A stretch of DNA of 64,000 nucleotides, taken from the NCBI GenBank assembly GCA_021776515.1, contig JAJFFS010000003.1, positions 1 through 64,000 of the forward strand. Direction: 5' to 3'. Below are positions 1 to 64,000 of the stretch, one piece after another; position 1 is the first letter of the stretch, and each line of letters opens with the position of its first letter. Source of the stretch: Robiginitomaculum sp. (GTDB lineage: Bacteria > Pseudomonadota > Alphaproteobacteria > Caulobacterales > Maricaulaceae). The translations under genes and the position numbers were made by a program. The notes under the pieces were generated by a model. That model made no database searches. It saw only the letters and a list, made by a program, of their open reading frames with translations, and was not told where the DNA came from.

Positions 1-1
1 C

Positions 2-100
2 GACTGGCTCTGGACTTACAACAATGAAAGACCCAATATGGCTATCGGCGGTATCACGCCAAAACAGAAATCGGCCATGGACATGTCCATAGCCGCATAA
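2..100 (+). mobile_element. IS3-family transposase (OrfB), C-terminal end only
   Basis: Reading from base 2, 32 codons and a stop encode a tail containing WLWTYNNERPNMAIGGITP. This matches the end of the DDE integrase core of IS3-family OrfB transposases, where the pattern YNxxRPxxALGGxTP is typical. The rest of the gene lies left of the window, so it cannot be told whether the element is intact. I could not define a terminal inverted repeat downstream. The transposase fits the accessory character of the first 2.6 kb. Confidence 0.8.
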
Positions 101-150
101 CCGTTCTACTTACGATGCCCTCTATAAAGGGGGGTATTACCCTACCTGAA

Positions 151-325
151 AAGAATTAGAACTAAAAAACCATGTAAAATCAAGCAAATACATAGAAGCT
201 TAGTTTATTGACTAAATGTAGAAATAAATTCTTTAATAAAAACAATGGCTTAAAAAATGGTGCGCCTAGACACGGATACCTCGAACCAGTTTTGGGAGGA
301 ATTGGAAGGGTGGGAAGAGCAGCTT
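151..325 (+). repeat. Direct repeat, copy 1 (left of fic)
   Basis: This segment aligns with 1503-1677 at a nearly constant offset of 1352-1353 bases. The 105 bases from 219 align without gaps with about 18 mismatches; the part before that is weaker. Both copies lie in the same orientation, one on each side of the fic gene. I do not recognise the sequence as a known insertion-sequence end. Confidence 0.6.
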
Positions 326-334
326 CCAAAGTAA
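257..334 (+). CDS. Possible 25-aa micro-ORF in repeat copy 1
   Basis: The ORF reads MVRLDTDTSNQFWEELEGWE and then four residues before the stop. The second repeat copy keeps the same frame, and four of the eight substitutions between the copies are synonymous. No good ribosome binding site is seen, and a stop lies two codons upstream. A second frame is also open in both copies. It may be the fossil 3' end of a longer gene rather than an expressed peptide. Confidence 0.2.
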   Translation: MVRLDTDTSNQFWEELEGWEEQLPK

Positions 335-379
335 GAACCAATACTTTAAACTTTAATGTTCCGTTTCAATTTAATGGCA

Positions 380-1411
380 TTATTGTTCCAGCATAACATA
401 AGTTATATTTCTTCCTTTGCCGCGTTGTTCTATTAAGTTCCAAGCGACAAGATTAGCCAAATCTTTTTTTCGTGATGCAAGCGAGCGTGTCGAAATACTT
501 CCGTATTCACGCTGTGTGATGAAACCGTGTTGCTGAATATAATCAAGTATAGCTTGATGATATATCTCCAAACGCGGACCAACGGCTTTAAGCCCACCCT
601 TTACTCGAATAAGCTCATCAAGCATGCCTTCTGCAAAATATTCAAGCCAGTTTGTAAAATCAATGTTGCCCTGTTCTTCATAATAATCACCAAAGACACC
701 AACCTTGGTGAAATACCTCGTTACCTGCCTGTTGTAGAAGTTTTCAAAAGAAAACAGATCAAAAATATCCAGCCCACCTAACCCTAAGATAGCTGTAGTT
801 ATGAGCCGTGTTGTTCGGCCATTGCCATCCATAAATGGGTGAATAATGACATGCTGGCGATGAAATAAACCAGCCAAAATAATAGGATCAATTTTACCGA
901 GTTTTGTATTTATAAAACCTAGCAATTCATCCATTAAGGAGGAAACATCTTTAGAATCTGGCGGAATAAATATAATGGCATCAGGGCGGCGCGGATCACG
1001 AATTACGACTGGGGCTTCCCTGTAATGCCCAATATCGCCTTTATTAGGCATTAAATTGGCAACGACCTGCCCTTGTACACTCTTTATAGTTTTTGAATTT
1101 AAAATAAAATCGTCAGATTTTACATTTCTATAAACATCTTGTAAGGCTTGATTGTAATTTAAAATTTCTCGTTCTGTATCGCGAATTTGCGAAGGACTAG
1201 ATTTGAGCAATTGCCGCACATCAGTTAGCGCTAATGGGTTGCCCTCAATACTTGTCGAAGCATGCGTTGATAAAACACGAGCTTTAATCTGTAATTCGTT
1301 TATCGCTTGTGTGGATAGTCGTACTGAGTTTATCCCACCAATAACTTCGCCGATTTTTCGGATCGTTATCAATAATTCATCGGTAAGCGTATATTTAGGC
1401 AACCATGACAT
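380..1411 (-). CDS. Fic family protein (predicted AMP transferase) with C-terminal winged helix
   Basis: This 343-aa Fic protein carries the full catalytic motif HPFMDGNGRTTR at about 191-202. The His acts as base and the GNGR loop binds nucleotide phosphate. An N-terminal inhibitory motif, STSIEGN (about 52-58), fits the [S/T]xxxE[G/N] consensus, so the enzyme is probably self-inhibited by its own alpha-inh helix (class II layout). The last 45 residues look like a winged helix. Family members typically AMPylate proteins; the target here is unknown. I chose the ATG at 1411; a TTG two codons upstream is possible. No antitoxin gene is adjacent. The gene lies between diverged direct repeats near an IS3 remnant, which suggests acquisition by transfer. 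Confidence 0.9.
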   Translation of the reverse strand: MSWLPKYTLTDELLITIRKIGEVIGGINSVRLSTQAINELQIKARVLSTHASTSIEGNPLALTDVRQLLKSSPSQIRDTEREILNYNQALQDVYRNVKSDDFILNSKTIKSVQGQVVANLMPNKGDIGHYREAPVVIRDPRRPDAIIFIPPDSKDVSSLMDELLGFINTKLGKIDPIILAGLFHRQHVIIHPFMDGNGRTTRLITTAILGLGGLDIFDLFSFENFYNRQVTRYFTKVGVFGDYYEEQGNIDFTNWLEYFAEGMLDELIRVKGGLKAVGPRLEIYHQAILDYIQQHGFITQREYGSISTRSLASRKKDLANLVAWNLIEQRGKGRNITYVMLEQ

Positions 1412-1502
1412 AGCCAAATAATAGCCGATTACGAGCCAATTAACAATTCTTATTTTTCTCTAAAATTCATTGGTTTATATGCGCTTGATTTAACCACCTA
1501 AA

Positions 1503-1677
1503 CAAAGTTCGAACCAGAAAATACCGTAAAATCAATGGTATAGATGTTATCTCAACCCACATATCAAAATATAGGAATAAATTCTTGAGCAAAATCAATA
1601 GGTTAGAGCATGGTGCACTTAGACACGGAAGCCTCGAACCAGTTCTGGGAAGAATTAGAAGGGTGGGGAGAGGCAAT
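1503..1677 (+). repeat. Direct repeat, copy 2 (right of fic)
   Basis: This is the partner of 151-325 in the same orientation, on the other side of fic. The best-conserved part, 1610-1672, is about 87% identical to 257-319. The stretch from here to 1847 contains no other supportable gene apart from the micro-ORF inside this repeat. Confidence 0.6.
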
Positions 1678-1717
1678 TTCTAAGCCCAAAATCTCAACTC
1701 ATTCCCAAATAGTCTAA
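1610..1717 (+). CDS. Possible 35-aa micro-ORF in repeat copy 2
   Basis: The ORF begins MVHLDTEASNQFWEELEGWG and continues to a stop at 1715-1717, so it is ten codons longer than the copy at 257-334. It keeps the same frame as the first copy over the conserved block and then diverges. No clear ribosome binding site is present and an in-frame stop lies just upstream. A 3'-end fragment of a lost gene is as likely as an expressed peptide. Confidence 0.2.
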   Translation: MVHLDTEASNQFWEELEGWGEAISKPKISTHSQIV

Positions 1718-1847
1718 TTCCCCCACTAATGACGGAAATCCCTAATGAAGAACATAAGTGGTTAACAAAATACCGCTATGGCGACAGAAAGGACTTTCAT
1801 TTTTACTACCTAATTGCACAATTATTCATATTGAGTTTTCAATGAGT

Positions 1848-2327
1848 TTAAAATTTTCCAAGGCACGTATAGCTAACCCTTTTAGGGGATGTCGCATTAC
1901 CTAAAGCTCTAACTCCCATTTTGATGCGTATATTGTTAGTATCGTCATTTTGCCTAATTGATTGAGTTTCTACCTGAAATCCAATTTGCATGAACGTTGG
2001 ATGATCAGTGCCATCTGGGTTTTTCCGTTCAATTTTTGCATAAGAATTATCAATGGCTCCAGAGCAGTGCATTGACACAAACCTCATTGCCGGAATTGGG
2101 TTTATGCTTATTGTCTTTTCGGTAGTACGCCAAGGCGAACCTGACATAGAATTTGGTAGGAATACGCCGGCGAAAACCATGGTACGTCTGCCAATTGACA
2201 TGTAAGGAGCAGTAGCACCTCGCACCATAATGTCTCTGTACTCATCGGTATCTGACTGGGCATTCGCCGGAGAGGCAAAGTTAAATAAGGTCAAAGCAGT
2301 GATTGAAACTTTTAAAATATAATTCAT
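1848..2327 (-). CDS. Putative secreted protein of unknown function
   Basis: The 159-aa product starts MNYILKVSITALTLFNFASP and has a Sec signal peptide that should be cleaved after ANA, leaving a mature protein beginning QSDTDEYRD. This start is preferred over an ATG 17 codons upstream because AGGA lies 6 bases before it and the signal peptide begins here. The mature part has just two cysteines (MHCSGA and YTCLGKF near the C-terminus), which could form a disulphide in the periplasm. I recognise no domain. It lies in the AT-rich accessory patch, with no operon partner. Confidence 0.6.
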   Translation of the reverse strand: MNYILKVSITALTLFNFASPANAQSDTDEYRDIMVRGATAPYMSIGRRTMVFAGVFLPNSMSGSPWRTTEKTISINPIPAMRFVSMHCSGAIDNSYAKIERKNPDGTDHPTFMQIGFQVETQSIRQNDDTNNIRIKMGVRALGNATSPKRVSYTCLGKF

Positions 2328-2385
2328 GGCATGTCCTATTTTGAGTGTTGTTTTATTCAATACAATTGTGAATTTCATATTGAAA

Positions 2386-2459
2386 ACCCAAATTAGTACA
2401 TTCTTTCGCCCTTGACCGTGATGGCCATCACGGAACCGAAAGATATTCTTAGATTGGGT
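2386..2459. repeat. 74-bp imperfect inverted repeat with 18-bp perfect palindrome core
   Basis: The core CCGTGATGGCCATCACGG at 2416-2433 is a perfect palindrome. It is flanked by imperfect arms: ACCCAA...TTCTTTCG on the left is mirrored by CGAAAGA...TTGGGT on the right. The structure is gene-free and lies between the secreted-protein gene and the tRNA. It could be a MITE-like element, a cruciform or a regulator site. No clear target-site duplication was seen, and there is no T-tract to make it a terminator. Confidence 0.5.
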
Positions 2460-2504
2460 GTTTATGTCCGGTTAAAGGGGATTAGCTGTTATTGGCCTAA
2501 TAAG

Positions 2505-2560
2505 AGTTAGAACCATAAATATCAATGAAAACAGTGGCTTGGAGAAACAGTTGGCTAACA
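2505..2560 (+). repeat. Possible eroded third copy of the fic-flanking repeat
   Basis: The words GTTAGAACC..AAA, ATCAATG and AAAACAGTGGCTT occur in the same order as related words in the repeats at 151-325 and 1503-1677, with an internal deletion. The match is short and could be chance. Confidence 0.2.
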
Positions 2561-2610
2561 CTTCGTTTTATAAGAAAAAATAACCGTTAAGTTTCAACAA
2601 TTTAGAAAAT

Positions 2611-2687
<77 letters not shown>

Positions 2688-2750
2688 AAAATGGCTTTGG
2701 GCAAAACCCTCTGGCGTTGTCGGGTGGTTTAGCGTGGCGCGGGCTTCACC

Positions 2751-3734
2751 TCAAGAGCTTTTCGCTGTCGGGGCAGGGGTGTCTTGATTGTCATAGGTTA
2801 GCGCCATAAATACGTCTTCCAGATTTGCCTCTTCTGTGCGCAAATCATTGATGCGTACACCGCTGGCCCGTACGCGCTCGATCAATTCAGCCACTGATTG
2901 CTGGCCAAATTTATATGATATTGCCAGTGAGCCGTCCTTGCGTATTTCACTGTCATAGGCACCCAAACCATCGGGCACAGTGTCAAGAGCGTCTCGGGGG
3001 TCAATAACCAGGGTTTTATGGTCGAGGCGCTTCAATAGCGTTTCCTTATCTTCACAGGCAACAACTTCACCATGGTTGATGATGGCAATCTGGTCGCATA
3101 GCTCCTGTGCTTCTTCGAGATAATGCGTGGTGAGTACAATAGTTGCCCCGCGTGCGTGCAGTTCACGTACATAATCCCAAAGCTGACGGCGCAGCTCTAT
3201 ATCCACCCCGGCGGTGGGCTCGTCCAGAACCAGAACCGGCGGATTGTGCACCAGTGCCTTGGCGATAAGCAATCGCCGTTTCATGCCACCTGAAAGTTCA
3301 CGCACGTAAGCGTTTGCCTTGTCGGCCAGGCCCATCGCGTCGAGGATTTCCATCGAGCGGCGCTCTGCCTTGGGAACGCCATAAAACCCCGCCTGAAATT
3401 CCAGGCTTTCCAGCGGCGAGAAAAATGGATCCATATTGATTTCTTGCGGTACCACACCGATGGCGGCGCGGGCCTGACGTGCTTCTTTGTCAATATCAAA
3501 GCCCCAGATGCGTCCTGTGCCGCTGGTTTTTTTTGTAAGCCCGGCAAAAGTGTTGATCATTGTTGATTTACCGGCCCCGTTGGGACCCAGCAAACCAAAA
3601 ATAGACCCCCGCGGGATTTGCAAGTTTATGCCCTTGAGGGCTTCTTTGGGCGGTGTATTGCGCCGCCCCGGATAGGTTTTTCGCAAATTAACCGCTTCAA
3701 GTGCAAATTCTGGTGTTGTGGTGATAACGCTCAC
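2751..3734 (-). CDS. ABC transporter ATP-binding protein (ABC-2 type, YadG-like)
   Basis: This is a 327-aa nucleotide-binding subunit of the kind that pairs with an ABC-2 permease for export of drugs, lipids or polysaccharides. All ATPase motifs are present: Walker A GPNGAGKS (50-57), signature LSGGM (147-151), Walker B VLVLDEP (167-173) and the switch His in TTHYLEEA (about 204). About 100 residues follow the catalytic domain, as in the CcmA/YadG group. The GTG start at 3734 is preferred because AAGGA lies 8 bases upstream; an ATG 11 codons earlier has a purine tract almost touching it. The permease that normally follows is absent, and the downstream neighbour is the tRNA. Confidence 0.9.
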   Translation of the reverse strand: MSVITTTPEFALEAVNLRKTYPGRRNTPPKEALKGINLQIPRGSIFGLLGPNGAGKSTMINTFAGLTKKTSGTGRIWGFDIDKEARQARAAIGVVPQEINMDPFFSPLESLEFQAGFYGVPKAERRSMEILDAMGLADKANAYVRELSGGMKRRLLIAKALVHNPPVLVLDEPTAGVDIELRRQLWDYVRELHARGATIVLTTHYLEEAQELCDQIAIINHGEVVACEDKETLLKRLDHKTLVIDPRDALDTVPDGLGAYDSEIRKDGSLAISYKFGQQSVAELIERVRASGVRINDLRTEEANLEDVFMALTYDNQDTPAPTAKSS

Positions 3735-3852
3735 GGTGTTTTTCCTTGTGCTATCGCTTGCGCACATTTCCTCTGACAGGGGCGTGTTGACGCCGCACTA
3801 AAGGTGCATAAATATGGCCCCCACCTGCAAACGGCAATACGGAAATACGCAA

Positions 3853-4044
3853 ATGGCATCGAATACACAGACAAATGAAAATACTCAGGAACTGCCTCCG
3901 CACAAAACGGTGCATGTGAGCGAAGAGCGCGTTTCATGTAATGGTGGCGGTGGTGCTCTTGGACATCCTTTGGTTTATTACGATCTGGACGTTAATGGTG
4001 AAGCGCATTGCTTTTATTGCAGCGCGCATTTTATCCGTAAATAA
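3853..4044 (+). CDS. CHCC zinc-finger protein (NDUFS6-like)
   Basis: This 63-aa protein ends in a CHCC zinc site: C29, H38 and the pair C53-C56, with the surrounding pattern GHPLVYYDLD and CFYCSAHF. The family is the bacterial relative of the zinc-binding tail of the complex I accessory subunit NDUFS6 and is common in alphaproteobacteria. A role in complex I is therefore plausible but is inference. I chose the ATG at 3853 because the 13 residues of the longer frame precede the conserved part and have no homologous look. The gene is transcribed divergently from the ABC ATPase. Confidence 0.85.
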   Translation: MASNTQTNENTQELPPHKTVHVSEERVSCNGGGGALGHPLVYYDLDVNGEAHCFYCSAHFIRK

Positions 4045-4196
4045 CAAGTATTCGGGCTCCTTGGGCGGCAAAGAGTTCAAAACATCGGGGATAAACGGCC
4101 TGTGCGCCGCTTTGCAGGGGATGCGGCCTCTCTCTTTCGAGGCCCGGTTTCACCTCGCACCTCAAGATAAGGTGATGGTAATATTATAATCAACCT

Positions 4197-4219
4197 CATC
4201 CTGAGCTTGTCGAAGGATG
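4197..4219 (+). repeat. REP-like 23-bp palindrome, copy A
   Basis: CATCCT and AGGATG arms enclose GAGCTTGTCGA. This is the same element as at 4617, 4711, 53830, 58509, 58553, 58915 and 59077. It is intergenic, in a stretch from 4045 to 4925 that has no recognisable gene. Confidence 0.85.
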
Positions 4220-4419
4220 GCCTAAACCAGCCTGCTTATATGCTTATGGCACACTACAAATACTGATATGGTGAGCCAAAGACTCTTAACTATAAGAGCC
4301 TTCAAAATACATTCACATTGTCAAAGAGCCGTACAGATAAGGCACTGAGCCATCCTGCACAGCGTCATTATGCACGCATTTTCCGGCCCGGGGATAAGTG
4401 TCTCAACTCATAAGGGCAA

Positions 4420-4516
4420 CGAGGGACAATAAGGGGCGAATACAGGTAAAATAGCATGGAATTTCGCGCCGTAAGCCGCGATTAAGGGGCAGTTGAGGGG
4501 TGCCCGATGTCCCTCG
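4420..4516 (+). other. Candidate structured RNA or cruciform region
   Basis: CGAGGGACA at 4420-4428 is the exact reverse complement of TGTCCCTCG at 4508-4516, 79 bases apart. Inside, GGGCA-GTTGAGGGG-TGCCC makes a local hairpin. A 9-bp closing helix with an inner stem could be a small RNA, but I see no promoter or terminator and none of the hallmark sequences of SRP RNA, tmRNA, RNase P or 6S RNA. The stretch 4221-4419 shows only a short ATA-rich hairpin (about 4283-4298) and no gene. Confidence 0.25.
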
Positions 4517-4554
4517 GCATGATCCTTATGTGCACACATGGGGATAAAGGGTTG

Positions 4555-4739
4555 GTCATCCCCCCGTCGTCAGCCCGGCGAAGACCGGGAACCCTGTATT
4601 TGTTTTCCACCCACCTCATCCTGAGCCTGTCGAAGGATGGATCCAGTCATCCTCCCCGTCGTCAGCCCGGCGAAGACCGGGAACCCTGTATTTGTTTTCC
4701 ACACCCACCTCATCCTGAGCCTGTCGAAGGATGGATACT
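4555..4739 (+). repeat. Composite tandem duplication of two REP-like palindromes (copies B and C)
   Basis: A unit of about 92-94 bases occurs twice. Each unit has a first palindrome around CCCGG-CGAAGA-CCGGG, a spacer containing TGTATTTGTTTTCCAC, and then the 23-bp palindrome in a variant with GAGCCTGTCGA (4617-4639 and 4711-4733). The two units are nearly identical, so the duplication is recent. ORFs through this region only reflect the repeats. From 4740 to 4925 I see only a weak inverted pair (GCCCCATC / GATGGGGC). Confidence 0.85.
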
Positions 4740-4925
4740 GCCCCATCTCTGTCGCCCTTCTGCCTGGCCGGAGGAGCATACGGCAAGGCAACGTACACAT
4801 GGACTTTGGGATGGGGCCTCCGATCAATAACGCATTAGTTTATGCGACGGGGTTTTATGCGGACTTGACAGCGAGAACAAAACATGAAAGAACAAAATAG
4901 GAACAAAAAACAAGGATATATAAAA

Positions 4926-5018
4926 ATGCGTGATATTATCAGAGAAGCAGCTGCTCTTTCAGTGTTGGCGGGGCTTACAGTTCTGGTTGGTGCATGGTCA
5001 ATGGTTCTCGGCGGCTAG
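4926..5018 (+). CDS. Small single-pass membrane protein, 30 aa
   Basis: The ORF starts MRDIIREAAALSVLAGLTVL and ends SMVLGG. AAGGA lies nine bases before the ATG, a good translation signal. The first eight residues are charged and the remaining 22 are almost all hydrophobic, so a single inner-membrane helix is likely. It ends 55 bases before dnaE and may share its transcript. I do not recognise the family, and such short ORFs are easily missed or over-called. Confidence 0.5.
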   Translation: MRDIIREAAALSVLAGLTVLVGAWSMVLGG

Positions 5019-5072
5019 GATACGCGCTAGGCTGACAAGAATCGCAATTTCAAGCGAGCGGAGGGATGGTAC

Positions 5073-8000
5073 ATGGCTACAGATACATTGCCCTTTGTGC
5101 ATTTGCGCTGCCGTTCGGCCTACTCGTTATTAGAGGGTGCGGTTGAGGTAAAAGGTTTGCGCGATCTGGCGCTGCGTATGCAAATGCCTGCCTTGGCCCT
5201 GACCGACGTCAATAACCTTTTCGGGGCTTTGGAGTTTTCGGAAACTCTTGCCGAGGCAGGCGTGCAACCCTTGATAGGCTTGACGTTAGCCTTGGGCGTG
5301 GACGATGGGCAAAACGCCAGAAATGGTGAACTTGCCGGCAACATTGCTCTTCTGGCGGCTAGTGAACAGGGCTATCTCAATTTAATGACTTTAAGTTCAA
5401 AGGCATTTCTTGAGGTTGACCCGACCGACCTGCCGCATGTGTCGTGGAATGATGTCCAAGAGCATGCTGAAGGCCTGATTGCATTGACCGGCGGGTTTGA
5501 TGGGGTGATCAACAGGTTACTTCATAAACAACAAATTGATCAGGCGACTCACCGCCTTGACGAAATGGCTACTATTTTTGGTGACAACCTTTTTATTGAA
5601 ATTCAGCGCCATGGTCGCCCTGAAGAGGCATTAAGCGAGCCGGTTTTGCTCGATTGGGCAGACCGTCATGGCGTCGCCATGGTCGCCAGTAACGAGCCCT
5701 ATTTTGCCAAACCGGAAATGTACAGGGCGCACGATGCACTAATGTGTATATCGCAAAGCACCTATCTTTCTGTACCTGATCGTGTGCGCGTAACGCCAGA
5801 GCATTATTTTAAATCCGGCAAGGAAATGGCGGCGCAGTTCAGCGACTTGCCTGAGCTGATCAGTAATACGGCACTTGTCGCCATGCGATGTCATTATCGT
5901 CCTCTTTTACATGACCCCATTTTACCAAATTTTACAGAACATGGTGGTGATGATGAGGTGAAGGAGTTGGCAAATCAGGCCCGGGAAGGCCTAAGAGAAC
6001 GCCTTGCCAACATAGAGCTGGCAGAACCGGAAGACACCTATTGGAAGCGCCTTGAACATGAATTGACCATCATCAATCAGATGGGGTTTCCTGGTTATTT
6101 TCTGATTGTTGCTGATTTTATAAAATGGGCTAATGGCGAAGACATTCCAGTGGGGCCTGGGCGGGGATCCGGTGCCGGTTCTGTGGTGGCCTGGGCATTG
6201 ACCATAACGGGGCTTGACCCTTTACGGTTTGGACTTCTTTTTGAACGTTTCTTGAACCCGGAACGGGTATCCATGCCTGACTTTGATATTGATTTTTGTC
6301 AGGAGAGGCGCGGCGAAGTCATTGAGTATGTACGCCAGAAGTATGGTTCTGACCGCGTTGCGCAAATCATCACCTTTGGCACATTGCAAGCTCGTGCCGT
6401 CCTGCGCGACGTCGGTCGGGTTATGCAACTGCCATTAGGGTTGGTTGATCGTTTGGCAAAAATGGTGCCAAGCAATCCCGCCAATCCTGTTACCCTGAAA
6501 GAAGCCATTGCTTCAGAGCCGGATTTGCAAAATGCCCGGGATAATGATGAAGATGTGGCTCAGCTGCTGAGTACCGCGCTGGAATTGGAAGGGCTGTATC
6601 GCAATACCTCCACTCACGCCGCCGGGGTTGTGATCGGGGATCGGCCTTTGGTTCAGCTGGCACCACTTTATCGTGATCCCAGATCTGACATTCCAGCAAC
6701 ACAATTTAATATGAAATGGGCGGAAAAGGGGGGGCTGGTTAAATTTGACTTTTTGGGTCTGAAGACGCTTACCGTAATTGATCGTGCCGTTGCGTTTGTT
6801 GCTGAAACTGGCATTGAAATCGATATTGACCGTTTATCGCTTGATGACGAGAAAACTTTCGAAATGCTCTCTCAGGCAGAAACGGTAGGTATTTTCCAGT
6901 TGGAAAGTTCCGGCATGCGTGATGTGCTGCGCAAGGCCCGTCCGGATTGTTTTGAAGATATAATTGCTATCGTCGCACTTTATCGTCCAGGTCCGATGGA
7001 AAATATTCCAAAATATGCGGCCTGTAAGCACGGGTTAGAAGAGCCGCTGTTTCTGCATGAGAAAATTACATACATAACGGCTGAAACCTATGGGGTGATT
7101 ATTTATCAGGAACAGGTCATGCAGATCGCACAAGTGCTGGCCGGTTACTCGTTAGGCGAGGCTGATTTGCTCCGTCGTGCCATGGGTAAGAAAATCAAGT
7201 CCGAGATGGAGGCACAGCGCAACCGTTTTGTTGCAGGGGCGGTAAAAAATGATGTGCGGGAGGATCAGGCCGAGCATATTTTTGACCTTGTCGATAAATT
7301 TGCCGGTTACGGGTTTAACAAATCTCACTCTGCGGCTTATGCCCTGGTTTCTTATCAAACGGCCTGGCTAAAAACCCACTACCCTGTGGAGTTACTGGCG
7401 TCTCTCATGAGCCTGGATGTTGCCAACACCGATAAGCTGGCCGTTTTTGTCTCTGATGCCCGCCGCCAGAGTATAGAGGTATGTGGTCCTGATATTAACC
7501 AAAGTTTATCTGATTTTGCGGTTAAGGACGGTAAAATCCTTTATGCCTTGGGCGCGGTGCGCAATGTAGGCAGTAGTGCCATGGATCATGTGGTGCAGGA
7601 ACGGCGCAAAAACGGCCCATTTCGTGACCTTTATGACTTTGCCATGCGGGTTGACCCTCAGGCACTAAACAAACGTGCGGTTGAAAACCTTGCCAAGGCA
7701 GGTGCCTTTGATGCGTTGGAACCAAACCGCCACAAGGTTTTCCAGTCTGCCAGCCTTTTGCTTGCCCATGCTGCTCATGCGGCGCGCGAGCGTGAGTCGG
7801 CTCAAGTAGCCCTGTTCGGAGATGATACACCAGATATTGGGCGCGCTGATTTACCAGAGCCTGAATCGTGGGATTCTGAAACTTTATTACAAGAAGAACT
7901 GATTGCAATGGGGTTTTATTTTTCTGGCCATCCAATTGATATTTATAGAGAAAGCGTAAAGTCCATGGGCGTTGTGCCTGTACAAAAAATTACAGCAGGA

Positions 8001-8522
8001 ACGGGCCGTCCCGGTGCCAGTATGCGCCTGGCTGTGGTTGTGCGTGCCAAGCGCGAGCGTACCACGCAACGTGGTAAACGATTTGCCTTTGTAACGCTTT
8101 CTGATGCAAGCGGTGAGTGCGAAGTTATGGCTCCTGCTGAAATATTGACTGAGGCTGGTTCTTTGTTAGCGCCGGGAACGGCAATCTTAGCCAGTATCCG
8201 CGCTGATCAAGGGGGAGGGGATTCAAGGTTTAAATTGACAAAGGTGCAACACCTTGAGGCATTAACCGCGTCAAAAACCGGCGATATTCGCGTGCTTATG
8301 GAGGCAAGCGATCAAGTGGCATCAGTCAAGGCCTGTCTTGAAGCTTTAAGGTCACGTGAGGGTATTCCCTTGCGCACGTTACGACTTGTCTTTGAAACCA
8401 GTAATGGTTGTGAGGTAGAGGTGCAAGCTGAGGGGCTTTGGCCTGCCGACGCTGCGGCGAGACGTGCCTTGAAATCTCAAGCCGGTGTGCGCGATGTTCA
8501 AGAAGTTTTATCGCAAGGCTAG
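5073..8522 (+). CDS. dnaE: DNA polymerase III subunit alpha
   Basis: This 1149-aa protein is the replicative polymerase catalytic subunit, close to the 1160 aa of the E. coli enzyme. It begins with a PHP domain (FVHLRCRSAYSLLEGAV), then the polymerase palm with PDFDIDFCQERR at about 402-413, where D403 and D405 correspond to the metal-binding Asp pair. Fingers motifs GPGRGSGAGSVVAW and YGFNKSHSAAYA follow, and an OB-fold lies near the C-terminus (about 985-1070). GGAGG lies eight to ten bases before the ATG. The gene stands alone after the small membrane ORF and is followed by the rpsB leader. It is DnaE1, not the error-prone DnaE2 type, since no imuA/imuB genes are nearby. Confidence 0.98.
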   Translation: MATDTLPFVHLRCRSAYSLLEGAVEVKGLRDLALRMQMPALALTDVNNLFGALEFSETLAEAGVQPLIGLTLALGVDDGQNARNGELAGNIALLAASEQGYLNLMTLSSKAFLEVDPTDLPHVSWNDVQEHAEGLIALTGGFDGVINRLLHKQQIDQATHRLDEMATIFGDNLFIEIQRHGRPEEALSEPVLLDWADRHGVAMVASNEPYFAKPEMYRAHDALMCISQSTYLSVPDRVRVTPEHYFKSGKEMAAQFSDLPELISNTALVAMRCHYRPLLHDPILPNFTEHGGDDEVKELANQAREGLRERLANIELAEPEDTYWKRLEHELTIINQMGFPGYFLIVADFIKWANGEDIPVGPGRGSGAGSVVAWALTITGLDPLRFGLLFERFLNPERVSMPDFDIDFCQERRGEVIEYVRQKYGSDRVAQIITFGTLQARAVLRDVGRVMQLPLGLVDRLAKMVPSNPANPVTLKEAIASEPDLQNARDNDEDVAQLLSTALELEGLYRNTSTHAAGVVIGDRPLVQLAPLYRDPRSDIPATQFNMKWAEKGGLVKFDFLGLKTLTVIDRAVAFVAETGIEIDIDRLSLDDEKTFEMLSQAETVGIFQLESSGMRDVLRKARPDCFEDIIAIVALYRPGPMENIPKYAACKHGLEEPLFLHEKITYITAETYGVIIYQEQVMQIAQVLAGYSLGEADLLRRAMGKKIKSEMEAQRNRFVAGAVKNDVREDQAEHIFDLVDKFAGYGFNKSHSAAYALVSYQTAWLKTHYPVELLASLMSLDVANTDKLAVFVSDARRQSIEVCGPDINQSLSDFAVKDGKILYALGAVRNVGSSAMDHVVQERRKNGPFRDLYDFAMRVDPQALNKRAVENLAKAGAFDALEPNRHKVFQSASLLLAHAAHAARERESAQVALFGDDTPDIGRADLPEPESWDSETLLQEELIAMGFYFSGHPIDIYRESVKSMGVVPVQKITAGTGRPGASMRLAVVVRAKRERTTQRGKRFAFVTLSDASGECEVMAPAEILTEAGSLLAPGTAILASIRADQGGGDSRFKLTKVQHLEALTASKTGDIRVLMEASDQVASVKACLEALRSREGIPLRTLRLVFETSNGCEVEVQAEGLWPADAAARRALKSQAGVRDVQEVLSQG

Positions 8523-8654
8523 AACATTTTTCTCACGGTAGAGGCCGTGTGCATATTGGCTGAATCGTGTGCTTGCCAAGACTATGCGGTATGCCTATAA
8601 GGCGCGCACCACGCACACAGGGGCGGGGGGCGCGGACGCATTCGCGCTCATCCA

Positions 8655-8698
8655 TCCGGTGCCGCTATTGCGGACTGCCCTTGTGGAGGCGAACCGGA
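8655..8698 (+). promoter_or_regulatory. Structured 5' leader of rpsB (candidate S2 autoregulatory element)
   Basis: TCCGGT (8655-8660) pairs with ACCGGA (8693-8698), closing a small junction that contains the hairpin CCGC-TATT-GCGG (8662-8673) and a GCC/GGC stem. It ends 13 bases before the rpsB start, so it overlaps the ribosome entry region. Leaders of rpsB are known sites of feedback control by S2 in other bacteria; its role here is inferred from position and shape. A separate hairpin, CACGG-TAGAGG-CCGTG at 8534-8549, follows dnaE. Confidence 0.4.
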
Positions 8699-8711
8699 AA
8701 AGGAAAATAAC

Positions 8712-9680
8712 ATGGCTTTACCTGAGGTAAGCATGCGTCAGCTTTTGGAAGCAGGCGTACATTTTGGACACCAGAAACACCGCTGGAACCCACGTATGGA
8801 ACCCTATATTTTTGGGGTTCGTTCCAATATTCACATTTTGGATCTATCACAGACCGTACCACTTTTGCATCAGGCATTGGTGAAGGTGCGCGAAGTGGCA
8901 GCCAAAGGCGGGCGGATTTTATTTGTCGGCACAAAACGCCAGGCCAGTGACGTTGTTTCGGCTTCGGCCAAACGCTGTGCTCAATATTACATCAATCATC
9001 GCTGGCTTGGTGGAACGTTGACCAATTGGACGACTATTTCGCATTCGATCAAACGTTTGCGTGAGCTGGAAGGGCTTCTGGCAGAAGATGCGCAAACGGG
9101 CCTGACAAAAAAAGAACTTATTAAATTGACACGCGAGCAAGACAAGCTTGAGCGTTCACTTGGCGGCATTAAGGACATGGGCGGTGTTCCGGATTTGATG
9201 TTCGTTATCGACACAACCAAAGAGGTGATTGCGCTTTGCGAAGCTCGTAAACTGCATATTCCTGTTGTTGCTGTTATTGATACAAACTCAGACCCCAAGG
9301 ATGCTGACTACCCAATACCTGGCAATGATGATGCAACGCGTGCGATTGCACTCTATTGTGATTTGATAGCAGACGCAGTTCTGGATGGCATGGCTGATGC
9401 CCAGGCTGGTTTGGGCGTTGATCTTGGTGCTGCTGAAGAACCTGTTGAGCTGGCCCTGAAAACTGAAAAACCTAAAGCCAAGGCAGAACCTAAAGCTGAG
9501 GCAGAACCTAAAGCCAAGGCAGAACCTAAAGCCAAGGCAGAACCTAAAGCCAAGGCAGAACCTAAAGCTGAGGTAGAACCTAAAGCTGAGGCAGAACCTA
9601 AAGCTGAGGCAGAGCCTAAAGCTGAGGTGGAACCAAAAGCCAAGGCAGAGCCTAAAGCTGATAAAACCAAAGAAAAGTAA
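8712..9680 (+). CDS. rpsB: 30S ribosomal protein S2 with extended repeat tail
   Basis: The first 250 or so residues are a normal S2 (start [20 protein letters not shown]; later [12 protein letters not shown] and [19 protein letters not shown]). S2 binds the head-body junction of the small subunit. The product is 322 aa, against about 240 in E. coli. The excess is a C-terminal tail of hexapeptide repeats of the form [12 protein letters not shown], rich in Lys, Ala, Glu and Pro and probably unstructured. Extended S2 tails occur in other alphaproteobacteria. It heads the rpsB-tsf-pyrH-frr operon. Confidence 0.98.
9468..9662 (+). repeat. 18-bp tandem repeat inside the 3' end of rpsB
   Basis: Ten full 18-base units of the type CCTAAAGCCAAGGCAGAA, after one partial unit, encode the hexapeptide tail of S2. 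Units differ only at a few bases (AAG/GAG and GCA/GTA codons). The high similarity between units points to recent slippage, so copy number may vary between strains. Confidence 0.95.
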
Positions 9681-9748
9681 AATCTGGCAACATTTTTAAT
9701 GCCGGTTATTTGGCATTTGATCACTAATTATGATTGAGGAGTTCAGCT

Positions 9749-10675
9749 ATGGCTGACATTACCGCAGCGCTCGTCCGGGAGCTTCGTGAAGTAACGGGCG
9801 TAGGCATGATGGATTGCAAAAAAGCTTTGATTGAAACAGATGGCGACGTTGCCGCTGCTACAGACTGGTTGCGTAAAAAAGGCCTTTCAAAAGCTGCAAA
9901 AAAATCCGGACGCATAGCCTCTGAGGGTGTCGTCGCTGTTGCCGCCGCAGACATTTCCGGGGCGATGATTGAGCTGAACTCTGAAACAGATTTTGTTTCG
10001 CGTAACAGTGATTTTCAGGCATTTGCCAAATCGCTAGCTGACTACGCCAATAATAACAATGGCGATGTTGATGCTATATTGGCGACCAAGATGGCCTCCG
10101 GGGATAGTGTTGCTGACACTCTTACAGGACTGATCGCTAAAATTGGTGAAAATATGAGTTTTCGCCGTGCCGTCTCACTTTCGGTTTCCAATGGTGTTGT
10201 TGCCCGTTATGTGCACAACGCGGTTGCAACAGATATAGGCCGTATTGGTGTGTTGGTTGCGCTTGAATCCACTGGTGATACAGGCAAACTTGAGGAGTTA
10301 GGCCGGAAAATTGCCATGCATGTGGCTGCCACTTCTCCTTTGGCTCTTTCTGTTGAAGATCTGGATCAGGATGTTGTTGCGCGCGAACGCGATGTCTTTA
10401 CAGAGCAGGCCCGGGCTTCTGGAAAACCAGATAATATCATTGAGAAAATGGTTGAGGGGCGCTTGCGTAAATTCTATCAGGAAGTTGTCCTGTTACAGCA
10501 ATCCTTTGTTATGAACCCCGACCAAACAATTTCCCAACTAATTGAAACTGCCTCTGAAGATGTTGGTGCGCCTGTCGCCCTTGCGGCCTTCGCCCGCATG
10601 GGTCTGGGTGAAGGCCTTGAGAAAAAGACAGAGGATTTTGCCGCTGAAGTGGCATCGGTTGCCGGCGGCGCCTGA
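9749..10675 (+). CDS. tsf: Translation elongation factor Ts
   Basis: The 308-aa product is EF-Ts, the nucleotide exchange factor that releases GDP from EF-Tu. It has the N-terminal UBA-like domain ([20 protein letters not shown]) and the TDFVSRN motif of the core domain, which inserts into EF-Tu. GAGG lies about nine bases before the chosen ATG; the ATG five codons upstream lacks conserved residues. It follows rpsB by 68 bases, the standard pairing. Confidence 0.98.
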
Positions 10676-10803
10676 TCATTGCCTCTTGCGGGTCCGTTAT
10701 GCGGGTGTGCTGTAAGGTAAAAAGGTTAGTGTAATTTGAGCGTTTTCTAAATCATGAAAATTGCTCTAGTGTGCCTGAAAATGAGTCGCAGGAGTATGCG
10801 GTT

Positions 10804-11559
10804 GTGCCTGAAGCAAAAGCAGTAACGCAAAGTGATGGTGAATCCGCGATATATGCGCGGGTCTTGCTTAAAATCTCTGGCGAGGCTCTTATGGGTGATC
10901 AGGCCTATGGCATAGATCAGAAAGCTGTCCTTCGTATCGCCAATGAAGTTGCCGATGCTGCTGGTTCCGGCGTTCAAATGTGTCTGGTCATAGGTGGCGG
11001 TAATATTTTCCGGGGCCTTTCTGCGGCTGAACAAGGGATGGAACGCGCCACAGCTGATTATATGGGTATGCTGGCTACGGTGATGAACGCCCTTGCCATG
11101 CAAAATGCACTGGAAAGTATTGGCGTAGAAACCCGGGTTCAATCGGCCATCCCGATGATGTCTGTGTGTGAACCTTATATTCGCCGCCGTGCTATTCGCC
11201 ATCTTGAACGCAATCGCACCGTGATTTTTGCGGCGGGCACGGGTAATCCTTTTTTTACAACGGATACCGGCGCGGCTCTGCGTGCCGCAGAAATGGGATG
11301 TGATGCCTTGTTAAAAGGCACGCAAGTTGACGGTGTCTATAGCGCAGATCCCAAGAAAGAGCCTGACGCAACCCGGTACGATCAATTGAGTTATCGTGAT
11401 GTACTGGCACAGGATTTACGAGTAATGGATGCGTCAGCGGTCAGCATGATGCGTGATAATCAGATACCTGTTATTGTATTTTCCATCCACGAGCCGGGTA
11501 GATTACGCGAGGTACTTGCTGGTTCTGGTGTTTGTACCATTATCAGTGAAGCAAAATAA
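10804..11559 (+). CDS. pyrH: UMP kinase
   Basis: This 251-aa hexameric UMP kinase makes UDP from UMP for pyrimidine nucleotide synthesis. It belongs to the amino-acid kinase fold: LLKISGEAL near the N-terminus, GGGNIFRG for phosphate binding, and [18 protein letters not shown] for nucleotide binding. I chose the GTG at 10804 because AGGAG lies nine bases upstream; a GTG at 10771 in the same frame has no such site. The gene sits between tsf and frr, as in most proteobacteria. Confidence 0.96.
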
Positions 11560-11572
11560 TAAAGGTAGGGCT

Positions 11573-12130
11573 ATGGCAGAATTTTCACTTAATGATTTGA
11601 AGCGCCGCATGGAAGGCGCGCTGACGGCCTTGAAGCATGAATTTGGCGGTTTGCGTACAGGACGCGCCAGTGCCGGGCTTTTGGATTCTGTGCAGGTTGA
11701 AGCCTATGGTGCGCTAACCCCGCTCAACCAGATTGGTACGGTTTCAGTACCTGAATCGCGGATGATATCAGTACAGATTTGGGATAAAGGTCTGGTGCAG
11801 GCGGCTGATAAAGCCATCCGCAATGCCGGGTTAGGCATTAATCCGGTCATGGATGGGCAAAACTTGCGTATTCCCATCCCGCCTTTGAACGAAGAACGCC
11901 GGATTGAACTGACAAAGCTTGCTGGTCGATATGCTGAACAAGCCCGTATCGCTGTTCGTAATGTGCGGCGCGATGGTATGGATGCGCTTAAAGCTTTGGA
12001 AAAAGACAATGAGCTAAGCGAGGACGAGCACAAGAAAGAAGGTGCTTTGGTTCAATCGGCTACCGACGACACCATTTCAAATATCGACCAGGTGCTTGCT
12101 GCCAAAGAAGAAGAAATCATGCAGGTATAA
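11573..12130 (+). CDS. frr: Ribosome recycling factor
   Basis: This 185-aa factor splits post-termination ribosomes together with EF-G. Family signatures include [20 protein letters not shown] near the N-terminus and the helical-arm segment [19 protein letters not shown]. The ATG at 11573 follows a GGTAGGG site and begins [13 protein letters not shown], the expected N-terminus. It lies 13 bases after pyrH and is followed by uppS after four bases. Confidence 0.97.
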
Positions 12131-12134
12131 GAGT

Positions 12135-12866
12135 GTGTCAGAGAAGACTGCTCAGGCCATAACTCAGCCACCAGAACATGTTGCCATCATCATGGATGGC
12201 AACGGACGCTGGGCGGCAAGCAGACATAAGTCGCGCAGCTTTGGCCATCGCGCAGGCGTTGAAGCCGTCCGCCGGTGTGTTGAAGCCGCTGGTGATCTGG
12301 GTATTCATTATTTGACCATTTATAGCTTCTCAACAGAGAACTGGCAGCGGCCAGAGGGGGAAATCAAGGCCCTTTTTAATCTGCTGCGTAATTTCGTGAG
12401 CACTGATGTCGAACGGTTGAAAGAAAATGGTGTACGTGTTCGTGTTCTGGGTAGCAGGGCTAACCTTGCCCCGGATATTATTACGTTAATCGATGACATA
12501 GAGCATCAGACCCAAGACAATGATCGTTTGTTTTTGAATATAGCGTTTAATTATGGTGGTCGTGACGAATTAATCCGTGCCTGCACCGCCATTGCACAAG
12601 AGGTGAAATCCGGTGTTAAAAGCCTGAATGATATCTCCGAAACTGATATGACTAATCACCTGGATACTGCTTTTATGCCTGATCCAGAACTGGTTTTAAG
12701 GACTAGCGGTGAGCAGAGGCTTAGTAATTTCCTTCTCTGGCAAAGTGCCTATTCTGAATTTATTGTGCTTGATGTCTTATGGCCAGATTTTACGAAGCAG
12801 CATTTTGAGGATGCCTTGCAAATTTTTTATCGCCGTGAACGCAGACAAGGTGGGGTAGGGGCATGA
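12135..12866 (+). CDS. uppS: Isoprenyl (undecaprenyl) diphosphate synthase
   Basis: This 243-aa cis-prenyltransferase builds the C55 carrier lipid used in peptidoglycan and lipopolysaccharide synthesis. Signature motifs are IIMDGNGRWA (catalytic Asp), FGHRAG, YSFSTENWQRP, and ELVLRTSGEQRLSNFLLWQ near the C-terminus. The GTG at 12135 is the only start that follows frr without a large overlap and gives the normal length. Its stop overlaps the cdsA start by four bases, so translation is probably coupled. Confidence 0.97.
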   Translation: MSEKTAQAITQPPEHVAIIMDGNGRWAASRHKSRSFGHRAGVEAVRRCVEAAGDLGIHYLTIYSFSTENWQRPEGEIKALFNLLRNFVSTDVERLKENGVRVRVLGSRANLAPDIITLIDDIEHQTQDNDRLFLNIAFNYGGRDELIRACTAIAQEVKSGVKSLNDISETDMTNHLDTAFMPDPELVLRTSGEQRLSNFLLWQSAYSEFIVLDVLWPDFTKQHFEDALQIFYRRERRQGGVGA

Positions 12867-13684
12867 GTTTGGGACCTCCGACAAAGGGGCGCTTCAAGGG
12901 ACGTGAGTTCTGGATCCGCGTAATCTCTGCCCTGATCCTTATTCCAATTGCACTAATTTGTGCGATTAATGGTGGTTTGTGGTTCACGCTGATGACGGCC
13001 GTGCTAACAGCCGCAATGGCCCGGGAGTGGGTCAGAATGTCTGACCGCGATGCAAAGCTGGGTACTTATGCGTTCGCTATGGCCGGGCTGATGCTACCAA
13101 TTATACTTGTCAGCACTGGTCATTGGACCTGGGCATTATTGGCGCTTTTTGTCATCACATCGCTTTCCGCATTTGAGCGTGCCGGGCGTGGTCACTCCTG
13201 GCGAGCTGTTTCTGGACTGCTTTATATAGGGATTGCTGTACTGGCCGTTCTATATTTGCGGGCTGGCCCGGATGGGTTATGGCAAATTTTATATCTCTTT
13301 TCTGTGGTTTGGGCTGCTGATTCTGCTGCTTATCTATTTGGCAGTCAGGTGCGTGGACCAAAGCTTTGGCCCTCCATCAGTCCTAATAAGACCTGGTCAG
13401 GATTTGCCGCTGGTTTAGTGGCTGGTACACTGGCAGGCGGTATAACGGCTCGTTATGCAGGCTTTGAAGGTGGTATGGGGTTGGAAGTTTTGTCTGCGTT
13501 CCTTGCTATAACTTCAGTCGGTGGAGATTTGCTAAGTTCCTGGTTGAAACGACGCTTTGGCGTGAAAGATACCGGCACGTCCATACCGGGGCATGGCGGC
13601 GTGCTAGACAGGCTTGATGCTTTGTTGGCCGCGGGCATGGTGCTGGCGGCATTCATACTGGCTTTCCCCGGTGTGATTTTCTAG
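12863..13684 (+). CDS. cdsA: Phosphatidate cytidylyltransferase (CDP-diglyceride synthase)
   Basis: This 273-aa multi-pass inner-membrane enzyme converts phosphatidic acid and CTP to CDP-diacylglycerol. The family signature near the C-terminus is present: SWLKRRFGVKDTGTSIPGHG followed by GVLDRLDALL. Several hydrophobic helices precede it. The start overlaps the uppS stop (ATGA), and the stop abuts dxr. Confidence 0.96.
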   Translation: MSLGPPTKGRFKGREFWIRVISALILIPIALICAINGGLWFTLMTAVLTAAMAREWVRMSDRDAKLGTYAFAMAGLMLPIILVSTGHWTWALLALFVITSLSAFERAGRGHSWRAVSGLLYIGIAVLAVLYLRAGPDGLWQILYLFSVVWAADSAAYLFGSQVRGPKLWPSISPNKTWSGFAAGLVAGTLAGGITARYAGFEGGMGLEVLSAFLAITSVGGDLLSSWLKRRFGVKDTGTSIPGHGGVLDRLDALLAAGMVLAAFILAFPGVIF

Positions 13685-14893
13685 ATGACAGCGGATGGCA
13701 AAGCGCGACGCATTAGTGTTTTAGGGGCTACCGGCTCTGTTGGCCGCTCTACACTTGATATTATTGCCGATCAGCGGGCGCGCCATGGAGAAGAGAGCAT
13801 CCATATGGTTGCCCTTGCTGCCCGGCGTAATGTCACGGATCTGGTCAAACAGGCCCTTCACTTTCGTCCAGACTTTGTTGCTATAGCCGATGAGCGATAT
13901 GCCGATGATTTGCGCACAGGCCTGGCGGGGAGTGGTATAGATTGCGGGGCAGGTCAGGCGGCTGTTGTTGAGGCAGCCGCGCGCGAGGCAGACTGGACGA
14001 TGGCGGCAATTATGGGGGCCGCCGGTTTGCGCTCAACTTTGCAAGTCGCAAGCCGGGGGGGGGCGATTGCCATAGCAAACAAGGAAACGCTGGTTTGTGC
14101 GGGTGCCCTTTTATTACAAACCTGTGCGCGTACCGGGGCGACACTGTTGCCAGTAGATTCGGAACACAATGCGATTTTTCAGGTGTTGGACCCAAACCAA
14201 CGTCATGCAGTGGTACGAATTGTGCTTACCGCTTCTGGGGGACCGTTTCGTACCTGGACACGAGAGCAAATGAAAACTGCTACGCCTGAACAAGCAATTG
14301 CCCATCCGGTTTGGTCTATGGGCGCAAAAATTTCTGTGGATTCCGCAAGCCTTATGAATAAAGGGCTGGAATTAATTGAGGCTCGCCATCTTTTTGACGC
14401 AAGTCCAGATCAACTTGACGTTCTTATTCACCCGCAATCGGTTGTGCATGGTCTTGTGGAGTATGTTGATGGATCTTTATTGGCCCAAATGGGTCCGGCA
14501 GATATGCGTGTTCCCATTGCCTCTACCTTTGCCTGGCCGGAGCGCATTGAAACACCTTGCGAGCGCTTGGACATCGCACGTTTATCACGTCTGGACTTTG
14601 AACCCCCGGATACAAATCAATTTCCGGCCCTTGATCTTGCAAGGGACGCTATGAAAGCGGGTGATGTAGCGTGTACGGTGCTTAATGCCGCCAATGAAGT
14701 CGCTGTAGAAGCCTTTCTGACCGGGCAGATCGGATTTTTGGATATTGCCGCGCTGGTCGCAGACGTACTGCATGATGGGCATCCAGATGGCGGTGATTGG
14801 TCAGGATCTCCCCGTGATTATAATGAAGTGTTTGCCCTGGATGCCCTGGCGAGAGTACGTACGCGAGAGCACTTGACGAAGACGTATCAATAA
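13685..14893 (+). CDS. dxr: 1-deoxy-D-xylulose-5-phosphate reductoisomerase
   Basis: This 402-aa NADPH-dependent enzyme makes methylerythritol phosphate in the MEP isoprenoid pathway; ispDF at 41155 encodes later steps. It shows the nucleotide-binding GATGSVGRSTLD near the N-terminus, ANKETLVCAG, the metal-binding DSEHNAIFQ and the substrate-loop region SGGPFRTW. MGAKISVDSASLMNKGLELI is also diagnostic. The ATG directly follows the cdsA stop. Confidence 0.98.
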   Translation: MTADGKARRISVLGATGSVGRSTLDIIADQRARHGEESIHMVALAARRNVTDLVKQALHFRPDFVAIADERYADDLRTGLAGSGIDCGAGQAAVVEAAAREADWTMAAIMGAAGLRSTLQVASRGGAIAIANKETLVCAGALLLQTCARTGATLLPVDSEHNAIFQVLDPNQRHAVVRIVLTASGGPFRTWTREQMKTATPEQAIAHPVWSMGAKISVDSASLMNKGLELIEARHLFDASPDQLDVLIHPQSVVHGLVEYVDGSLLAQMGPADMRVPIASTFAWPERIETPCERLDIARLSRLDFEPPDTNQFPALDLARDAMKAGDVACTVLNAANEVAVEAFLTGQIGFLDIAALVADVLHDGHPDGGDWSGSPRDYNEVFALDALARVRTREHLTKTYQ

Positions 14894-14925
14894 GAAATAA
14901 CCCGTTGAACTAAAAGGTTTATCGC

Positions 14926-16122
14926 ATGCAGGCTATTGTCCAGACACCGGGATTTGTTCTCTCTTTTATTTTTGTGTTCACATTAATCGTGTTTGTTCAC
15001 GAAATGGGGCATTTTCTTGCTGCGCGCCTTTTGGGTGCCAAGGTAGATGTGTTTTCAATCGGGTTTGGCAAGCGTATTTTTCAACGTACGGACCGTTATG
15101 GCACAATCTGGCAAGTTTCACTGTTTCCCGTTGGCGGGTTCGTAAAATTTGCTGGGGATTCAGGTGCCGCTAGCGCCCCTGATGCCAAGAAGATTAAAGA
15201 AGCTGCCGCTCAGCAGGACGGTGATGGTGGGGTATTTCATTTATTAGCGGTGTGGCGTCGTGCGATCATAGTTGCGGCCGGGCCTTTAATGAATTTCTTT
15301 TTCGCAATTGTGATTTTTGCCATTCTGCTCATGTCTTTTGGTACAACAACACTGCCGGCTAGAATTGCCAGTGTTGTGCCTGAATCTCCAGCAGCCCTTG
15401 CCGGGTTTATGAGTAATGATCTGATACTGGAAGCAGACGGGCGTAAGGTGAATGCCTTTACTGATGTGGCCGTTATTGTTTCCATTGCCGCGAATGAACC
15501 TGTTCGCTTCATAGTGGAGCGCGCGGGGCAATCTGTAGGCTTGGTCGCTGTTCCGAGCCTTGTGGAACAGACAGACCCGCTTGGGAATACCATTCGCATT
15601 GGCTATTTGGGCATTAGTGCTGCGACTGATGTGATTCAGCAAAAACGATATGGCCCAATAGAAGCAATCGCAGCTGGTACAACCAAAACATGGAATAGCA
15701 TAACTGATCAGCTAAAGTTTATGGGGCGGTTACTACGCGGGCGTGGGTCAGTTGACATGCTGGGCGGACCCTTGCGTATTTTTGCATATACCGGCGCAGT
15801 AGGCACGGCACCTGCGCCGGATATAGAGGTGCAAAGTGCCCCCATTTCTTTTGCCATGCGTCTGATCAATCTGATTAATCTGGCGGCTTTGTTGTCAGTG
15901 GCTATCGGATTAGTGAATTTATTGCCTGTTCCTGTACTTGATGGCGGGCACTTGTTGTACTACTCATTCGAGGCCGTAGTAGGTAGACCGTTGAGTGATA
16001 GCATGCAACTTGTCGGGTTTAAGGTCGGTCTGGCACTGATCCTGAGCCTCATGGTATTTGCCACATTCAATGATTTGCGATATTTTGGCCTGTTTGAGAG
16101 TATCGGTCGATTTTTTTTCTAG
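14926..16122 (+). CDS. rseP: RIP metalloprotease RseP (site-2 protease family)
   Basis: This 398-aa membrane zinc protease has HEMGH at 25-29 in the first membrane helix and a matching VLDGGH near the C-terminus, which supplies the third ligand. A PDZ domain lies between (about 130-210). Family members cut transmembrane anti-sigma factors and leftover signal peptides. Its place just before bamA is standard. No rseA or rpoE gene is visible here. Confidence 0.96.
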   Translation: MQAIVQTPGFVLSFIFVFTLIVFVHEMGHFLAARLLGAKVDVFSIGFGKRIFQRTDRYGTIWQVSLFPVGGFVKFAGDSGAASAPDAKKIKEAAAQQDGDGGVFHLLAVWRRAIIVAAGPLMNFFFAIVIFAILLMSFGTTTLPARIASVVPESPAALAGFMSNDLILEADGRKVNAFTDVAVIVSIAANEPVRFIVERAGQSVGLVAVPSLVEQTDPLGNTIRIGYLGISAATDVIQQKRYGPIEAIAAGTTKTWNSITDQLKFMGRLLRGRGSVDMLGGPLRIFAYTGAVGTAPAPDIEVQSAPISFAMRLINLINLAALLSVAIGLVNLLPVPVLDGGHLLYYSFEAVVGRPLSDSMQLVGFKVGLALILSLMVFATFNDLRYFGLFESIGRFFF

Positions 16123-16130
16123 GGTGTATA

Positions 16131-18560
16131 ATGATGTATTTGCCGCATATTGGCTTGCGCCTTTTGACAGTTTTATTAGCTACGGGGCTTTGTCTGGCCC
16201 ACACGTCAGCTCGGGCGCAAACGGTTGCCACCTCACAGCAAGCCGTACGTATTAACCAGATAATGGTCGAAGGCAATCAGCGCCTGGAACCAGGTACGGT
16301 TCAATCATATTTGCTTCTTGGTCCTGGCGACAGTTATGATCCGGTACGCGTTGACCTTTCAATTAAAACGCTTTTCGCAACCGGGCTTTTTGCTGATGTA
16401 ACCATTCGTCTGGAAAATAACACCCTGATTGTTTCAGTGGTGGAAAACCCCATTATTAACCGTGTGATATTTGAGAACAACCGGGCCCTTAAAGAAGATA
16501 AATTACGAGATGAAGTCGAAGCGCAGCCACGGGCTATTTTTACGCGTGCGCGTGTACAGGCCGACGTTCAACGCATTGTTTCGCTGTACCGTCAGGCCGG
16601 GCATTTTGCCGCTACGGTTACACCAAAAGTGGCTGAACAACCTCAGAACCGGGTTGATCTTATTTTTGAAATGTCTGAAGGGCCCGTCACAAATGTGCGG
16701 CGGATTAATTTTGTTGGCAATCTGGTTTATTCAGATTCTGAATTGCGCCGGATTATCGCTACAAAAGAATCACGCTGGTATAAATTTTTAACATCGAACG
16801 ATAATTATGACCCCGACAGGCTTGAGTTTGATCGTGAAGAATTACGTAAATATTACGGTGACAAAGGTTATGCAGATTTTCGGGTTATTTCCTCTGTTGC
16901 TGAACTAACGCCGGATCAAAAAGACTTTTTCATCACGTTTACGGTGGATGAAGGAATCAAATACAAATTTGGTGAGACGAAGGTAGAATCTGAATTGGAT
17001 GCCCTTGATGCCGATTTGTTAAAGGCATTTATCAACATCAAGGAAGGCTCGCTTTATAAAAACCAACGCATTGATAGTGCTGTTGACACACTGACCTTTG
17101 CAGCAGGTGCTTCGGGGTATGCCTTTGTTGACGTTCGCCCACAGCGTACACGCAACAGAGAAACCCGCACAGTGGATTTAAATTTTGTCGTTAATGAAGG
17201 CCCGCGTGTTTATGTTGAACGCGTAGAAGTGGTTGGTAATACGCAAACGCTGGATCGTGTTATTCGCCGCGAAGTTCAAATTGTGGAAGGTGACGCGTTT
17301 AACCGGGTGTTGCTGGACCGTTCTCGCAATCTGGTTCGTAGTCTGGGCTTTTTCAAGGAAGTTGAAATCACCGAGAAACCAGGGTCTAAACCTGACCGGG
17401 CAGTGGTTCAGATCAAGGTTGAGGAACAGCCCACAGGGGAGCTGTCTTTTGGGGTTGGGTTTTCCTCGGTAAACTCTTTTCTTGTGGATGTCTCAGTCAC
17501 CCAGAGGAATTTCCGTGGCCGTGGTCAGTTCTTGCGCTTTGCTGTTTCAGCGAGTTCACGTCAACAAAACATTGATCTTCGTTTTACTGAACCCCGCTTT
17601 TTGGGGCGTAACCTTTCAGCCGGTGTTGAGGCGTTTAATATCAGATCTGATTTTATCCGCGAGGCTGGTTTTCGGACGAATTCATTGGGTGGTAGTGTGC
17701 GCGTTGGCTTCCCGACTACGGCAAACTCGCGCCTGTTTCTGCGTTATACCGCTCGTAGTGACAAAATTACTGCACCAGAGGTCGCGGCCATTGATATCTT
17801 TGGCAGTCCAATTTTTGATGCCGATGGTAATCTGGTCACAACATGTACGGCCTCACTGCAAATTTGTTCCCAAATTGGCAGGCGTTTGACCTCTCTTGTC
17901 GGGTTTACGATGATTTGGGACAAACGTAACGACCCCATAAGTCCAACACGCGGATTTAATGTTTCATTTGATCAGGAAATAGCTGGTGTAGGTGGGGATG
18001 TTCGTTATGTCCGCTCCTCTCTCACCGGCGATGCTTATCGCGGTATTATCAAGAACTTTATTCTCAGTGCTCATTTAAACGCCGGCTACATCACTGCTTG
18101 GGGCGGTAAAGATATGCGTATTAATGACCGCTTTTTTAAAGGTGGTTTGTCTTTCCGTGGTTTTGATATAGCCGGGATTGGCCCCCGTATTGTTGAAATT
18201 GTTGATGATGGAAATGGCGGCACAACAGATTTTGCACGAGATGCATTAGGCGGTAAAGCCTTTGCAATTGGTTCACTGGAGCTGGCATTTCCAACGGGCT
18301 TGCCAGAGCAATATGGCATTAAAGGGGCGTTGTTTACCGAATGGGGAACGCTGGGATTGCTTGATGCCAATGACAAAATTGTCTCGGATGAAGCGCGATT
18401 TGCTGTTCGTGATAATCTTTCCATTCGCGGTTCAGCCGGGGTTTCCGTCTTTTGGGACTCGCCGTTTGGTCCAGTACGTTTTGACTTCTCACGTATAATC
18501 AGAAGCGAAGTCTATGATGATATAACAAAGTTCAGATTTAGTCAGGTAACAAGGTTTTAA
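16131..18560 (+). CDS. bamA: Outer membrane protein assembly factor BamA
   Basis: This 809-aa outer-membrane insertase has a signal peptide ending near SARAQ, five POTRA-like repeats in the first half (for example INQIMVEGNQRLEPGTVQSY and VERVEVVGNTQTLDRVIRRE) and a C-terminal 16-strand barrel ending in FRFSQVTRF with a terminal Phe. The conserved RGF of the barrel loop appears in GLSFRGFDIAGIG. The gene follows rseP by eight bases and precedes the chaperone gene skp. Confidence 0.98.
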   Translation: MMYLPHIGLRLLTVLLATGLCLAHTSARAQTVATSQQAVRINQIMVEGNQRLEPGTVQSYLLLGPGDSYDPVRVDLSIKTLFATGLFADVTIRLENNTLIVSVVENPIINRVIFENNRALKEDKLRDEVEAQPRAIFTRARVQADVQRIVSLYRQAGHFAATVTPKVAEQPQNRVDLIFEMSEGPVTNVRRINFVGNLVYSDSELRRIIATKESRWYKFLTSNDNYDPDRLEFDREELRKYYGDKGYADFRVISSVAELTPDQKDFFITFTVDEGIKYKFGETKVESELDALDADLLKAFINIKEGSLYKNQRIDSAVDTLTFAAGASGYAFVDVRPQRTRNRETRTVDLNFVVNEGPRVYVERVEVVGNTQTLDRVIRREVQIVEGDAFNRVLLDRSRNLVRSLGFFKEVEITEKPGSKPDRAVVQIKVEEQPTGELSFGVGFSSVNSFLVDVSVTQRNFRGRGQFLRFAVSASSRQQNIDLRFTEPRFLGRNLSAGVEAFNIRSDFIREAGFRTNSLGGSVRVGFPTTANSRLFLRYTARSDKITAPEVAAIDIFGSPIFDADGNLVTTCTASLQICSQIGRRLTSLVGFTMIWDKRNDPISPTRGFNVSFDQEIAGVGGDVRYVRSSLTGDAYRGIIKNFILSAHLNAGYITAWGGKDMRINDRFFKGGLSFRGFDIAGIGPRIVEIVDDGNGGTTDFARDALGGKAFAIGSLELAFPTGLPEQYGIKGALFTEWGTLGLLDANDKIVSDEARFAVRDNLSIRGSAGVSVFWDSPFGPVRFDFSRIIRSEVYDDITKFRFSQVTRF

Positions 18561-18562
18561 CT

Positions 18563-19171
18563 ATGAAAATTCTAATCACCAGCATTTCGTTCGCCCTTCT
18601 TGGCGCATTTTCTACGGCACCTGCCCTAGCGCAAACACCTACAAGCGGGACCAAAGTTGCCGTTATCAGTCAGGAACTGTCTCTCGCCAAATCTAAAGTC
18701 GGTCTATACGTTGCTGATCAACTTAATGCGCTGGATAAGGAAATCGACACTGAATTTGAGCCAGAACTGGCGCCATTGCGGACACAAGCGCAGCAGTTAA
18801 ATGCTGAAATTTCTGCTTTATCCCCTGAAACACTACGCACCCGCACTGACTTGCAACGCCGGGGACAGGAAATTCGCCAGAAACTGGCTATATTAGGCGA
18901 TTGGAAGCAGCGTCAGATGGAAGCTACCCGGCAACAGGCATTAACACCGGCCCTTAAAGCCTATGAAGCGGCTGTTAATGCCGTTATCAAGGAAGGTAAC
19001 ATTCAGATACTTCTGCCAGGTGAGGCAACATTGTTTCGTACCAGCACTGTGGATGTTACCGAAGCCGTTGTCAGTAAAATTGATGCAGCCTTGACTACAA
19101 CCCCGGTTAACCGGGTGCGGGTTCCGCGGGTTGCTCCGCAACAGCAACAAGGGCAAGCTCCGGGACGATAA
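18563..19171 (+). CDS. skp: OmpH/Skp family periplasmic chaperone
   Basis: This 202-aa secreted protein has a signal peptide ending ALAQ and a mostly helical, charged middle region (about 60-130) typical of the Skp tentacles that hold unfolded outer-membrane proteins. Its place between bamA and lpxD matches Skp in other proteobacteria. The Gln/Pro-rich end (VAPQQQQGQAPGR) is unusual and probably disordered. Confidence 0.88.
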   Translation: MKILITSISFALLGAFSTAPALAQTPTSGTKVAVISQELSLAKSKVGLYVADQLNALDKEIDTEFEPELAPLRTQAQQLNAEISALSPETLRTRTDLQRRGQEIRQKLAILGDWKQRQMEATRQQALTPALKAYEAAVNAVIKEGNIQILLPGEATLFRTSTVDVTEAVVSKIDAALTTTPVNRVRVPRVAPQQQQGQAPGR

Positions 19172-19198
19172 CTACAGCTTTGGGAGGCGCATTTCAGG

Positions 19199-20227
19199 GT
19201 GAGTGATTCACGCTTTTACCATCTGCAAGCGCCTCTATTTGCCCATTTGGCTGCCTTAGCCGGTGAAGCGGAGCTGGTTTACGGCAATCCGGAACATAGC
19301 CTTGGTGATGTAGAAACGCTTGAATGCGCCACTTCTGCTGATATGGCTTTTGTGCGTAATCAGGCATATTTACAAGACATGACAACGCTGGATGCCGGTT
19401 TGTGTTTTTGTCCACCAGGCCTTGAAACAAAACTCAAGGCACTCGGCGTCCACACGATTGCTATAAGTGACAATCCCGACAGAGCTTTTTTGAGGGCTGC
19501 CTCAGGTCTTGTTCAGCCACGGGCATTAATCTCACCTGATGAAGCAATCTCTTCAAAGGCAGATATTGCAAAAGATGCACAAATAAGCGCCAGAGCGTGT
19601 ATTGGACCCGGTGCCATAATCGGTGAGGGCTCACGCATTGGGCCCGGTGCCATCATCGGCACAGGATGCGTCATTGGGCGCAATTGTTCCATCGGTGCCG
19701 GCGCGGCCATCAGTTATTCCATCGTAGGCGATGGTGTTGATGTGCGCCCTGGAGCCGTAATTGGAGAGGCTGGCCTTGGGGTGATTGGTGGTGATGCGGG
19801 GATACAGGCTATGGCCCATTTTGGCCAGGTTCACATCGCTAATGGGGTTCGCATCGGTGCTAATTCAACAATTGATCGCGCAGTATTTGGTAGCACATAC
19901 ATAGGTGCGCGTAGTCAAATTGATAATCTGGTGCACATTGCCCACAATGTTCAGGTTGGCTCTGATTGCGTACTGGCGGCTTTGTGCGGGGTGGCGGGCA
20001 GTACAGTTTTAGGAAACAATGTGATGATGGGCGGGCGCGCGGGCATTATTGACCATATTCAAATTGGTGATGGTGTTCAAATCGGCGCCGGGGCCCTGGT
20101 TACCAGAAACATTGGATCAGGGGAGAGTTGGAGCGGTTATCCCGCCCGTCCCTTGCGCCAATATTTGCGGGAACAAGCCATGCTGGAAAAACTGGCAGCG
20201 AGCAGAGGCGGTGACGATGATGCTTGA
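19199..20227 (+). CDS. lpxD: UDP-3-O-(3-hydroxymyristoyl)glucosamine N-acyltransferase
   Basis: This 342-aa enzyme adds the N-linked acyl chain in lipid A synthesis. The second half is a left-handed parallel beta helix of hexapeptide repeats (IGPGAIIGEGSRIGPGAIIG), and VHIAHNVQVG carries the catalytic His. A GTG start is used, with GGGAGG about 11 bases upstream. It overlaps fabZ at its stop. Confidence 0.96.
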   Translation: MSDSRFYHLQAPLFAHLAALAGEAELVYGNPEHSLGDVETLECATSADMAFVRNQAYLQDMTTLDAGLCFCPPGLETKLKALGVHTIAISDNPDRAFLRAASGLVQPRALISPDEAISSKADIAKDAQISARACIGPGAIIGEGSRIGPGAIIGTGCVIGRNCSIGAGAAISYSIVGDGVDVRPGAVIGEAGLGVIGGDAGIQAMAHFGQVHIANGVRIGANSTIDRAVFGSTYIGARSQIDNLVHIAHNVQVGSDCVLAALCGVAGSTVLGNNVMMGGRAGIIDHIQIGDGVQIGAGALVTRNIGSGESWSGYPARPLRQYLREQAMLEKLAASRGGDDDA

Positions 20228-20693
20228 GAATGCAGAAAGTGCCGCAGGCCAATCCATCGCTATGGATGAGGTGTGTCATTATTTACCGCACCGTTTCCCC
20301 TTTTTATTGATTGACCGCGCGATCAATTTTATTGAGGGTGAGAGCATAACCGGCATCAAAGCGGTTGGCGCAAATGAGCCTTTCTTTCCCGGGCATTTTC
20401 CAGGCAACCCGGTTATGCCGGGGGTTTTGTTAATCGAGGCTATGGGGCAATCTGGTGCTCTGCTTTCATCCAAGACGCTTGATCTGAAGCCTGGCGAACA
20501 AACCATCATGTTTCTTGGTGTTGAAAAGGGGCGGTTTCGTCGCCCTGTCGTTCCTGGTGATCTCTTGCATATCCCGGTGAAACTTTTGAAGATTCGTAGA
20601 AATATCCATTTTTATGAAGGGGAAGTCTACGTAAACGAGGTTCTATGTGCGCAATGCCGGTTCAGCGCTATGGCCATCCCGAGTAGCTCATGA
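20217..20693 (+). CDS. fabZ: 3-hydroxyacyl-[ACP] dehydratase FabZ
   Basis: This 158-aa hot-dog enzyme dehydrates 3-hydroxyacyl-ACP in fatty acid synthesis. The catalytic His lies in YLPHRFPFLLIDR and the catalytic Glu in PGVLLIEAMGQ, after the PGHFPGNPVMPG loop. Two ATG codons in tandem (20217 and 20220) could start it; GAGG nine bases before the first decides for 20217. The start overlaps the lpxD stop, and the stop overlaps the lpxA start by four bases. Confidence 0.96.
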   Translation: MMLENAESAAGQSIAMDEVCHYLPHRFPFLLIDRAINFIEGESITGIKAVGANEPFFPGHFPGNPVMPGVLLIEAMGQSGALLSSKTLDLKPGEQTIMFLGVEKGRFRRPVVPGDLLHIPVKLLKIRRNIHFYEGEVYVNEVLCAQCRFSAMAIPSSS

Positions 20694-21490
20694 GTGAAAC
20701 TATAATCCACCCCAATGCCTTGGTAGAGCCCGGTGCAAAATTAGGCGCTGGCGTGCAGATCGGCCCGTTTAGCATCATCAGGGCCGGGGCAGAGCTCCAT
20801 GATGGCGTCCATATACATGGACAGGTGCATATAGGTGCCGGTGTGTGCCTTGGTCGTGAATGTGAGGTGTTTCCGCAGGCTGTATTGGGGGGGGCTCCAC
20901 AGGATTTGAAATACAAAGGCGAAGAAACCCGGCTTGTCATTGGCAAGCGCAATATTATCCGCGAGCATGTCACCATGCACACTGGTACCGAAGCTGGTCA
21001 TGGTGTTACCCGCATCGGCGATAATGGTTATTTCATGGTGGGGGCGCATATCGCCCATGACTGTGTTGTGGGTAATCATGTGGTATTTGCCAATGCTGTG
21101 GCCATTGGCGGGTTTGTGCAGGTGGGTGATTACGCCAATCTTGGCGGCATGGTTGGCGTGCATCAGTTTACCCGCATTGGCCATCATGCTTTTGTCGGGG
21201 CGCTGGCCTATGTCTCGCGTGATGTTATTCCTTATGGTATGGCGGTAGATAACCCGGCCCGTTTGAACGGCCTGAATGTTATCGGGATGCAGCGCGCAGG
21301 TATTGCACGTAAAGATATTCATACTGCCCGTGCCGCTTATAAGGCGCTGTTTGACGATGAAACAAGGCCATTTTCTGAGCGGTTAAGTATTCTGGAAAGC
21401 CGTTATAAGGACAGCGTTCTGGTTATGGACATGGTTGAATTTATAAAGGTCAGTTCAGATCGCGCATTGTGTTTGCCCGATGCAGACTGA
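20690..21490 (+). CDS. lpxA: UDP-N-acetylglucosamine O-acyltransferase
   Basis: This 266-aa enzyme performs the first step of lipid A synthesis, moving a 3-hydroxyacyl chain from ACP to UDP-GlcNAc. It has hexapeptide repeats through the first two thirds, the active-site region GAHIAHDCVVGNHVVFAN and the substrate segment HQFTRIGHHAFVG. The C-terminal helical part (AGIARKDIHTARAAYKALF) is typical. It overlaps fabZ and lpxI at either end. Confidence 0.97.
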   Translation: MSETIIHPNALVEPGAKLGAGVQIGPFSIIRAGAELHDGVHIHGQVHIGAGVCLGRECEVFPQAVLGGAPQDLKYKGEETRLVIGKRNIIREHVTMHTGTEAGHGVTRIGDNGYFMVGAHIAHDCVVGNHVVFANAVAIGGFVQVGDYANLGGMVGVHQFTRIGHHAFVGALAYVSRDVIPYGMAVDNPARLNGLNVIGMQRAGIARKDIHTARAAYKALFDDETRPFSERLSILESRYKDSVLVMDMVEFIKVSSDRALCLPDAD

Positions 21491-22343
21491 AATCAAAGCA
21501 CAAAAATGGACGCATCTTGGTGTTGTCGCAGGTGGTGGCCTTTTGCCACTTGTGCTTGCCCGGCAAGCCAGTGCCACAGGCAAACCCGTTAGTATTGCCT
21601 GTCTTAGTGAATTTACCGACCAGAACTGGGGTGGGTTTTCAACGCGGGATTTTACGCGGGAAAACTTCGCTACGATATTCTCATACTTTAAGGATGTGGG
21701 GGTTGATGCTGTAGTTTTCGGCGGACAGGTTCAGCGCCCGGATTTTGAAGTTTTTAGCCCTGAGGGACTTGAAATTCCGGCTCAGGAAAAATTGCAAAAT
21801 GCGGCACGGCAAGGCGATGATGCACTATTGCGCGGTATCATCACCCTGTTTGAAAACGCCGGGTTTGTTGTGTTGGGCACAGAGGATATTGCCCCAAACC
21901 TCATGATGCCGCCCGGCCCTATAGGCAACATGGTGGTGCCGGCCCATGTCCGTTCAGATTGCCGTCTTGCCCGCGAAGTTACGCTAAAAGTCGGGGCACT
22001 GGATATTGGTCAGTGTGTTGCGGTATGTGATGGAGTGGTTTTGGCAGTAGAAGCGCAAGAAGGAACAGCGGCTATGTTAGCCCGCTGTGCTGAATTACCC
22101 TTGGCGGTACGCGGAACGGTAAATAACCGGCGCGGCATATTTGCAAAGCTGGCAAAGCCGGGGCAAGAACGCCGCATTGACTTACCTGTTGTTGGTGTTT
22201 CCACTATTGAGGACGTGGCGCGGGCTGGGTTTGCTGGTCTCGTTTTAGAGACGGGTAGCGTTATTTTATTGGAACCAGAGGCGATTATAGACGCGGCAGA
22301 CAGGCTGGGGCTTTTCCTTCTTGGCGTGGAGGCAGGCCGATAG
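21480..22343 (+). CDS. lpxI: UDP-2,3-diacylglucosamine diphosphatase LpxI
   Basis: This 287-aa protein belongs to the LpxI family (formerly DUF1009), the alphaproteobacterial replacement for LpxH. It hydrolyses UDP-diacylglucosamine to lipid X. It shows LGVVAGGGLLPLVLARQA at the N-terminus and the C-terminal GRFAKLAKPGQE-like segment GIFAKLAKPGQERRIDLPVV. It overlaps lpxA by 11 bases, and lpxB follows after three, so the lipid A genes form a tight operon. Confidence 0.93.
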   Translation: MQTEIKAQKWTHLGVVAGGGLLPLVLARQASATGKPVSIACLSEFTDQNWGGFSTRDFTRENFATIFSYFKDVGVDAVVFGGQVQRPDFEVFSPEGLEIPAQEKLQNAARQGDDALLRGIITLFENAGFVVLGTEDIAPNLMMPPGPIGNMVVPAHVRSDCRLAREVTLKVGALDIGQCVAVCDGVVLAVEAQEGTAAMLARCAELPLAVRGTVNNRRGIFAKLAKPGQERRIDLPVVGVSTIEDVARAGFAGLVLETGSVILLEPEAIIDAADRLGLFLLGVEAGR

Positions 22344-22346
22344 GTT

Positions 22347-23537
22347 ATGTGCAAGGATAAGGACCAACCCGCACCTGTACGGATATTTTTGGTGGCTGGG
22401 GAAACCAGTGGTGACGCGCTGGGGGCAGAAATCATTGAACCTTTGCGTGAAAAATTTGGCGGCAATGTAGAGTTTTTTGGAATTGGTGGTCCGGCAATGG
22501 CCGCACGCGGTATTGATAGTCCTATTCATATTTCTCAGCTTTCTGTGCTGGGCTATATTGAAGGGCTGCTTGCCTGGCGGCGTATTGTAAAACTGGCCCA
22601 AAGCGCCGCTCTTTACGCCGATGAATGCAGCGCAGATATTGTTATTCTGATTGATAGTTGGGGGTTCACATTGCGTGTTGCCCGGGCCGTTCGCGCCATT
22701 CGCCCGGAGGCATTATTGGTTAAATATGTTGGTCCACAGGTCTGGGCTTCCCGGCCGGGGCGTGCCAAAACGCTTGGTCAGGCGGTTGATCATTTGCTGA
22801 CCATTCATCCTTTTGATGCGCCTTATTATGAAACAGAAAGTCTGCCGATAACCTTTGTCGGCAATCCTGTGCTTTCGCGCTATAGACCAGGCGATGGTGC
22901 GGCTTTGCGCAAAAGCCTGAATATTGCCGAAAATGCCCAAATTTTATTAGTGCTGTTTGGTAGCCGTAGTGCCGAGTTCTCAAGGTTGCATGAACCTTTT
23001 GCCGAAGCCGTTCATCGTTTGCGTAAACGTCATCCTGATCTTGTGGTGTTGTGCCCATTATCGCGTGCGATTGGTACGCAGGTGAGGGCTGCCGCGACGG
23101 ATGACCCGAGACTGCAAGACATGATATTTCTGGATGAGGAAAAAAATACGGATGTATTTGCTGCTGCTGATCTGGCACTGGCCTGTTCGGGTACTGTTAC
23201 CACTGAGCTGGCTGCTGCGCGTGTACCTATGGTCGTTGGTTACAAAATTGGGCAACTTTCCTGGGCATTACTGAAGACATTTTTCCTGAAAACCCGTTTT
23301 GTTACTTTGGTCAATATGGCATCAGATAAAATGATTGTGCCGGAATTTTTGCAAAATAATTGCCAACCCGGTGCTTTATATGTGGCGTTGGAACAACTGC
23401 TTGGAAATAAAAAAGAGCGAGATACACAAAAAAAATCACTCGCTGTGGCGATTAAAAAGATGACTACAGACGGTTCCCCGACACCACAACGTGTTGCCGG
23501 GGCCATTTATTCATTTTGGCAGAAGATTAAGCGTTAG
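22347..23537 (+). CDS. lpxB: Lipid-A-disaccharide synthase
   Basis: This 396-aa GT-B glycosyltransferase joins lipid X and UDP-diacylglucosamine into the lipid A disaccharide at the inner membrane. Signatures are [30 protein letters not shown] and [17 protein letters not shown], followed by the C-terminal nucleotide-binding part with [20 protein letters not shown]. It ends the forward block and overlaps the convergent gltA by four bases, so no terminator separates them. Confidence 0.97.
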
Positions 23538-24841
23538 CGTTCATCCATTGCAACATAATCCCTTAGCGCTGCGCCAGTATAAATTTGCCGTGGGCGTCCA
23601 ATTTTTTGCGATGGGTCACTGAGCATTTCTGACCATTGGGCAATCCAGCCAACTGTTCGTGCAAGAGCGAACAGAACAGTAAACATATCGCTTGGAAAAC
23701 CCATAGCTTTCAATGTGATGCCGGAATAAAAGTCAATATTGGGATAGAGTTTTCTTTCGACAAAATATTCATCGCTTAGTGCAATGCGTTCAAGTTCCAA
23801 AGCAATTTTTAGAATGGGATCGTCACGATGGCCGGTGACATCAAGCACTTCATGGCAGGTGCGTTGCATGATTTTTGCCCGTGGGTCATAATTTTTATAA
23901 ACCCGGTGGCCAAAGCCCATGAGGCGGAACGGATCGTTTTTGTCTTTTGCGCGTTTAATGAATTCCGGGATGCGGTCCACTGAACCAATTTCATAGAGCA
24001 TACGCAATGCTGCTTCATTAGCGCCACCATGGGCTGGCCCCCAAAGGCAGGCAACACCGGCAGCAATGCAGGCAAAGGGGTTGGCCCCGGATGAACCGGC
24101 AAGGCGCACAGTTGAGGTCGAGGCGTTTTGCTCGTGATCGGCATGAAGAATAAAAATGCGATCCATTGCCCGGGCAAGAACAGGGTTTACTTCATAGCTC
24201 TCTGCCGGCACGGCAAAGCACATTCTCAGGAAGTTTTCCGCATAACCGTAATCATTGCGCGGCCCGATAAAAGGCTGCCCGATAGAATACTTAAAGGCCC
24301 GTGCAGCAATGGTTGGCATTTTGGCAACCATACGGTGGCTGGCTACTTTGCGTTGCAGTGGGTCATTGATGTCGGTTGAATCGTGATAGAATGAAGACAG
24401 CGCCCCGACGGCACCGCAAACGATGGCCATTGGATGAGCATCTCGTCGGAACCCATTGAAAAATGTATCAAATTGCGTATGCAACATGGTGTGATAAGTG
24501 ATGGCATGTTCAAAGTCTTCCATTTCGGAAGACGTTGGCAAATGGCCGTATAACAACAGGTAGGAAACTTCCAGAAAGTTTGATTGTTCTGCCAATTGAT
24601 CGATGGGGTAACCACGATAGAGCAGGGTGCCTTCACCGCCATCAATATAGGTAATTTGCGATTCGCAACTGGCTGTGGAAGTGAAACCCGGGTCGAAGGT
24701 GAACATGCCGGAATGCTTATAAAGGGCACGTATGTCGATTACGTCAGGTCCAACAGTGCCGGAATAAACCGGCAGTTCAAAAGTGCCCCCTGTGGACGTA
24801 TTTAATTTTGCATCACTGGTTTTTTTAATTTTAATTTCCAT
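23534..24841 (-). CDS. gltA: Citrate synthase
   Basis: This 435-aa type II citrate synthase condenses oxaloacetate and acetyl-CoA. Motifs include [10 protein letters not shown]-like [29 protein letters not shown] with the catalytic His, and [15 protein letters not shown] chose the ATG at 24841 because GAGG lies nine bases upstream; two in-frame ATGs a few codons earlier sit on top of that site. It lies convergent to lpxB and downstream of gltX in the same direction. Confidence 0.97.
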
Positions 24842-24902
24842 TGTCATTGACCTCATCTCAATTATTTAGCGCAGTATGCACTAATATTATTTGCACCCTG
24901 TG

Positions 24903-26312
24903 TCAGGCTATGTTTGCCGCCAGGGCATCGTTCAGACGGGCCAGAGTCTCCTCTTTGCCCAATAGTGCGCAGGTCGTCCCCAAATCTGGCGCTGGTGCTC
25001 CCCCGCTGAGTGCCGCCCGCAGGGGTTGACCAACTTTACCAAAGCCAACCTCTTCGGTTTCAGCAAAATCTTTTAACCCTTTATCGAGGGCCTCGATTTG
25101 CCAATCAGACTGGCTTTGCAAAACTTCGCGCAAACGCGCCAATCTTGGCATAGCGTCACCTTTTAGCGGTTTTGCTGTTTTCCCACTTAAAGGAATCGGT
25201 CGCTGTCGTACTAGAAAGTAACTCTGTTCGGCCAAATCGGAAATGGTTTTGGCTCTTTTTTTAATAATTTCCATAGCACCGCGCACCCGCTGTTCTGCTG
25301 CGGTGTTTATCGGCCAGTTTTTCACGCCTTTCATATAGTCAAGAGCCAGCCCCGCGAGGCGGTCATTATCGGCGCGGTGCAGGTAATGAGCATTAATGCT
25401 GGCCATTTTGTCGAAATCCAGCCGGGCTGGCGCTTTGTTAATCCCCGCAAGACTGAAAACAGTTATGAGTTCCTCCGTAGAAGCAATTTCCATATCACCG
25501 TGCGCCCAGCCCAGCCGCACCAGATAATTGCGCATGGCCTCGGGCAGATACCCCATGTCTCGATAAGCCTCTACGCCCAGCGCCCCGTGGCGTTTGGAAA
25601 GCTTTTTCCCGTCTGGTCCATGGATGAGCGGAATATGGGCAAAAATGGGAGCAGGCCAGTTAAGCGCTTGATAAATCAGGCACTGCCGCGCTGCATTGAC
25701 CAAATGATCATCCCCCCGAATGACGTGGCTGACACACATATCATGGTCATCAACAACAACTGCCAGCATGTAGGTGGGGGTGCCATCTGCGCGTAACAAA
25801 ATCAGATCATCCAGGGCCGTGTTAGCAAAAGTTACCGTGCCCTGCACTTGATCATCAATAACGGTTTCCCCTTCCCGGGGGGCTTTAAGGCGGATAACAC
25901 AGGGTTTGTTTTCCGGGGCGTCGTCTGCCTCCTTCTCACGCCATGGTGAGCAAAAAAGACGTCCCTCTTCGCGCGCTGCTTCACGCTCCGCCGTAACCTC
26001 ATCCGGGGTCATATAACAACGATATGCCCCACCGGATTGTAACAGGCTGTGCGCAATTTGCGCATGACGAGCTGCATTTTTACTTTGGTAATAGACCTCA
26101 TCATCATGATCCAGGCCCAGCCAGGCCATGCCATCCAAAATGGCTTGAGTTGCTTCGGAGGTAGAGCGAGCACGGTCAGTATCTTCAACACGCAATAAGA
26201 ATTTGCCATCATTGGCACGGGCAAATAGCCAGTTGAACAATGCTGTGCGGGCACCGCCAATATGCAAATAGCCGGTGGGGGATGGCGCAAAACGGGTGAT
26301 GATATCTGACAT
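24903..26312 (-). CDS. gltX: Glutamate-tRNA ligase
   Basis: This 469-aa class I synthetase charges tRNA-Glu. The class signature appears as RFAPSPTGYLHIGGARTALF (HIGH motif variant) and KLSKRHG (KMSKS equivalent). The chosen ATG gives the standard N-terminus MSDIITRFAPSP; the frame is open 32 codons further upstream but that part is not family-like and would overlap the comEC start region. It is divergent from comEC, 59 bases apart. Many alphaproteobacteria carry two gltX genes; only this one is in the window. Confidence 0.96.
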   Translation of the reverse strand: MSDIITRFAPSPTGYLHIGGARTALFNWLFARANDGKFLLRVEDTDRARSTSEATQAILDGMAWLGLDHDDEVYYQSKNAARHAQIAHSLLQSGGAYRCYMTPDEVTAEREAAREEGRLFCSPWREKEADDAPENKPCVIRLKAPREGETVIDDQVQGTVTFANTALDDLILLRADGTPTYMLAVVVDDHDMCVSHVIRGDDHLVNAARQCLIYQALNWPAPIFAHIPLIHGPDGKKLSKRHGALGVEAYRDMGYLPEAMRNYLVRLGWAHGDMEIASTEELITVFSLAGINKAPARLDFDKMASINAHYLHRADNDRLAGLALDYMKGVKNWPINTAAEQRVRGAMEIIKKRAKTISDLAEQSYFLVRQRPIPLSGKTAKPLKGDAMPRLARLREVLQSQSDWQIEALDKGLKDFAETEEVGFGKVGQPLRAALSGGAPAPDLGTTCALLGKEETLARLNDALAANIA

Positions 26313-26371
26313 GAAGGGACCGGGAAAGAAAAACGGGCAGGAATCAAAACTTATGCTACCATGCGCGTCAG

Positions 26372-28573
26372 ATGGCGAACAGCAAGGAAGCACAGCCATT
26401 ATGGGCATTCTCTGTCCTTAGCCTGTTGATGGCCAAGGCACTGGTGGGTGTATGGCGCCAGATTTGTGATAAGTCCTGGTGGATAAAATTATGGCAATCG
26501 GCAATCGCAATGCCAATGCGGGGCCGTTTCTCACTCTGGGCACCGTGGTTTTTTTGTGCAGGCGCAGCATCCTATTTTTACCCTCCGGCCGAACCATCCG
26601 TGGTTTTGCCATTTGCTGTCATTTTTTTATGTGTTGTGCCGGGAGTATTACAGTTGCGTTTCGCCGGTTTGTGCAGCGTCTGGCTGGTTTTTGTCTTAGG
26701 CCTTACTATCTTTTTTGCTGCCGGATGGGGGGCGGCACAATGGCGTGGTTATACCCGCAGTGCACCAACATTAACGCAACAAACCAAGGTCTATAAAGGT
26801 CAAGGACAAGTGCTGGCGGTTGATAAGGAACGTGGTCACAGAGCGCGATACCTGTTGGCACCGCAAACTTTGGGGCGATTAACACCGGAACAAATGCCCA
26901 AACGTATCCGGGTTAGTGGATTTTCAGGTGATGCGGAACCGGGCGACCAAGTGCGCTTTACGGCTGCATTACAGGCCCCTTCGACGCCTCGGTTTCCCGG
27001 AGGATACAATTTCGCACTGGCGGCGTGGTTCAAGCAAATCGGCGGCACCGGGTTCTCGTATGGCCATATACATACTGAGGACATTGAAGAGCTGCAGGTT
27101 GGTAAGAAAGCAGGGTTGAAACTGGCACAAACCCGTCGCGCTATGGCACTTCGTATTCGCCATGATCTGGCAGGGCAAAAGGGCGCTGTGGCGGCCGCTT
27201 TGGTTACCGGGGACCGTAGTGCCATAGCCGAACAAACGGCAGAAGATTTGCGCGCAGCCGGATTGGCTCACATGCTCGCCATCTCCGGCTTGCACATGGG
27301 GCTGGTTGCGGGGCTGGTTTTTGCTGCCAGCGGTATGATACTGGCGGCTGTTCCAGCCATAGGGCGGCAGTATGATGCGCGAAAACCCGCAGCAATTATG
27401 GGCCTTATTGTGGCGGTCGGGTATCTACTGCTTTCTGGTGGCAGTGCACCAACACAGCGTGCCTTCGTTATGACCGCCGTGGTTTTCATCGCCGTTCTTT
27501 TTAACCGGCGGGCATTATCCATTCGCACAATTTCACTATCAGCGTTTGTCGTCGTCGCCCTTGCCCCAGAAAATGTAATATCGCCTGGTTTTCAAATGTC
27601 TTTCGCCGCCGCGCTTTCGCTCATTGCCTTTTATGAATGGGCCAGAGGCCGGTTTCAGTTATTGCCTGTTTTTTCCGGATCGTGGCCGATAACAATGCTC
27701 TTGCGTACTCTGTCAGTTTTGGCCGCTCTGGCGCTGACAAGTTTTATTGCTGGTATGGCAACCGGGCCTTTTGCCGCGTTTTATTTCCACAGGACCGCAG
27801 TTTACGGCCTTCTTGCTAATATTGCAGCCATGCCAATTTTTACCTTTATCGTTATGCCGTCACTTCTGGCTGGCACACTGTTTGATATTATTGGTGCTGG
27901 TGCACCGTTTTATTATATCGCCGGTTGGGGTTTGGATGTCATCATAGATATTGCCCATAGTGTTGCCCTATTACCCGGTGCATTGATCAGGGTAACAGCC
28001 GCGCCCCCCATGGTTTTGGCACTCATAGCCGTTGGCATTTTATCGGTATGTCTTATGCGGGGCTTCAGGCGGGCATGGGCCTTGTTACCCATAATTCTTG
28101 GCATAACAATATGGATGAATATTCCACAAATAGATGGTGTTATCACTAAAGATGGCGGCGCTTTACGTGTATTTGTGGAGGGAAAAGAGAAACTGTTAGG
28201 CTTTGGGGCTTTTTCCCGTTTTGAACTGGAACAATTTGCCAGTGTGCTCGCCATCGACCCGGTTGATGCCGTGCGTATGAAAAAAGCCGCTAAATTATTG
28301 TCTTGTGATGTCAGTGGATGCACTGCCAGGTTAAATGATGGCCGCCTTGTGGTCATTAATAGCAAATTGGCCCGGTTGACCGAAGATTGCTATTTTGCCG
28401 ATCTGGTCTTCACGGAATATATACCGACCAATCGCAATGCACTGAATTGCGCGTCCGGCAAGCTTGTCAGCTCAGCAATAGGAGAGGGGCAGGCAGCGTT
28501 GTTATATTTAAACGGGCAAACCGAAATGCGTACCAGGCCGGCTCGCGCCCGGTTATGGTCACAAGCCCGATAG
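26372..28573 (+). CDS. comEC: ComEC/Rec2 family DNA-uptake channel protein
   Basis: This 733-aa multi-pass membrane protein has an N-terminal OB-like region (about 130-230) and the competence domain with AHMLAISGLHMGLVAGL, LLSGGSAPTQRAFVMT and SPGFQMSFAAALSLI, the diagnostic ComEC stretch. Family members form the inner-membrane channel for transforming DNA. The C-terminal 120 residues show no metallo-beta-lactamase metal site (no HxHxDH), so the nuclease-like domain is missing or degenerate, as seems common in this class. Other competence genes are not nearby. Confidence 0.9.
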   Translation: MANSKEAQPLWAFSVLSLLMAKALVGVWRQICDKSWWIKLWQSAIAMPMRGRFSLWAPWFFCAGAASYFYPPAEPSVVLPFAVIFLCVVPGVLQLRFAGLCSVWLVFVLGLTIFFAAGWGAAQWRGYTRSAPTLTQQTKVYKGQGQVLAVDKERGHRARYLLAPQTLGRLTPEQMPKRIRVSGFSGDAEPGDQVRFTAALQAPSTPRFPGGYNFALAAWFKQIGGTGFSYGHIHTEDIEELQVGKKAGLKLAQTRRAMALRIRHDLAGQKGAVAAALVTGDRSAIAEQTAEDLRAAGLAHMLAISGLHMGLVAGLVFAASGMILAAVPAIGRQYDARKPAAIMGLIVAVGYLLLSGGSAPTQRAFVMTAVVFIAVLFNRRALSIRTISLSAFVVVALAPENVISPGFQMSFAAALSLIAFYEWARGRFQLLPVFSGSWPITMLLRTLSVLAALALTSFIAGMATGPFAAFYFHRTAVYGLLANIAAMPIFTFIVMPSLLAGTLFDIIGAGAPFYYIAGWGLDVIIDIAHSVALLPGALIRVTAAPPMVLALIAVGILSVCLMRGFRRAWALLPIILGITIWMNIPQIDGVITKDGGALRVFVEGKEKLLGFGAFSRFELEQFASVLAIDPVDAVRMKKAAKLLSCDVSGCTARLNDGRLVVINSKLARLTEDCYFADLVFTEYIPTNRNALNCASGKLVSSAIGEGQAALLYLNGQTEMRTRPARARLWSQAR

Positions 28574-28585
28574 TCTCAGGTCATA

Positions 28586-29266
28586 TTAATGATAGCGCCG
28601 TACCAACCCGACCAACGTGCCTTGAACCTTAACCCTATCAGGGCCAAAAATACGTGTTTCATATTCAGGGTTTGCCGGCTCAAGGGCAACGGAGCCGTTT
28701 TTCTTGCGCAAGCGCTTTAGTGTGGCTTCTTCATCATCAACAAGTGCCACGATAATTTCACCGTTTTGTGCCGTATCCGCTTTGCGAATAATCACTGTGT
28801 CACCATCCAGAATTCCGGCCTCAATCATGGAATCGCCTGCAATCGTCAGAGCAAAGTGTTCACCGCGCCCGATCATATCTGCCGGGGCTGCCACACGAGC
28901 GGTTTCGTGTGATATGGCTTCAATAGGGGTGCCGGCCGCAATGCGTCCCAAAAGTGGCACATCAATACTATTAGCTGGCTCCGGCAATGACGCACTAAAC
29001 TCTTTCCTGAATTCCTTGATTTCAGCGCTTGCCGGTGTGTTGTCTTGCATATCCTCAGGTAATTTGACCACTTCGAGCGCGCGCGCGCGGTGGGCAAGGC
29101 GGCGGATAAACCCGCGCTCTTCAAGGGCTGTAATCAAACGATGAATGCCTGATTTGGAAGCAAGACCCAGCGCGTCTTTCATTTCATCAAAAGAAGGGGA
29201 AATTCCGCTCTCGGTCAGGCGTTTATTTATGAAAAGCAAGAGGTCGTGCTGTTTTGCAGTTAACAT
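28586..29266 (-). CDS. lexA: LexA repressor, SOS regulator
   Basis: This 226-aa repressor has an N-terminal winged helix ([20 protein letters not shown]) and a C-terminal self-cleaving serine protease domain. The scissile Ala-Gly bond is A111-G112 in [11 protein letters not shown], with catalytic S146 (AGDSMIEAG) and K184 (ATLKRL). It is longer than the 202-aa E. coli protein because of the linker at about 70-100. A LexA box lies 47 bases upstream, so it is expected to repress itself. It is convergent with comEC. Confidence 0.98.
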
Positions 29267-29313
29267 GGCATCACCAGGGTTTTAGCGGAACAAAAAACGA
29301 ATCTGTAGCCAAT

Positions 29314-29328
29314 GTTCTATAGATGTTC
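29314..29328 (-). promoter_or_regulatory. LexA operator (SOS box) of lexA
   Basis: The direct repeat GTTC-TATAGAT-GTTC is an exact match to the GTTC-N7-GTTC box bound by alphaproteobacterial LexA. It lies between trpC and lexA, 47 bases before the lexA start, where a promoter would be. It implies that lexA has its own SOS promoter despite following trpGDC on the same strand. Confidence 0.85.
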
Positions 29329-29338
29329 TTTTGTCACG

Positions 29339-30133
29339 TCAAGGGCACGGTTCTAATAACGTTCGTGTTGCCGTTTCCAGATCATCTTCGCGCATCAGGC
29401 TTTCACCTACCAGTATGGCACCCGCGCCTGCCGTTTTAACCCGGGCAACATCTTGCGCAGTGGAAATTCCGCTTTCCGAAACCAGAAGAGATGCTGGGGG
29501 CACTTGAGGGGCGAGAGTTTCCGTCACCTCAAGAGAGGTTTCAAAGCTAGAAAGGTTACGGTTGTTAATGCCAATAAGCTGCGTCGGAAGACGAAGTGCA
29601 GCCTGCATTTCTGCGTTATTGTGGACCTCCACCAGAACATCCATACCCAGCTCCTGGGCTTGCTCGGCCAGCTCGCAGGCCATTTCGGTTTTCAACGCTG
29701 CCATGATAAGTAAAATGCAATCAGCACCCAGTGTACGAGACTGGGCAACTTGCCAGGGGTCAATGATGAAATCCTTGCGTAGAACTGGCAATGAACAGGC
29801 ATTGCGCGCCTCACCCAGAAATTCATTTTTCCCTTGAAAGTAAGGTTCGTCTGTTAGTACGGAAAGGCAAGTTGCCCCCCCTTTTTCATAAGCTGTGGCA
29901 AGTGCTGCGGGCGCAAAATCCTTGCGGATAAGCCCCTTGGATGGGCTGGCGCGTTTAATCTCGGCGATCAGGGCGATGCTCACTCCCCCGGGTGGGTTTC
30001 GTAAAGCTCGCAAAAACCCGCGCGCAGGGGCGCAATCACGGGCCTGGTTCAGCAAGTCTTGTTGTGAAACTGTTGTTTTCCCTTGGGTTACTTCCTGAAC
30101 CTTGGTCTCAAGAATACGGGTAAGCACACTCAT
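29339..30133 (-). CDS. trpC: Indole-3-glycerol phosphate synthase
   Basis: This 264-aa TIM-barrel enzyme catalyses ring closure in tryptophan synthesis. Motifs are LIAEIKRASPSKGLIRKDF (catalytic Lys) near residue 55, LRKDFIIDPWQV, and GINNRNLSSFETSLEVT. It is the monofunctional form, not fused to trpF. Its start overlaps the trpD stop by one base. Confidence 0.97.
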   Translation of the reverse strand: MSVLTRILETKVQEVTQGKTTVSQQDLLNQARDCAPARGFLRALRNPPGGVSIALIAEIKRASPSKGLIRKDFAPAALATAYEKGGATCLSVLTDEPYFQGKNEFLGEARNACSLPVLRKDFIIDPWQVAQSRTLGADCILLIMAALKTEMACELAEQAQELGMDVLVEVHNNAEMQAALRLPTQLIGINNRNLSSFETSLEVTETLAPQVPPASLLVSESGISTAQDVARVKTAGAGAILVGESLMREDDLETATRTLLEPCP

Positions 30134-31152
30134 TATTCGTCCTCGTGGGAAAGACGAACCAAATTATCCAGCGCTTGCGCCGCTGCTCCGCTATCAAGCG
30201 CTTTTTCGCAAAGCGCTATTCCGGCACGCACATCAGGTGCCTTGCCGGCAATGTAAACGGCTGCGCCGGCGTTCAGCAGGGCAATATTGCGAAACGGGCC
30301 TGTTTTGCCATCCAGCAAAGCGCGTATAGCGTTAGCATTTTCTGCCGGATCACCACCAACCAGATCACTCTCTGATGCGCGGGCAATACCAAATTCCTCT
30401 GGCGTGATCTCAAAATTTGTTATTTTTCCATCATCAAGAGAGCTTACCAGAGTGGGGCCTGTAGTGGTTATTTCATCAAGACCATCGCTGCCATGGACCA
30501 CCCAGGCGCGCCTGGTACCCAGTTCACGCAAGGCCCCGGCGATAGGGGCTGTCCAACGGGCATCAAAAACCCCTAATAACTGGTGACGAACCCCCGCCGG
30601 GTTGGACACTGGGCCCACGAGATTAAAGATAGAACGAATACCCAGCGCACGGCGCGCATGGGCGACATGGCGCATGGCAACATGAAGTGCAGGGGCAAAC
30701 ATAAAACCGATATTGGCCCCGGCCAGGCAAGCCTCAACCTGCTTTGGGCTAATTTGCATACGCACACCCAGCTCTTCCAATACTTCGGCAGAGCCAGATT
30801 TGGAACTAAGGGCTTTGTTGCCATGTTTGGCAACGCAAACACCGGCACCAGCCACAATCAGGGCAGCGGCGGTAGAAATATTATATGTGCCTTTGGCATC
30901 ACCACCTGTGCCGCATGTATCTATAGCGCCTTCTGGCGCACGGACCGGGCTAAGGCGCTTTCGCAGGGCCAGGGCGCCTTCAGTGATGATTTGCGTGCTT
31001 TGTCCGGTTACGCGCAGGCCCATGAGGAAGGCGCCGATTTGCGCATTATCAACTTCGCCATCCATAATTTGGGAAAAAGCATCTCGCGCCATGGCTGCAT
31101 CCAGCGCCCGACCTGATGCCAGTCTTTCCAGTATCGGTGTGAAATTGCTCAT
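30133..31152 (-). CDS. trpD: Anthranilate phosphoribosyltransferase
   Basis: This 339-aa enzyme couples anthranilate to PRPP. The PRPP and anthranilate sites appear as DTCGTGGDAKGTYNISTAAA and AKHGNKALSSKSGSAEVLEE. Further conserved segments are GFMFAPALHVAM and FNLVGPVSNPA. It overlaps trpG by four bases and trpC by one, so trpGDC is a translationally coupled operon. Confidence 0.97.
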   Translation of the reverse strand: MSNFTPILERLASGRALDAAMARDAFSQIMDGEVDNAQIGAFLMGLRVTGQSTQIITEGALALRKRLSPVRAPEGAIDTCGTGGDAKGTYNISTAAALIVAGAGVCVAKHGNKALSSKSGSAEVLEELGVRMQISPKQVEACLAGANIGFMFAPALHVAMRHVAHARRALGIRSIFNLVGPVSNPAGVRHQLLGVFDARWTAPIAGALRELGTRRAWVVHGSDGLDEITTTGPTLVSSLDDGKITNFEITPEEFGIARASESDLVGGDPAENANAIRALLDGKTGPFRNIALLNAGAAVYIAGKAPDVRAGIALCEKALDSGAAAQALDNLVRLSHEDE

Positions 31153-31751
31153 GCGGCACGCGCCGCCAGGTTGGGGCAGAGGTTCAAAAAGTTTTGCAAT
31201 AATTGATGACCGTGGGTAGAGGCTATAGATTCAGGATGAAACTGCACCCCGTGTATGGGGCGTGTTGTATGACTAAGCCCCATAATCTCACCATCATTTG
31301 TCCGGGCCGTAATCTTCAGGCATTCTGGAACGCTTTTATGCTCAACCGCAAGGCTGTGATAACGTGCGGCCTCAAACCCATTCGGGATACCGGCAAAAAC
31401 ACCGCTGCCATCATGTATAATTTCGCTGGTCTTGCCGTGCATAATGGATTTGGCACTAATCACTTTGCCGCCAAACACTTGCCCGATGGCCTGATGACCC
31501 AGGCAAACACCCAATATGGGTAGTGTTTCAGGTGCGCGGCGTAAAAGCTCAAGACAGATACCGGCCCTATCCGGATCGCAGGGTCCGGGAGAGAGAATAA
31601 CAGCCTCTGCGCCCAAGGCCAAAATCTCATCTACACCAAGAGCATCATTACGATATACCTCGGTTTGCACACCCAATTCCTGTACATAATGAACGAGATT
31701 ATAAGTGAAGCTGTCGTAATTATCGATAATGAGCAGCATGAGTAAGGACAT
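31149..31751 (-). CDS. trpG: Anthranilate synthase glutamine amidotransferase component
   Basis: This 200-aa class I amidotransferase supplies ammonia to TrpE. The catalytic triad lies in LGVCLGHQAIGQVFGGK (Cys) and VQFHPESIAS (His, Glu). The true start may be four codons in (MLLIIDNYDSFTYN); neither ATG has a clear ribosome site, so the longer form is given. No trpE is in the window and no leader peptide with Trp codons is evident upstream. Confidence 0.94.
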   Translation of the reverse strand: MSLLMLLIIDNYDSFTYNLVHYVQELGVQTEVYRNDALGVDEILALGAEAVILSPGPCDPDRAGICLELLRRAPETLPILGVCLGHQAIGQVFGGKVISAKSIMHGKTSEIIHDGSGVFAGIPNGFEAARYHSLAVEHKSVPECLKITARTNDGEIMGLSHTTRPIHGVQFHPESIASTHGHQLLQNFLNLCPNLAARAA

Positions 31752-31872
31752 TCCGGTTATAATAACTTCAGGTCATAATTCTGTATAGTAATGCCGTTGC
31801 GCCGTACAAAAGCCAAGGGCATGGCCAGCGTTAATGACACTTGCCTCTAAATACCTTTGTGGCTCAAATAAA

Positions 31873-31908
31873 AAACGCGCGCAAATTCATCAGAATTCAC
31901 GCGCGTTT
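31873..31908 (-). terminator. Rho-independent terminator of the cold-shock gene
   Basis: On the reverse strand, AAACGCGCG pairs with CGCGCGTTT through a long stem that includes GAATT/AAATTC pairing and a short loop. The T-tract TTTTTTATTT follows. It lies 36 bases past the stop of the cold-shock gene. The near-symmetric stem may also stop forward transcripts. Confidence 0.85.
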
Positions 31909-31943
31909 CAATGTCATTTATGCCCGTAGGCACAAGCTATATA

Positions 31944-32150
31944 TTAGTCAAGCAGTTGAACATTTGCCGCTGCATCTTTGCCGCGGTTGCTTGTAATTTC
32001 ATAGCTGACTTTTTGACCATCGTTGAGGCCTTGAATGCCAGCTTGCTCGAGAGCAGAAATGTGTACAAACACGTCTTTTCCACCATCTTCGGGAGCAATA
32101 AAACCATAACCCTTTGTAGAGTTAAACCATTTAACAGTACCTGTAGCCAT
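31944..32150 (-). CDS. cspA: Cold-shock domain protein (CspA family)
   Basis: This 68-aa single-domain RNA chaperone binds and melts RNA structure. RNP1 is KGYGFI and RNP2 is VFVHIS, set in the usual [15 protein letters not shown] context. AAGGA lies about nine bases before the ATG. It is a single-gene transcript with a long leader and its own terminator, typical for cold-shock genes. Which paralogue it is (A to E type) cannot be said from the sequence alone. Confidence 0.97.
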
Positions 32151-32360
32151 TTGTTAGTTTCCTTAAATCTATAGCTGCACAAAATTCCCAAAAAAGTTGG
32201 GAAAACAAGAATTCGTAAAAGTCCGTGGTGAAGGTATTGTGAGCTTTAGAAACAAACAGGACGGCGTGAAAGCCGACCGGCACCTGTGAAAGGTTATGCA
32301 AAAATAATCCAAAGTCGTTCCTCAGAAGGAGCAGTGACGTAATCCGAGGCCGCTAATATA
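32151..32360 (-). promoter_or_regulatory. Promoter and long 5' leader of the cold-shock gene
   Basis: About 200 bases without a gene precede cspA. On the reverse strand a TATATT box (32355-32360) follows TTGCTT at short spacing and could be the promoter. The leader holds a hairpin, TTCCCAA-CTTTT-TTGGGAA (about 32185-32203), just before the ribosome site. Long structured leaders act as temperature switches in known csp genes; this role is inferred. The stretch 32361-32562 holds nothing I recognise. Confidence 0.4.
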
Positions 32361-32562
32361 GGAAAAAACCTGAAAAGCAAACTAATATTTGGTTTGTTAG
32401 CAGTAAAGAATGTATATGGGGTCCCATTGCATTCTTATGTCCCGGCCCATTCAAATGACTTCATTCCATGCTTCATGGCACCAAATTTTGGACTGAGCAT
32501 CGGGCACCACTGATAGAATTGCCAGCAACATCACGCACTATATGTTTATCAACAGAACGCGT

Positions 32563-33594
32563 TTAAACCGCATCGAACTCGCGCATGGTTTTGGCCATAG
32601 ACACAGACATTTCTTCGACAGAGCGCGGGGTAATGCCCAGCGTTTCACGCAATGCAGTGTTATCAACAAGGGTTTGTGTCCCAAGACTGCTAAGGGTCAT
32701 GCGCAGGGTTTTGTCAAAAATAGCAATAAGGCGCAGCGCAAAGTCAGGTAGGGTGCGCGTTGGGGTTTTAAACCCATTACGGGATAAAGCCTTCGATATA
32801 TCCAGCATCCAGGCATTTTCAGAAACCAGGATAAAGCGTTTGCCTGCTGCCTCGGGGCGTATCATGGCTTCATAATGGGCATCGGCTACATCGCGTACGT
32901 CGATCATGCTCCAGTTCAGGCGCGGGCAGGCTGGTACCTTGCCGTCAATCAGCCGCGACACGAGCTGACCCGAGGTTGAAAAACTCTTGTCCAGTAATGG
33001 ACCCAGAACGGCACCGGGATTAATCACCGCCAGTTCCATTTTACCGGCGTCTTTGGTTTGCATAAAATCCCAGGCAGCACGTTCAGCCAGCGTTTTACTT
33101 TTGGAATAGGCGCTGATCGGGCCGTCAGGGTTTGACCAGTCGGCTTCAGTAAAAACGCGTTCCTGCTCTGCTTTTTCCTCTGCCGGTGTGCGCCCATAGG
33201 CAATAGCGGCCATAGAGGAGGTCAGAACAACACGCTTGATGCCCGCCTTGGCGGCGGCGCGTAAGGCCCGCAGAGCGCCTTCACGGGCAGGAATAATTAA
33301 TTCGTCCTCATGTTCTGGCTCGGCAGGCGGAAAGGGCGAGGCCACATGCTGTACATAGGTGCAACCTTCCATGGCTTCATCCCAACCGTCATCGTTATCC
33401 AGGTTGAGCGTGACAAATGAGAGACGATCACCGGCTTTGCCGTCCGGGTCCACAGCGGCGCGAACCTCATCGGCACGCGAAGGTGTGCGTAATGAAGCGC
33501 GGACGGTGTACCCTTCCTCCAGAAGCTTTTTAACGCAGTGCTTGGCAATAAAGCCCGAAGCGCCGGTAACAAGTACGGTTTGTGTGTCAGTCAT
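32563..33594 (-). CDS. NAD(P)-dependent epimerase/reductase, dihydroflavonol reductase-like
   Basis: This 343-aa extended short-chain dehydrogenase has the dinucleotide motif VTGASGFIAKH at about 9-19 and the catalytic SAYSKSK (YxxxK), with the upstream SSMAAIAYG supplying Ser. The layout resembles dihydroflavonol-4-reductase or cinnamoyl-CoA reductase relatives found in bacteria, whose substrates are mostly unknown. It is the last gene of a three-gene reverse cluster and starts one base before the secreted-protein stop. Confidence 0.88.
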   Translation of the reverse strand: MTDTQTVLVTGASGFIAKHCVKKLLEEGYTVRASLRTPSRADEVRAAVDPDGKAGDRLSFVTLNLDNDDGWDEAMEGCTYVQHVASPFPPAEPEHEDELIIPAREGALRALRAAAKAGIKRVVLTSSMAAIAYGRTPAEEKAEQERVFTEADWSNPDGPISAYSKSKTLAERAAWDFMQTKDAGKMELAVINPGAVLGPLLDKSFSTSGQLVSRLIDGKVPACPRLNWSMIDVRDVADAHYEAMIRPEAAGKRFILVSENAWMLDISKALSRNGFKTPTRTLPDFALRLIAIFDKTLRMTLSSLGTQTLVDNTALRETLGITPRSVEEMSVSMAKTMREFDAV

Positions 33595-34338
33595 TTATTT
33601 TACCCGGTTTGCCAGTGTGTCATGGTGAGCGGAAATTAACGTGCGTAGATAAAAGCCAATACTGGAGCCATCTTCAAATCCAGCATCCTTTGCGGCCTTT
33701 TCAGTTTCTTCGTCTGTAGCCCCAGAGGGTTTGGCAAAGGCAACTAAATTCTCATAGGCACCGATGGTAAAACTATCCACATTAGTACCCATATCGCCAT
33801 CAAAAATAAGGTTGCCGCGCCGGTTTGTTGCCGCAAGATAAACATTTTCCATTTCGCGCTGTTCCAGCAATTTGTCATTCAGGCCGGGCAGGGCATCAAA
33901 CATCTCTATGTGGAAAAAACTTGTACCGGTAATGTGTTCATCAACAATTGCCGTTGAGGGGCCATAGGCGAATAGTTCGTCACGATAGGCAATGCGGGTG
34001 TCGACATTATTGAGTGTGTCAGAAAATTCAGCACTGGCCGCTGCTTCTTGCTTCAGGCGTGTGGTTGCAAAAAAAGCGGTGTAATTTCCAACTGGCTCCA
34101 GCAGCATGAGATCCCATTGATCGCCCTGACTGTGGCGCATAATCAATGGTGAGACACGGCCAGCCTTGGCGTAATAGCCCTGTTCTTTCAGGCTGTTGAG
34201 GTCAGCAATAAGGTTTTTCAGTCCTCCCGGCGCGGCGCGCATTGTAGTGGTCAACCATAGAGTGTCTCTGGGTGGCTCCTCAGCTTTGGCCGAAAAAGCG
34301 CTGGCAAACAAAATGACAGTCAGGATAAAACGAAGCAT
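33595..34338 (-). CDS. Secreted protein of unknown function
   Basis: This 247-aa product has a signal peptide (MLRFILTVILFASAFSAKA) and a soluble mature part. Two segments (about 25-115 and 145-235) each resemble a small alpha/beta barrel half with patterns such as DTLWLTTTMRAAPGGLKNLI and FFHIEMFDALPGLNDKLLEQ, which recalls dimeric NIPSNAP-like folds. That is a guess from shape. It lies between an adenylate-forming ligase and a reductase in one cluster. Confidence 0.65.
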   Translation of the reverse strand: MLRFILTVILFASAFSAKAEEPPRDTLWLTTTMRAAPGGLKNLIADLNSLKEQGYYAKAGRVSPLIMRHSQGDQWDLMLLEPVGNYTAFFATTRLKQEAAASAEFSDTLNNVDTRIAYRDELFAYGPSTAIVDEHITGTSFFHIEMFDALPGLNDKLLEQREMENVYLAATNRRGNLIFDGDMGTNVDSFTIGAYENLVAFAKPSGATDEETEKAAKDAGFEDGSSIGFYLRTLISAHHDTLANRVK

Positions 34339-34368
34339 GGGCTTTCCTTGTGTTTAGAAATAAAAAGT

Positions 34369-35919
34369 TCAATCAACTTCATCATTATCCAGCATTTTGG
34401 CGGCGCTGACAAAATCGACCTTGCCAGAACCCAGCACTGGAATAGTTGTGGCGTGGACAACCTTTCGAGGCACCGCTAGTTCAGGGACACCGTGTGATTG
34501 CGCCCATGATAATATCTCTGATCGATTGGCATCAGCATGATCAGAAATCAGGATAATCTGTTCCCCTTTTTTGGGGTCCGGTTTGGTAATAGCGACATGT
34601 TGATTTTCCGGCCATATCGCCGTTGCACAGTTTTCCACAACGGCCAGTGACACCATTTCGCCAGCTATTTTCGCAAAGCGTTTTGCCCGGCCTCGAATAG
34701 CAACATAGCCCTCGTCATCAATTTCAACAATGTCGCCAGTATCATGCCAACCATCGGGCAGGGGGGTGATCTCACCCAGCTTTTCCGAGGTTAAATAGCC
34801 TTGCATGACATTTGGGCCGCGCACAAACAACCGCCCCCCCTTGTCTATGCCAGGAACCGGGTCCAGCCGTGCTTCCATACCTGGCATTATTTTGCCAACG
34901 GTGCCAGGGCGGTTATCTTCAGGCGTGTTAACGGCAATGACCGGGGCAGCCTCGGTCACACCATATCCTTCAAGTACTTGTAATCCATATTTCTTTTTTA
35001 CAGCTGCACGGGTTTCATCTCGGACACGCTCTGCACCGCATACGGAAAAACGTAGCCCATCCAGATCACCTTGATTACCTGCACGGGCATAGCGGCTGAG
35101 GAATGTATCGGTGGCAAAAAGCACCGTAGCCCCGGTAGTTCGGATGCGCTCTGGTATGATTTTCACATGTAAAGGAGAGGGATAAAGCGCCGCTTTCATA
35201 CCGCTGAACAAAGGCAGTAACACACCCCCGGTGAGGCCAAAACAGTGAAAGGTCGGCAAGGGGTTAAACACCACATCGGTTGTACGTAAATTTACATGGG
35301 CACGTATCTGTTCGACATTGGCAACTACGTTGCTGTGGCTAAGAACCGCACCTTTGGGGTCGCCTTCTGTGCCTGAGGTGAAAAGAATAACCCCCGGTGC
35401 ATCTGGTGAGGGATAGGCTCGAAATAAAAACGGAAATATCGGCCCCAGAGCACCGGCAACTTTATCTATTGTGCCGATCTCTTCGCGTATATCCTCAAGG
35501 TAGAGAATGTTGACTTTGCTTTTAAGGGTTTTTTCAAGTTTCTCTAACTTTGCCAGAGAGATAAAGCGGTGCGCAGTGATGATGGTCCTAACTTCTGCCA
35601 GAGCAAAAGCCGCATTCAGGTTTCGTGGGCCAGCCGTGAAATTAAGCATGGCCGGAATACGCCCATAAGCCAGCAACGCAAAAAAGGCGATAACCGAACC
35701 AGCGCCCGTGGGCAGTAAAATGCCGACATTTTCACCGGCTTTGGCATAGCGGCGCAGGACACTGCCCAGGGCAAACGCGGCGCGAATAATCTCGGTATAG
35801 GTTAGCGCCCGGTCATCAGCATCGACGATGGCCACAGTGTTACCACCGAACTGAAACCTGGCCTTCAGAAGGGCCGCAAAAATTGATTTACGCGCTTTAT
35901 GTGGACGATACTTTGACAT
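34369..35919 (-). CDS. AMP-forming acyl-CoA/acyl-ACP synthetase (Aas C-terminal-like)
   Basis: This 516-aa adenylate-forming enzyme has the P-loop LFTSGTEGDPKGAVLSHSN, the GYGVTEAAPV motif and the hinge DTGDIVEIDDEGYVAIRGR. The catalytic Lys lies in LGSGKVDFVSA near the C-terminus. It resembles the synthetase half of Aas (2-acylglycerophosphoethanolamine acyltransferase/acyl-ACP synthetase) but lacks the acyltransferase domain. The ATG at 35919, with GGGG five bases upstream, is preferred to one 22 codons earlier. It heads the reverse cluster with the secreted protein and the reductase. Confidence 0.85.
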   Translation of the reverse strand: MSKYRPHKARKSIFAALLKARFQFGGNTVAIVDADDRALTYTEIIRAAFALGSVLRRYAKAGENVGILLPTGAGSVIAFFALLAYGRIPAMLNFTAGPRNLNAAFALAEVRTIITAHRFISLAKLEKLEKTLKSKVNILYLEDIREEIGTIDKVAGALGPIFPFLFRAYPSPDAPGVILFTSGTEGDPKGAVLSHSNVVANVEQIRAHVNLRTTDVVFNPLPTFHCFGLTGGVLLPLFSGMKAALYPSPLHVKIIPERIRTTGATVLFATDTFLSRYARAGNQGDLDGLRFSVCGAERVRDETRAAVKKKYGLQVLEGYGVTEAAPVIAVNTPEDNRPGTVGKIMPGMEARLDPVPGIDKGGRLFVRGPNVMQGYLTSEKLGEITPLPDGWHDTGDIVEIDDEGYVAIRGRAKRFAKIAGEMVSLAVVENCATAIWPENQHVAITKPDPKKGEQIILISDHADANRSEILSWAQSHGVPELAVPRKVVHATTIPVLGSGKVDFVSAAKMLDNDEVD

Positions 35920-36140
35920 GTTACCCCAATTTTTTACAGCCCAGACAAAGCTGGGTTTTCCCCGATGAAGAGGCAGACTATCCATTTGTAATGCTTTTGA
36001 AAAGCTAGTTCACGCATGATTGTTTCGCTGGATAAATGATCATCATCACAGGAATATGACGAAACGGTAACGTATATGGCGCTGGTTTTGCGCGAGCGAA
36101 CTTGCTAGTGCTTCTTTATCGGGTATTTGGAGGGTTTACC

Positions 36141-38534
36141 ATGCATCGTTTTATCGGCGCTATTGCACTGTTTTCACTGATTTCTTCATCTTTATATGCG
36201 GATCCAGTCCGTCAAACCAAAGGGTCATTTGAAGATAAATTCAGACAATTGGAAGATGAAGACTGGCCAACACCAAACGGTGTTCGTTCAGCAACCGGTG
36301 CGCCAGGGGTTGAGTACTGGCAACAGCAGGCCGATTATAAAATCAAAATTGAACTGAATGAGAAAAAACGTCGCCTGTCAGGCAGCTCTCACATAACTTA
36401 CACCAATAATTCACCTGAAAGTTTGTCATTTTTGTGGGTGCAACTGGACCAGAACAGGTTCCGCAAGGATTCTCTGGGTGAGCTTTCCGCGACAACCGGC
36501 TCCAGTGAAAAAATTTCATATTCCTCCGCCCGTCGCTCTATTGCGATGAAAGACTTCAAAGGCGGCTTTGATGTTTCAAGTGTTACAGACGGCAATGGCG
36601 CTTCGCTACCCTACACCGTAGTTGATACGATGATGCGCATTGACCTGCCAACACCGTTGGAACACGGGGGAACAACCGCACTGAATATTGGTTATGCCTA
36701 TAACATTATTGAACAAAAAGTTTTTGGTGGACGCGGCGGCTATGAATGCTTCACCAAAGAAGATGAAGACGGCAATTGCATTTTCGAGATCGCCCAATGG
36801 TATCCGCGTATTTCAGTGTTTTCCGACTATGAAGGCTGGCACAATAAAACCTTTTTGGGGCGCGGTGAATTTACGCTGGAGTTTGGTAGTTATGAAGTTG
36901 AAATAACGGTTCCCGCTGATCTGGTTGTAGCCTCAACCGGTACACTTCTTAACCCTGATGAGGTTCTTAGTGCGGCTCAGCAAGAGCGTCTGGCACAATC
37001 ACGCACTGCGGATGAGCCGGTTTTTATCGTCACACCCCGCGAAGCCGCTACGGCTGAAAAGGGCAAGGTTAAAGGCACCAAAACCTGGAAATTCCACGCT
37101 GATGACGTGCGTGATTTTGCCTGGGCTGCGTCACGAAAATTTATCTGGGATGCCATGGGTGTGCAACTTAACATGGAAGGCTCGCCAGACACCATTATGG
37201 CCATGTCCTTCTATCCCAAAGAGGCCGAGCCGCTCTGGTCAACATATTCTACCAAGTCAGTAGCTCATACGGTTGATGTCTATTCGCGGTTTTCCACGCC
37301 ATACCCCTGGCCAGCCGCCATTTCGGTCAACGGCCCGGTGGGCGGTATGGAATACCCCATGATCACCTTTAACGGGCCTCGCCCGGTGAAGGACGATAAT
37401 GGCAATCTGACCTACTCCCGGCGCACCAAATACGGCTTGATCGGGGTGATTATTCATGAAATCGGCCACGGGTTTTTCCCCATGACAGTGAACTCTGACG
37501 AACGTCAGTGGACCTGGATGGACGAGGGGCTGAATACCTTCACCCAGTATCTGGCACAAAACGAATGGGAGGAAGATTACCCTTCACGGCGCGGCGAGCC
37601 CAAAGATATTACCGGTTATATGAAGTCGCAAAACCAGGTTCCGATTATGACCAATTCAGAATCGATCCTGCAATTTGGCAACAACGCCTATGGCAAGCCG
37701 GCAACGGCGCTGAATATTCTGCGGGAGACTATTCTGGGCCGTGAGTTGTTTGACGAAGCGTTCATTACTTACTCAAATCGCTGGCGTTTTAAACGCCCGA
37801 CACCGTATGATTTTTTTCGCACTATGGAAGAAGTGTCCGGGGTTGATCTGGACTGGTTCTGGCGCGGTTGGTTCTATTCCACTGACCATGTTGATATTTC
37901 TCTGGATAAGGTGGTCAAGGGCACCATCAACACCACAGACCCGGATATTGAATCCGACTATCTGATTGCTGAAGACAAGACAGAGCCCGCATCGCTGTCG
38001 ATCGAACGCAATGAAAAGCTCAAAAAATGGTCTGATGACGATCCGTCTATCCTGGATTTTTATAATGAAAACGGCAAGCGCGCAGTCTCTGAAGGGGCGC
38101 GTAAAAAGTACAAAAAAAGCTTTGCAAAGCTGGAGCCATGGGAACAGGACGTTCTGACGACCAAGGAAAATTTCTACTTCCTGACGTTCTCCAACAAAGG
38201 CGGGTTGGTTATGCCAATCCTACTTGAGCTGTCATATAAGGACGGCAGCAAGCAATCCTTACGTTTGCCGGCAGAGGTTTGGAAAAGTAATCCCAATACG
38301 GTCACGACACGGGTTATGTCCAAAAAGGAGCTGGTTTCGGTTACCGTTGATCCCCGGTGGGAAACCGCCGATGTGGATATGGAAAACAACACCTATCCGC
38401 GTCGCATTATTCCGTCGCGCCTCGAAGCGTTCAAACGTAAAAGAACAAAGAACATGATGCAGAAATTTGATCTGGCTGTTGATCGGGACAACATGACCCC
38501 GCACAAGGCCAAGAAAGGCAAAAAGGACGAATGA
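36141..38534 (+). CDS. M1 family metallopeptidase (aminopeptidase N-like)
   Basis: This 797-aa secreted gluzincin has a signal peptide (MHRFIGAIALFSLISSSLYA) and the zinc site HEIGHGF at 439-445, with the third ligand E462 in WMDEGLNTF, spaced exactly as HExxH-18-E. GGMEYPMI stands in for the exopeptidase motif GxMEN. GGAGG eight to nine bases before this ATG decides the start over one 13 codons upstream. The last 190 residues are charged (the end is [14 protein letters not shown]). The next gene overlaps its stop by four bases. Confidence 0.93.
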   Translation: MHRFIGAIALFSLISSSLYADPVRQTKGSFEDKFRQLEDEDWPTPNGVRSATGAPGVEYWQQQADYKIKIELNEKKRRLSGSSHITYTNNSPESLSFLWVQLDQNRFRKDSLGELSATTGSSEKISYSSARRSIAMKDFKGGFDVSSVTDGNGASLPYTVVDTMMRIDLPTPLEHGGTTALNIGYAYNIIEQKVFGGRGGYECFTKEDEDGNCIFEIAQWYPRISVFSDYEGWHNKTFLGRGEFTLEFGSYEVEITVPADLVVASTGTLLNPDEVLSAAQQERLAQSRTADEPVFIVTPREAATAEKGKVKGTKTWKFHADDVRDFAWAASRKFIWDAMGVQLNMEGSPDTIMAMSFYPKEAEPLWSTYSTKSVAHTVDVYSRFSTPYPWPAAISVNGPVGGMEYPMITFNGPRPVKDDNGNLTYSRRTKYGLIGVIIHEIGHGFFPMTVNSDERQWTWMDEGLNTFTQYLAQNEWEEDYPSRRGEPKDITGYMKSQNQVPIMTNSESILQFGNNAYGKPATALNILRETILGRELFDEAFITYSNRWRFKRPTPYDFFRTMEEVSGVDLDWFWRGWFYSTDHVDISLDKVVKGTINTTDPDIESDYLIAEDKTEPASLSIERNEKLKKWSDDDPSILDFYNENGKRAVSEGARKKYKKSFAKLEPWEQDVLTTKENFYFLTFSNKGGLVMPILLELSYKDGSKQSLRLPAEVWKSNPNTVTTRVMSKKELVSVTVDPRWETADVDMENNTYPRRIIPSRLEAFKRKRTKNMMQKFDLAVDRDNMTPHKAKKGKKDE

Positions 38535-39067
38535 GGCTGAAATATTCTGGCAAGCCGGGGAATTATCTCCGGCTTGTCTGCCTTGCTCTTAGTTTTTTTA
38601 TCGGAATATCGGCGCCCGCTTTGGCGCATCGTGCCCATGCAGGCCTAACAGAAATCGCGTGGAATACGTCTACCAGGGAAATTGAAATTACCCACCGCCT
38701 TTATGCCCATGATTTGGAACCGCGCTTGTTTCATTCTGTGCAGGGGGGATGGGAGGAAACACCGGAAGGCGTTGCCAAAATTGGTAAATATGTTCGGGCG
38801 CATTTTTCCATGGCAAATGGTACAGAGGCAATGCCGCTCACCTATGTGGGGACAGAGCCTGATGGTGAATTTATTTATGTCTATTTCACCACCAATCTTC
38901 CCGAAGCCATGACTGAACTCAATGTACATAATGCCATGCTGGTCAACGCATTTGATGATCAGGTCAATCTGGTCAATCTGACATTGGGCGGGCAAACTCA
39001 AAGCCAGTATTTTCGTTTTGGCGATAAGGCTAAGCCTTTTGTCTGGGGATTGATTAAAGAAGACTGA
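38531..39067 (+). CDS. DUF6702-like secreted protein
   Basis: This 178-aa protein has a long n-region and signal peptide ending ALA, then [13 protein letters not shown] and [17 protein letters not shown]. The His-rich start and the overall pattern match small periplasmic proteins (DUF6702) that are encoded next to M1 peptidases. Overlap with the peptidase gene (ATGA) suggests translational coupling and a shared function, perhaps as a partner or inhibitor. Its biochemical role is unknown. Confidence 0.7.
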
Positions 39068-39113
39068 TAGTGCGCCCTTGCGCATGAACGCAGAAGCAGC
39101 CATTTTGCTGATC

Positions 39114-40085
39114 ATGGCGACTCTGATTGATAATTCTAAAACCCCTGCGCACCGGCACCCGGAAAAGCGCAACCGCCCGGATACACCCCTGCAACGCAAG
39201 CCAGAATGGATCAGGGTCAAGGCACCTGTTGGCAAGGGGTATCTGGAAACCCGCAAGATCGTTAAGGAAAAAGGTCTTTTTACCGTTTGCGAAGAGGCGG
39301 CCTGCCCGAATATGGGGGAGTGTTGGGACAAAAAACACGCCACCTTGATGATCATGGGGGATACCTGCACCCGTGCCTGCGCATTTTGTAATGTACGGAC
39401 CGGGCGGCCAGCCCCTCTGGATATAGATGAACCAGAAAATGCGGCCCAAGCCGTGGTGGAAATGGGCCTGAACCATGTTGTCATTACTTCGGTGGACCGC
39501 GATGATCTGGAGGATGGCGGCGCAGAGCATTTTGCGAAAACCGTATCTGCAATCAGGGCGGCGGCACCAGAAACAAGTATTGAAATACTGACGCCGGATT
39601 TTCTGCGCAAAGGCAAATCATCTGAAATTGTTATTGATGCGCGCCCAGACGTGTTTAACCACAATCTGGAGACCGTGCCGCGCCTGTATCTCTCTATCCG
39701 TCCGGGCGCCCGGTATTTCCATTCCTTGCGCCTGTTGCAAAGCGTCAAGGAGCGTGACCCCACACAATTTACCAAGTCGGGCCTGATGGTAGGTTTGGGT
39801 GAAACCCGCGAAGAAGTTATGCAGGTGATGGACGATATGCGTTCAGCGAATGTAGATTTCCTGACCATTGGTCAATATTTGCAACCTACACGTAAACACG
39901 CTCCCGTGGATCGTTTTGTTACGCCTGATGAGTTCAAAAATTACGAAACTTTGGCTCGCGCCAAGGGTTTTTTAATGGTTTCATCCTCGCCTCTGACACG
40001 GTCAAGTCACCATGCTGGCGAAGATTTTGCGCAATTACAGGCGGCACGGGCTGCACAAGAAAATAAAACTGCTGGAGTGTTATAA
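39114..40085 (+). CDS. lipA: Lipoyl synthase
   Basis: This 323-aa radical SAM enzyme inserts sulphur into octanoyl groups on E2 and H proteins. The auxiliary cluster is bound by [12 protein letters not shown] and the radical SAM cluster by CTRACAFC (CxxxCxxC). The C-terminal Ser ligand sits in [13 protein letters not shown]. No strong ribosome site marks the start; I chose the ATG giving MATLIDNS, though the frame is open for 12 more codons. It is followed after two bases by a COQ10-like gene. Confidence 0.97.
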
Positions 40086-40087
40086 CA

Positions 40088-40594
40088 TTGACCCGCCATC
40101 ATATCTGGAAACACGTTTCATTTAGTCCCGATGATGTATTTACTCTGGCATCTGATGTTGAGGATTACCCAAATTTTATTAGTTTCATAAGTGCTGTACG
40201 CATTAAATCTGATGAAACTGATGAGGCTTTGCGCACGCTTTTGGCAGAAGTACGCATTCGCTATAAATTTGTCCGCGAGCGCTTTGCTACCAATGTTGTT
40301 TTAGATGCTGATGCCTATACGGTTGATGTAAAGCTGGCACGTGGGCCGTTTAACAAGCTGAGTAATTTCTGGACTGTTCACCCGCTTGATGATGGCTCAT
40401 CCCTTGTTGAGTTCAAGATAGAGTATGAACTGGCCATTCCCTTTCTTGGGCAATTACTCAGTGCCAGTGAAGACAGGGCTGCGGTTTCAATTATAAACGC
40501 GTTTGAACGTCGGGCGGCGGAACGCTTTGAGAGAACCGGTGGTCCACAAGAGGCCATGAACGCCCAGATCGCCTCAATTAAAAGCCTGATTTAG
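40088..40594 (+). CDS. COQ10/RatA family START-domain protein
   Basis: This 168-aa protein begins with a TTG codon (TRHHIWKHVSFSPDDVF) and has the SRPBCC/START fold of coenzyme Q-binding COQ10 proteins, with DVEDYPNFISFISAVRI and the C-terminal helix VSIINAFERRAAERFE. Family members bind ubiquinone or similar lipids and support respiration. Its pairing with lipA is common in alphaproteobacteria. Its 3' end overlaps the convergent cinA gene by 21 bases. Confidence 0.9.
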   Translation: MTRHHIWKHVSFSPDDVFTLASDVEDYPNFISFISAVRIKSDETDEALRTLLAEVRIRYKFVRERFATNVVLDADAYTVDVKLARGPFNKLSNFWTVHPLDDGSSLVEFKIEYELAIPFLGQLLSASEDRAAVSIINAFERRAAERFERTGGPQEAMNAQIASIKSLI

Positions 40595-41065
40595 CATTTC
40601 CAGAGCAACACGAACGCTATCCATACGCACGATTGCCCGACCTGTATCGCCAAACTGATGTGTCTGTGTGCGCGTCTTGGCGCCAATACGGGCGCAGGCA
40701 AAGCAAACTGTACCAATGGGCTTGCCGGGCAACCCGCCGCCGGGGCCAGCAATGCCGGTGAGCGCCACAGAGACATCAGCGGCAGAATGCGCCAGCGCCC
40801 CTTCTGCCATTAATGATGCCACCGTTTCACTAACCGCGCCGTGTTCAACCAATATACTTTGCGGCACCCCCAGCAAAGAGGACTTCGCCTTGTAGGAATA
40901 AGTGGAAAATCCACAATCAAATACATCTGAAGACCCGGCCACAGCCGTCAGGGCGGCGCTGACCAGGCCACCGGTGCAGCTTTCTGCGGTGGTAATCATA
41001 ACGTGGTTATCACGGGCATGCTGCAATGCCGTTTCGGCAAGTTTCAAAACATCATCAGAAAACAT
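40574..41065 (-). CDS. CinA C-terminal domain protein (nicotinamide-nucleotide amidohydrolase)
   Basis: This 163-aa protein consists only of the CinA C-terminal domain, which in PncC deamidates NMN in pyridine nucleotide recycling. Diagnostic segments are TTAESCTGGLVSAALTAVAG and GIAGPGGGLPGKPIGTVCFA. The N-terminal molybdopterin-like domain of full CinA is absent, as in E. coli YgaD. It is separated from ispDF by about 90 bases. Confidence 0.93.
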   Translation of the reverse strand: MFSDDVLKLAETALQHARDNHVMITTAESCTGGLVSAALTAVAGSSDVFDCGFSTYSYKAKSSLLGVPQSILVEHGAVSETVASLMAEGALAHSAADVSVALTGIAGPGGGLPGKPIGTVCFACARIGAKTRTQTHQFGDTGRAIVRMDSVRVALEMLNQAFN

Positions 41066-41154
41066 TTTTACCTCATCATAACGGTCAACAAAAAGAACGT
41101 TAGCGCCGCCTTATGTCCTTGTCTTGGGAAAATATCATTCCATACAATATGCCA

Positions 41155-42312
41155 TCATGCAGGTAATTGCACCGTAGCATTGGCCATAACGGCGAGGCCT
41201 TCGCCGCGCCCGGTAAATCCCAGCCCTTCGGTTGTGGTGGCTTTGACACTCACCCGTAAGAGGTTCAGCCCCAACAGCTCGCCTAGGCGCGCACGCATAG
41301 CCTCGCGGTGGGGTTTGATCTTTGGGCGTTCGCAAATAATCGTTAGATCAACATGTATGATTTTGCCGCCGCGCTCTTCCAGCAACTCTTTTGCCTTTTT
41401 CAAAAACACACTGGAATCCACGTTTTTCCACTGCGGATCGCTGGGCGGAAAATGATCGCCAATATCGCCCGCGCCAATGGTGCCAAGCAAAGCATCGGTT
41501 AAGGCGTGCAACGCCGCATCCGCGTCAGAGTGCCCTTTTAAGGCCAAATCGCCCTTAATCGGAACGCCGCAGAGCATCATCTGATCGCCCGGGATAATCT
41601 GATGTACATCAAACCCGCTGGCGGTGATACAAACAGGGCTATTATTGGCGCCAAGCACGCGCTCTGCTCGCTCAATATCGCCGGGTCGGGTGATTTTGAA
41701 ATTATCCGGCTCACCCGCAATAATTGTGCACTCTATGCCTGAGGCACGGGCCACGGCCAGGTCATCGGCAAACGCTGCATTTGCGCCAAGGTTCTCGTAG
41801 GCATCGAACAAGGGCTGGAAAGCAAAACCTTGCGGTGTTTGTACCTGCACCAGCCCGGTGCGCTTAACATCATCACCGGCTATCTCATCACCTTCCAGAC
41901 GCTTGAGTGCATCCGCGGGTGCCAGCCCCGGTGCCGATCCACAAACACTGGTGGTGGCATCAATCAAGCGGCTAATCAGCGCAGGGCTGACAAGCGGACG
42001 AGCGGCATCGTGAATGAGAACAATATCGGGCGCTTCATTGCCCAAAGCCTTCAAACCTTCGTGCACAGAAGCTGTTCTGCTGGCACCGCCAAAGACGGTG
42101 CGCACGTTCAGCTCTTCACTGGCTATGGCAAAGAGAGGCGCATCTTCGGCGGCAATGACGGCAATAACGGTATTGATTTGCGGGTGTTCTAAAAAAGTCA
42201 ATAAAGATCGACGAAACACGGGTGTTCCACCAATGCTTTGATATTGCTTTGGAATTTCGCCGCCATGGCGTGTTCCTCGGCCCGCACCAACGACCAGAAC
42301 TGCACAATTCAT
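41155..42312 (-). CDS. ispDF: Bifunctional MEP cytidylyltransferase / MECDP synthase
   Basis: This 385-aa fusion carries two MEP pathway steps. The IspD half (about 1-225) shows VVGAGRGTRHGGEIPKQYQ and LIHDAARPLVSPALI. The IspF half (about 228-385) shows the zinc ligands in GFDVHQIIPGD and ALKGHSDADAALHALTDAL, with GDIGDHFPPSDPQW. The fusion is characteristic of alphaproteobacteria and epsilonproteobacteria. It is divergent from dusB. Confidence 0.97.
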   Translation of the reverse strand: MNCAVLVVGAGRGTRHGGEIPKQYQSIGGTPVFRRSLLTFLEHPQINTVIAVIAAEDAPLFAIASEELNVRTVFGGASRTASVHEGLKALGNEAPDIVLIHDAARPLVSPALISRLIDATTSVCGSAPGLAPADALKRLEGDEIAGDDVKRTGLVQVQTPQGFAFQPLFDAYENLGANAAFADDLAVARASGIECTIIAGEPDNFKITRPGDIERAERVLGANNSPVCITASGFDVHQIIPGDQMMLCGVPIKGDLALKGHSDADAALHALTDALLGTIGAGDIGDHFPPSDPQWKNVDSSVFLKKAKELLEERGGKIIHVDLTIICERPKIKPHREAMRARLGELLGLNLLRVSVKATTTEGLGFTGRGEGLAVMANATVQLPA

Positions 42313-42387
42313 TCCTGCACTCCCTTTACAGGACTGACGTATTCCGTAATCAGTGCCTAAAATTTAGGCACAACGGCGCAATCCATT

Positions 42388-43392
42388 ATGGCTCTTATTA
42401 TTGACAATCTGCTTCTTGGCAATCGGGTAATACTGGCACCCATGTCTGGAATTACGGATTTACCGTTTCGGGCGCAGGTCAAAAGGCTGGGTGCCGGGCT
42501 GGTGATTAGCGAGATGACAGCCAGCCGAGAGCTGGTCAGTGGACGCAAGGATATGTTGCGTAAAATTGCCGCAAATGGCGAAACCGAACCTCTGGCCATC
42601 CAGATTGCCGGGCGAGAGGCGCACTGGATGGCCAAGGCGGCAAAATTGGCACAGGACGCCGGGGCAAGGTTGATTGATGTAAATATGGGGTGTCCATCGC
42701 GCCATGTGACCAGAGGGGCAACCGGATCGGCACTGATGCGCGATCTGGACCACGCCCTGACATTGATTGATGCCACTGTTGGTGCTGTTAGTGTGCCGGT
42801 TAGCGTCAAAATGCGTCTGGGTTGGGATGAGAGCAGCCTGAATGCGCCGGAACTGGCACGTCGCGCGCAAAATGCCGGGGCCGCCATGATTACTGTTCAC
42901 GGGCGTACGCGGTGCCAGTTCTACAAGGGAAAAGCAGATTGGGAGGCTGTACAACATGTTGTGCAGGCAGTGCAAATTCCCGTCATCGTCAATGGCGATA
43001 TTTGTTCTATCGAAGATGCCCGCACGGCACTAGGGCAATCGGGTGCAGCGGGCGTGATGATCGGGCGGGGGGCCTGTGGCCGCCCCTGGTTGCCGGGCCT
43101 CATTGGTGCTGTGCTGGAAGGTGAGCAAACGGTGCGTGAACCATCATTGGATGAGCATTTCACCCTTTTGGCTGAACAGTTTGAAGGCACATTGGCGCTC
43201 TATGGTGACAAGCTTGGGCTACGCATGTTTCGTAAACACCTTGCCTGGAGCATTGATGCGGCACCTCTGGTGATGGACAGAGTAGCGCGCCGTTCCTTAC
43301 GGGCCACTGCCTGCCGGATAACTGAACCTGAAAAACTGACCACACTGATTGCAGAACTTGGTCAAAACCGCATCTTTTCTGTGGCAGCATGA
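42388..43392 (+). CDS. dusB: tRNA-dihydrouridine synthase DusB (NifR3)
   Basis: This 334-aa FMN enzyme reduces uridine in the tRNA D loop. Signatures are [32 protein letters not shown] with the catalytic Cys, and [16 protein letters not shown]. In alphaproteobacteria it normally heads the dusB-ntrB-ntrC-ntrY-ntrX operon. Here the ntrC-like gene overlaps its stop by four bases, so ntrB is missing from the expected place. Confidence 0.96.
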
Positions 43393-44729
43393 CCGTGGCG
43401 GGTGTGGCGAAACCCTCGCGTATATTATTAGCGCATAACGAACGTGTGGCGCGGGAAACCCTGGCAAGAGACCTGGCGGGGCAGGGGTATGAGGTGCGGG
43501 CGACAGCCAGCTTTGACACATTGTGGAAATGGGTGCGTGCTGGCGAGGGGGATCTGATCCTTATCGACGTGGATATTACCGACCCGGCGCGCAATGGTTT
43601 TGAACTTCTCCAACAAATTCGCAAAGCATACCCGTCATTACCGGCACTTGTACTGAGTGCTGAAAACACCGTGCTGACGTCCTTGCTCGCGGCGCGTTTT
43701 GATGCTTTTGATTTTTTCCCAAAACCGTTCAGTTTTGAGCAGCTTACGGCCTCGATGAAACGAGCCTTGCGCACACTGGAACCAGAAGAAATAAACCGTA
43801 AGGCGCAGGTTAACTTGCCGTTGGTTGGCCGTTCAGCGCCAATGCAGGCTGTTTATAGACAAATTGCGCAGGTCGCCCAGTCTAACCTTCCCTTACTGGT
43901 TACTGGTGAAACCGGCACAGGTAAAAGTCTGGTGGCCAGAGTTATTCATGATTATGGCAATAACCCTGGTGCCGGGTTCGCAGTCTTGCACTTTCCCTTG
44001 AGTGATGACCAGTTTGAGACGTGCATTACCAACGCCACAACGCAGGCAGGTGAGGGGACTTTGGTGCTGGATGAAATCAGTGCGGTAACCACCTCGCAGC
44101 ATGATCGATTAATCAGCCTGCTTTCTGTAATGACCACTCAGGAGTGTGCACCAAGATTAATAACGACAACGCGGACACCCTATAGTGAAGCCCGTGGTCT
44201 TAACGGCATTGATCACGAGTTGTTATATCGACTGAATACTCTGCATATCACGCTCCCGCCTTTACGGAACAGGTCGGACGATTGCCTGGAGCTGGCGCAA
44301 ACCTTTTTATCTGAATTGGGTAAGGGGCGCAAAAGCTTAAGCAAGCAGGCCTCGCAAGCACTACAAAGTCGTGGCTGGCCTGGCAATGTGCGTGAATTAC
44401 GCAATTTGATGCAACGTGCGCTGGTGATGGCACGTAGTGATGTTATTGAATATGAAGATATTTCCGATTTACCAGAAGAGACCGGGAAAAATGAAAACAG
44501 TCTGGATAAGGCTTTCGAGCAGGCTTTAATTGTATTCCTGAATGAACGGGACAGTGAAACAAAAAACAAAAACCTTCATGCACAGGCTTTAGCCGCCGTT
44601 GAGCGCCCACTGTTGAAGCAGGTGATGGCCATGACAAATGGTAATCAGCTCAAGGCAGCAAGGCAGCTTGGTATTAACCGTAATACTCTGCATACAAAGT
44701 TATTGCGCTATGGATTGCTCTCTCAATAA
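43389..44729 (+). CDS. ntrC: NtrC-like regulator, divergent receiver and no GAFTGA loop
   Basis: This 446-aa protein has NtrC order: receiver (about 10-125), AAA+ domain (140-365) and Fis-type helix-turn-helix at the end ([20 protein letters not shown]). The receiver keeps the phospho-acceptor D60, S90 and K112, but the Mg-binding acidic pair is replaced by H16-N17. The AAA+ domain has Walker A GETGTGKS (173-180) and Walker B LVLDEI (225-230). About 20 residues between them, including GAFTGA, are gone. That loop contacts sigma-54, so activation through sigma-54 is unlikely. An NtrC without GAFTGA that works with sigma-70 is known in Rhodobacter capsulatus. ntrB is absent. Confidence 0.85.
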
Positions 44730-44760
44730 CGCCAGGCACTGTTGATCTAGGGCAACAGGT

Positions 44761-47052
44761 GTGACAAAAGTATCGCGCTTAATGAGTCAAGGAGCAATTT
44801 TCCTGATGGGGAATGGCGTAAATGTACAAACCGGCATAGATGCCCGGTATTCAAAACCGGTAAAACTACTCAGTTCAGCCCTGTTTGGTGCTTTCTTTGC
44901 GGTGGCTATTGTCATTACTATGCTGGGCGCTTTTTTTGCCCTTTCGGGTGCTGGGCGTTTTGGGCCAGGCAGCTCTTTTTTATTAGCAATACTGGTTGGC
45001 AATTTACTGCTTATTTCTGGCTTATCAGGTTATGTGGTAATGCGGTTAGGCCGTTTATGGGTTACCCGAACACGCGATGAAGCAGCGCCCAAACTGCATT
45101 TGCGTTTTGCGGGCATGTTCAGTATGGCCGCCGTACTTCCCGCTGTTATCGTTGCCATATTTTTTGCCGTGGTTTACTCGCGCGGCATTGAATACTGGTT
45201 TTCGGACCGCGTTGGGACATTGACTAACAACATTGTCTCGGTTGCCCGTGCGACGTTGCAGGCGCAAGCTGATGAAGTCACTAGTGAAATTCAGCCAATG
45301 GCTAATGATCTCAATCAGCCTGAGGCTATTAAAAACCTGCAAGACGGGCCTATTCTTTTTACAGATTATCTTCGCTTTCAGGCTGAACGACGTTTTTTTC
45401 AGGCAGCCTATGTGTTGAACCAGGCTGGCTCTGTTTTATCCCGGGTTGAGGGAAGCGACAGCCCCTTGTTTATCGTCCCATCCCCTGAAGCCTTTAGGGC
45501 AACAAGCGAAGGGGGCATAAACCTTCAATTTGATGAACAACAAAATCTCATTCGTGGCCTTATTCGCTTGCGGGGGTATGAAGATGCTTATCTTTATGTG
45601 GTCCGCTTTGCTACTGGCGACAGTTTAAGCACCCTAGCTGAGGCCAGCAACGCGCTGGTTGCTTATCAGGAGGCTGAAAGCAGGCGGGGCAGTCTTACGC
45701 AGTCATTTTCCCTGATCTATCTTGAAACGGCACTTCTGGTGCTCATTGGGGCAGTATGGGTGGGGTTAGCCGCAGCAACACGGATTGTTGTTCCCATAGG
45801 GCGTCTTGCGCAGGCGGCTCAGCATGTCCGTGATGGAGATTTAAAGGCACGCGTCTGGGTTGGCAAAGAAGATGATGAAGTTTCAGAACTTTCACGTGAT
45901 TTCAACGAGATGACCTCACAACTTCTATCACAAAGACAGGAACTAATCACCGCTCATCAGGATACTGAAAGCCGTAGAATTTTTATTGAAACTGTGCTTT
46001 CCGGCGTTAGCGCCGGTGTCCTTGATTTGAATGCAAAGGGAGAAATCAGTTTTGCTAACCCATCCGCCCTTGCCCTGCTTAACTGTGAAGAAGATAAATT
46101 ACAGGGTGAAGTGCTGGAAGTTTGTATTCCAGAATTTACAGCTCTGCTGGAACAAGCCCGGCACTCTTCGGACCGGCGAGCAGAGGGGCAAGTGGAATTA
46201 ACCGGCAATGGCGGCACCATAAATTTGAATACCAAGGTAGCCCCAAGCGGCAGGGGTAAGGGGCATGGCTACGTCATTACATTTGATGATATGAGCCGTG
46301 CCATAGCAGCGCAACGCAGTGCAGCATGGCGCGAAGTGGCGCGCCGTATCGCTCACGAGATCAAAAACCCGCTAACACCGATACAACTTTCCGCTGAACG
46401 CATTCGGCGTAAATTTCGTTCGGAATTAACCACTGATACTGATGTGTTTGACAGATGCGTCAACACGATAGTGCGACAAGTCTCGGATATTGGGCGGATG
46501 GTTGACGAATTTTCGTCTTTTGCGCGGATGCCTGAGCCAAAAAATGCTATTTTTGATCTTGGACAACTGGTGCAGGAAGCTATTTTTACACAGCAGATCG
46601 CATTTCCTGATTTAAAATTTACGACCTCTATTCCCGGTGAGAAACTACAAGGGTGGGGAGATGAAAGACTGGCGGCTCAGGCTGTCGGTAACATTTTAAA
46701 AAATGCCGCTGAGGCCGTATTGGGCAGTGAAAAATCACAACTTAACGGGAAAATAGAGGTTGCTATTGCTGAAACACATCAGGGTAAAACGGTGACGATC
46801 ACCGATAATGGCCCTGGTTGGCCGGCAAGAGGCCGGGAGCGCCTGTTGGAGCCCTATATGACAACCCGTGTCAAAGGTACTGGCCTGGGTCTGGCCATCG
46901 TTAACAGGATTATGGAAGACCATGGCGGCGGCCTCAGCCTTCTCGATAGAGAAGACGGACAGGCTGGGGCTGTGGTGGCGTTAAGGTTTTTAACCCCAAC
47001 CAGTGAAATGGTCGCAAAAAAAGACACTCATAAACAGAAGGGAGAAGCCTGA
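44761..47052 (+). CDS. ntrY: Sensor histidine kinase NtrY
   Basis: This 763-aa inner-membrane kinase has several N-terminal membrane helices around a periplasmic region, a HAMP linker (about 340-395, RIVVPIGRLAQAAQHVRDGD), a PAS domain (about 400-510), the phosphorylated H532 in RRIAHEIKNPLTPIQLS, and a C-terminal ATPase (VTITDNGPGW and GTGLGLAIVNRIM). NtrY pairs with NtrX in nitrogen and redox sensing. A GTG start is given; in-frame ATGs 8 and 16 codons in are possible, the latter after AAGGAG. Confidence 0.95.
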   Translation: MTKVSRLMSQGAIFLMGNGVNVQTGIDARYSKPVKLLSSALFGAFFAVAIVITMLGAFFALSGAGRFGPGSSFLLAILVGNLLLISGLSGYVVMRLGRLWVTRTRDEAAPKLHLRFAGMFSMAAVLPAVIVAIFFAVVYSRGIEYWFSDRVGTLTNNIVSVARATLQAQADEVTSEIQPMANDLNQPEAIKNLQDGPILFTDYLRFQAERRFFQAAYVLNQAGSVLSRVEGSDSPLFIVPSPEAFRATSEGGINLQFDEQQNLIRGLIRLRGYEDAYLYVVRFATGDSLSTLAEASNALVAYQEAESRRGSLTQSFSLIYLETALLVLIGAVWVGLAAATRIVVPIGRLAQAAQHVRDGDLKARVWVGKEDDEVSELSRDFNEMTSQLLSQRQELITAHQDTESRRIFIETVLSGVSAGVLDLNAKGEISFANPSALALLNCEEDKLQGEVLEVCIPEFTALLEQARHSSDRRAEGQVELTGNGGTINLNTKVAPSGRGKGHGYVITFDDMSRAIAAQRSAAWREVARRIAHEIKNPLTPIQLSAERIRRKFRSELTTDTDVFDRCVNTIVRQVSDIGRMVDEFSSFARMPEPKNAIFDLGQLVQEAIFTQQIAFPDLKFTTSIPGEKLQGWGDERLAAQAVGNILKNAAEAVLGSEKSQLNGKIEVAIAETHQGKTVTITDNGPGWPARGRERLLEPYMTTRVKGTGLGLAIVNRIMEDHGGGLSLLDREDGQAGAVVALRFLTPTSEMVAKKDTHKQKGEA

Positions 47053-48446
47053 TGTCCGCTGACATATTAGTTGTTGATGACGAAGAGGATATTCGAGAAC
47101 TGATCGGTGGTATTCTGGAAGATGACGGATATTCCGCACGTACCGCTGATGGTGCCGTCTCGGCCTTGGCGGCAATTTCAGAAAGAAAACCTGCTTTGAT
47201 TGTCCTGGATGTCTGGTTACAGGGAAGCGAACGTGATGGCCTTGGTGTTCTTGAAGAAGTCAAGGCACTTGACCCAGACCTGCCTGTTATCTTGATCTCA
47301 GGCCATGGTACGATAGAAACTGCGGTGAATGCCATTCGCAAGGGCGCTTATGATTTCATTGAAAAGCCGTTTAACAGCGAACGGCTGCTTCTTGTCGTAC
47401 GCCGCGCTCTGGAAGCTTCGCGGCTGAAGCGTGAAAACCTGGACCTGAAGGCAAGTGCTGCCAATGTCTCGGAACTCATTGGTGCTTCCCAGAATATCAA
47501 TACTGTTCGCCAGATTATATCCCGGGTAGCCCGTGCCAACAGCCGGGTGCTGGTGATTGGGCCAATGGGTTCAGGGAAACAACTTGTTGCGCGCAATATT
47601 CATGAACAATCCGAGCGCCGCAATGGTCAATTTGTCTCAATAAATGCTGCTGCTATGACCCCCGATTCAGTGGAGCTTGAGTTGTTTGGCTCTGAAGGTC
47701 AAAAGGGAAAAGTGACCAAGGCAGGCTTGTTTGAACAGGCGCATATGGGCACGCTTTATATTGATGAAGTCGGTGATATGCCGTTAGAGACCCAGAGCAA
47801 GTTACTGCACCTTTTGGTTGCCCAGCGTTTCAGGCGTCTTGGTGGTACAACTGATGTAAAAGTTGATGTCAGGGTCATCAGCTCGACTTCAAAAAACCTT
47901 TCTACATTGATTGCGCAAGGTCATTTTCGTGAAGCCCTGTATCACCGGCTTAATGTTGTGCCTGTTCATGTACCATCTCTGAGTGAACGGCGCGAAGATA
48001 TACCGGCATTGGTCAATTATTTTGTATCGCACCTTTCCGCCGCTGCGGGCAGGCCTACACGCCCAATCAGCGAAGATGTGATGGCTTATTTACAAGCGGC
48101 ACGCTGGCCTGGAAATGTTCGTCAGTTACGCAATAACATTGAACGGATCCTGATACTTTCCAGTGGTAAATCATCCGAACCCCTGACCTTTGAAAATTTA
48201 CCAAAAGAGCAAAATTCTGATGATTCAGAATCCATTTTAGGCACAGAAAAACTGGTTGCTTTTCCTTTGCGGGAAGCTCGACTGGAATTTGAACGTGAGT
48301 ATCTGAAAGTGCAAGTCAGCCGTTTTGGTGGCAATATTTCGCGCACAGCAATGTTTATTGGCATGGAGCGCTCGGCCTTGCATCGCAAGTTAAAATCACT
48401 GGGTATCCAACCCAGAATTGCCAAAAACAATGGTGATTTACTATGA
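47052..48446 (+). CDS. ntrX: Response regulator NtrX
   Basis: This 464-aa regulator has an intact receiver (D9, D10, phospho-acceptor D53, K105 in IEKPF), an AAA+ domain and a Fis-type helix-turn-helix (FGGNISRTAMFIGMERSALH). Walker A is the unusual GPMGSGKQ (170-177). The GAFTGA loop is replaced by a segment around GSEGQKGKVTKAG, as known for NtrX proteins that do not use sigma-54. The start overlaps the ntrY stop by one base, and trkA overlaps its end by four. Confidence 0.95.
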   Translation: MSADILVVDDEEDIRELIGGILEDDGYSARTADGAVSALAAISERKPALIVLDVWLQGSERDGLGVLEEVKALDPDLPVILISGHGTIETAVNAIRKGAYDFIEKPFNSERLLLVVRRALEASRLKRENLDLKASAANVSELIGASQNINTVRQIISRVARANSRVLVIGPMGSGKQLVARNIHEQSERRNGQFVSINAAAMTPDSVELELFGSEGQKGKVTKAGLFEQAHMGTLYIDEVGDMPLETQSKLLHLLVAQRFRRLGGTTDVKVDVRVISSTSKNLSTLIAQGHFREALYHRLNVVPVHVPSLSERREDIPALVNYFVSHLSAAAGRPTRPISEDVMAYLQAARWPGNVRQLRNNIERILILSSGKSSEPLTFENLPKEQNSDDSESILGTEKLVAFPLREARLEFEREYLKVQVSRFGGNISRTAMFIGMERSALHRKLKSLGIQPRIAKNNGDLL

Positions 48447-49816
48447 AGGTTATCGTTTGCGGAGCCGGGCGGGTTGGCTATGGCATTGCCAGTCAACTAT
48501 CCAATGAAAACAATGAAGTCACGGTTATCGACCTTTCTCCACAACTGGTACAGCAAATTTCTACGGATCTGGATGTTCGTGGTGTCGTCGGGCATGGGTC
48601 GCACCCCGATGTACTGGTTCGCGCCGGCATAGAAGATGCCGATATGATTGTTGCGGCAACGTATCTGGATGAAGTTAATATGGTTTCCTGCCAGATTGCT
48701 CACTCACTATTTAATGTCCCCATCAAGATTGCCCGCGTAAGAGCACAAGCTTATTTGAGCAAAGCCTGGCAGGACTTGTTCTCAAACAAAAACATGCCTA
48801 TCGACGTGGTGATTTCACCTGAAATAGAAGTAGCAAGAACCATACTGCAACGTATCTCTACACCAGGCGCATTTATGACGGTGCCTTTCGCCGGGGGGCA
48901 AATCAAACTTCTTGGAGTGCGCCTTTTAGAGGATTGCCCGGTTTCCAATACAGCGTTGTCACAGCTAACCGAGTTGTTTCCTGACCTGAACGCCATGATT
49001 GTCGGGGTAAAGCGTGAGGGAAAGCTTTTTGTACCCAAAGGTAAGGATCAGGTGCTTGTTGGGGACGAGGTTTATGTTGTCGCTCAGGAAGAGCAGGTCG
49101 CCCGTACCCTGGATATTTTTGGTCGCAAGGAAGAGCGAGGCCAAAAAGTGATTATGGTTGGTTCCGGTAATATTGGCATACATGTAGCCAAGCAACTGGA
49201 AAAAATACCGGGTATCCGGGTTCGTGCTATTGAGCAAGATGCCAATCAGGCGGAGCAGGCATCCATCGCCCTCAATCGTACTGTTGTACTGAATGGCGAT
49301 GGTCTGGATAGAAATGTTTTGCTGGAAGCCGGGGTCAATGAAGCTGATATAACCCTTGCCCTGACTAATGATGACCGGGTTAATGTACTGGTTGCCGGGT
49401 TGGCTAAAGAAGCCGGAGTGCGCAGATCATTATGTCTGGTAAATGACCGCACATTGGACCTTTTAAAAGAACCGTTGGGCATTGATGTTTTTATTGATCC
49501 TCGTGAAACTACGATTTCGACGATATTGCAACATGTGCGACGAGGCCGCATTATTTCTGTACGCTCCATTGAAGACGGCGAGGCTGAGGCTATCGAGGCG
49601 GTAGCATTAGCAACATCGGCATTGGTGGGGCGTCCGTTGCGCGATGTTGATATTCCTGATGGGGTAAAGGTTGCTGCGGTGCAAAGGGGGGAACAATTAC
49701 TCTTTCCAAATGGTGATTTTGTCATCAAGGCTGGCGACCATGTGGTGCTGTTTGCCGAAAAAGACGCTGTGCCAAGTGTTGAAAAAATGTTCCGGGTCAG
49801 TCGCAATTATGTATAG
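48443..49816 (+). CDS. trkA: Trk system potassium transporter, NAD-binding subunit TrkA
   Basis: This 457-aa cytoplasmic regulator has two RCK repeats, each with a Rossmann start: VIVCGAGRVGYGIASQL at the N-terminus and VIMVGSGNIGIHVAKQL near residue 235. Each is followed by a TrkA-C domain. It binds NAD(H) and gates the TrkH channel. Its position after ntrX and before trkH is standard for alphaproteobacteria. Confidence 0.97.
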   Translation: MKVIVCGAGRVGYGIASQLSNENNEVTVIDLSPQLVQQISTDLDVRGVVGHGSHPDVLVRAGIEDADMIVAATYLDEVNMVSCQIAHSLFNVPIKIARVRAQAYLSKAWQDLFSNKNMPIDVVISPEIEVARTILQRISTPGAFMTVPFAGGQIKLLGVRLLEDCPVSNTALSQLTELFPDLNAMIVGVKREGKLFVPKGKDQVLVGDEVYVVAQEEQVARTLDIFGRKEERGQKVIMVGSGNIGIHVAKQLEKIPGIRVRAIEQDANQAEQASIALNRTVVLNGDGLDRNVLLEAGVNEADITLALTNDDRVNVLVAGLAKEAGVRRSLCLVNDRTLDLLKEPLGIDVFIDPRETTISTILQHVRRGRIISVRSIEDGEAEAIEAVALATSALVGRPLRDVDIPDGVKVAAVQRGEQLLFPNGDFVIKAGDHVVLFAEKDAVPSVEKMFRVSRNYV

Positions 49817-49837
49817 CCTTACAGCGGGTGCTGCTTC

Positions 49838-51247
49838 ATGAGCGGTTTATGGCGTATTTTGGCATTTATCCCCGCACTTCTGGCGCTAAACTCGGCCATA
49901 GGCTGGAGATTGGCTGCTACACAAAACGATACTAAAGTTGCGTTTGGGTTTGCACTCTCGGTCATTGTATGCGGGACTTTGGCTCTTATTCTTACCTTGG
50001 GAGAACGAGGTGTACGCCGTTCTGGTGGGGTCCGTAGTGCATTAATGCTGATGCTGGTGGCCTGGATCGGAACACCGGCACTGGCGGCCATGCCCCTGAT
50101 GATGGCCGAAGAGCAAATACCCTTTATTCTGGCCTATGCTGATGCCATGGCACAACTAACAACAACGGGTGGGCAAATTCTTGATTTTGACGTGGATCAT
50201 GGCGCCATCACGTATTGGCGAGGGTCGTTACAATGGCTGGGGGGGTACTTATCCATTCTGCTGGCTCTTTCTGTTCTGGCACCGTTTAATTTAACTGGGC
50301 CAGGGGTGTACCGATCCCCATTGTTGACTGTTGAGAAGGAAGATATTTCTGCTCGTATCGGATCGCTTTCCCTGATTGTTGTCATTGCCTATGGCATTGC
50401 TAGCCTGGGGGTTTTAATTTGGTTGCTGTTGGCAGGGGCAACATTCTTTAATGCGCTGATTGCCATGTTTGGTGCGATTTCAACTGGCGGCATTCTGCCA
50501 AATGTAGATTCTTTTGACGCCGTTGCGGGTAATGTGGGGGCCTGGGGTGGTGCGCTGGGCATGCTCGTTGGGGCCACAAGTTTTGCCATGCACTGGGAGA
50601 TTAAAAGAGGCCGGGTAAACCATTTCAATGACCCTGAAACCCTGGGGGTTTTGATGATGGCCGCATTGTCCGCAGGTGCCTTGTTTCTGGTTGGATCGCG
50701 GTTCGGCCCGGCGCTGTTAAATGGTATTTCGCTTGCCACAACCAATGCTACGCCCATGACAGCAGGAGGCACTGAAATACTACCCTTGCCCATTACCATG
50801 AGCATCGTGCTGGTTGGTGGTGCCGCATTATCAACCGCAGGCGGTGTAAAAATAATACGTTTTCTTCTTCTTTTTCGCCGTACCAGTGCCGAGCTTTACA
50901 AACTTAGCCATCCATCAGCCACAAAACTGACGCGATTTCGTGGTCAAACCATTCCCGAAAGCAGCTTCACCAATTTATGGGTTTATGTATTGGGTTATGC
51001 AGGGGTGCTAGGTATTTTGATTGTAACAGTAGCGGCATTTGGTTCCAGCTTTGAAGTGGCAAGCAATGCCGCCATAGCCGCAATATCCAATGCCGGGCCA
51101 TCTTTTCTGGCTGGTTCAGGGATGCCAGGTGACTTTTCTGAACTATCGACACCCGCAATTATGGCGTTAAGTGCCGGGATGGCGCTGGGCCGTTTTGAAA
51201 TTCTGGCGGTTCTGGCCTTTCTTTCACCTGAATTTTGGAGGACTTGA
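49838..51247 (+). CDS. trkH: Trk potassium transporter, membrane subunit TrkH
   Basis: This 469-aa membrane protein has four pore-loop repeats, visible as AQLTTTGGQ, FGAISTGGI, TPMTAGGTE and ISNAGPSF, between hydrophobic helices, as in KtrB/TrkH channels. It works with TrkA. The last codons overlap the upstream reach of the next reading frame, whose real start lies six bases after the trkH stop. Confidence 0.95.
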   Translation: MSGLWRILAFIPALLALNSAIGWRLAATQNDTKVAFGFALSVIVCGTLALILTLGERGVRRSGGVRSALMLMLVAWIGTPALAAMPLMMAEEQIPFILAYADAMAQLTTTGGQILDFDVDHGAITYWRGSLQWLGGYLSILLALSVLAPFNLTGPGVYRSPLLTVEKEDISARIGSLSLIVVIAYGIASLGVLIWLLLAGATFFNALIAMFGAISTGGILPNVDSFDAVAGNVGAWGGALGMLVGATSFAMHWEIKRGRVNHFNDPETLGVLMMAALSAGALFLVGSRFGPALLNGISLATTNATPMTAGGTEILPLPITMSIVLVGGAALSTAGGVKIIRFLLLFRRTSAELYKLSHPSATKLTRFRGQTIPESSFTNLWVYVLGYAGVLGILIVTVAAFGSSFEVASNAAIAAISNAGPSFLAGSGMPGDFSELSTPAIMALSAGMALGRFEILAVLAFLSPEFWRT

Positions 51248-51252
51248 AAACC

Positions 51253-52104
51253 ATGTCGAGAATTGCCTACGTAAACGGTGCCTATGTACCGCACAATCAG
51301 GCCAGCGTTCATATCGAAGATCGCGGCTATCAGTTTGCTGATGGCGTTTACGAAGTCTGGGCTGTGCGAAACGGAAGGTTGTTCGATAGCGAAGGGCATT
51401 TTCGCCGTCTTAGCCGTTCTTTGGGGGAATTAGAGATTGCTACGCCGATGGCAGATCAATCACTGTCGCATGTCTTGCGCGAAGTTGTGCGCAAAAACCG
51501 GGTAAAAAACGGGTTGGTCTACCTTCAGATTACCCGGGGCGTAGCGCCGCGTGATCATGCCTTTCCGAAGGGAATTGTTCCCTCAATTGTTATCACATCA
51601 AAAAGCATGAATACACAACTGGCTGATAAAACAGCGAAAATCGGTATTGCTGTTGCCACCATGAAGGATGAACGCTGGGCGCGGTGCGATATTAAATCTG
51701 TGAGCTTATTGCCAAATATTCTTGCCAAACAGGCTGCTTACGAAAAAGGCGCGCTTGAAGCCTGGATGGTGGACGATGAGGGGTTAATAACCGAAGGCGC
51801 ATCCTCGAATGCCTGGATAGTGACCAAAGAAGGGGTGCTGACTACCCGAAGCCTGTCTTCCGACATTTTGGGTGGGATTACGCGAGAGAGAGTTTTGGCG
51901 CTGGCGGCGCAGAGGCAGTTAAAAGTGGATGAGCGAGCATTTTCCGCCTCCGAGGCTTGCGAGGCACGCGAAGCCTTTATTACCTCAGCAATAAACATGG
52001 TTACGCCGGTCATTAAACTGGATAATCAAGCTATTGGCGAAGGCAAGCCGGGCCCTTTAGCCAGTGCCTTGCGCAAAGATTACTTGCAAAGTGCGGCAAC
52101 TTAA
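51253..52104 (+). CDS. dat: D-amino-acid transaminase (class IV aminotransferase)
   Basis: This 283-aa fold-type IV PLP enzyme has the PLP Lys in CDIKSVSLLPNILAKQAAYE and the signature ITEGASSNAWIV. The N-terminus (MSRIAYVNGAYVPHNQASVH) with IEDRGYQFADGVYEVW is close to D-alanine transaminases, which exchange D-Ala and D-Glu for cell wall use. A branched-chain or aminodeoxychorismate role cannot be excluded. GGAGG lies 11 bases before this ATG. Confidence 0.88.
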   Translation: MSRIAYVNGAYVPHNQASVHIEDRGYQFADGVYEVWAVRNGRLFDSEGHFRRLSRSLGELEIATPMADQSLSHVLREVVRKNRVKNGLVYLQITRGVAPRDHAFPKGIVPSIVITSKSMNTQLADKTAKIGIAVATMKDERWARCDIKSVSLLPNILAKQAAYEKGALEAWMVDDEGLITEGASSNAWIVTKEGVLTTRSLSSDILGGITRERVLALAAQRQLKVDERAFSASEACEAREAFITSAINMVTPVIKLDNQAIGEGKPGPLASALRKDYLQSAAT

Positions 52105-52215
52105 CGCAGACAGTTTGCTATACACGCTTTGGCGTGGTTATGACGTACGATAAACACAAACAGACTGCGAACCGGTTCCCGGATTAAACATTCGGCCCGC
52201 AAACGGAGCAAGGCA

Positions 52216-52479
52216 ATGGCTGGCGAAAAAAAACAAAATCTGCAAGACACTTTTCTGAATTCCTTAAGAAAAACAAAAACCCCACTTACAATTTTTCTCG
52301 TTAATGGCGTGAAACTGCAAGGTATAGTTACCTGGTTTGATAACTTCTGCGTGCTTTTGCGCCGTGATGGCAATTCGCAACTGGTGTACAAACACGCAAT
52401 TTCAACAATCATGCCTTCTGCACCTGTTTCCCTGTTTGAGCCTGAAGGCGAAGATGAAAACGGTGATGACACCGCGTGA
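52216..52479 (+). CDS. hfq: RNA chaperone Hfq
   Basis: This 87-aa hexameric Sm-like protein matches small RNAs to mRNAs. The Sm1 motif is [20 protein letters not shown] and Sm2 ends in [10 protein letters not shown]. The short acidic tail ([13 protein letters not shown]) is typical of alphaproteobacteria. GGAGC lies about eight bases upstream. The stop overlaps the hflX GTG start by four bases. Confidence 0.98.
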
Positions 52480-53780
52480 ATGTTTCGTCTGATGCACAAA
52501 GCCGGGCGATTGTTATCGTTCCGGTTCTGGCAAAAACAAAACGTGACCCGGTTATTCAACGCGAAGAAGCGACAGGGCTAGCTCTGGCTCTAGGCCTTGA
52601 AGTTGCCGAATCTCGTATCGTTCAAATACGTAAAGCCCGCGCCGCAACTTTGCTTGGCATGGGGGTGATCGAATCATTGCACGACGATCTGAAATCTTTA
52701 AATGCAGGACTTCTGGTTGTTGATGCTGCCTTAACGCCAGTGCAACAGCGCAATCTTGAAAAAGCGCTTGATGTTAAGGTTATAGACCGCACCGGAACCA
52801 TATTAGAAATTTTTGCCTTGCGAGCGCAAACCAAAGAGGGGCGTTTGCAGGTGGAGTTAGCGCGGCTGACCTATGAGCGATCGAGGCTGGTGCGTACCTG
52901 GACCCATTTGGAACGTCAACGCGGTGGCAAGGGGTTTTTGGCCGGACCGGGGGAGCGTCAGCTGGAAACCGACCGGCGCTTGCTGGGACAAAGGATCACA
53001 CGATTACGCCGCAGTCTGGAGGATGTGCGCCGAACGCGTGGGCTTCATCGTTCCGCACGTCAACGCGTGCCATACCCAATTGTAGCCCTTGTTGGTTATA
53101 CAAATGCTGGAAAGTCAACACTTTTCAATGCGCTATGCGGCACAAAAATGCTGGCAGAGGATATGCTGTTTGCCACGCTGGATCCGGCCATGCGCCTTAT
53201 CACCTTGAATAAGGGGCGTGAGGCAATTCTCTCAGATACGGTGGGCTTTATCTCTGATTTGCCGACAGAGCTTATTGCTGCTTTTCGCGCCACACTTGAA
53301 GAGGTGCTCGAAGCCGACCTTATCGTGCATGTGCGCGATATTGCCTCAAAGCAAAGTGCCGAACAGCGTGATGATGTGAACGCCATACTGGAGCAGTTGT
53401 TCGCTAGTCAGGGCGAAGCTATTCCGGTTTTGGAGGTCTGGAACAAAATTGACATGGTGGAAGAGGCTGAAAGGCCACATTTGCAGGCGCAGGCAAACTC
53501 GATAACGCCCAGCCCGGTGCTGCTGTCTGCAATAACGGGGCAGGGGCTGGAGACACTAAAGCAAGGCATAGAAGACATTCTGTCCCGTGGCACGGTCATC
53601 CTTCGCATAACCGTGCCAGCCGGGGAGGGGCGTATCAGCCCGTGGATATGCCGCAATGGAACGCTATTGGACACACAGATTGATGAAACGGGTGCGCAGA
53701 CATTATTGGCGCAACTGGACGTTAAAAACATCGGTGCGCTCGATGCTACATTTCCGATGTTAACACACGAGCGAGTTTAA
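52476..53780 (+). CDS. hflX: GTPase HflX
   Basis: This 434-aa ribosome-associated GTPase starts at a GTG overlapping the hfq stop. It has the N-terminal HflX domain ([20 protein letters not shown] and [20 protein letters not shown]), the G1 loop [15 protein letters not shown]3 DTVGFI and G4 NKID. The hfq-hflX pair is conserved. It splits stalled ribosomes in stress. A REP-like palindrome follows 49 bases after the stop. Confidence 0.97.
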
Positions 53781-53829
53781 GTCATAAGAGTTTACAAATA
53801 GTCGAAGGGGAATTGTGAGGGCTAACAGC

Positions 53830-53852
53830 CATCCTTCGACAAGCTCAGGATG
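53830..53852 (-). repeat. REP-like 23-bp palindrome, copy D
   Basis: The reverse-orientation copy (CATCCT-TCGACAAGCTC-AGGATG) lies between the convergent hflX and mazG genes. It is the same element as the copies at 4197 and 58509-59099. Confidence 0.9.
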
Positions 53853-53893
53853 AGGTAGCAAAGGCGCTTCATGTCACCTCAGTAAACTACACC

Positions 53894-53939
53894 CTCATGC
53901 TGAGGGATTGCATTTATGCAATTGTCTCGAAGCATGGAG
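53894..53939. repeat. Long-form palindrome related to the 23-bp REP
   Basis: Outer arms CTCATGCT and AGCATGGAG enclose GAGGG on one side and TGTCTCGA on the other, with an inner hairpin ATTGCAT-TT-ATGCAAT. The outline CTCATnCTGAGG...GTCTCGAAGnATGAG is a common dispersed repeat form in Rhizobiales. The short REP looks like the same element with the apical hairpin removed. It lies between hflX and mazG, 41 bases past copy D. Confidence 0.65.
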
Positions 53940-53978
53940 TAAAAAACATAAGTGTAATTCAATTCGGTATTATGCGAT

Positions 53979-54782
53979 TTATGCCTCTCTCTCACGTTTT
54001 TTAGCCTCAACCCAAAACGCCTCCATTTCGTCCAGACTGGCGTCTTTGGGTGTTTTGCCTGTCTGCGCAAGGCGTTTTTCTATCCAGGAAAAACGTCGTT
54101 CAAATTTTTTATTTGAACTAGCCAATGCGGCATTGGCATCTACATTTAATTTTCGTGCCAAGTTCGTGCAAACAAACAATATATCACCAAGTTCTTCAGC
54201 AATATGGTCGTTGTGTTCCGGAGCTATAATGGCCTCTGACAGCTCAGCAATTTCCTCTTCCAGTTTATCAAAAACCGGCTGTAATGACGGCCAGTCAAAA
54301 CCAACGCGGGCGGCACGTTCCTGTAGTTTTTGCGAGCGCTGCAAGGCGGGCAGGGTGCGGGCAATACCATCAAGCACGCTGTCTGGTGTGGTTTTTTGTA
54401 TGGATTTTTCAGCCCGTTCGCGTTCCTTGTGGCGCTCCCAGGCACCCGGAATTGCTCCCGCGTTTAATTGTTCAGCATTTCCAAAGACATGAGGGTGACG
54501 GCGTTCCATCTTGTCGCAAATGCCTGTCACAACATCATCCAGGGTAAAGGCACTTGTTTCTTCGGCCATTTGCGCATGAAAAACTACCTGAAACAGCAAA
54601 TCACCCAGTTCTTCACGCAAATCATCCATATCCTTGCGTTCAATGGCATCGGCAACTTCATAGGCTTCTTCAATGGTGTAGGGGGCTATAGTGTCAAAAT
54701 TTTGTGCCAGATCCCAGGGACAGCCGTCTTTGGGGGTACGCAAACGCGCCATAATGGACTGTAGTTTTACTAGTGATGTCAT
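53979..54782 (-). CDS. mazG: Nucleoside triphosphate pyrophosphohydrolase MazG
   Basis: This 267-aa protein has two tandem MazG domains. The first has the metal site in EEAYEVADAI and EELGDLLFQVVFHAQM; the second is EELGDILFVCTNLARKLNVD. LRTPKDGCPWDLAQNFDTI near the N-terminus is diagnostic. It hydrolyses NTPs to NMPs and clears abnormal nucleotides. I chose MTSLVKLQ as the start, six codons inside the longest frame. The 170-base AT-rich gap behind it holds nothing recognised. Confidence 0.96.
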   Translation of the reverse strand: MTSLVKLQSIMARLRTPKDGCPWDLAQNFDTIAPYTIEEAYEVADAIERKDMDDLREELGDLLFQVVFHAQMAEETSAFTLDDVVTGICDKMERRHPHVFGNAEQLNAGAIPGAWERHKERERAEKSIQKTTPDSVLDGIARTLPALQRSQKLQERAARVGFDWPSLQPVFDKLEEEIAELSEAIIAPEHNDHIAEELGDILFVCTNLARKLNVDANAALASSNKKFERRFSWIEKRLAQTGKTPKDASLDEMEAFWVEAKKREREA

Positions 54783-54973
54783 ATTACCACTCAAGGGCAA
54801 GTTGCGATAACTGGCAAGCCGATTTATTTTATTTCATCTACGATAGGGCAATTATTACAAACTAATGTCTATGTTTCACACGCATCAATAAGGCGCATAA
54901 TATATATTATGTGTTGTTATTAGCAAAGGAAATGTAATAAAACAAGGCATTTGCTTTAATACGCTGTCTTTGA

Positions 54974-55432
54974 TTACTCACCGCAGGCTGACTTAAAGCC
55001 TTGTTCAAAAATGAGCACCCAACCCGAACCATAACCATTACGCATCATCTCGGCCATATCGCCAAAGGCTTCCCAATTGCTCTGGGTAAGTTCAACCCTG
55101 GTCCGTTCATCATCCAGGACAGTAAAGCGCACTTCAACGAGGCTAGCCGTTTCTGGTGGCAGGCCCATGTGAAAATCCATGGCCATAAAGTCATGCGGGT
55201 CGTATGTTTTTATTGTACCCCATAAATACTCTGTATCGTCACCACCAATTTCGACAATTTTACCGCCAGCTTTAGGCTCAAGCTGAACAGTCTTGGCTGG
55301 TGTGCCTGTTTCCATCAGCGACATTGAGCGTTTATCCAGTGGCCACCAATTGCCAATATTTTCGACAAACACAGTAAATGCCTTTTTCTGACTGCAAGGC
55401 ACTTCAATAGAATAATGAATTGGGTCTAACAT
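54974..55432 (-). CDS. SRPBCC/AHSA1 domain protein
   Basis: This 152-aa protein has the AHSA1-like START fold, with HYSIEVPCSQKKAFTVFVEN at the N-terminus, YLWGTIKTYDPHDFMAMDFH in the middle and a C-terminal helix GSGWVLIFEQGFKS. Members are often encoded with an ArsR-type repressor, and here the upstream gene is exactly that, 15 bases away. Its ligand is unknown. Confidence 0.88.
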   Translation of the reverse strand: MLDPIHYSIEVPCSQKKAFTVFVENIGNWWPLDKRSMSLMETGTPAKTVQLEPKAGGKIVEIGGDDTEYLWGTIKTYDPHDFMAMDFHMGLPPETASLVEVRFTVLDDERTRVELTQSNWEAFGDMAEMMRNGYGSGWVLIFEQGFKSACGE

Positions 55433-55447
55433 GGTATTTCCTCTTGA

Positions 55448-55756
55448 TTATTTTTTTTCGATTCTGGCAATTTCGGCACTGTAGGCGATCAAAACATCGG
55501 CCCAGAAGCTTTCCAGATACTGCCGCAGTTCATCCAATCCTTCACGCTTGATAGAATACAAGCGGCGGTTTCCCAATGGTTCGACACTGACCAGCCTGGC
55601 GGATTGCAGTACTTTGAGGTGTTGTGATACGGCAGGTCTGCTCACAGGTTGGCTGGCCGCCAGTTCTGCTACAGTTCTGGGTTGCTCGCGCAACACCTCA
55701 AAAATGCGCCGCCTGGTTGGGTCTGCCAATGCTGATATAACCTCTTCGTAAGCCAT
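55448..55756 (-). CDS. ArsR family transcriptional regulator
   Basis: This 102-aa winged-helix regulator has ALADPTRRRIFEVLREQPRT and the recognition helix in VSRPAVSQHLKVLQSARLV. It lacks the CxC metal site of true ArsR, so it belongs to the metal-free group paired with SRPBCC proteins. It forms an operon with the START-domain gene downstream and probably controls it. Confidence 0.93.
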   Translation of the reverse strand: MAYEEVISALADPTRRRIFEVLREQPRTVAELAASQPVSRPAVSQHLKVLQSARLVSVEPLGNRRLYSIKREGLDELRQYLESFWADVLIAYSAEIARIEKK

Positions 55757-55798
55757 GACTTACCGTAAGCTGTTGCTTACCAAGGAGTCAAGGCAATA

Positions 55799-56050
55799 CT
55801 AGATGTATTTTCCAGTAGGCGCATTGGCCTCATGCTCTGACTCTGCTTCCTGTTCTTGCTGTTGTTCCTGTTCAAGGCGCCATAACAGTTTTTTTTGAAC
55901 GATTTTCTTTGCCGCACTCATAGGCGTGTTGGATGGCAACACAGTTACCACTTCAATGCCGGTATCAGCATCTACTGCGCAGACCCGCAAATTGGTATCG
56001 AGTCTGATTAACTCAAAGAAAATTTCACGACTTTTTGGCGTGCTGCTCAT
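55799..56050 (-). CDS. Conserved small protein downstream of hemA (DUF6898-like)
   Basis: This 83-aa protein starts [20 protein letters not shown], contains [20 protein letters not shown] and ends in a Glu/Gln-rich tail. Its ATG overlaps the hemA stop (ATGA). Similar short proteins follow hemA in other alphaproteobacteria; I believe this is the DUF6898 family but cannot verify it. Function unknown. Confidence 0.65.
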
Positions 56051-57264
56051 GCAGCCTTGGACGAAAGCCCTAATTGCGACCACACTGTCTGCAATGCTTC
56101 AATCAAATTGGCCATCAGTGCATCGTCGTGCAAGGGAGATGGTGTCAGGCGCAACCGCTCTGTGCCACGTGGTACAGTGGGGTAATTAATGGGCTGGACA
56201 TAAATACCAAAGCGGTCAAGCAGTTCATCCGTTACCGCTTTACACGCAACCGGGTCACCAACCAGTAAAGGTACGACATGGGTTTGCGAGGGCATAAGCG
56301 GTAAGCCTGCCTGGCGCAGCAAGGTTTTCAATCGCAAAGCGCGCTCTTGATGTTTTTCCCGCAATCCATTGTTTTGTTTTAGATGTTTTATGCTGGCAAC
56401 AGCGCCAGCAGCCAAGGTTGGTGCCAAAGAAGTTGTAAATATAAAACCCGGCGCATGGCTACGAATGGCGTCTATCATGGAGGCATTGGCGCTCACATAA
56501 CCACCCATCAGGCCAAAAGCCTTGCCCAGTGTTCCGTTGATAATATCAACCCGGTGCATAACCCCGTCACGTTCAGCAATCCCGGCACCGTGCTGGCCAT
56601 AAAGGCCAACCGCATGAACTTCATCCAGATAAGTGATGGCACCGTATTTATCGGCCAGATCACAGACCTTCCCGATATCGCTCACATCACCATCCATAGA
56701 ATAGACCGACTCAAAAGCGATCACCTTGGGTGCATCGGCTGGCGCGGCGGCCAATAATTCTTCCAAATGCTCAAGGTCGTTATGTCGCCAGATGCGCTTG
56801 GGCGTTCCGGCACGGCGAATGCCTTCAATCATTGAGGCATGGTTCAGCGCGTCCGAGAAAAATATGCATCCGGGTAAAATTTTTGCCAAAGTCGCCAATG
56901 TGGCTTCATTGGCTATATAACCAGAGGTGAAAAGCAAGGCACCGTTCTTGCCATGCAAGTCAGCCAGTTCCTTTTCTAATTCAACATGATAGCGCGTGGT
57001 ACCAGAAATATTGCGGGTGCCCCCTGCCCCGGCCCCAACGGTATCTATGGCTTTGTGCATGGCTTCAATAACGGCGGGGTGCTGGCCCATGCCCAGATAA
57101 TCATTGGAACACCAGATAACAATATCCTTGTCGGTGCCTTCGGGCGTACGCCAGGTGGCGCGGGGGAAGTTGCCCCGTTGACGGCGCAAGTCAGCAAAGA
57201 CGCGGTATCGGCCCTCGGCCTTAACCTGATCAACAGCTGCCTCAAATTTGGCCTTGTATTCCAT
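56047..57264 (-). CDS. hemA: 5-aminolevulinate synthase
   Basis: This 405-aa PLP enzyme makes 5-aminolevulinate from glycine and succinyl-CoA, the heme route restricted to alphaproteobacteria and mitochondria. The PLP Lys lies in [15 protein letters not shown]. Other signatures are [20 protein letters not shown] and [13 protein letters not shown]. The length fits HemA/HemT enzymes. It is transcribed towards the small downstream gene. From 57265 to 57457 I see no gene. Confidence 0.98.
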
Positions 57265-57457
57265 GCGTCCTAGCGGAGCGCGGATATGCGCTCTCCCTAC
57301 TCGTTAACCATACCACACCTTCGGATCATATATCGCATGTCATTGCAAGTGAAGACAGGCGAAACGCCGCAGGTGCAACCATAATGAGTAATACTAGTGT
57401 TAACTTCCTTAACCACTCACTTATGCGTGAACCTCATGTTTTTTTATGGCAGAAGGC

Positions 57458-58231
57458 TCAAATCAATCCCGCCAGGGGGCTGGAAGGGTCTGCATAACGC
57501 TTTTTGGCCATACGCCCAGCCAGGTAAGCTTCGCGCCCGGCAATCACGGCGTGTTTCATTGCCCGGGCCATACGCACAGGATCATTTGCCTCGGCAATGG
57601 CTGTGTTCATCAAAACGCCATCACACCCCAATTCCATGGCCTCTGTGGCATCTGATGCGGTGCCAACCCCGGCATCAACGATAACAGGCACCGAGGATTG
57701 TTCGACAATCAGGCGAATATTGACCTTGTTTTGCAAGCCTAACCCAGAGCCAATAGGCGCACCCAGCGGCATAATGGCGGCGCAGCCAAGGTCCTCCAGT
57801 TTGCGGGCAAAGACCGGGTCATCCGAGCAATAAACCATCACCTCAAATCCGTCATCGATCAGCATTTTTGCTGCCCGCATGGTTTCTTCCATGTCCGGGT
57901 ACAGGTGTTTGGGGTCTGATAAAACCTCCAGCTTTACCAGCGACCAGCCCCCGGCTTCACGTGCCAGACGCAAGGTGCGCACAGCATCCTCGCCAGTAAA
58001 ACACCCCGCTGTGTTGGGCAGGTACACCGTTTCCTTTGGGTTTATAAAATCCACCAACATTGGCTCATCCGGGTTCATGACATTTACCCGGCGCATGGCC
58101 ACGGTGACGATTTGCGCGCCCGAAGCGGCCAAAGCGGCAGCATTTTGCGCATAATCCTTATACTTTCCGGTGCCAATAATGAGCCGCGAGGAAAATTCCC
58201 GCCCGGCGATTACTAAAGGTTTGTCTTGCAT
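57458..58231 (-). CDS. thiG: Thiazole synthase
   Basis: This 257-aa TIM-barrel enzyme forms the thiazole ring of thiamine from deoxyxylulose phosphate, dehydroglycine and ThiS thiocarboxylate. Motifs include [23 protein letters not shown]-like [19 protein letters not shown] and [21 protein letters not shown]. The ATG giving [10 protein letters not shown] is preferred; two in-frame GTGs lie just upstream. The start sits next to the thiS stop. Confidence 0.96.
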
Positions 58232-58232
58232 G

Positions 58233-58433
58233 TCAGCCACCACCAATAAACCTCACTATCTCAATCCGGTCATCCGGGGTCAGAATCATCGTATCAAAGG
58301 TTGAACGCGGCACGATAGCCAGATTGCGCTCTACCGCCACCTTGGCAAGGGGAATATTCAGCTCGCCCAATAGCCCGGCTATAGAGGTGTTCTCCTCAAC
58401 CGTATGTGGCTCGCCATTTAGAGTGATTTTCAT
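58233..58433 (-). CDS. thiS: Sulfur carrier protein ThiS
   Basis: This 66-aa ubiquitin-like protein starts [18 protein letters not shown] and ends GGG, giving the C-terminal Gly-Gly that is adenylated and thiocarboxylated. It donates sulphur to ThiG, whose gene follows. ThiO, ThiE and ThiF are not beside it, and no thiamine riboswitch sequence is visible upstream. Confidence 0.95.
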
Positions 58434-58508
58434 AAGCGATTCGTGTTTCCCGTTCTGAACAATAGCGTACTATGAGCACTGATTGTTGCAACCACGGCTT
58501 ACCCCCTT

Positions 58509-58575
58509 CATCCTTCGACAAGCTCAGGATGAGGCGGCGTTTCATATTTCCTCATCCTGAGCTTGTCGAAGGATG
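58509..58575. repeat. Inverted pair of REP-like palindromes, copies E and F
   Basis: A reverse copy (58509-58531) and a forward copy (58553-58575) are 21 bases apart. Copy F ends 11 bases from the stop codon of the GIY-YIG gene. They form the left border of the proposed unit. Confidence 0.92.
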
Positions 58576-58586
58576 GATCACCGTAC

Positions 58587-58901
58587 TCAGATGGATGACT
58601 TAGCATTTTCTGTATAGTTCATAGCGAGCGTTTTAATTTTACTCCAATCTCCAGCAGTTAGGGCTTCTTTCTTCGCTCGACTCCACCCCTTTATTTGACG
58701 CTCTGTTGCGATTGCATCGGTTACATTAACAAATCTCTCGGCCCAGACTAATTCAACAGGGCGGCGGGAATATGTATAGGCTTTCTTGTTTTTTCCTGCA
58801 TTATGCTCATGAACGCGTGTTTCGGGACTTTGGCCACGATGAGAGCCAACATAATAGCGGCCATCTGCACAACGCAGCATATAGACCCAAGAGTCAGACA
58901 T
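58587..58901 (-). CDS. GIY-YIG family endonuclease, REP-associated
   Basis: This 104-aa protein is a single GIY-YIG nuclease domain with VYMLRCADGRYYVG (the GIY and YIG strands), SPETRVHEHNAGKNKKAYT with the active-site Arg, and TERQIKGWSRAKKEAL with the metal-binding Glu. It resembles the small UPF0213/YhbQ-like group, with no separate DNA-binding domain. Such proteins nick or cut branched DNA. The gene is closely enclosed by REP palindromes: 11 bases after its stop and 13 before its start. That arrangement suggests the nuclease and the repeat form one mobile or maintained unit. Host repair use is an alternative. Confidence 0.93.
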   Translation of the reverse strand: MSDSWVYMLRCADGRYYVGSHRGQSPETRVHEHNAGKNKKAYTYSRRPVELVWAERFVNVTDAIATERQIKGWSRAKKEALTAGDWSKIKTLAMNYTENAKSSI

Positions 58902-58914
58902 TGTATTAACCTTC

Positions 58915-58937
58915 CATCCTTCGACAAGCTCAGGATG
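58915..58937 (-). repeat. REP-like 23-bp palindrome, copy G
   Basis: This reverse-orientation copy lies 13 bases upstream of the GIY-YIG start. With copy F it makes a pair of inverted termini around the nuclease gene, 385 bases from end to end. Confidence 0.92.
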
Positions 58938-58980
58938 AGGGTAGAGCTGATGCTGTCAAGACTTACTGCCTATCCCATAC

Positions 58981-59100
58981 CTCATCCCGAACTTCAAATT
59001 CACACCTCATCCTGAGCTTATCCCCCACCTCATCCTGAGCTTATCCCCCACCTCATCCTGAGCTTATCCCCCACCTCATCCTGAGCTTGTCGAAGGATAA
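58981..59100 (+). repeat. Tandem array of truncated REP units ending in a full copy
   Basis: Three 23-base units (59003-59071) each read CACCTCATCCTGAGCTTATC followed by CCC. A fourth unit carries the full palindrome (about 59077-59099). A diverged unit (CTCATCCCGAACTTC) starts the array. The three truncated units lack the GTCGAAGGATG half and are identical to each other, so they arose by recent tandem expansion. The array sits just upstream of aroQ. Confidence 0.9.
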
Positions 59101-59152
59101 GAGCCGGACACAACGCTTGCCCCTTGCCCAGAAGAGACGTAAAACGCCGCCC

Positions 59153-59593
59153 ATGAGCAAGACGCTATACATACTGAACGGCCCCAATCTAAATCGGCTG
59201 GGTACGCGCGAGCCAGAAGTTTATGGCACGGCGACGCTGGCTGATATTGAGGCAGACTGTGCAAAGCTGGTTCAGGCAAAAGGCGTAGCGCTCAAATTTT
59301 GCCAGACCAATGCAGAGGGGGAACTGGTTTCTCAGGTGCAAGAGGCCGCCGACAAGGCCTGTGCGGTAATTCTGAATGCCGGAGCCTATACACACACCTC
59401 AATAGCCTTGCATGACGCATTACGACTAATGGAAGTGCCGGTGATTGAGCTACATTTATCAAACCCGGCTGCGCGCGAAAGTTTTCGCAGCACTAATTAT
59501 GTTGCACCGGCCGCTACAGCCAGTATTTGCGGCTTTGGTGCAATGGGTTATGAGATGGCCGTGACAGCGGCGCTGCATCTCGCTAAAATCTGA
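59153..59593 (+). CDS. aroQ: Type II 3-dehydroquinate dehydratase
   Basis: This 146-aa dodecameric enzyme catalyses the third step of the shikimate pathway. Motifs are LNGPNLNRLGTREPEVYG (catalytic loop Arg and Tyr), ILNAGAYTHTSIALHDAL and ELHLSNPAARESFR (His, Arg). The ATG giving MSKTLYI is chosen; the frame is open into the REP array upstream, but that extension is only repeat. It lies 30 bases ahead of accB, the usual order aroQ-accB-accC. Confidence 0.97.
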   Translation: MSKTLYILNGPNLNRLGTREPEVYGTATLADIEADCAKLVQAKGVALKFCQTNAEGELVSQVQEAADKACAVILNAGAYTHTSIALHDALRLMEVPVIELHLSNPAARESFRSTNYVAPAATASICGFGAMGYEMAVTAALHLAKI

Positions 59594-59623
59594 CATGATA
59601 ATAACAAAACCGGAAACCTCATT

Positions 59624-60130
59624 ATGACAGCGGGTACAAAAGGCGGACGCGCATTAGGCAAGGGAGACCTTGCGCTTATTCGTGAACTTGCCGACATCTT
59701 GCGCGATACAGATTTAAGTGAAATCGAAGTGGAACGCGGAGATCTGAAATTACGGGTTAGTCGCCAGATGGCTACACAGATGGTTCATGCTGCCCTGCCC
59801 TCTGCTCTGGCAGCACCCGCCGAGGCCACTGCCTCACCGACCAGCATGGCACCGGAAACACCGGCGCCAGAAGCTGCCGCAGACTTTTCCGTTCACCCCG
59901 GTGCCGTGCGTGCGCCGATGGTGGGTACGGCCTATTTCGCACCCGAGCCTGGGGCGACGCCATTTGTCAAAGTTGGCGATAGTGTCAATGAGGGCGATAC
60001 TTTGCTGCTGATCGAGGCGATGAAGACCTTTAATCCGATATTGGCACCACAATCAGGCAAAGTGATCGAGATACTGGTCGATGACGGCGCACCAATTGAG
60101 TTTGATGAACTCCTGCTTGTGATCGGGTAA
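59624..60130 (+). CDS. accB: Biotin carboxyl carrier protein of acetyl-CoA carboxylase
   Basis: This 168-aa carrier swings biotin between AccC and AccAD in fatty acid synthesis. The biotinyl domain contains LIEAMKTFNPILAP, where K is the biotinylated residue; Phe replaces the usual Met after KT. A Pro/Ala-rich linker (about 58-90) precedes it. It is followed by accC after five bases. Confidence 0.97.
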   Translation: MTAGTKGGRALGKGDLALIRELADILRDTDLSEIEVERGDLKLRVSRQMATQMVHAALPSALAAPAEATASPTSMAPETPAPEAAADFSVHPGAVRAPMVGTAYFAPEPGATPFVKVGDSVNEGDTLLLIEAMKTFNPILAPQSGKVIEILVDDGAPIEFDELLLVIG

Positions 60131-60135
60131 AGCCT

Positions 60136-61482
60136 GTGTTCGAAAAAGTTCTTATCGCCAATCGCGGCGAGATTGCCCTTCGCATCCACCGCGCCTGTCG
60201 TGAAATGGGCATTGCCACGGTTGCCGTCCATTCGACAGCGGATCGTGATGCCAAGCATGTTTTGCTGGCCGATGAAAGTGTTTGCATTGGCCCGCCGGCG
60301 GCGGCGCAAAGTTATTTAAACGTACCCTCCATTATGGCTGCTGCAGAAATCACCGGCGCAGATGCGGTACATCCGGGCTATGGGTTTTTATCTGAAAATG
60401 CCCGGTTTGCCGAAATAGTAAAATCCCATGGTCTGACATTTATAGGCCCATCCCCGGAACATATCCGCCTGATGGGCGATAAAATCACCGCCAAGGTGGC
60501 CGTAAAAGAAGCCGGTATTCCTGTGGTGCCAGGCTCTGAAGGGGAAATCAACAATCCTGAAGATGCCATGGAAATTGCCCGCGATATTGGTTTTCCCTTA
60601 CTTGTAAAAGCGGCATCGGGTGGCGGCGGGCGCGGCATGAAGCTGGCCCGCTCTGAGGGTGACCTTGTTCAGGCGGTACAAACCGCACGGGCCGAGGCCG
60701 CTGCCGCCTTTGGCGATGGCACAGTTTATCTGGAACGCTATCTTGAGCAGCCGCGCCATATCGAAGTGCAGGTTGTGGCCGATGCCCACAACAATGTGGT
60801 GCATTTGGGCGAACGTGATTGTTCACTGCAACGGCGCAACCAGAAAATTCTGGAAGAAGCACCCTCACCTGCCCTGAACGCAGAACAGCGAGCGCAAATT
60901 GGTGAAACCGTGCGTTCCGCTATTGCTAAAATCGGCTATCTTGGTGTTGGCACTATCGAATTTCTTTATGAGGATGGTGAATTTTATTTCATTGAAATGA
61001 ATACACGTTTGCAGGTTGAACACCCGGTGACAGAAATGATTACCGGCGTTGATCTGGTGCGTGAGCAAATCGCTATTGCCGCGGGCGAGCCGCTTTCCTT
61101 TACCCAGGATGATGTGCGGTTTCAGGGGTGTTCTATTGAGTGCCGTATTAATGCCGAACACCCGCGCACCTTCGTACCATCGCCGGGCAAGGTGCGCGAA
61201 TTTCACCCACCGGGTGGTCTGGGTGTACGCCTCGATTCAGCGGTCTATTCCGGCTATTCCATTCCCCCTTATTACGACAGTCTGATCGGCAAATTAATTG
61301 TACACGGGGCGTGCCGCGAAGATGCGCTGAGGCGGCTAAAACGCTCGCTCGAAGAACTGGTTGTTACTGGCATTGAGACCACCTTACCCCTGTTTCTGGA
61401 CCTGTTGGACGAGCCGGATTTTCAACGTGGTGATTATCATATTCACTGGCTGGAACACTGGCTGGCCGAACAAGATAATTGA
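60136..61482 (+). CDS. accC: Biotin carboxylase subunit of acetyl-CoA carboxylase
   Basis: This 448-aa ATP-grasp enzyme carboxylates biotin on AccB. It starts VFEKVLIANRGEIALRI (GTG start), with the glycine-rich ATP loop KAASGGGGRGMKLAR, the catalytic segment ERDCSLQRRNQKILEEAPSP and EMNTRLQVEHPVTEMITGVD. Its length is standard. aat starts three bases after its stop. Confidence 0.98.
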   Translation: MFEKVLIANRGEIALRIHRACREMGIATVAVHSTADRDAKHVLLADESVCIGPPAAAQSYLNVPSIMAAAEITGADAVHPGYGFLSENARFAEIVKSHGLTFIGPSPEHIRLMGDKITAKVAVKEAGIPVVPGSEGEINNPEDAMEIARDIGFPLLVKAASGGGGRGMKLARSEGDLVQAVQTARAEAAAAFGDGTVYLERYLEQPRHIEVQVVADAHNNVVHLGERDCSLQRRNQKILEEAPSPALNAEQRAQIGETVRSAIAKIGYLGVGTIEFLYEDGEFYFIEMNTRLQVEHPVTEMITGVDLVREQIAIAAGEPLSFTQDDVRFQGCSIECRINAEHPRTFVPSPGKVREFHPPGGLGVRLDSAVYSGYSIPPYYDSLIGKLIVHGACREDALRRLKRSLEELVVTGIETTLPLFLDLLDEPDFQRGDYHIHWLEHWLAEQDN

Positions 61483-61485
61483 TCT

Positions 61486-62151
61486 GTGGCAGACGTATTT
61501 GGCCCTAAAGAGCTTCTTGAACTTTATGCCAAGGGACTTTTCCCTATGGCCGACAGTCGGGAGGATGAACGTGCGGCCATAGTTGATCCGCCATTACGCG
61601 GTGTTTTGCCACTTGATGCCTTGCATGTTTCCCGTCGCCTTCGCCGTACTGTTCGCCAGAACCCCTATGAGGTTCGTATTGATAGCGCCTTTAATGAGGT
61701 GGTAAGCCTTTGCGCTGCACCGGCAGAGGGCCGCGAAAACACCTGGATCAGTCATGGCATTGCCTATCTTTATGCAGAGCTTCACGCGCAAGGAAATGCC
61801 CACAGCGTTGAGTGCTGGCACGATGGCGCCTTGGTGGGCGGATTGTATGGCGTACGTCTGGGCGGCGCTTTTTTTGGTGAGAGCATGTTCTCTTTGGCAC
61901 GTGATGCCTCAAAAATTGCACTGGTGCATCTTGTAGCCCGGCTGGTATCGGGTGGCTTCTCTTTACTGGACACACAGTTTTTAACCGAACATTTGACCCA
62001 GTTTGGCGCGCAGGAAATTTCGCGTGCGGTCTACCACAAGCGATTGGAACTGGCCCTTGTACAGTCAGCAAATTTTAGCGCCATGCCCGCTGGGACCTGT
62101 GGTAAAGTGGCGCTAGAGGTGCTGGATAATCAAATACAAACCGGGGTCTGA
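61486..62151 (+). CDS. aat: Leucyl/phenylalanyl-tRNA-protein transferase
   Basis: This 221-aa enzyme adds Leu or Phe to proteins with N-terminal Arg or Lys, marking them for ClpAP. Motifs include LYAKGLFPMADSRED, WISHGIAYLYAELHAQG, SVECWHDGALVGGLYGVRLG and FGESMFSLARDASK. A GTG start is used. Aat just before the DUF2155-mlaD-NDUFA12 genes is a conserved alphaproteobacterial neighbourhood. Confidence 0.97.
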   Translation: MADVFGPKELLELYAKGLFPMADSREDERAAIVDPPLRGVLPLDALHVSRRLRRTVRQNPYEVRIDSAFNEVVSLCAAPAEGRENTWISHGIAYLYAELHAQGNAHSVECWHDGALVGGLYGVRLGGAFFGESMFSLARDASKIALVHLVARLVSGGFSLLDTQFLTEHLTQFGAQEISRAVYHKRLELALVQSANFSAMPAGTCGKVALEVLDNQIQTGV

Positions 62152-62159
62152 GCGGCATC

Positions 62160-62585
62160 TCAGCCTTTGCAGTCAAGAACCCAGACATCATAAATAGAAT
62201 GCTCAAGTGCATTTAACGCCGGGTTTGAAGCAAACATCCAGCCCGTGAAAATTTCCTCACCATCACTCTCCTGCCCGGCACCATCAGTGCGGCGATCCTT
62301 GATGCCCATAAAGGCATAAACCTCGGGCTGCTCTTCTGGAGGGGTCTTGCGGCAGTAATTCATGGAGATACTCAAAGTGCCAAATTGTACCGTCTCGCCA
62401 ATGGGGGCATTGAAATCCCTGGTTTCAGCGCTGATTTTGTCCAAACCACGCAAAATCGCCATAGTGCCAACACGAGAAGACAGTCCATCACTTTTTTGAA
62501 CAGACGGCATGCTTTGGGCCGTGCCCTCAGATATCTGGGAACTGGTATTGAAAAAGGCGACAAGCGTGAACAGAATAATGCGCAT
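62160..62585 (-). CDS. DUF2155 domain protein, secreted
   Basis: This 141-aa protein starts MRIILFTLVAFFNTSSQISE with a signal peptide and contains ILRGLDKISAETRDFNAPIG, FGTLSISMNYCRKTPPEEQP and IFTGWMFASNPALNALEHSI, then YDVWVLDCKG. These are the hallmarks of the DUF2155 family, found beside mlaD and NDUFA12 in alphaproteobacteria. A disulphide between its two Cys is likely. Function is unproven. Confidence 0.9.
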   Translation of the reverse strand: MRIILFTLVAFFNTSSQISEGTAQSMPSVQKSDGLSSRVGTMAILRGLDKISAETRDFNAPIGETVQFGTLSISMNYCRKTPPEEQPEVYAFMGIKDRRTDGAGQESDGEEIFTGWMFASNPALNALEHSIYDVWVLDCKG

Positions 62586-62625
62586 AGACCTAATTGTATA
62601 ACTGAGGTGACGGGAATATGACGCT

Positions 62626-63084
62626 TTATTGCGGCGCTTCCTCGGAGGAACTCCCGGCAAACTGCCCTAAAAGGGTCAACAAGTCCACTGCACCTTGCGT
62701 AAAATCGAACTCTTCCCCCTCCGCAAGCAGGATTTCTTCGGCACCGGGGTCAATGGAAATATAAGCAGAACCCAATAATCCATCAGTGGTAATCCGGGCA
62801 ACAGAATCTTCAGGCACGGGAATGCCCGCATGAATACTCATGTCAACACGGGCATCAAAAGTCACTTTATCAAGTGATATAGCACTGATTATACCTACCT
62901 TGACGCCCGCCATACGCACATCAGAGCCTGTATCAACACCGCCAATAGAACCAAATTTTGCAACCAGCGTATAATCATTGCGGCCTGTGCCTTCACCGAC
63001 AGTCTGCATGGTATAATAAGTAAAATAACTGGCTACTATAAGCACCAGTAAACCTACCAGGGTCTCCACCATCTGTTCACGCAT
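62626..63084 (-). CDS. mlaD: Outer-membrane lipid asymmetry protein MlaD
   Basis: This 152-aa protein has one N-terminal membrane helix (VETLVGLLVLIVASYFTYYT) and a periplasmic MCE domain (VAKFGSIGGVDTGSDVRMAG; TTDGLLGSAYISIDPGAEE). It is the substrate-binding ring of a phospholipid transporter. The ATG giving MREQMVETL overlaps the NDUFA12 gene end by eight bases. MlaE and MlaF are not in the window. Confidence 0.95.
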   Translation of the reverse strand: MREQMVETLVGLLVLIVASYFTYYTMQTVGEGTGRNDYTLVAKFGSIGGVDTGSDVRMAGVKVGIISAISLDKVTFDARVDMSIHAGIPVPEDSVARITTDGLLGSAYISIDPGAEEILLAEGEEFDFTQGAVDLLTLLGQFAGSSSEEAPQ

Positions 63085-63493
63085 CGGTATCTGCCTTGTC
63101 GGGTGTCCAGGCTGAATAATCGCCTGTGGCATTGGCCCGCACCCCATTGCCGACCAGTGAACCTTTTGGTTGCCAGGCATAAACGGTTCCAGACAAGTTC
63201 GGCAGATGGTCTTTTTCCCAGAACTTGCGAGGCAACGGCGTGTCTGTAGGCGGAGTTTCAAATGTGTGGTGCATCCAGCCATGCCATTCAGTGGGAACGC
63301 GAGAGCCGTCAGCATAGCCTTTATACACTACCCAACGGCGCTTATTGCCATCCGGGCCAGCTTTGCGGGCCTCAAAATAGCGGTTACCACATTTGTCTGT
63401 ACCAACCATTTGGCCGTGTTTGAAAATGGTGAATAGTGTGCCCAGGGTCGCACCATCCCACCAGGCAAACAATCGTTTGATAAAAAGTAACAT
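63077..63493 (-). CDS. NDUFA12-like NADH:ubiquinone oxidoreductase accessory protein
   Basis: This 138-aa protein contains TIFKHGQMVGTDKCGNRYFE, RWVVYKGYADGSRVPTEWHG and WMHHTFETPPTD, the conserved NDUFA12 core. In alphaproteobacteria the homologue is a small complex I accessory subunit. With the CHCC protein at 3853 this places the genome near the mitochondrial lineage's complex I type. Confidence 0.96.
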   Translation of the reverse strand: MLLFIKRLFAWWDGATLGTLFTIFKHGQMVGTDKCGNRYFEARKAGPDGNKRRWVVYKGYADGSRVPTEWHGWMHHTFETPPTDTPLPRKFWEKDHLPNLSGTVYAWQPKGSLVGNGVRANATGDYSAWTPDKADTDA

Positions 63494-63568
63494 ATTCAGA
63501 TTCGCCTCAACTGATTGGCACGACTATGCCGCGCCTCCCGGCCCAGGTCCAGACCAAAACGCCACATG

Positions 63569-64000
63569 TTACAATAGCTGCGCACTATCCAGGCGCTCTA
63601 TCATCCGCCCTCGTGCCTCTGGCAGGGTCTTGTTCACGGGCCACAACACGCGTCGTTCCAGAAAATACCCGGTAAGCGTTAGTCCGAACCCAATATCACC
63701 ATCTTGCAATGGTGTTGGTTCCTTATTTAAAAACCCTGGCAACTTCAGCAATTTATCAAGGTATGGCTCGGCAGCTTTGGCGCTTACAGCCTGCCCGGAT
63801 CGGGGGCTAACATGAGTGAGATGATCTGTTGCATTGGTTGCGGCGCAACGATCCAACCGCAGGCCATAGCCCAACTCCTGTAACATGCCAGCTTCCCAAC
63901 GCACATAAAGCGCAGGCCAGATCGCAGGTTCCAGCATTTGTTCCATCAGCACGTTAAACGCTTCAAAAATGTTTTGATGCTGTTCGCGTTCCGGTAAAGT
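63569..64000 (-). CDS. recO: DNA repair protein RecO, C-terminal part
   Basis: The open frame runs past the right edge. The 143 residues seen hold the RecO C-terminal domain: ALYVRWEAGMLQELGYGLRL, then DRCAATN and YVSPRSG-like HVSPRSGQAVSAKAAEPYLD. It loads RecA with RecR. The N-terminal OB fold lies outside the window. Confidence 0.9.
   Translation of the reverse strand, partial: TLPEREQHQNIFEAFNVLMEQMLEPAIWPALYVRWEAGMLQELGYGLRLDRCAATNATDHLTHVSPRSGQAVSAKAAEPYLDKLLKLPGFLNKEPTPLQDGDIGFGLTLTGYFLERRVLWPVNKTLPEARGRMIERLDSAQLL

Follow-up and report, generated by a model that had tools for sequence, protein, structure and literature searches.

Small GIY-YIG nuclease genes between copies of their own REP-like palindromes: a candidate nuclease-repeat partnership in Alphaproteobacteria and Bacteroidota

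Introduction

REP-like palindromes rank with the most frequent repeats found in bacteria, and the CGTC REPs are one large class of them. The accessible text of Di Nocera et al. (2013, PMC3733652) reports that RAYTs move the GTAG class of REPs and that a dedicated transposase was not found for the CGTC REPs, which are mostly alphaproteobacterial; it names no GIY-YIG partner for them. In the first 64,000 nucleotides of contig JAJFFS010000003.1 of Robiginitomaculum sp., the stretch analysed here and hereafter called the window, a small GIY-YIG nuclease gene lies between inverted copies of a short palindrome. The locus raises the question of whether such a nuclease recognises and spreads the repeat that surrounds it.

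The nuclease gene and its bracketing palindromes

The features of the window are as follows.

58587..58901, reverse strand: GIY-YIG nuclease gene, 104 aa, subfamily B (YVGSHRG...KGWSR), from the ORF, PF01541 and an alignment with 15 relatives
58553..58575, forward strand: B-type palindrome, inner copy, 11 bp past the nuclease stop (repeat search)
58509..58531, reverse strand: B-type palindrome, outer copy, inverted doublet with 58553-58575 (repeat search, doublet fold)
58915..58937, reverse strand: B-type palindrome, inner copy, 13 bp before the nuclease start (repeat search)
59077..59099, forward strand: B-type palindrome, outer copy on the start side of the nuclease gene (repeat search)
59003..59091, no strand: tandem 23-bp array of half-repeats (CACCTCATCCTGAGCTTATCCCC) running into the outer copy (repeat family D2, spacing 23)
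53830..53852, reverse strand: B-type palindrome without gene, short centre, doublet with the 53896..53936 copy (repeat search)
53896..53936, forward strand: B-type palindrome without gene, long centre (repeat search)
4197..4219, forward strand: B-type palindrome without gene (repeat search)
4617..4639, forward strand: B-type palindrome without gene, CCTG centre (repeat search)
4711..4733, forward strand: B-type palindrome without gene, CCTG centre (repeat search)

The encoded protein matches the Pfam profile PF01541 with 56.4 bits, against a cut-off of 22.6. Residues Y6, Y16, G18, R28, H32 and E66 are invariant in the alignment of 16 sequences that includes the window nuclease, and residues of this kind are the catalytic ones of the GIY-YIG family. 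Among the best 80 of 546 relatives, the closest is L066, from a Robiginitomaculum MAG, with 82% identity.

The palindromes at 58553-58575 and 58915-58937 are the same 23-bp sequence (CATCCTGAGCTTGTCGAAGGATG) in opposite orientations, and the 28-nt arms on either side of the gene are 100% complementary, forming terminal inverted repeats around it like those of an IS or a MITE. A preliminary description of this DNA had reported the 104-aa reverse-strand gene, the two flanking palindromes at these distances, a further inverted copy just outside the unit and copies elsewhere without the gene. All of these were recovered, the unit spanning 385 bp (58553-58937), the outer copy lying at 58509-58531 and the copies without gene starting at 4197, 4617, 4711 and 53830.

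The repeat reads CCTC-ATCCT...AGGAT-GGA in the window, with a stem of 6–7 bp and an asymmetric 11-nt core. The doublet 58509-58531 plus 58553-58575 forms a single hairpin with a folding energy of -31.8 kcal/mol (z -12.7), whereas a lone B-type repeat folds like shuffled sequences (z about -1), the strong fold being seen for the doublet alone. The half-repeat array at 59003-59091 adjoins the outer palindrome, a picture of repeats growing by tandem duplication as well.

Repeats and GIY-YIG genes across the genome

The 2.57-Mb genome to which the window belongs (G000) holds 112 copies of the 18-mer core of the palindrome, allowing at most two mismatches, and none of the reversed control pattern; the geometry of the copies was taken from 100 of the 112. 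For 30 copies studied with their flanks, 27 lie outside ORFs of at least 300 nt, although such ORFs make up 63% of those loci. The repeat thus shows the generic features of REPs, being a short palindrome of high copy number and intergenic position. Arrays of palindromes with 47-bp spacing are present at C7:118754-119147 (at least nine copies) and C8:339732-339890 (at least four copies) of this genome.

Five matches to PF01541 were found in the genome, one in a long UvrC-like frame and four in small genes. Each of the four is flanked on both sides, within 250 bp, by palindromic repeats, and for three of them both flanks hold a single repeat class. Two subfamilies can be told apart. Subfamily B comprises the window gene and a paralogue on C7 ('YVGSHRG...KGWSR'), which lie beside repeats built as stem-TGAG-centre-TCGAA-stem; subfamily A comprises the genes on C14 and C18 ('NGTLYxGVT'), which lie beside repeats built as GTCAT-stem...stem-CCA. 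The C18 gene (L005/L185, near position 78649) is preceded by an A-type doublet and followed by a B-type repeat; its protein contains a short internal repeat, 'KYTGVT'.

Enrichment of repeats beside the nucleases

The bracketing observed in the window recurs in relatives of both subfamilies. The loci were the best 80 of the 546 relatives found, from GTDB genomes, together with relatives in further genomes of the order and class, and the detectors of the two classes recorded a B-type or an A-type repeat within 250 bp of the gene. In Alphaproteobacteria, 103 of 117 loci of B nucleases have a B-type repeat, 73 of them on both sides, and two have an A-type repeat. For A nucleases, an A-type repeat occurs in 29 of 50 loci (both sides in 19) and a B-type repeat in three. 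Control genes have B-type repeats in 56 and A-type repeats in 57 of 930 cases, and on both sides in three (B) and one (A). These counts leave out the contig-end loci L090, L130 and L136 (three of the 80), one of 20 added loci, and L061 and L175, which have an in-frame stop; eight weak matches (L053–L060) were kept out of the B count.

Within 250 bp of B nucleases there are 4.53 B-type repeats per kb, and in the remainder of these loci 0.059 per kb; the lack of enrichment beside the gene that the preliminary description had named as a refutation is not seen. In 58 of the 73 loci with repeats on both sides, the nearest two are mutually inverted. The A count of 29 of 50 is probably low, since the detector overlooks repeats of the GTCACCCTCGA...TCGAGGGTGAC type, which by eye flank the A-subfamily loci L184 and L190; some of the 21 loci without an A-type match carry such a related repeat outside the detector.

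Passive clustering or artefact could also place repeats beside these genes, if the repeats were terminators or target-prone gaps and small orphan genes lay near them by chance or through the choice of motif. The repeats are indeed mainly intergenic, and the detectors were designed after some flanks had been viewed; the first A detector proved too strict (9 of 29) and was widened after its misses had been inspected. The count was therefore repeated on loci whose flanks had not been viewed, and gave 49 of 50 for B and 16 of 30 for A. Four of these 50 B loci (L066, L071, L080, L089) have proteins identical to those of loci already viewed; among the 30 A loci, L193 and L198 had been viewed as L060 and L058, and for the ten loci L191–L200 the matches of the first detector were known but the flanks were not. 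A test free of motifs agrees: of 77 B loci, 51 have an exact inverted 12-mer common to both flanks of the nuclease gene, and of 921 other genes there, 17 do. ORFs of 80–150 aa in the same loci have a repeat in only 11 of 215 cases, and on both sides in one of 215. With the match of class and subtype to the nuclease, these results make an artefact very improbable.

Repeat subtypes, nuclease clades and stem structure

The centre of the B-type repeat is either short (at most 6 nt, e.g. CTTG) or long, with a second hairpin, and the same subtype is found on both sides in all 73 both-sided B loci. On a tree of the B nucleases (106 rows, being 100 different proteins since some genomes were reached twice; 105 columns), the subtype needs six changes, against a mean of 30.8 for shuffled labels, none of 500 shufflings being as low; many branches of this tree are weak, and near-copies aid the clustering. 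Two genomes, G000 and G003, hold two B paralogues each, one beside the short and one beside the long subtype. Since each paralogue within one genome lies beside its own subtype, the match cannot be put down to the host.

The outer stem varies in its letters and retains its pairing. In 72 loci, anchored on the core alone, 4.33 of six pairs form between the arms of one repeat, compared with 2.73 ± 0.13 when arms are re-dealt (maximum 3.07 in 500). This pairing despite changing letters indicates that the folded form of the repeat is being kept. The pairing of nuclease and repeat stands as the preliminary description had it, as one part of a wider pattern: a second subfamily is paired with a different repeat class, and repeat subtypes track the nuclease clades.

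Both the subtype match and the stem covariation require recognition only. They are compatible with a nuclease that maintains structure, trimming or resolving extruded hairpins so as to limit harm or stabilise arrays, and staying among the repeats for its own regulation. A controller of this kind should lower the number of copies, and the association described below for Alphaproteobacteria and Bacteroidia is positive; maintenance alone also fails to explain the many gene contexts of the nuclease. We regard it as improbable.

Copy number across genomes

Copies of the pattern CCTGAGN{3,33}TCGAAGG were counted in 241 alphaproteobacterial genomes that are at least 95% complete. The median is 36 (3–271) in the 23 genomes that encode a B nuclease and 2 (0–87) in the 216 that do not; the comparison leaves out the intermediates G242 (73 copies) and G087 (21). 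At least 20 copies are present in 17 of the 23 B-positive and in three of the 216 B-negative genomes. The preliminary description had considered that the repeat might be equally common in genomes lacking this subfamily, which is not what these medians show. The mean of B-positive genomes exceeds that of B-negative genomes in 10 of the 11 families holding both kinds, family f8 being the opposite.

A similar association was observed in 197 genomes of Bacteroidia with the pattern CTGAGCN{2,4}GTCGAAG. The median is 9 in the 53 genomes that encode a B nuclease, 1 in 69 with weaker matches only and 0 in 75 with none, and at least 20 copies are found in 21, 12 and 4 of these genomes, respectively. 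A B-type repeat flanks the gene in 18 of 27 loci, on both sides in 10, leaving out three of 30 loci (L294, L298, L299) that the gene finder overlooked. The control genes here are not clean: there are 17 in those short loci, with a repeat beside two and on both sides of one. In L275 and L277, by eye, a C-G pair adjoins the core (CGAG...TCGAG), giving repeats of the same build that fall outside the detector. The copy-number results of both groups are associations, in which relatedness is partly controlled.

The association has exceptions in both directions. The counted pattern is scarce in the B-positive genomes G245 (3 copies), G176 (4) and G145 (8), and in Bacteroidia four of the 53 have none. 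On the other hand, G116 holds 87 copies and no B nuclease, its single PF01541 match lying in a 688-residue frame; G357 (215 copies), G338 (164) and G364 (77), of the Bacteroidia, have no match; and in G175 (51 copies) and G242 (73) no B-type repeat adjoins the best GIY-YIG genes. To these add the 12 of 69 Bacteroidia genomes noted above that reach 20 copies with weaker matches only. Gene loss, an overlooked partner or another mobiliser would explain repeat-rich genomes of this kind. Genomes G116, G357, G338 and G364 are candidates for a recent loss of the nuclease or for another partner. The intermediate nucleases L146, L148 and L149 were considered as the cause of the repeat richness of G087, G175 and G242 and rejected, since no B-type repeat adjoins these best GIY-YIG genes.

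The genomes rich in repeats without the gene (G116, G357, G338) favour the main rival explanation, that of a homing passenger. Something else would then spread or preserve the repeats, and a selfish gene would insert into, or stay beside, the repeat that its nuclease cuts; recognition would be real, and the nuclease would not multiply the repeat. GIY-YIG homing endonucleases are well known, which adds to the appeal of this explanation. The rise of copy number with the nuclease in all but one of those families is what a driver of the repeat predicts, although repeat-rich genomes may just offer more targets. In addition, 19 of 77 loci carry a full doublet on each side (exact 12-mers), and not one target split in two. 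On balance, we consider a homing passenger unlikely.

Transposases and other partners

If a RAYT or another transposase of the IS200/IS605 type moved the repeats, the nuclease would be incidental. Y1_Tnp (PF01797) is matched in seven of the 23 B-positive genomes, and RAYTs do move REPs of the GTAG class, as the accessible text of PMC3733652 states. However, the genome of the window has no Y1_Tnp match, and neither do 16 of the 23 B-positive genomes; these 16 include genomes with 208, 166, 112, 84 and 62 copies. The window repeat, moreover, has no GTAG tag. This explanation is therefore largely refuted for Y1 enzymes and has hardly any probability left overall; the earlier suggestion that the enzyme is not a RAYT is supported. 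A search of Rfam gave seven matches up to E 1, all far under the gathering scores. Among viral contigs, one stretch matched a pattern and none encoded a relative of the nuclease. Relatives were found in seven plasmid records, too few for testing movement from replicon to replicon; six of these regions were examined.

Sites, presence and absence

The 80 GTDB loci, the best 80 of the 546 relatives, represent 61 gene contexts. A count of neighbour pairs from greedy ORF calls (68 pairs) was discarded in favour of this number, having overlooked known synteny. So many contexts fit a gene moving among repeats, as a homing passenger would. In some genera the nuclease gene is fixed at one orthologous site, so the gene itself moves rarely.

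The gap between thiS and aroQ is readable in 14 genomes of the genus. Nuclease and repeats are both present in four (G000, G003, G005, G007), repeats without nuclease in two (G004, G010) and neither in seven; G008 has, by eye, a single degenerate repeat below the detector. L211 does not span the gap, and the detector match of G014 lies outside it and looks like chance. The two genomes with repeats alone again fit a homing passenger. In G010 (L204), an A-type repeat array with B-type remnants lies where other genomes of the genus have the B nuclease.

Presence and absence at matching sites was also observed for doublets, which occur in L113 and not at the sister sites in L107, L114 and L139, and in L109 and not in L079. 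Of the empty sites and scars suggested earlier as a check, empty sites were found, at thiS-aroQ and for the doublets; the relatives concerned are too diverged for junctions or target-site duplications to be read. Synteny in Bradyrhizobium (L078, L082, L091) showed no gain or loss of a B-type repeat. The sole REP-like doublet difference there, in alignment columns 9336-9454, is of the GTAGGGTGGGC type, present in two species (L078, L082) and not in the third (L091).

Two tandem nuclease genes, 88% identical and each between inverted B-type repeats, are found in Christiangramia echinicola (L142, 143736-144719); the first is without the glycine of YxG. Since the duplication extends past the repeats, it is a plain tandem duplication.

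Proposed mechanism

We propose that the GIY-YIG nuclease and the REP-like repeat form a partnership, which probably works as REPs and RAYTs do, with another enzyme. Within this reading, the nuclease very probably recognises its own repeat class specifically, and that it drives the spread of the repeat is somewhat better supported than the contrary; mobilisation of the repeat by the nuclease appears likely from the genomic patterns. The nuclease would recognise the hairpin of its own class, made of a variable outer stem, GAG, centre, TC, an unpaired GA and the outer stem again. When DNA is supercoiled, or serves as lagging-strand template, inverted pairs of repeats may be extruded, forming hairpins or a cruciform, and the nuclease, recognising the extruded repeat by its GAG...TC-GA core, may nick or cut there. 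Repair would then copy, re-insert or restore doublets in intergenic gaps. A gene bracketed by repeats may occasionally be carried along, and lone repeats and doublets would be non-autonomous copies.

Each of these steps draws on its own evidence. We infer recognition of the hairpin because subtypes match the nuclease clade and the structure of the repeat is kept; cutting is suggested because the GIY-YIG residues, catalytic in this family, are conserved; spread through repair is suggested by copy number and by presence and absence. The preliminary description had suggested that a GIY-YIG enzyme may recognise the repeat and mobilise or maintain it, which is partly supported. Enrichment, clade match and copy number speak for the partnership. 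Against it speak the repeat-rich genomes without the nuclease, the B-positive genomes with few copies, family f8, the 21 A loci without an A-type match, the ordinary folding of a single repeat and the genera in which the gene stays in place.

Comparison with known systems

The pairing was found in Alphaproteobacteria and Bacteroidota, with single loci in Ignavibacteriota and Burkholderiaceae. The recurrence in many bacteria of a match between enzyme type and repeat type points to an enzyme that spreads the repeats or maintains them. Its likeness to the REP/REPIN-RAYT system lies in short, mostly intergenic palindromes of high copy number, often in inverted doublets and with lone copies without the gene, and in a small nuclease gene placed between copies of its own repeat variant. 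It differs in that the enzyme is a GIY-YIG protein and not the Y1 HUH enzyme TnpA-REP, the GTAG tag is absent, the core is GAG...TCGA, and most of the genomes are without Y1_Tnp.

As for the CGTC REPs, the accessible text of PMC3733652 describes a tag CGTC (or TGTC, CCTC), a stem of 8–9 starting with AT, a loop of 4–5 and a tail CCA. The A-type repeats at L001, one locus compared by eye with that text, have the tag CGTC, a stem of 8 starting with AT, a loop of 4 and the tail CCA. The window repeats share the AT start and the CCTC tag, a published variant; on the other hand, their stem of 6–7 bp, 11-nt core and GGA tail depart from this description. No account of a link between GIY-YIG proteins and such repeats appeared among the literature matches listed, preprints being outside their scope, nor in the accessible text of PMC1564403, PMC12306157, PMC5082802 and PMC6006769.

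We further advance a more tentative proposal, in which our doubt slightly outweighs our confidence: that there are two or more subfamilies of small GIY-YIG nucleases, each recognising and multiplying a structured palindrome of its own, and that together they may constitute an unrecognised class of bacterial mobile DNA. They might then be the missing enzyme of the CGTC REPs and of further palindrome families, in parallel to REP-RAYT, with a hydrolytic nuclease moving DNA through host repair. With one matched nuclease per repeat class, the question of the CGTC REP enzyme becomes directly testable. If the proposal is true, many genes annotated merely as 'GIY-YIG nuclease family protein' would gain a function, and RAYTs could be compared with another, chemically distinct means of keeping REPs.

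Free-standing GIY-YIG homing endonucleases, the kin of I-TevI, give mobility to their genes by DNA cutting and repair. The genes described here are similar in being GIY-YIG genes that may move through cutting and repair. They differ in that a high-copy repeat accompanies the gene and in that the loci show a wide range of contexts and not one conserved target gene, although the repeat itself may be the target.

The predicted fold of the window nuclease (pLDDT 90) is closest to UPF0213 and then, weakly, to Slx1 (E 0.03–0.1), whose structure-entry titles refer to branched-DNA processing; this resemblance is in line with a nuclease that maintains structure. Slx1 is eukaryotic, works with Slx4 and is not known to be linked to repeats. 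The GIY-YIG proteins of the UPF0213/COG2827 type (1zg2, 1ywl; YazA/YhbQ) have the same fold and profile as the window nuclease. They differ in their setting, the Bacillus-type yazA lying in an operon between trmNF and rsmI in two loci; one of these loci has no repeat match, and the other has one weak AT-rich match inside coding DNA.
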